A stretch of DNA of 21,823 nt from a virus. This document shows positions 1 through 21,823 of the stretch, piece after piece. A model generated the notes under the pieces. It had not been told where the DNA came from, searched no databases, and saw only the letters and a program-made list of their open reading frames with translations. The DNA lies in the IMG/VR virus record IMGVR_UViG_3300007276_000356, positions 1 through 21,823 of that record; one strand, given 5' to 3'. The position numbers were made by a program, and so were the translations under genes. The stretch's first letter is position 1. Every line of letters starts with the position of its first letter.

Positions 1-1
1 C

Positions 2-313
2 GCGGCTTCAAGATTTATTGGGGTAAGCCCACACTCAGCAACAGTAACGCACATATTCTTTGAAGGCGCCATGGGTACTGCTGATGCAAACGAAAGAATA
101 GCGCTAACACATATCGACACAACTACAACGGCTGATGATGGTCCTTCTTTAGTTGGACACCAAAGTAGACTTATAGCAAATGCTATCGCCTCTGCTTTAA
201 TGCCGCAGCCTAAGCAAAGTGGTGGCATGAAGATTATGGTTGATCTAAATACTTTACAGAAAGCTCCAGGTATGGAGGGTGTGACTGGAGTAGCTATTAC
301 TATTGACTCGTAA
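2..313 (+). CDS. Partial hypothetical protein, possibly virion-associated (5' end outside window)
   Basis: The reading frame is open from base 2, upstream of the first ATG at 71. The residues before that ATG (ending HIFFEGA) read as ordinary protein, so the real start is probably outside the window and 71 is an internal Met. What is visible is about 103 residues, small-residue rich, with a Thr/Asp-rich stretch (HIDTTTTADDG) and a C-terminus of alternating hydrophobic residues (GVTGVAITIDS) that looks like beta strand. No catalytic motif or membrane segment is seen. It ends in tandem stops (TAATAA) directly before the next ATG. The position in a late block upstream of holin and surface proteins suggests a structural or accessory virion role, but I do not recognise the family. 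Confidence 0.7.
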   Translation, partial: AASRFIGVSPHSATVTHIFFEGAMGTADANERIALTHIDTTTTADDGPSLVGHQSRLIANAIASALMPQPKQSGGMKIMVDLNTLQKAPGMEGVTGVAITIDS

Positions 314-316
314 TAA

Positions 317-640
317 ATGAGATTAACCTCTCACGATTTACGTGAATTACAAATCCTTAAGTATTACAGGCTCACAAGAAAGTGGGCTTGTAAGACTTAC
401 GGGTTAACAGATGCCGATCTTGAACTTCTAGTATTTCTAGATTGTCAAGGACGGTTTACAAGAAAAGAATTTATTGATGGTACTTATACCATGAGTTGGG
501 ATAAAACCCGATGGGACAAACTAAGAAAGTTAGGCTGGATAGAGGTTTGGCGACATAGAAATCGTACAACGATAAAGTATAGCGTATTTAAGACCTCGTT
601 TAAATGCAGCCAATTAATAAGTAGAATCTACAGGGTCTGA
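317..640 (+). CDS. Small winged-helix-like protein, apparently shortened by an in-frame TGA
   Basis: The frame encodes 107 residues, basic and helical. Segments around residues 5-60 (RELQILKYYRLTRKW, LTDADLELLVFLD, GRFTRKEFI) followed by KLRKLGWIEVWRHRNRTTIKY resemble the helix-turn-helix plus beta-hairpin wing of MarR/PadR-like winged-helix proteins. DNA binding is therefore plausible but only inferred. The start follows the tandem stops of the previous gene by no spacer. The TGA at 638-640 looks premature. The same frame continues open for 38 codons with a normal-looking sequence and ends in TAA at 755-757, whose last A is the first base of the next start codon. The intact gene was therefore probably 317-757 (about 146 residues counting the TGA position). 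A sequencing error, a nonsense mutation or readthrough are all possible. Confidence 0.7.
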   Translation: MRLTSHDLRELQILKYYRLTRKWACKTYGLTDADLELLVFLDCQGRFTRKEFIDGTYTMSWDKTRWDKLRKLGWIEVWRHRNRTTIKYSVFKTSFKCSQLISRIYRV

Positions 641-757
641 CTCGGAGAAGAAGATTTACCAGTATCAGATCGAAGCGTATTCTACAATAACAAATCGTAT
701 ACAGATAAAGTTTTTAATAAGGCTATTGACGATATGATTAAAGACCCAAACAGATAA
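641..757 (+). pseudogene. In-frame 3' remainder of the winged-helix-like gene after TGA
   Basis: Reading on in the frame of the preceding gene gives 38 sense codons (beginning LGEEDLPVSDRSVFYNNKSY and ending DDMIKDPNR) before TAA. The composition is hydrophilic and helical, like a real C-terminal domain, with no further stops. TAA at 755-757 overlaps ATG at 757-759 by one base, the same TAATG junction used at 3955-3959 in this window. That supports this as the ancestral end of the upstream gene. It has no ATG near its own beginning, so independent translation is unlikely. Confidence 0.6.
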
Positions 758-1134
758 TGGCTTTTAAATTAGGCAGCAGAATAGGTAACAGAGACAAGAA
801 GGTGAATATAGGTGGCACAACTAGTGGCCACGAAACCATCGGCGGTGTTCAAATTCAGTTTGCCAGTCTAGAAGAAGGAGTCTTGGGCGAGGCACACAAG
901 GAAGGCGTTATATACATAAGCGATCAGATCGAGTATGGATCAAGCCAGTACGATAGAGTTGTTGCTCACGAGATGAAGCACATGACTGATTTAAAGATAG
1001 GTAAGGTTGATTACACAGACGATAACGTTTTCTACAATGGAGTTAATTATCCTAGAAAAGATGGATACATCTTATTTGAAGGTGAATGGCAAGAAGAAGG
1101 TGACACAGACTTTCCTTGGGAATTTAAAGACTAA
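757..1134 (+). CDS. Small putative zinc metallopeptidase (HExxH motif)
   Basis: The product has 125 residues. Residues 68-78 read VVAHEMKHMTD, so H71, E72 and H75 form the HExxH signature of zincin metallopeptidases, set in a hydrophobic helix as expected; D78 or a downstream Glu in the EGEWQEEGD segment (about residues 108-116) could be the third metal ligand. The preceding segment (about 43-56, LGEAHKEGVIYIS) looks like the beta strand and hairpin that usually lie before the zincin active-site helix. No signal peptide or membrane segment is visible. The start overlaps the upstream TAA (TAATG), implying coupled translation. A role in virion maturation, cell-wall processing or lysis is possible because the holin gene follows two genes later, but the substrate cannot be read from the sequence. 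Confidence 0.7.
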   Translation: MAFKLGSRIGNRDKKVNIGGTTSGHETIGGVQIQFASLEEGVLGEAHKEGVIYISDQIEYGSSQYDRVVAHEMKHMTDLKIGKVDYTDDNVFYNGVNYPRKDGYILFEGEWQEEGDTDFPWEFKD

Positions 1135-1139
1135 CTATA

Positions 1140-1460
1140 ATGGATAAAAAGAAATTTACAAACACTGGCGATGGTGCTATACGAGTTGACGCTCAGTACG
1201 ATGGATCAATGCTTAACAAGAACGGTGGTTATCATAAAGGCCAAGTTAACGACGCTGAGAAAGAAGAGATGAACGATAACATCGCTATGGGTAAAGGCCC
1301 AGCTAAACCTAAAGTCACGACTAGCGCTAGACCTAAGCCTAGTAAAAAGTCAAATGATGTAAATGAGCCAACTTTTGAATATGGCTACGAAGAGTCTCCT
1401 AAAATAATGAAACTTAGAAGAGAAGGCTTAATACCAAATTCTCAAAATTTTAAAAAATGA
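1140..1460 (+). CDS. Hypothetical disordered protein
   Basis: The product has 106 residues and is highly charged and rich in Lys, Asn, Gly and Pro. The centre (about residues 50-75, GKGPAKPKV through RPKPSKKSND) is a Lys/Pro low-complexity linker. The N-terminus (KKFTNTGDGAIRVDAQYDG) and the C-terminus (PKIMKLRREGLIPNSQNFKK) look more ordered. No enzyme motif or membrane segment is seen and the family is not recognised. Its TGA overlaps the holin start (ATGA, 1457-1460), so the two are probably translationally coupled, and a lysis-related or virion-internal accessory role is conceivable. Confidence 0.75.
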   Translation: MDKKKFTNTGDGAIRVDAQYDGSMLNKNGGYHKGQVNDAEKEEMNDNIAMGKGPAKPKVTTSARPKPSKKSNDVNEPTFEYGYEESPKIMKLRREGLIPNSQNFKK

Positions 1461-1879
1461 TAAGTAATTTAGTAGGAGGTTTATTCGGCAAAGTCTTAGA
1501 TAACGCAGAGGGTATACTTGACAAAGTAATCACAACTGACAAGGAAAGAGACGAAGCTAAACTAGCGTTAAAGTCTATAATGTTAGAAGCAGAGCGCGAA
1601 GCTTTTGCAAAAGAAGTTGAAGATCGCAAGTCTGCACGTGATATGTATAAAGACGATGCTATTATTCAAAAAGTACTAGCAACACTGTTTACAGTAGCAT
1701 ACTTTGGTATTACATTTGTAATGTTTAATTATTTTGTTACAAAGTCAATAGACTTAGGTGAATTTGAAATAAGCTTTATATCAACAATATTTGGTGCTAT
1801 GAGCGCTAAAGTAAATACAATAATAGACTTCTTCTTCGGCGGAAGTTCAAAGAAAAACGAACAAATAAAAGAAAAATAA
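1457..1879 (+). CDS. Putative holin, 3TM (GTA-release) type
   Basis: The product has 140 residues. An N-terminal amphipathic segment (about 1-25, starting ISNLVGGLFGKVLDNAEGIL) is followed by a charged helical region rich in Glu, Lys and Arg (about 28-67). Two hydrophobic segments follow, about 70-94 (VLATLFTVAYFGITFVMFNYF) and about 103-127 (ISFISTIFGAMSAKVNTIIDFFF), then a short charged tail GGSSKKNEQIKEK. This layout, with the FFFGGSS-type end of the last membrane segment, matches the family called holin of 3TMs for gene-transfer release (Pfam Holin_3TM). It would form inner-membrane lesions at lysis. It overlaps the upstream gene by ATGA. No endolysin gene is evident next to it, unless the HExxH protein upstream has that role. 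Confidence 0.8.
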   Translation: MISNLVGGLFGKVLDNAEGILDKVITTDKERDEAKLALKSIMLEAEREAFAKEVEDRKSARDMYKDDAIIQKVLATLFTVAYFGITFVMFNYFVTKSIDLGEFEISFISTIFGAMSAKVNTIIDFFFGGSSKKNEQIKEK

Positions 1880-1880
1880 A

Positions 1881-2459
1881 ATGGGAATTAACAATACTAA
1901 CACAAGCTACGTATTCGGCCAGTTAGGCTCTGCTCACTGTAAAACCGCTGCATCTGTGTATCCACCTAAGGGTATGGTTATCGTGGCTGTTCAGTTTTTA
2001 GCAACTAACACTCCAACCGTAATGAGATCAGAAGCAAGCTCATCTTTAGCGCAGCAACACTTTGCTTGTCTATCTACTGAGCACGCTGCTCACAACAATG
2101 GAGACGCACAGCAAGCTTTAACAGACGCTTCGTCAAACACGGCTCACACTTTGTCGGGCGCTAACGCCGCTATCGAGGTTGGCATGCAAGTTATATCTAA
2201 TACTGAATACACAGGTGTTGATAAGACGAATAACAAACCAGCTGTAATGGTTACTAAAGTTGATGGCACTGCTATTGAGTTTAATAGACCAATCACAGCA
2301 GCATCTACTACGCTAACGTTTTCTAAAGAAACTGGTGACGGTGGTGAAGACGCGTCTAGTATTACTTACCCAGCAGGTATCATCGTGTATGGCCGCTGGA
2401 CAGAGGTTAAGCCTAGTGCTGATGCTGATGGTGGCGTAATTTGTTACTTCGGATACTAA
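1881..2459 (+). CDS. Probable virion structural protein (head or tail surface)
   Basis: The product has 192 residues, is Ala/Thr/Ser rich, almost free of long charged stretches, and built from predicted beta strands. The N-terminus (TNTSYVFGQLGSAH) and the ordered beta-rich C-terminus (IIVYGRWTEVKPSADADGGV, ending CYFGY) resemble small virion proteins seen in marine phage late operons; this resemblance is from memory and not checked. The middle (about 66-100) is Asn/Ala/Ser rich and may be a flexible loop. It starts one base after the holin stop and abuts the next gene with no spacer, so the pair 1881-2459 and 2460-3446 is probably expressed together and may form one surface assembly. No catalytic motif is seen. 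Confidence 0.6.
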   Translation: MGINNTNTSYVFGQLGSAHCKTAASVYPPKGMVIVAVQFLATNTPTVMRSEASSSLAQQHFACLSTEHAAHNNGDAQQALTDASSNTAHTLSGANAAIEVGMQVISNTEYTGVDKTNNKPAVMVTKVDGTAIEFNRPITAASTTLTFSKETGDGGEDASSITYPAGIIVYGRWTEVKPSADADGGVICYFGY

Positions 2460-3446
2460 ATGGGATTTGTAGCTGGCTTAGGGCATCCAGGTGTAAACTG
2501 TGGTGTCCCAACGTATTACATGCAGCAAGGTGCTGGCAATACTTGGGATGCTAACACTTATGCTACTGTTTACTTCGATGGTAGTGGTAGCATGAATAAT
2601 ATAATCACTCCTTTAACTAACGCTATGGGTGGTAACTATTTTTCTAGTGGCTCAGCAGCTGGTGGAGACGGGGTTAAAAACACAGACTCTCTTAGATCTA
2701 TACTCCAAGACTTGTATGCCACTGGTGGTATTGAAGGTGCTCCAGACTACAACACTAACAACGCTACAAACGGTAAAGATGAATTTGAAAAGCACGTTCA
2801 GTTTGTTACGATTACCAACGAAAGAACCGCAGATTGGCTATCAAAGCCGTACAAATATAACAGCGGGGCAACTTGGCCAAGCTCTCCTACAGCCACAGCA
2901 TTTAATGATTCTGATTTCACGACTCCTAGTAATTTTGTTGCTGTTACCGTTTGTAATGAGTCAAATTCCACTTATCACGACGGTCTTGCTGGTTCGACCT
3001 GGGCTAATACAGAGATAACAAGTTCTTGGAAAACTGATATAAACTCAGTTAGAGATGCTTTAAAGTCAGGTGGAACTATGGATAGTCACGCAGCTGGTAC
3101 AGATCCCTCTTTCACAGGTGTTATACTAGACCCAGGTGATGGTCCAGTTAGACACGATGGACCAGTGTATCAAGGTATACAAACAACCGCTTCGCAAGCG
3201 CTTTGGGCTTTTGGAGGTAAAGAAGGCCAAGGATCTTACGCTGCTGACGCAGTGGACGCGGGTGAAACATATAGTTTGGTTGATCTTACTATACCCGCTG
3301 GAACTGGACTAATGGCTTGGAATGAAACAACAAACGCTTTAGTGTTGCAGCAACTATATAATAAGTCAGCTGAAACAAGCGTTTCTTATTGGAAACAACA
3401 ACTATTAAACGCTTTTCAGGTAAATCTTATAATACCTGGAGCTTAA
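2460..3446 (+). CDS. Putative virion protein with von Willebrand A (MIDAS) motif
   Basis: The product has 328 residues. Residues 34-45 read YATVYFDGSGSM: a hydrophobic strand ending in D40-x-S42-x-S44-M, the first metal-coordinating loop (MIDAS) of vWA domains, followed by a helix (NNIITPLTNAM) as the fold requires. Later strands (about 113-118 VQFVTIT, and FVAVTVCNES) are candidates for other core strands. A clear canonical MIDAS Thr and the TDG-type second Asp cannot be assigned by eye. The C-terminal part (about 230-328, including GLMAWNETTNALVLQQLYN) looks like a separate beta-rich virion domain. There is no signal peptide. The ATG follows the previous stop immediately. A metal-dependent adhesion role on the virion surface is an inference from the motif and from the structural-looking neighbour. 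Confidence 0.65.
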   Translation: MGFVAGLGHPGVNCGVPTYYMQQGAGNTWDANTYATVYFDGSGSMNNIITPLTNAMGGNYFSSGSAAGGDGVKNTDSLRSILQDLYATGGIEGAPDYNTNNATNGKDEFEKHVQFVTITNERTADWLSKPYKYNSGATWPSSPTATAFNDSDFTTPSNFVAVTVCNESNSTYHDGLAGSTWANTEITSSWKTDINSVRDALKSGGTMDSHAAGTDPSFTGVILDPGDGPVRHDGPVYQGIQTTASQALWAFGGKEGQGSYAADAVDAGETYSLVDLTIPAGTGLMAWNETTNALVLQQLYNKSAETSVSYWKQQLLNAFQVNLIIPGA

Positions 3447-3473
3447 CAATTTAATTATTTATTATTTATTATT
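3447..3473 (+). promoter_or_regulatory. A/T-only style leader before the packaging-associated genes
   Basis: These 27 bases are almost only A and T, with a short ATT/TTATT tandem pattern running into ATG. No Shine-Dalgarno sequence is present. Similar leaders precede 9376 and 12126, which suggests that low structure rather than anti-SD pairing drives initiation, as known for Bacteroidota. Confidence 0.5.
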
Positions 3474-3770
3474 ATGGCAAAAAGAAAAACACCAAAGACG
3501 GTAAACTTAAAATCAGAAAAAATTACCGCAGATGAACTACGATCAGTTCAAGATTTAGTACGACAACTTAATGTAGCAACCTCAGACGTAGGGTTAATTG
3601 AAATTAGAAAACACGAAGCCTTACACGCTGTTATGTTAATGACTAAAGAGTACGAGGAGCTTAACATTAAACTTAGAGACAAATACAAAGCCGAAGATAT
3701 TAATATTCAAGACGGCGCAATTAAATACAATGATGACAACAAAGATAATAAGAAAGATAACGATAGGTAA
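3474..3770 (+). CDS. Hypothetical coiled-coil protein
   Basis: The product has 98 residues. A basic N-terminus (MAKRKTPKTVNLKSEKITAD) leads into two long helices (about 18-45 and 50-75, RKHEALHAVMLMTKEYEELN) with heptad-like hydrophobics, then a short strand INIQDGAI (about 76-83) and an Asp/Asn/Lys-only tail. Small proteins of this build (helical body plus an 'INIxDG' end) are familiar from marine phage late operons but have no assigned function. The low-complexity tail is encoded in the 41 bases that overlap the start of the next gene, so its odd composition may be a by-product of overprinting. It is the first gene after the AT-rich leader and probably heads the packaging block. Confidence 0.7.
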   Translation: MAKRKTPKTVNLKSEKITADELRSVQDLVRQLNVATSDVGLIEIRKHEALHAVMLMTKEYEELNIKLRDKYKAEDINIQDGAIKYNDDNKDNKKDNDR

Positions 3771-3957
3771 AGATTATAAAATAGATGCTATGCATTATTC
3801 GGTTGGTCAAGAAGTATATGGTGGTCACACTATCTCAGACATAATTGAAGAAGAAGATAAGTATTCTATTTTTATAAAGAAAGGTGATGATATTTTACCT
3901 TGGAAAGACTTTAATAAAAATATGGCAATTTCTATAGAGTATAACCTACAGTATTAA
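3730..3957 (+). CDS. Hypothetical 75-residue protein
   Basis: The product is small and beta-rich, with the core IGKDYKIDAMHYSVGQEVYG (residues 12-31), then HTISDIIEEEDKYSIFIKK and a Trp-containing end (LPWKDFNKNMAISIEYNL). The alternation of hydrophobic residues suggests a compact SH3- or barrel-like fold. No enzyme motif is present. The frame overlaps the previous gene by 41 bases; ATG occurs at 3730 and 3733 and either may be used. TAA at 3955-3957 shares its last base with the next ATG (TAATG). The tight coupling on both sides and the well-ordered sequence make it a real gene, though the family function is unknown. Confidence 0.65.
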   Translation: MMTTKIIRKITIGKDYKIDAMHYSVGQEVYGGHTISDIIEEEDKYSIFIKKGDDILPWKDFNKNMAISIEYNLQY

Positions 3958-4550
3958 TGAATAGCCCTTACAACTTCATAGTAGAGCCTTTAGGATCAAG
4001 ATACAATAACGTTAAAAAGATAGATGGTAAAGACCTAATACTAAACTCAGAGATATATCATCATGAGTTTGTAAATAGAGTTGGCATTATCAAGAGCGTT
4101 CCAAGTATACTAGACAATAGCGGTATAAGTGTTGGAGACAAGGTTATTGTACATCACAACGTTTTTAGAAGATGGCACGATGTAAAGGGTAATGAAAGAA
4201 ATAGCAAGTGTCATTTTAATGACGAGACCTATGTTGTTGGGCTAGATCAAATATTTTTATACAACAACAACGGTAAGTGGAAGGCTCCCAAAGGATTTTG
4301 CTTTGTTCAGCCTATAAAAAATACCGATAAGCTTTCTTTTGATGTAGAGCACGGAACGAAAGGTGTGATTAAATATACAGATGGAAGTTTTGACATAGGA
4401 GAACTTGTTGGCTTTGAGCCATTTTCTAAATATGAGTTTATAATAGAAGGAGAAAAACTATATAGAGTATACTCTAAATTTATTACAATTAAATATGAAT
4501 ATCAAGGAAACGAAGAAACGTATAATCCAAGCTGGGCACAAAGCAGTTGA
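3957..4550 (+). CDS. GroES-like co-chaperonin-type protein, two barrel-like halves
   Basis: The product has 197 residues. The first half (about 5-102) follows the GroES plan: a first strand FIVEPLGSRY (7-16), a charged flexible stretch (about 17-40) where the GroES mobile loop would be, then VGIIKSVP (42-49), VGDKVIVHHNVF (59-70) and a closing strand with an acidic turn (VVGLDQIFLYN, 93-103). The second half (about 114-185) repeats the plan more loosely, beginning FCFVQPI and GVIKYTD. The C-terminus NEETYNPSWAQSS overlaps the next gene by 56 bases. GroES-type proteins cap GroEL and assist folding, and phage versions such as T4 gp31 serve capsid folding. The place right before terminase and head genes fits that role, but binding to host GroEL is inferred. 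A non-chaperonin barrel protein is the alternative. Confidence 0.6.
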   Translation: MNSPYNFIVEPLGSRYNNVKKIDGKDLILNSEIYHHEFVNRVGIIKSVPSILDNSGISVGDKVIVHHNVFRRWHDVKGNERNSKCHFNDETYVVGLDQIFLYNNNGKWKAPKGFCFVQPIKNTDKLSFDVEHGTKGVIKYTDGSFDIGELVGFEPFSKYEFIIEGEKLYRVYSKFITIKYEYQGNEETYNPSWAQSS

Positions 4551-4770
4551 AGAGTTGATTAAGGTAGCTAAAGAGGCTATTGTTGACAGCGATGACGATA
4601 TATCAGCGGATAGACTGAAGAATGCTGCGGCTACTAAGAAGTTAGCTATATTTGATGCATTTGAAATCCTCAACCGTATACAAGAAGAAGAGAATATTTT
4701 GGAAGGAAAGACACAAGAAGAGAAAGAAGAAAGAGTATTTAAGGGCTTCGCGGAAGGCAGATCGAAATGA
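4495..4770 (+). CDS. Probable terminase small subunit
   Basis: The product has 91 residues, nearly all helical and charged: an N-terminal helix (ETKKRIIQAGHKAVEELIKV), an acidic turn DSDDDISADRLKN (about 31-43), then a helix with AAATKKLAIFDAFEILNRI (about 44-62) and a Glu/Lys-rich tail. A short helical protein whose TGA overlaps the large terminase ATG (ATGA, 4767-4770) is the usual arrangement of a small terminase that recognises the packaging site and regulates the large subunit. No classical helix-turn-helix can be read with confidence, so the assignment rests mainly on position, size and helical oligomer-like composition. The 56-base overlap with the GroES-like gene suggests coupled translation. 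Confidence 0.65.
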   Translation: MNIKETKKRIIQAGHKAVEELIKVAKEAIVDSDDDISADRLKNAAATKKLAIFDAFEILNRIQEEENILEGKTQEEKEERVFKGFAEGRSK

Positions 4771-6980
4771 GTTACAAGCAAAGTTTATATAAAATAGTTG
4801 AACCAGTTAAGAAGACTACAATAAGTCGGCTTAATAAAAAAAACAAATGGGAATATGGATACAATAAAGAAAATGATATTGTCGTTATATCAAGGACTGG
4901 TAAAATTGGACAAATACTGGAGATTCAAGGTTTGCGAATTGGCCTGCCACTTGAACCAAAAGAACTGCCAGTGCAAGACAAATGGCAAAAAATAGAATAC
5001 CCAAAAGAATTAAACAAACTTAAAAACATATTTGACTGGAGGGCATATCCAGAAGAAGCTAAAGATCAATGGTACGATATTATAGACGAAGAGTTTAAAC
5101 GTAGAGACGAAGGTTATTGGTTCATGAATAATGGTGAGCCAACTTACATAACCGGCAGTCACTACATGTATCTACAATGGAGTAAAATAGACGTTGGTGC
5201 TCCAGATTTTAGAGAGGCCAACAGGTTGTTCTTTATATTTTGGGAGGCGTGTAAAGCTGATAAGCGCTGTTACGGTATGTGCTATTTAAAAAACAGACGT
5301 AGTGGTTTTTCTTTTATGAGTAGCGCTGAAACCGTTAACTTAGCTACTATATCGAGTGATGCTAGATATGGAATACTATCTAAAAGTGGAGCTGATGCAA
5401 AGAAAATGTTTACCGATAAGGTTGTACCAATATCTATTAACTATCCTTTCTTCTTCAAACCCATTCAAGATGGTATGGACAGACCTAAGAGTGAGCTTGC
5501 TTATAGGGTTCCTGCAAGTAAGTTTACGCGTAGAAAAATTACTGCGAACGAAAAGCAGGAAGAGCTGGTTGGACTTGACACTACTATTGATTGGAAAAAT
5601 ACTGGTGACAACAGCTATGACGGTGAAAAGCTTAACTTGCTAGTTCACGATGAAAGTGGTAAATGGGAAAGGCCTGACAACATACTTAATAACTGGCGAG
5701 TTACAAAAACTTGCTTAAGATTAGGTAGCAAGATTATAGGTAAGTGTATGATGGGTTCAACGTCGAACGCTTTAGATAAAGGTGGAGATAACTTTAAGAA
5801 GTTGTACAATGATAGTGATGTAACTAAAAGAAATAGAAATGGTCAAACACGCTCTGGTTTATATGCTTTGTTTATCCCAATGGAATGGAACTTTGAAGGA
5901 TTTATTGACGAGCATGGACGACCCGTATTTGAGACTCCAACACGAGACGTTGTTGGACCTGACGGAGAACTAATAGATATAGGTGTTATATCACACTGGG
6001 AGAATGAAGTAGAAGGATTAAAGTCTGATCACGACGCACTAAACGAGTTTTATCGACAGTTTCCAAGAACTGAAGAGCACGCGTTTAGAGATGAAACAAA
6101 AAACAGTATATTTAACTTAGTTAAATTATACGAACAAATAGATTACAATGAAGGCCTTGGAAGTTCAGCTGTGTTAAACATAGGAAACTTTCAATGGATA
6201 AATGGAATAAAGGATACGGCAGTTACGTTTTCGCCAAATCCTAACGGTAGATTTAAATTAAGCTGGGCACCAGCGCCTAACTTACAAAATAAAGTAATAA
6301 TAAAAAATGGAACACGCTATCCAGGAAATGAGCACATGGGCGCCTTTGGCTGCGATAGTTACGATATTAGTGGTACTGTTGATGGTAGAGGATCCAACGG
6401 ATCTCTTCATGGATTAACTAAGTTTTCAATGGAAGACGCTCCAGCTAATACATTTTTTTTAGAATATATTGCAAGACCACAAACCGCTGAGATGTTTTTT
6501 GAAGACGTGTTAATGGCATTAGTGTTTTATGGAATGCCATTGCTCGCAGAGAACAACAAACCAAGATTACTATACTACTTGAGACGTAGAGGTTACAGAG
6601 GGTTTAGTATGAATAGACCAGACAAAATTTGGAATAAATTGTCTGTTGCTGAAAAAGAGGTTGGTGGTATACCAAACTCTAGTGAAGATATAAAGCAAGC
6701 TCACGCGGCTGCTATAGAGATGTACATCAACGATCACGTTGGTTTAATGGAAGATGGTAGTTACGGAACTATGTATTTCAACGAAACCTTAAACGACTGG
6801 GCTAAGTTTGATATAAACAAAAGGACAAAGCACGATGCGTCGATAAGTAGCGGATTAGCTATAATGGCTTGCAATAGACACCTTTATAGACCTAATGCAG
6901 AAAAGAAAAGAGTACCTTTAAACGTTAATGTTTCTACGTATTCAAATGATGGATTTAACTCAAAAATAATTAAACAATAA
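4767..6980 (+). CDS. terL: Terminase large subunit (packaging ATPase and nuclease)
   Basis: The product has 737 residues. This motor translocates DNA into the prohead through the portal and cuts concatemers. The ATPase domain shows a degenerate Walker A-like segment KNRRSGFSF (175-183), without the usual GK[ST], and a clear Walker B LLVHDE (291-296, with E296 as the catalytic carboxylate), followed by a motif III-like GSTSNA (about 330-335). The C-terminal RNase H-like nuclease has candidate metal-binding acids D530 (FGCDSYD), E595 (LLAENNK) and D690 (KHDASISSGLA). An N-terminal extension of about 120 residues precedes the ATPase. The length is at the large end for TerL and similar to those of Bacteroidota podoviruses and crAss-like phages. 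It overlaps the small terminase gene by four bases and is followed by the portal gene after two bases. Confidence 0.93.
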   Translation: MSYKQSLYKIVEPVKKTTISRLNKKNKWEYGYNKENDIVVISRTGKIGQILEIQGLRIGLPLEPKELPVQDKWQKIEYPKELNKLKNIFDWRAYPEEAKDQWYDIIDEEFKRRDEGYWFMNNGEPTYITGSHYMYLQWSKIDVGAPDFREANRLFFIFWEACKADKRCYGMCYLKNRRSGFSFMSSAETVNLATISSDARYGILSKSGADAKKMFTDKVVPISINYPFFFKPIQDGMDRPKSELAYRVPASKFTRRKITANEKQEELVGLDTTIDWKNTGDNSYDGEKLNLLVHDESGKWERPDNILNNWRVTKTCLRLGSKIIGKCMMGSTSNALDKGGDNFKKLYNDSDVTKRNRNGQTRSGLYALFIPMEWNFEGFIDEHGRPVFETPTRDVVGPDGELIDIGVISHWENEVEGLKSDHDALNEFYRQFPRTEEHAFRDETKNSIFNLVKLYEQIDYNEGLGSSAVLNIGNFQWINGIKDTAVTFSPNPNGRFKLSWAPAPNLQNKVIIKNGTRYPGNEHMGAFGCDSYDISGTVDGRGSNGSLHGLTKFSMEDAPANTFFLEYIARPQTAEMFFEDVLMALVFYGMPLLAENNKPRLLYYLRRRGYRGFSMNRPDKIWNKLSVAEKEVGGIPNSSEDIKQAHAAAIEMYINDHVGLMEDGSYGTMYFNETLNDWAKFDINKRTKHDASISSGLAIMACNRHLYRPNAEKKRVPLNVNVSTYSNDGFNSKIIKQ

Positions 6981-6982
6981 AT

Positions 6983-9358
6983 ATGGCTGATGCTGTTATA
7001 AACAATTTTCCCACTCAGGTAGTACCTGACGCGGAAAAAATTAGTTATGAATACGGTTTAAAAATTGCTAAGGCAATTGAAGAAGAGTGGTTTTCTCACT
7101 CCCACGAGGGACAAACTAGAGGCACCGCTAGATATTCAACTAATCAAACTGACTTTCACAGACTAAGACTTTATGCTAGAGGAGAGCAATCTGTTAAAAA
7201 ATATAAAGACGAGTTAGCGATAAATGGTGACTTAAGCTACTTAAATCTAGACTGGAAGCCTGTACCTATTATTCCTAAGTTTGTAGATATAGTAGTCAAC
7301 GGTATGTCTGACAGAAACTACGAGATACAAGCGTTTTCACAGGACCCGTATGGAGTAGCCAAAAGAACTCAGTACATGGAAAGTGTACTTAGAGATATGA
7401 AGGCTAAAGAGTTTGACGCTGCGGCTAAGACTAATTTCAACATGGATTTATCAGAGAATGATCCTGAGACTTTACCAGAAACAGAGCAGGAACTAGAGTT
7501 ACACATGCAACTCTCTTACAAGCAAGCCACGGAGTTAGCTAATGAGCAAGCTATAAACGTATTGCTAGAGGGTAATAACTACGATCTCACTAGAAAAAGA
7601 TTATACTACGACTTAACAGTACTTGGTATTGGTGCCGTAAAAACAGGCTTCAACACCTCAGAAGGCGTTACTATAGACTATGTTGACCCTGCTAATATTG
7701 TTTATTCGTACACAAACTCTCCATACTTTGATGATATTTATTATGTTGGAGAGGTTAAGTCTATACCTATAAACGAGTTGGTAAAGCAATTTCCACACTT
7801 AAGCAACGAGGACTTAGAAGAAATACAACAAACATCTAGCGCACAGTCACACAGATACAACAACTATAGAAGAAAAAACGACCATAACCAAATTGATGTT
7901 TTATACTTTAATTATAAAACATTTATGAATGAGGTTTATAAGCTGAAAGAAACTTCTAGTGGTGGAGAGAAAGCAATTGAAAAAGATGATCAGTTTGATC
8001 CACCGACTGATATGGTTGGAGGATACGCAAAACTTTCTACACAAGTTGAAGTACTTTTTGAAGGAGCGTTAATATTGGGTAGCGATAAGCTTATAAAGTG
8101 GCAGCTAGCCGAGAATATGATGAGACCTAAAAGCGATTATACAAAAGTTAAAATGAACTATAGTATAGTTGCGCCAAGAATGTACCAAGGTAGAATAGAA
8201 AGTATTGTTAGTCGTATAACTGGTTTTGCAGACATGATACAGCTAACACATTTAAAGCTACAGCAAGTAATGTCTCGCATGGTTCCTGATGGAGTTTATT
8301 TAGACGCTGACGGCTTAGCAGAGGTTGATCTTGGTAATGGGACAAACTACAATCCGCAGGAAGCATTGAACATGTTTTTTCAAACTGGTTCGATAATTGG
8401 TAGATCGTTTACTGGCGATGGAGATCCTAATCCTGGTAAAGTGCCTATTCAAGAAATATCTAATGGGGCTGGAGCTGGTAATAAAATGCAAACATTAATT
8501 GCTAACTACAACTACTACCTACAGATGATTCGTGATGTCACCGGACTTAACGAGGCTAGAGACGGTAGTACTCCAGATAGAAATGCTTTAGTTGGTGTTC
8601 AAAAGTTAGCCGCGGCTAATAGCAACACGGCGACAAGGCACGTGCTTCAAGGAGGACTTTTTATAACTAAAGACGTTGCTGAGCAAATATCTCTTAGAGT
8701 GTCCGACATTATAGAGTATTCTCCTACAAAGCAAGCTTTTCTACAGCAGATAGGTACGCACAACGTGGCTACGCTAGAAGAAATGTCTGAGCTGCATTTA
8801 TACGATTTCGGCATATTTCTAGAGCTAGAGCCGGACGAAGAAGAAAAACAACTACTTGAGCAAAACATACAAATGGCTTTAGCTCAAAAGATTATAAAGC
8901 TTTCCGACGCTATAGATATTAGAAACACTAGAAATATTAAACTTGCTAACGAGCTTCTTAAAATAAAAGAAAAGAAAAAAATGCAAGAAGAGCAGATGAT
9001 GCAACAACAAAACATTCAAGCTCAACAACAAGCTCAACAGCAGACAGCTCAAGCTCAAGCACAGGCTGAGACACAGAAACAACAAGCCTTGACTCAGAGT
9101 CAAATACAGCTAGAGCAAGCTAAAGCAGAGTTTAAAGCTAAAAACTTAGACCACGAAGCTCAAACAAAAATGAAGCTTATGGAGTTTGAGTTTCAGTTAA
9201 ACATGCAAAAGAATGCTGTCGAAAACAAATACAAAGAAGACAGAGCAGATAATAGAGAGGAGATAAAAGGAGAGAACGCAGAAAGAGCAGCGAGTAAAAA
9301 ATTCGAGTCAGCAGGTAATGATGAATTAGGCACAGGCTTGAATATGAGTCAGTTTTAA
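6983..9358 (+). CDS. Portal protein with Gln-rich C-terminal tail
   Basis: The product has 791 residues. It is called portal from position directly after TerL, from size, and from its build: a helical N-terminus, a central region with VLGIGAVKTGF and YVDPANIVYSY (about 212-243), typical of the portal clip/wing core, and long helices about 400-530 (IESIVSRITGFADMIQLTHL) fitting stem and crown regions. It would form the dodecameric vertex through which DNA enters and leaves. From about 660 the sequence turns into a Lys/Glu then Gln/Ala-rich helical tail (667-705 almost only Q, A, M, E, T) and a charged helix to about 775, consistent with a barrel or coiled-coil crown reaching into the head. The DNA here has repeated caagct/caacaa-like hexamers. 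Confidence 0.88.
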   Translation: MADAVINNFPTQVVPDAEKISYEYGLKIAKAIEEEWFSHSHEGQTRGTARYSTNQTDFHRLRLYARGEQSVKKYKDELAINGDLSYLNLDWKPVPIIPKFVDIVVNGMSDRNYEIQAFSQDPYGVAKRTQYMESVLRDMKAKEFDAAAKTNFNMDLSENDPETLPETEQELELHMQLSYKQATELANEQAINVLLEGNNYDLTRKRLYYDLTVLGIGAVKTGFNTSEGVTIDYVDPANIVYSYTNSPYFDDIYYVGEVKSIPINELVKQFPHLSNEDLEEIQQTSSAQSHRYNNYRRKNDHNQIDVLYFNYKTFMNEVYKLKETSSGGEKAIEKDDQFDPPTDMVGGYAKLSTQVEVLFEGALILGSDKLIKWQLAENMMRPKSDYTKVKMNYSIVAPRMYQGRIESIVSRITGFADMIQLTHLKLQQVMSRMVPDGVYLDADGLAEVDLGNGTNYNPQEALNMFFQTGSIIGRSFTGDGDPNPGKVPIQEISNGAGAGNKMQTLIANYNYYLQMIRDVTGLNEARDGSTPDRNALVGVQKLAAANSNTATRHVLQGGLFITKDVAEQISLRVSDIIEYSPTKQAFLQQIGTHNVATLEEMSELHLYDFGIFLELEPDEEEKQLLEQNIQMALAQKIIKLSDAIDIRNTRNIKLANELLKIKEKKKMQEEQMMQQQNIQAQQQAQQQTAQAQAQAETQKQQALTQSQIQLEQAKAEFKAKNLDHEAQTKMKLMEFEFQLNMQKNAVENKYKEDRADNREEIKGENAERAASKKFESAGNDELGTGLNMSQF

Positions 9359-9375
9359 TTATTATATTTTATATT
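9359..9375 (+). promoter_or_regulatory. A/T-only leader before scaffold gene
   Basis: Seventeen bases made only of A and T separate the portal stop from the scaffold ATG, ending TTTTATATT-ATG. No Shine-Dalgarno sequence is seen. The ending is nearly identical to the leader before 12126 (TTTTATATTATT-ATG). Confidence 0.5.
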
Positions 9376-10530
9376 ATGGAAGAAGAAAAAAATGAAATGG
9401 TAGAGCAAAACGTTGAACAAACTGTTGAGCAGCCACAAGAACCGCAGGTTGAACAGCCGGTGGTAGACAACGAAGTAGAACCGCTTAAGGTTAAAATGAA
9501 GCAATTTACATCTGACGACATGGATGATGTTGCTAAAGTAGATTTAAGTCAACCTATTGAAGAAGTTAAAGATGAAGCGGTAGAAGAGGTTTCTGTAGCT
9601 CCACCAACTGAACAAGCTGAAGAAGTTGTGGAGAAGGTGGAAGAGGTTAAACAAGAAGAACCTCTTCAAATGTTAGATGAAAAACCTGAGCCAGAGGTTA
9701 AGGTGGATCTACCACCAGGCGTAGACAAGTTAATGAAGTTTATGGCTGAGACTGACGGTACTATAGAGGATTACGTTAAGTTAAACAGAGATGTTAACGA
9801 TATGGACAATCTAACAGTGTTGGAAGAATACTACAAGGATACTAAATCTCACTTAGATAATGAAGAGATAAAGTTTTTATTGGACGAAAAGTTTTCTTAT
9901 GATGAAGACGTGGACGATGAAAAAGATATTAAAAGAAAGAAAATAGCCCTCAAAGAGCAAGTTGCCGAGGCTAAAGCCCACTTAGACAGGCAAAAGTCTA
10001 AATATTACGAAGAGGTTAAAGCTAGTAGAGCTCTGAATCCAGAAGCTGAAAAGGCTGTAGACTTCTTCAACAGATATACTGAAGAATCGAAAGCTAACAA
10101 GGAAAGATTCGAGCAGGTAAACAATGTTTTTAAACAAAAGACTGATGAGGTTTTTAACGACGGATTTGAAGGTTTCGAGTTCAATGTTGGTAAAAGCAGT
10201 TTAAAGTTTAATGTTAAAGACAAGCATAACGTTAAGTCTAGCCAAGGTGATATTAACAACTTTGTCAAAAAGTTTTTGAACGAAGATGGAACTATGGGAG
10301 ACGCTAAGGGTTATCACAAATCGTTGTTTACCGCTATGAATCCTGATACTGTTGCTAATCACTTCTACGAACAAGGTAAAGCTGACGCTTTGAAAAGTTC
10401 TATTGAGAAAGCTAAGAATGTCAACATGACGCCAAGGCAAACCAATAGTGAAGTTCAAGTCGGAGGTGTTAAGTACAAGGTTTTAGATGCTGATACAAAA
10501 GTAGATTTTAAGGTTAAAAAACGAAAATAA
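9376..10530 (+). CDS. Probable capsid scaffolding protein
   Basis: The product has 384 residues. The N-terminal third (about 1-115) is a Glu/Val/Pro/Gln low-complexity region (for example QNVEQTVEQPQEPQVEQP), probably disordered. The middle (about 120-250) is long charged helices (DIKRKKIALKEQVAEAKAHL). The C-terminal part holds a small ordered region (GFEFNVGKSSLKFNV) and ends in a basic tail VDFKVKKRK. An acidic, helical protein with a basic C-terminus placed between portal and major capsid genes is the standard profile of a scaffold, which directs coat assembly through its basic end and leaves the prohead before packaging. No protease motif is visible, so whether it is cleaved is unknown. 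Confidence 0.8.
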   Translation: MEEEKNEMVEQNVEQTVEQPQEPQVEQPVVDNEVEPLKVKMKQFTSDDMDDVAKVDLSQPIEEVKDEAVEEVSVAPPTEQAEEVVEKVEEVKQEEPLQMLDEKPEPEVKVDLPPGVDKLMKFMAETDGTIEDYVKLNRDVNDMDNLTVLEEYYKDTKSHLDNEEIKFLLDEKFSYDEDVDDEKDIKRKKIALKEQVAEAKAHLDRQKSKYYEEVKASRALNPEAEKAVDFFNRYTEESKANKERFEQVNNVFKQKTDEVFNDGFEGFEFNVGKSSLKFNVKDKHNVKSSQGDINNFVKKFLNEDGTMGDAKGYHKSLFTAMNPDTVANHFYEQGKADALKSSIEKAKNVNMTPRQTNSEVQVGGVKYKVLDADTKVDFKVKKRK

Positions 10531-10560
10531 TTTATTAACCCCATTTAAAACAAATTAAAA
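10531..10560 (+). promoter_or_regulatory. Leader of the major capsid gene
   Basis: Thirty bases, A/T-rich with one CCCC, end in an A-rich run (ACAAATTAAAA) before ATGG. There is no Shine-Dalgarno sequence. An A-rich, unstructured stretch just before the start is known to favour strong initiation in Bacteroidota. No TAnnTTTG promoter box is present in it. Confidence 0.45.
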
Positions 10561-12066
10561 ATGGCAATTAATCCTGGAACTAATTTGAACAGCGTAGGTG
10601 CTCCTTTGAAGCAAACGCTTAGTACAAATTACATTGATTTTACAGATAGTAATGTCGCTGGATGGGCTCAGCAATATTTACCAGACCTTATGGAAGGTGA
10701 AGCTGAAGTATTCGGTAACAGAACTATCTCAGGTTTCTTGGCTCAAGTAGGAGCAGAAGAAGCTATGGCTTCTGATCAAGTTATTTGGTCAGAGCAAGGA
10801 AGACTACACTTAGCATACAATGCTACTGTAGCAGATATTAACGACATCACTGGTGGTGGTGGTGATGCTGGTGGTGGTGTCTTAACTATCGGTAACGATA
10901 TTGACGGAAACACAGCTGGTGCTAACCATGCTATTCGTGTTAACGACACTGTGCTTATCGCTCAGTCTACTGGTATCGTACGAGCTTTAGTAGAGTCTGT
11001 ATCAGGCGCTACTGTTGACGTTATGCCTTACGGATATGCAACTTTACAAGACGCTGGTATTACAGCTGCAGCTTGTAAAGTATTAGTATATGGATCTGAG
11101 TTTGGTAAAGGTACTGACGGAAGAGCAGATGCTGCTACTCCACAGTTCAAGACTTTTACTAACAAACCAATCATCTTAAAAGATTACTATGAGATCTCTG
11201 GATCTGATGTATCTCAAGTAGGTTGGGTTGAAGTTACTGGTGAAGACGGACAAAACGGATACTACTGGTATTTAAAAGCTGAAGGTGATGTACGTTCAAG
11301 ATTTTCTGACTACTGCGAAATGGCAATGTTAGAATCTGTTAAACCAGTTGCTGGATCTATTATTGATAACACAGCTACTGTGGGTATTAATGGTGGTGTT
11401 ACTGGTGGCCCTGGACCAACTTTAACTGGTGTCAACTATGGTACTGAAGGTTTGTTCGCTGCTGTTGAAGACCGTGGTAATGTTACTACTGGTGTTAACG
11501 GTATTAACGCTGCTACTGACTTAGCAGAGTTTGATGCTATTTTAGCAGAGTTTGACAACCAAGGTGCTATCGAAGAAAACATGATGTTTGTAAATAGAGC
11601 TACGTCTCTAGCTATCGACGACATGCTAGCTTCAATGAATTCTTACGGTGCTGGTGGTACATCTTACGGTGTATTCAACAACTCTGAAGATATGGCATTG
11701 AACTTAGGCTTCTCTGGTTTCCGTAGAGGATCTTACGACTTTTATAAGTCTGACTTCCGTTACTTAAACGACAAAGCTACTCGTAAAACTATCAACGATG
11801 AGTATGCTGCTGGAGCAATCCGTGGTATGATTATCCCTGCTGGTGTATCGAGTGTTTATGATCAGTCCTTAGGTAGAAACTTAAAGCGTCCGTTCTTACA
11901 CGTACGTTATAGAGCTTCTCAAATGGAAGATCGTAAGATGAAGTCTTGGATCACTGGATCTGTAGGTGGAAATGTTACTTCTGCACTAGATGCAATGCAA
12001 GTACACTTCTTATCTGAAAGATGTTTAGTAGTACAAGGTGCTAACAACTTCATGTTAATGAAGTAA
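10561..12066 (+). CDS. Major capsid protein
   Basis: The product has 501 residues. It is assigned from position after the scaffold, size, composition (Ala/Gly/Asp/Thr-rich, low Cys) and its separate codon use. An HK97-type coat fold is likely: an N-terminal arm with NYIDFTDSNVAGWAQQYLP (about 23-42), a Gly-rich loop (about 97-107), a beta-rich region about 108-190 that could be an inserted domain, a long central helix region (FDAILAEFDNQG, MMFVNRATSLAIDDMLASM; about 320-360) and a C-terminal part with FLHVRYRASQMEDRKMKSW. The gene uses ATT/ATC for every Ile and never ATA, and often CGT for Arg, whereas its neighbours are full of ATA and AGA. This indicates selection for very high expression. 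A strong terminator follows nine bases after the stop. Confidence 0.88.
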   Translation: MAINPGTNLNSVGAPLKQTLSTNYIDFTDSNVAGWAQQYLPDLMEGEAEVFGNRTISGFLAQVGAEEAMASDQVIWSEQGRLHLAYNATVADINDITGGGGDAGGGVLTIGNDIDGNTAGANHAIRVNDTVLIAQSTGIVRALVESVSGATVDVMPYGYATLQDAGITAAACKVLVYGSEFGKGTDGRADAATPQFKTFTNKPIILKDYYEISGSDVSQVGWVEVTGEDGQNGYYWYLKAEGDVRSRFSDYCEMAMLESVKPVAGSIIDNTATVGINGGVTGGPGPTLTGVNYGTEGLFAAVEDRGNVTTGVNGINAATDLAEFDAILAEFDNQGAIEENMMFVNRATSLAIDDMLASMNSYGAGGTSYGVFNNSEDMALNLGFSGFRRGSYDFYKSDFRYLNDKATRKTINDEYAAGAIRGMIIPAGVSSVYDQSLGRNLKRPFLHVRYRASQMEDRKMKSWITGSVGGNVTSALDAMQVHFLSERCLVVQGANNFMLMK

Positions 12067-12074
12067 TCATATTA

Positions 12075-12105
12075 GGTCGGGGCTTCGGCCCCGATCTTTT
12101 TTTTT
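12075..12105 (+). terminator. Rho-independent terminator after the major capsid gene
   Basis: The left arm 12075-12083 (GGTCGGGGC) pairs with 12088-12096 (GCCCCGATC) through nine pairs, including one G-T wobble, around a TTCG tetraloop (12084-12087). Nine T residues follow at 12097-12105. This is a textbook intrinsic terminator. Its place between capsid and connector genes should give more capsid than tail message. Confidence 0.93.
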
Positions 12106-12125
12106 AATTTTTATTTTATATTATT
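12106..12125 (+). promoter_or_regulatory. A/T-only leader after the terminator
   Basis: Twenty bases of pure A/T lie between the terminator T-run and ATG at 12126, ending TTTTATATTATT. It matches the end of the leader before 9376 and has no Shine-Dalgarno sequence. It could also hold a promoter element, but no TAnnTTTG box is visible. Confidence 0.45.
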
Positions 12126-12962
12126 ATGGCTAAAAAGCAAACAGCTAAAACAGTTGAGGTAGCGCCTCAAGAAACGGTGATTGAAACACCTGTGGTTAAA
12201 GCTCCTAAAGTAGAAGCTAAACCAGAACCAAAAAAACCTGAGTGGGAAATTAAAGATAGAGTTTATTACTTAAAAGGAAATAGACAACCTTTATCTTTTC
12301 AACTTAGATCTTCTGGCTTATATTACTTTGATGAAGACAAAGGATATGAGAGAGAACTTAAAAACACAGCAAATCAAAGAACACCATTTGTAGATGAAAT
12401 GCAGGGTGATCAAAGGTTAGAGCATATTGTTTTTAGAAACGGGGCTTTGTATGTTCCGAAAAACAAGACTATACTACAGAAGCTACTGTCGCTATACCAC
12501 CCTCACAAAGATGTGTTGTATTACGAGTGGGTTGCTGAAGAAAGAGCTGCTGATGAATTAGACTGGTTAGAAATAGAAGCTGATGCTATGGTTATGGCTA
12601 AAAGCCTAGACGTAGATAAGCTCGAGGCAATAATGAGAGTAGAATTAGGATCTAAGGTAGCTACGATGAGTTCTAAGGAGCTTAAGCGAGACGCTTTGTT
12701 ATTTGCTAAGAAAAAACCTTTGTTGTTCTTAGAACTTGTTAGTGATGAAAATGTAGAGCTTAGAAACTTCGGAATCAGAGCTACAGAGGCTAAAATAATA
12801 TCTTTGTCTCAAGATCAAAGAACTTTTTCTTGGAGAAATACTGGTAGAAAGTTGATGACAGTTCCTTTTGACGAGCACCCATATTCAGCGCTTGCGCAAT
12901 GGTTCAAGACTGATGAAGGTATGGAGGTGTATTCTAACATAGAAAAGCAACTAAGTATGTAA
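12126..12962 (+). CDS. Capsid-adjacent protein of unknown function
   Basis: The product has 278 residues. The first about 40 are a Lys/Val/Pro/Glu-rich disordered arm (for example KAPKVEAKPEPKKPEW). A folded body follows: a beta-rich part with RVYYLKGNRQPLSFQL (about 45-60), SGLYYFDEDKGYEREL (about 63-78) and NGALYVPKNKTILQKLL, then a helical part (EEADAM-like stretch near 150, KLEAIMRVELGSKVATMSSK, about 169-188) and a C-terminal segment PFDEHPYSALAQWFKTDEGM. The pattern of a 'YFDEDKGY' segment, 'VP.N...LQ..L..YHP' and a final 'TDEGMEVY' recalls a capsid-neighbouring protein found in several marine phage groups, but this is from memory and the function is unknown. A minor head or head-completion role would fit its place. 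Confidence 0.7.
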   Translation: MAKKQTAKTVEVAPQETVIETPVVKAPKVEAKPEPKKPEWEIKDRVYYLKGNRQPLSFQLRSSGLYYFDEDKGYERELKNTANQRTPFVDEMQGDQRLEHIVFRNGALYVPKNKTILQKLLSLYHPHKDVLYYEWVAEERAADELDWLEIEADAMVMAKSLDVDKLEAIMRVELGSKVATMSSKELKRDALLFAKKKPLLFLELVSDENVELRNFGIRATEAKIISLSQDQRTFSWRNTGRKLMTVPFDEHPYSALAQWFKTDEGMEVYSNIEKQLSM

Positions 12963-12976
12963 TTACTTTATAGAAG

Positions 12977-13004
12977 AGTAACCACTCTTCACGGGGTGGT
13001 TACT
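12977..13004 (+). other. Intergenic hairpin without T-run
   Basis: AGTAACCAC at 12977-12985 is perfectly complementary to GTGGTTACT at 12996-13004, with a ten-base GC-containing loop between them. It lies in the 61-base gap before 13024. No T-run follows (next bases are TAACTATAAAAAC), so it is not a standard terminator; mRNA stabilisation, processing, attenuation or protein binding are possible. Confidence 0.7.
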
Positions 13005-13023
13005 TAACTATAAAAACAATTAC

Positions 13024-13749
13024 ATGGTAAGTATAGATACTGTATATCAACGTGTACTAGCGTTAGCAAACAAAGAGCAAAGAGGCTACATAACTCCACA
13101 AGAGTTTAACCTACTAGCCAACCAAGCGCAGATGGGAATATTCGAGGAGTATTTTCACCATCTAAATCAATACTTAAGAACGCCTGGAAATAATTCTGAT
13201 TACTCAGACTCTTTAGATTATATAGAGGATAAAATATCAAGATTTCAAAACATAGGTGTAAATATTCCCGCTGACCCAAGAGGCCCGGGAACATTTAACA
13301 TACCCAACTACGCCTACAGATTAACTGGTGTTAGAATAACAAACGCGCTTGGACAACAGGTGTGTGAGCAAACAACAATTAAAAAATGGATGTTAAGGCA
13401 AAAAGCCACCTTTTCAGCAAGATCTTTAAATGAGCATCCAACCTACGTTAGAATATCTAACAATTTAAACGGAGCAATAATAATATACAGCGGATCAGGG
13501 GTTTGGTCAGGTAGCGCTACATTTGACATTATAAGAAAGCCTACTAAAGCGCAGTGGGATTATGTTGTTGTAAATGAAAAAGCACTATACAATGCTAATG
13601 GATCTACAGACTTTGATCTACACCCGTCTGAAGAAACGACTTTAGTTTACAAGATATTAGAGTTGAGTGGTATTGTTATAAACAAGCCTGGTATACAAGC
13701 TTTAGCAAAAGCAGAGAGCGCCGAACAAAACGTTACTGAAAAATCATAA
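13024..13749 (+). CDS. Probable head-tail connector or ring protein
   Basis: The product has 241 residues. The N-terminus is helical (VYQRVLALANKEQRGYITPQ, with EFNLLANQAQMGIFEEYFHH; about 8-45), as in small adaptor proteins that sit below the portal. The rest is beta-rich (NYAYRLTGVRITNALG, about 98-113; GAIIIYSGSGVW, about 149-160) with a final helix (ETTLVYKILELSGIVI). No catalytic motif is seen. It follows the hairpin-containing gap and sits two bases before the next structural gene. The position between capsid and the giant tail protein supports a connector/ring role, inferred from order and build. The N-terminal 'NKEQRGYITPQEFN' segment looks like a family signature and would be a good search seed. 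Confidence 0.6.
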   Translation: MVSIDTVYQRVLALANKEQRGYITPQEFNLLANQAQMGIFEEYFHHLNQYLRTPGNNSDYSDSLDYIEDKISRFQNIGVNIPADPRGPGTFNIPNYAYRLTGVRITNALGQQVCEQTTIKKWMLRQKATFSARSLNEHPTYVRISNNLNGAIIIYSGSGVWSGSATFDIIRKPTKAQWDYVVVNEKALYNANGSTDFDLHPSEETTLVYKILELSGIVINKPGIQALAKAESAEQNVTEKS

Positions 13750-13751
13750 TT

Positions 13752-14915
13752 ATGTCAAACTCTAACTTTTACAACAACAATACTATAAGCAGCTACTACA
13801 ACAACAGTGGTAATCATGGTAGTTATCAGTATCAAACTTTAGACGAGCTGGTAAATACTTTTATGGTTATATATGTTGGTGAAAACAAAATAATACCTAA
13901 AGCAGATAGAAACGATGTTTATTTTTTTGGGAGAAGAGCTTTGCAAGAAATGAACTACGATGTATTGAGGTCTAAGAAAACTTGGGAGTTTGAGCTTGAT
14001 AATAGAATGTACATACCAATGCCTCACGACTTCATTGGCTATACACATATATTTAAAGTAGACGCTAATGGTATCAAACTACCGTTGTACCCTACTAAAG
14101 ACACTCAAAATCCTTTTAGACCTAAGCCAAGGTTAGCTGATAACAAATACGAATCAGACACAAAAGAGGCGTTAGATAAACAAGGCAGAGAATATCCAGA
14201 TCACATAGATGACTGGTGGGAAACTGCTGGCGAGGTAGGACAGCCAATAGTTACCACTGAGCTAGTATGGACAGGTGAGTATGAATTAGACGAAAAAGGC
14301 AGAGAAGACAAAGAATCTCCTATAATGAAAGAGGTTTCGACAACGACGTATGACCAGGCTTACAATGGTATTGTTCATGATAATACTGATGATGATGTTT
14401 TTCCGCATATAACCGGGCACAACTTAGATAGTAACGGTGATCCAATAGTTGACTACGTCTCTACTACACTATCAACGTTTGCGGGAACACAAAACAGCCA
14501 ACAAGGCTCTGATATAACGGATGAGACAAGCGCACATCAACAGGCTTTTGGTCAAAGATTTGGACTAGACCCTGTTAGATCTCAGAACAATGGATCTTAC
14601 TACTTTGACTACGCTAACGGTAGATTATATTTCGGGCCATCTTTAATAGGTGAAACTATAGTCCTTGATTATATAACAGACGGTTTGGCTGATGGTGGCG
14701 ATGCTTTAATTCACAAGTTTGCTGAAGAAGCTTGGTACAAGCACGTGGCCTACGGTATTGTTTCTACTGGATCAAATTACAATCCAGCAACAGTACAAAT
14801 GCTAAAGAAAGAAAGATTTGCAGAAACAAGAAAAGCTAAGCTTAGATTATCTAATTTAAAATCTCAAGAAATGCAACAGGTAATGAGAGGTAAATCTAAA
14901 TGGATTAAACACTAA
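13752..14915 (+). CDS. Probable tail adaptor / tail tubular-like structural protein
   Basis: The product has 387 residues. An Asn/Tyr/Ser-rich start (about 1-25) leads into TLDELVNTFMVIYVGENKII (about 29-48) and DVYFFGRRALQEMNYDVLRS (about 55-74), two helices, then strands with MYIPMPHDFIGYTHIF (about 86-101) and GIKLPLYP. The middle (about 150-260) is acidic and loop-like with many Thr/Asp. The end (about 285-387) has SYYFDYANGRLYFGPS, a buried-looking helix (FAEEAWYKHVAYGIV) and a basic C-terminus (KSKWIKH). This order of segments recalls tail adaptor proteins located between connector and nozzle in short-tailed phages and related structural proteins in marine phages. No enzymatic motif is present. 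The next gene starts three bases after the stop. Confidence 0.65.
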   Translation: MSNSNFYNNNTISSYYNNSGNHGSYQYQTLDELVNTFMVIYVGENKIIPKADRNDVYFFGRRALQEMNYDVLRSKKTWEFELDNRMYIPMPHDFIGYTHIFKVDANGIKLPLYPTKDTQNPFRPKPRLADNKYESDTKEALDKQGREYPDHIDDWWETAGEVGQPIVTTELVWTGEYELDEKGREDKESPIMKEVSTTTYDQAYNGIVHDNTDDDVFPHITGHNLDSNGDPIVDYVSTTLSTFAGTQNSQQGSDITDETSAHQQAFGQRFGLDPVRSQNNGSYYFDYANGRLYFGPSLIGETIVLDYITDGLADGGDALIHKFAEEAWYKHVAYGIVSTGSNYNPATVQMLKKERFAETRKAKLRLSNLKSQEMQQVMRGKSKWIKH

Positions 14916-14918
14916 ACT

Positions 14919-17900
14919 ATGCCAGAATTTAATAGAAATTTCTCACAAGGCAAAATGAACAAAGACCTTGACGAGCGCATCGTACCTACAGGACAATATA
15001 GAGACGCTGTTAACGTTGAGGTTTCTACATCAGAAGGTAGTGATGTAGGTGCTTTACAAACGCTTCACGGTAATATACCCGTTACACCGGGTGTTGTACC
15101 CGCTAACAGCCACTGTATTGGTAGTATAGTTAATAACGAAGAAAACTGCATATATTGGCTTGTAGCTGGTGGTGAAGAAGAAGTTGTACCCAATCATTTT
15201 GTAACTAAAGATTATATATTAAAATACAACGTAGACACAGGTCAAACCGTGTACGTATTTGTAGACATATATAAAGTTAGAACAAAGTTAGCTACAGCTG
15301 TAGACTCTGTAGATAACTATATAACTACAACTTCTTCCGAAGGCATTAGACCGAGTATGTCTGCGTCTACCGCTGCGGGTAACTTGTACATTAAAGGCAT
15401 TAATATCCCTGGCTCAAGCCAACTCTACGTGGAGCCTGGCTATGATTTAGCTTCGCTAAGCAATGGAGACGACTTAACGTTTACTTCAAGAAGAGTTTTA
15501 AACTTCAGTAAATTTAACGACATAACAGCGATCAACATAGTTGATGACTTTATAATGTTTACAGATGATATTAGCGAACCTAAAGTCGTTAATATAAAAA
15601 GATCTATAATGGGTACGGGTGGCGTTAACGCTGCTACAGACTGGTTTGTTATTGGTGAAGGCCAAGATCCTTTTACTCACACTAGACTTGTGTCTGATAG
15701 AGTTGATGGGTTGTTCCAAGATGATGGCCTTGAAATAGTAAAAGATCCATACAAACCCGGGGCTGTCTGCGCTTTCTCAGAAGAAGAAAATAATACAACA
15801 ATAAAGAAGAGTCCATTAACGCCTCCAACGCTTATCATGTCGGCAAGTTTAGACGGAGATACTCAAGGTGGATTTTATAGTGAAACATCATTCAGTGGTT
15901 TTGTTGTTGGAACTCCACCTACCACTATAAACACTGGAGCTGCGGTTCAGTTACAGTTTACTAGCTCAATGGACTTATCCGTTAACGACTTTGTTATATT
16001 AACAAATGACTTAACAGAAAACCCTCAGTCTTTTGTAAACTTTGACGTTAGACTTCAAGTTGTAGATGTTATTAGCACAACCGAAGCTTTGTTCAATGTA
16101 GTATCTATTAGAGAGGAGATGTCATCAGATATTACGTTTTACGTTTTGAAGCAACAAACAGATCCTCTTTTTGAATTTAAATTTCCTAGGTTTGCTTATA
16201 GATATAAATATGTAGATGGACAATACTCAGCTTTTTCACCTTTTTCAGAAGTAGCTTTTCTACCTGGACCTTTTTCTATGGACCCAAGAGAAGGCTACAA
16301 CTTAGGTATGGCTAATAGATTAAGAAATCTAAAAATACAAAACTACGCACCACATCCTACAAATAGACCAAAAGATATAGTAGAAATAGATATACTATAC
16401 AAAGAAGAAAGATCAACTACAGTATACACTGTAAAAACATTAAGAAGACAAGATGGTTTAGGAACTTTATTATGGCCTGAAGACGAAGGTGGTTTGACAG
16501 ATTATCTTGACGACGCGACACTTGGTATTAGAGGTTCTATAAATATTACGTCAGAGCTTATACACGCTGTTGTTCCTGAAAATCAATTATTAAGACCTTG
16601 GGATAACGTTCCTAGATTAGCTAAAGCTCAAGAGGTTTCTGGCAATAGACTTATATACGCTAACTATCTGCAGAATTATAATTTACTAGATATATACGAC
16701 ACGCTAGTTACGCCTTCTGCCACGTTGGTTAGTCAGTCTGTACCGTACGATGTATCAAACACTAGAATAGAAACTCCGTTAAAGTCTGTAAAGACTATGC
16801 GGACGTATCAGCTAGGCGTCTTATATAAAGATGCGTTTGGTAGAGAAACACCTGTTCTAGCGGATAAAGAAAGAGGATCGCTATATCTAGGCAAAGAGTT
16901 TTGTGCTGATGCTAATTCGCTTATAACTAAAGTGTCAAACAACGCTCCTAACTGGGCTACTTCATTTAAGTTTTTTATGAAGGAGACTGCAGATGAATAT
17001 TATAATTTAGCTTTAAACAGATGGTATAACGCAGAAGACGGCAACGTCTGGTTGTCGTTTCAATCGGCTGACAGAAATAAACTTGACATCGACACTTTCT
17101 TAGAACTTAAAAAAGCGCATGATAGATCAACACCTGTTACACAGCCAGCTAGATACAAAGTTTTATCTATAGAAAATGAAGCTCCACAATATATAAAGCT
17201 AGATAGAAAAACTCAAGGTTTACTTACTAACGATAGTTTAAGTGGTACGGCAAACGCCTTGATAGGTAATTCTGTTCAAGGATTTCCAATTAAAGACTAC
17301 ATGTTTATTACTGTTAGAATGGAGCAGTTTGAAGAAAAGTTTGACGCTAACTACTTGGTATCTAAAGCCTCAGAAATGAGTCTTAAGATTAGAAACCTAG
17401 GTGGTGAAAGAAGCGAATGGTATGAAATATCAAGAATAGAATCTGGAATATTTTTTGGCGGTGGAGCAGACGATGGTTATAAAATAACAGTAACAAAAGC
17501 TTTTGGTGACGATGTAAACTTTTGCTCTACAGCAAATTCTTTTGCGAGTAGAACTGCTGGGCTAATGATAGAAATAACTCATGACGAGTATGTTGACAAG
17601 CCAGAGTTTGATGGTTGTTTCTTTGTTAAAGTCTATAGAGATAAAGTTTTAGAGGATAACGTAATGATTACGGACGAGGAGAATTTAACTGTAGTTAATG
17701 CTTACCCTGTAGGGTATATTCACAACTATAAACTAGCAACGCAAGGTACTCAAAACTGCGCTCACACTAAGAATGATGCGGGTGGAGTTATGATCAATGT
17801 ACTAGATAAGTATTACGAAGGTATAGCCGGTAACGGTAAGCCAAACACACTTGGCGGCTTAGGTAGTAGCACAGCTCATGAACATCCGTTCGGCTATGGT

Positions 17901-20900
17901 AATTCTAATTCTAACCCATATAAATGGGGTAAAAACGCCGCAACCGGTTCTAGCCAAATTACACACTCTTGGCTTGCTTTAAAAAACACGATTGCCCCAT
18001 GGAGCACTGTAACAGATCCGTCAGAAGAAAACGGTATACTACCTGCAGATGAACAGGAAGCGATTGATAACTTGAACGTGATTTCTGATTCAGCAGATCC
18101 AAACTCCGGTACTAGCTTGATAGGTGGTTGGTTAGATGCTTTAGCTGATTTTGTCACCGGCTTAATTGACGATGTGTTTAATATTCTTACTGGCCTTGCG
18201 CCAACAGCTGGACACAGAGGTATGGGTAAGCACGCTTGGGGTAGAGCTTTTTGGTCGGAAGTGTGTACTAGAGACGATGGTAGTACCGGCATGCCTTATG
18301 TTTTTATTGATGATGCCTGGGCGTTAACTTGGGGTTATACAGATGAAATGGTTCATAACCAGTACAAAAACGCCGCTTGGAATGATGACACTGGTAGTGG
18401 TGAAAGACAAAGAGTAGCTGCTTGTGTTAAGATGCATAGTGCTCCCTTCATGGGTGATTATGGTACTGGCTGGCAAGACGTAACTTTTGACGAGGAGTTA
18501 GCATTACCTAACGGCAATGAAGTATTGCGGGCAGACTTGCTAGTAACACCTTGGACCGGTAGATCAAACGGAAGTGGTGCTGCAGCGGTTGATGTTGGCA
18601 GGAATTATTTTGCTGTTGTAAGTGGTGGAACAGCTTCTGCACCCTTTACCTTTGCCCCTGATAACCAGCAAAGCTTAAAGGGTGGTACTTGGAGAAACTT
18701 TTCTTCAGGATACAACGCTCCTTCATGGGCACAAAATGGTAGCAACGGCTGTAGAGGTAATTTAATAGATATATCTGTTGTTGGTGGTATGCCTGATTTA
18801 GATGGTAGCGGATCATTAGATCATCTTAAATTTATGTCTGGCGCAGGAAGCGCTGTCAATAATATAGATGCTGAGCTTAAGTTTTTTGAGCAGTTGTTTA
18901 TTCCTGGTGTTAGATGGAGATTTAGAGAGGACCCTGATCAATACCTATATAAAACTCAAGATCACTATGAGCACTATGGTATAGTTAATTATCAAATTAG
19001 AGATATAGACGCTGTCACCTCAGATAGAAACGAGTACTATAGACCTGATAATAAAAGAAATAAATTTACAATACAAGTAGAGCAAAGCTTTGGTAGTGGG
19101 GCGAGCGGCTGGGTACCAACGCACAACGTTGCGCACGACGGAAGCGAGTCGTTAACTATAGAAATAATGGGACCTTATGGAACTGAAAACGGTTTACCAT
19201 CAGATAACCCAGCTGTATTTGAGACGCATCCAAAAGAATCTGTAGATGTAGATATTTACTATGAAATAAGTAGGGCTTATCCTGTTAGAGTTTCTAAAGA
19301 TGATGACGAAACATTAACTTTTTTAAATTCTGCTATAGAAGGCCATTTAGATAACGTGGGAGTATTTACTCAAACTGAAGGTTTGGCCGTTGTAGGATAC
19401 GAGTTTTCTGATATAGCAGGAACCAACTCGGCTGTAGCTTTACAAGTAAACCTTGACGTAGCAGCGTTTCCATTTATCATTCAGCAAGGAGATATATTCA
19501 GAATACGAGATAGTTGGGGTGGTGCTGTAGACGTTTCAGTAGCCGCGCCTTATGTTGCTGGTAGCTTTGAAATACTAATAGATCCAAACATACACAATAA
19601 GAGAATTGAGCTTCCTTGGTTTAACTGCTATTCGTTTGGTAATGGTGTTGAGTCTAATAGAATAAGAGATGATTTTAATCAACCGTTTATCACTAACGGT
19701 GTTAAAGCTTCTACAACACTAGCAGAACAATATAAAGAAGAGAGAAGAAAAGAAGGCTTAATATTCTCAGGCATATATAATTCTAAGTCTGGCGTAAACA
19801 GATTTAATCAATTTATACAAGCGGAGCCTATTACAAAAGACTTAAATCCTGACAACGGTAGTATACAGAAATTATTTACTAGAGACACTGATATTGTTAC
19901 TTTCTGTGAAGATAAAGTATTAAAAATACTTTCTCAAAAAGACGCTTTATTTAATGCTGATGGTAATACAAACGTTACAGCTACGTCTAAAGTTTTAGGT
20001 CAAGCAATACCTTTTGCTGGAGACTTTGGTATATCTAAAAATCCAGAGTCTTTTGCTGCAGATCAATATAGATGTTATTTTACAGATGTACAAAGAGGCG
20101 CTGCTCTTAGACTATCTAAAGATGGTCTTACACCTATATCTGACTATGGTATGAAAGATTGGTTTACAGATAAGCTTTACTCTTTGGACAAGCCAAGAAT
20201 AATAGGTAGCTTTGATGCAAGGAAAAATAATTACAACTTAACAATATCAAATAGAGCTGGATCTGCTAACGCTGTTCCTTATCAAAACGTAAACCCAGGA
20301 GAAATGGTGTTTACTGGTTTAAGTTCAGGACATTACGAAAATGGATTAGGGCATGTTACTGACGAACCAGAGGTTACAGAAGGAGATCCTTTAGATATAG
20401 ATGACACGGTAGACGTAGTAGAAGATAATGGAACTTGCGTTGGAGATTGCTGCAATCACCCGCTTAGAGGTTATGCAAATCCAAACTCATTTGGATCAAA
20501 TCAAAACGCTCCTGGAACTGCTTGGGGCTTTGGGCCCGGTAGTGTGTTTTGGTCGCCAGGTGATATTGAGTTTGACGGTTGGCAAGAGCCAGTGCCTGGT
20601 GTAGGAAACGGTGTGTTTGATAAACCGTGGTGGAGTTCAACCGTTTTGGGTAACGCGGCGTTTATAAACTACGTGTTTTATAATGATGGAACATGGATAG
20701 GTAATGGTACGAGTAACCTTGGGACAAGTGGAATATGGCAGCAAAACTTTAATCCAAGCTCATTCCTAACTCCAATACATCCAAGTGGCCCAGGATTAAA
20801 TCCTACTGATGGTGTGGAAGGCGATGCAACTGGTATGGCTTCTTGGGACGGCGTGAACTGTACTGAAGGCGGAGACGCGACACCACCTCCATCAACAGAT

Positions 20901-21260
20901 CCATGCCTAAATGTCGATGCTGATGGTAACGTTTATTGGATGCCGCCAGAAGGACCAGATGCTTTACCAAACTACTCTTGGTTCCCTGAATTAGGTTGGC
21001 CATGTGGTTTAGTTAATAGTGGTATTCCAACTGCTCAAGGAGCTATACTATATCCAGGCGTAGTCAAATACAATGGTTATGACTACGTTGTGGGAGGTTA
21101 TGCTTTTAGACTACAAAATGAGTTTGGTGTTTACGCCCCAGATTATTTTGCTTGGAATAGTGTTTTATATCCTAGTGGTAGTAGCGGGTATACTGATGGT
21201 AACAATGACAACGGAGCTCACATAGCTGCATTTAATAACTTCTGTACAAACTGTGAATAA
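14919..21260 (+). CDS. Giant tail nozzle / stabilization-like protein
   Basis: The product has 2113 residues. The N-terminus (MNKDLDERIVPTGQYRDAVN, 13-32, then a Ser/Gly-rich segment and LQTLHGN) is the type seen in podovirus and crAss-like tail stabilization/nozzle proteins. Near 1720-1775 comes a matching propeller-like segment (YFTDVQRGAALRLS, GLTPISDYGMKDWF, NNYNLTIS). Between them lie about 1700 residues of mostly beta-rich sequence. An inserted region about 970-1400 is Gly/Asn/Trp-rich and holds an amphipathic hydrophobic helix (1067-1094) and a DxDGSGxLD loop (1293-1301) like Ca-binding loops. The last about 330 residues are Gly/Pro/Trp-rich with CVGDCC (near 1842), a PPP linker and a terminal CTNCE, likely a separate distal, possibly host-contacting, domain. 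Nozzle assignment is inference from the motifs and gene order; internal enzymatic activity is not visible. Confidence 0.75.
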   Translation: MPEFNRNFSQGKMNKDLDERIVPTGQYRDAVNVEVSTSEGSDVGALQTLHGNIPVTPGVVPANSHCIGSIVNNEENCIYWLVAGGEEEVVPNHFVTKDYILKYNVDTGQTVYVFVDIYKVRTKLATAVDSVDNYITTTSSEGIRPSMSASTAAGNLYIKGINIPGSSQLYVEPGYDLASLSNGDDLTFTSRRVLNFSKFNDITAINIVDDFIMFTDDISEPKVVNIKRSIMGTGGVNAATDWFVIGEGQDPFTHTRLVSDRVDGLFQDDGLEIVKDPYKPGAVCAFSEEENNTTIKKSPLTPPTLIMSASLDGDTQGGFYSETSFSGFVVGTPPTTINTGAAVQLQFTSSMDLSVNDFVILTNDLTENPQSFVNFDVRLQVVDVISTTEALFNVVSIREEMSSDITFYVLKQQTDPLFEFKFPRFAYRYKYVDGQYSAFSPFSEVAFLPGPFSMDPREGYNLGMANRLRNLKIQNYAPHPTNRPKDIVEIDILYKEERSTTVYTVKTLRRQDGLGTLLWPEDEGGLTDYLDDATLGIRGSINITSELIHAVVPENQLLRPWDNVPRLAKAQEVSGNRLIYANYLQNYNLLDIYDTLVTPSATLVSQSVPYDVSNTRIETPLKSVKTMRTYQLGVLYKDAFGRETPVLADKERGSLYLGKEFCADANSLITKVSNNAPNWATSFKFFMKETADEYYNLALNRWYNAEDGNVWLSFQSADRNKLDIDTFLELKKAHDRSTPVTQPARYKVLSIENEAPQYIKLDRKTQGLLTNDSLSGTANALIGNSVQGFPIKDYMFITVRMEQFEEKFDANYLVSKASEMSLKIRNLGGERSEWYEISRIESGIFFGGGADDGYKITVTKAFGDDVNFCSTANSFASRTAGLMIEITHDEYVDKPEFDGCFFVKVYRDKVLEDNVMITDEENLTVVNAYPVGYIHNYKLATQGTQNCAHTKNDAGGVMINVLDKYYEGIAGNGKPNTLGGLGSSTAHEHPFGYGNSNSNPYKWGKNAATGSSQITHSWLALKNTIAPWSTVTDPSEENGILPADEQEAIDNLNVISDSADPNSGTSLIGGWLDALADFVTGLIDDVFNILTGLAPTAGHRGMGKHAWGRAFWSEVCTRDDGSTGMPYVFIDDAWALTWGYTDEMVHNQYKNAAWNDDTGSGERQRVAACVKMHSAPFMGDYGTGWQDVTFDEELALPNGNEVLRADLLVTPWTGRSNGSGAAAVDVGRNYFAVVSGGTASAPFTFAPDNQQSLKGGTWRNFSSGYNAPSWAQNGSNGCRGNLIDISVVGGMPDLDGSGSLDHLKFMSGAGSAVNNIDAELKFFEQLFIPGVRWRFREDPDQYLYKTQDHYEHYGIVNYQIRDIDAVTSDRNEYYRPDNKRNKFTIQVEQSFGSGASGWVPTHNVAHDGSESLTIEIMGPYGTENGLPSDNPAVFETHPKESVDVDIYYEISRAYPVRVSKDDDETLTFLNSAIEGHLDNVGVFTQTEGLAVVGYEFSDIAGTNSAVALQVNLDVAAFPFIIQQGDIFRIRDSWGGAVDVSVAAPYVAGSFEILIDPNIHNKRIELPWFNCYSFGNGVESNRIRDDFNQPFITNGVKASTTLAEQYKEERRKEGLIFSGIYNSKSGVNRFNQFIQAEPITKDLNPDNGSIQKLFTRDTDIVTFCEDKVLKILSQKDALFNADGNTNVTATSKVLGQAIPFAGDFGISKNPESFAADQYRCYFTDVQRGAALRLSKDGLTPISDYGMKDWFTDKLYSLDKPRIIGSFDARKNNYNLTISNRAGSANAVPYQNVNPGEMVFTGLSSGHYENGLGHVTDEPEVTEGDPLDIDDTVDVVEDNGTCVGDCCNHPLRGYANPNSFGSNQNAPGTAWGFGPGSVFWSPGDIEFDGWQEPVPGVGNGVFDKPWWSSTVLGNAAFINYVFYNDGTWIGNGTSNLGTSGIWQQNFNPSSFLTPIHPSGPGLNPTDGVEGDATGMASWDGVNCTEGGDATPPPSTDPCLNVDADGNVYWMPPEGPDALPNYSWFPELGWPCGLVNSGIPTAQGAILYPGVVKYNGYDYVVGGYAFRLQNEFGVYAPDYFAWNSVLYPSGSSGYTDGNNDNGAHIAAFNNFCTNCE

Positions 21261-21262
21261 AT

Positions 21263-21823
21263 ATGGCAAAAGAAGATCCTAAATACGTATCAAAAGAACA
21301 GGCTGAAAGAGACGCTAAAGAAGCAGAAGCTAAAAAAGCTGAAGACCAAAAAAGGCTTGATTACGAGTCTAGAGAAGAGCCAGCACCTAGTGAAACAACG
21401 TCTGAAGAAGCTAGCAGCGAACCTACCGTAGATAGAGAGGAGTTTCAGTCTGTGCCTGAGCCTAAGTTTGTAGATCGAGATTCTGATATAGAAGTTAGAC
21501 CAAAGGATAATGACTTTGATCCCAAAAACTTAGATGAGTTTGGAAAGCCTATACCTAAAGACGATAAACAAGTTGTGATCAGTGATCCTTACCACCCACG
21601 CGTGGCAGATGACGACAAAGGTGGACTAAAAGAATGTGACCCTCCTTGTGGTCCTGGTCAAAGTTATTACGCTGATCCTACGTCTTCCACTGGTTTTAGA
21701 AGCTGCAACACCTGTGGAGAAGTTAGTGTCCAAAACCCATACTTACACTTAGACTGCGGAGAGCTAGAAATTCTATTTTTAGAAATGAATACACAGGGTG
21801 TTTCAATGACCCAGCAACACAAA
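21263..21823 (+). CDS. Partial Cys-containing protein (3' end outside window)
   Basis: An ATG two bases after the previous stop opens a frame of 187 codons that runs to the window edge with no stop. The first about 115 residues are disordered: a Lys/Glu/Ala helix (KEQAERDAKEAEAKKAED) and an acidic Pro/Ser/Asp region. Then four cysteines occur as C125-x3-C129 and C148-x2-C151, followed by C165, a spacing that could bind zinc like a ribbon, within GFRSCNTCGEV. The final visible part (LDCGELEILFLEMNTQG) appears to enter a folded domain. The family is not recognised. Cys-rich ends also occur in the preceding giant protein, so the two may meet in the virion, which is speculation. Position suggests a tail-associated role. 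Confidence 0.75.
   Translation, partial: MAKEDPKYVSKEQAERDAKEAEAKKAEDQKRLDYESREEPAPSETTSEEASSEPTVDREEFQSVPEPKFVDRDSDIEVRPKDNDFDPKNLDEFGKPIPKDDKQVVISDPYHPRVADDDKGGLKECDPPCGPGQSYYADPTSSTGFRSCNTCGEVSVQNPYLHLDCGELEILFLEMNTQGVSMTQQHK

Follow-up and report, generated by a model that had tools for sequence, protein, structure and literature searches.

The window analysed here is the whole 21,823-nucleotide (21.8-kb) stretch of the IMG/VR virus record IMGVR_UViG_3300007276_000356. One of its genes encodes a 328-residue protein with the short motif DGSGSM, which raises the question of whether a phage particle carries a metal-dependent adhesion site (MIDAS) of the vWA type, and what such a site would do there. 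A preliminary description, made from the letters alone, had read the motif in this way and had placed it in a probable surface protein of a Bacteroidota phage. Handles such as L023 denote related loci on other contigs. The features discussed below are as follows.

1881..2459, + strand: conserved partner gene, 192 aa, directly upstream of the slot; family with conserved ends, found in 40 distinct loci
2460..3446, + strand: vWA-like protein, 328 aa, occupant of the variable slot; ORF with ATG start, AlphaFold2 alpha/beta model
2577..2594, + strand: MIDAS motif 1, D40-G-S-G-S-M45; DxSGSM invariant in 15 aligned members
2724..2747, + strand: conserved loop GGIEGAPD, residues 89-96, with E92 invariant in the alignment; low model confidence at 89-95
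2763..2774, + strand: ATNG, residues 102-105, candidate MIDAS motif 2 (T103) before helix 106-112 of the model; T103-N104-G105 invariant
2952..2963, + strand: CNES, residues 165-168, candidate MIDAS loop 3 (putative assignment) after strand 158-164; N166 and E167 invariant
4767..6980, + strand: terminase large subunit (TerL), basis of the phage tree; phrog_6681, E 1e-168, relatives in Flavobacteriia phages

Genomic setting and phage group

The TAA of the 192-aa gene abuts the ATG of the vWA-like gene with 0 bases between them, a direct junction that had been noted before. Downstream lie the terminase (phrog_6681), the portal (phrog_6547) and several genes with virion-structural PHROG matches. 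Because the cultured phages with related TerL infect Flavobacterium, Cellulophaga, Tenacibaculum and Maribacter, the assignment to a Bacteroidota phage is well supported and the preliminary description is borne out on this point; a podovirus-type genome is likewise supported, and Maribacter phage Panino is podoviral by description (PMC11590407). The window also encodes a 2113-aa virion structural protein (14919-21260), the N-terminal part of which matched the Pfam profile of the Crassvirus muzzle protein below threshold (PF25731, E 6.4e-6, 25 bits with the cut-off at 27), which suggests a crass-like tail organisation. Inside the same protein, at 18795-18821, the sequence DLDGSGSLD resembles by eye an EF-hand-like or dockerin-like calcium loop.

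Motif 1, predicted fold and candidate ligands

Relatives of the vWA-like protein were found on 18 IMG/VR contigs by protein-based scans and in L202 by a DNA-pattern scan, and 15 members with 37-92% identity to the window protein were aligned. The sequence YFDGSGSM occupies residues 38-45 of the ORF at 2460-3446, and is flanked by a predicted strand (33-40) and a predicted helix (43-57), both as proposed earlier; DxSxS at the end of strand 1 and followed by a helix is the arrangement expected of motif 1 in a vWA domain. DxSGSM is invariant in 15/15 aligned members, the residue after D being G, N, S or A. In the non-family ORFs of the same loci it occurs once in 440,788 residues, while the loose form DxSxS occurs 206 times, and the ORF with the lone outside occurrence (L198) is the top match of a profile built from genuine cellular vWA domains. 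Given its invariance in the family and this single occurrence elsewhere, the motif is more than chance. An EF-hand reading of DGSGS was rejected, since relatives have DNSGS, DSSGS or DASGS and a DxD is absent.

An AlphaFold2 model of the window protein, based on 15 sequences (pLDDT 74, pTM 0.79), predicts alternating strands (33-40, 113-118, 158-164, 217-224 and 293-298) and helices (43-57, 78-86, 106-112, 188-201, 244-254 and 308-319), and not the all-beta fold that the preliminary description had named as contrary to its vWA reading. The vWA fold was taken as a Rossmann-like alternating alpha/beta fold with a central sheet of order 3-2-1-4-5-6. A first, weaker model (pLDDT 53) matched three viral proteins in BFVD (probability 1.00, E 2.6e-6 to 9.4e-6), one of which is annotated as VWFA (E 9.4e-6); these matches belong to that first model and not to the pLDDT 74 model. 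With either model, a fold search of the PDB gave no significant match to any solved structure, vWA included, and with the better model flavodoxin-like and caspase-like folds came out on top, all insignificant.

At the sequence level, HHalign of the family against 17 cellular vWA domains, taken from bacterial genomes, aligned the strand-DxSGSM-helix block with a score of 30.6 (P 8e-4), 20 column shuffles scoring at most 15.3, with a probability of just 24%; beyond this block there was no confident alignment. A profile built from the same 17 domains did not detect the family above noise (E >1), and sequence alone is therefore no proof of vWA membership. Scans of the protein and its relatives against Pfam, PHROGs and NCBIfam gave no vWA match and nothing relevant, a search of the window record with the vWA profile PF13519 gave no match, and the window protein matched no Laminin_G_3 or ConA-like profile. 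No cellular relatives of the family were found in a scan of genome contigs, and tblastn against 50,697 phage records found relatives of neither the window protein nor the L023 member, and for the L027 member gave marginal matches alone (E 0.9). A PDB-sequence match to the SAKe design 7on7 (E 1e-9 to 1e-11) was rejected as a chance match, in which a single 26-residue stretch (YATGGIEGAPDYNT...) was scored against six near-identical repeats at about 8.7 bits each. We call the protein vWA-like. The earlier interpretation is partly supported, by DxSGSM in its strand-helix context, the alpha/beta model, the viral VWFA fold match of the first model, the type of phage genome and a place in a variable slot whose other occupants are LamG-like or fibre-like; a family-profile match and a significant vWA match in the PDB were not found.

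The invariant residues of the family include T33, D40, S42, G43, S44, M45, E92, T103, N104, G105, E121, T155, N166 and E167. For the MIDAS threonine and second aspartate, for which the preliminary description had proposed a check, these residues offer candidates only. Candidates for the threonine are T103, in the TNG before helix 106-112, and T155, and the likeness of T103-N104-G105 to the STNG of YfbK-type vWA domains makes this segment a candidate motif 2. The third, distal ligand would be E121 or N166/E167, none of which is a canonical Asp. In longer members of the family (433-479 aa) an insert of about 100-150 residues follows the N-E motif and contains a 'TLSxAxxFxxGTxLTF' stretch. These members are encoded at the following positions.

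L023: 8001-9308
L024: 858-2159
L026: 8001-9302
L027: 760-2199
L028: 3519-4952
L030: 4387-5700
L036: 2509-3825

A variable slot behind a conserved partner

What the preliminary description had chiefly missed is that the slot is exchangeable and the vWA-like gene just one of its occupants. The partner directly upstream comes from a family whose members measure 81-234 aa; their middle part varies and both ends are conserved (FGQxGS and FPxGxxIYGRW...GGVIxYxG). In 40 distinct loci the next gene after the partner was vWA-like in 14, LamG/ConA-like in 14 (several of these pass the Pfam Laminin_G_3 cut-off, and the weaker ones were classed by similarity to those), of another kind, including fibre-like genes, in 8, absent in 3 and unclassed in 1. 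The equal numbers of vWA-like and LamG-like genes (14:14) are not a frequency, because several of the scans targeted the vWA-like gene. Among 80 loci gathered by TerL similarity a vWA-like gene was present in one, L041, a contig whose vWA-like protein and TerL are both the same as those of the window.

On a tree of 32 phages, which represents one gene (TerL) with support values from a short search, at least 15 changes are required to account for the five slot classes, compared with a mean of 17.2 for shuffled labels; a count this low arose in 21 of the 200 shuffles. For the vWA label by itself, 6 changes are required, 5 of them forced by the starred branches. The nearest TerL neighbour of the window, L042 (87% identity), has an empty slot. 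From these results we conclude that occupant and phage phylogeny are nearly uncoupled, which is the expected outcome of exchange by recombination; over the 40 loci, and with at least 15 changes, this is a fixed genomic slot with alternative, unrelated occupants.

The occupants also resemble each other at their N-termini. In 29/36 slot proteins, compared with 25/1039 other ORFs, GL or GM follows an A, G, L or T close to the N-terminus, as in MLGLG..., MGFVAGLG... and MLGLN..., although the pattern was picked post hoc and members of the same family are not independent. The likeness extends over vWA-like, LamG-like and some other occupants, and so over unrelated domains, which suggests a common docking peptide.

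Behind the vWA-like gene, L023, L024, L026 and L202 have first a gene whose product begins with MARIxTYxIDxLDxNDKLxGTD, then a long, repetitive, fibre-like gene. The MARIxTYxIDxLDxNDKLxGTD N-terminus matches the elemo phage genes gp33 and gp34 weakly (E ~1e-4); by eye it is also similar to the N-terminus of phi38:1 gp085, a protein with an S74 endosialidase-chaperone domain near its end, and to that of gp087, annotated as a tail protein. Phages phi38:1 and phi46:3 have annotated tail fibre genes before TerL, and phi46:3 also has virion structural genes there. Going by position and similarity, the vWA-like protein may be located in the virion.

Proposed function, alternatives and known systems

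Since the slot holds a lectin-like gene, a fibre-like gene or no gene in close relatives, the vWA-like protein is probably one of several exchangeable modules for binding the host surface. We propose, with a probability of roughly 0.55, that it is an exchangeable, probably metal-dependent virion module of a marine podovirus-type phage of Bacteroidota that binds the host surface; this proposal builds on the conserved motif, the predicted alpha/beta fold, and the position and exchange of the slot. The short N-terminal leader would attach the protein to the virion by docking, at a site close to the partner or built jointly with it. In the folded domain, D40, S42 and S44 would hold a divalent metal, and with this metal the domain would attach to an acidic group of a protein or glycan on the host surface. 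By exchanging the module for a LamG/ConA-like lectin or a fibre-like protein, or by losing it, phages would alter the target to which the particle adheres. A more detailed version, to which we give somewhat less than even odds, describes a modular adhesin slot of marine Bacteroidota podoviruses, in which the conserved partner and a shared GL-rich docking peptide would carry unrelated folded heads. Such a head would be a LamG/ConA lectin or a divergent vWA-like MIDAS module whose distal ligand is non-canonical, and the horizontal swapping of heads would alter host binding.

The slot proteins may instead be capsid-decoration or head-fibre domains that bind environmental or extracellular glycans, and not the primary receptor-binding protein of the tail. 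Small, repetitive, beta-rich-looking proteins are encoded just upstream in L020, L028 and L029, the 3 of 40 loci without a slot gene indicate that it is dispensable in some phages, and the crass-like features (the muzzle-protein match) make a head-fibre arrangement thinkable. Gene position does not separate a tail fibre from a head fibre. The fibre-like genes behind the vWA-like gene in L023, L024, L026 and L202 and the tail fibre genes annotated before TerL in phi38:1 and phi46:3 argue against this alternative, and we consider it unlikely. A pairing with an AAA+ ATPase (MoxR-like), in which the protein would be an intracellular or assembly vWA adaptor and not a surface binder, has precedents in haloarchaeal and other viruses, in which vWA-MIDAS proteins have AAA ATPases as partners (PMC7911831). 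The scanned proteins of the window, whose contig is a fragment, included no recognisable AAA+ ATPase, and the alternative occupants of the slot are LamG-like and fibre-like, not regulators; we regard such an adaptor as very improbable and rejected a MoxR-type AAA/vWA pair for the window.

The protein could also be no vWA homologue but another alpha/beta protein of Rossmann-like fold, with a DxSGSM of independent origin that may hold a metal or a phosphate in a different role. The missing vWA profile and PDB matches, the insignificant flavodoxin-like and caspase-like folds that ranked first, and the alignment of just motif 1 with cellular vWA domains are in keeping with such an origin, whereas the canonical strand-DxSGSM-helix context of an invariant motif, the viral VWFA protein (E 9.4e-6) in the fold search with the first model, and T103-N104-G105 before a helix, resembling vWA motif 2, make it improbable in our judgement.

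The proposed host-binding module shares with bacterial vWA/MIDAS domains (PF00092, PF13519; e.g. E. coli YfbK) a DxSGSM between a hydrophobic strand and a helix, a (here predicted) alternating alpha/beta fold and a TNG before a later helix, comparable to the YfbK-type STNG. It differs from them in that there is no family-profile match, that motif 1 alone aligns, that the distal ligand would be E or N and not D, and that it is a free-standing phage gene. In Bacillus phage 0305phi8-36, gp164 carries a vWA domain in a baseplate/fibre gene, and this domain is swapped between relatives (PMC2147016); there, however, the host is Gram-positive, the phage a myovirus and the vWA domain the central part of a larger protein, whereas the window family is a separate gene replaced as a unit, with LamG-like genes as the main alternative. 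VWA is also among the domains associated with the target-binding fibre proteins of extracellular contractile injection systems (PMC12923769); these particles are phage-derived, but their fibres are multidomain and differ in this from a free-standing phage gene. The haloarchaeal vWA-MIDAS proteins resemble ours as proteins of tailed viruses, but belong to a replication or accessory module beside an AAA gene and not to a structural/fibre region in which no AAA gene was recognised.

Given the phage 0305phi8-36 and injection-system precedents, a vWA domain in a swapped fibre region of a phage is known in kind. What is new is a vWA-like family that is divergent, free-standing and unmatched in Pfam, PHROGs and NCBIfam, the fact that LamG-like genes take its place after one and the same conserved partner, and the group of phages concerned. 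If the proposed reading is correct, the slot would be a defined place of binding-specificity exchange in marine Bacteroidota phages, where apparently one attachment system bears heads of two different chemistries, a lectin and a possible metal-dependent MIDAS. Binding of the vWA type would then also reach to a free-standing surface module of phages, and predictions on host binding would become testable from sequence.

Three further genes were recorded. A GroES-like gene (3957-4550; phrog_13932, E 9e-12) lies shortly 5' of the terminase, and GroES-annotated genes occur at the equivalent place in the Flavobacterium, Cellulophaga and Maribacter relatives. Just 5' of the GroES-like gene, the relative L005 has a 122-aa SET-domain gene (8707-9075; PF00856, E 5.5e-9, above the cut-off), at a place where the window has no gene. 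A 125-aa protein encoded at 757-1134 of the window contains a zinc-peptidase-like motif, VVAHEMKHM, with a weak M90 match (E 0.011), and is kept upstream in L023, L026 and L202.
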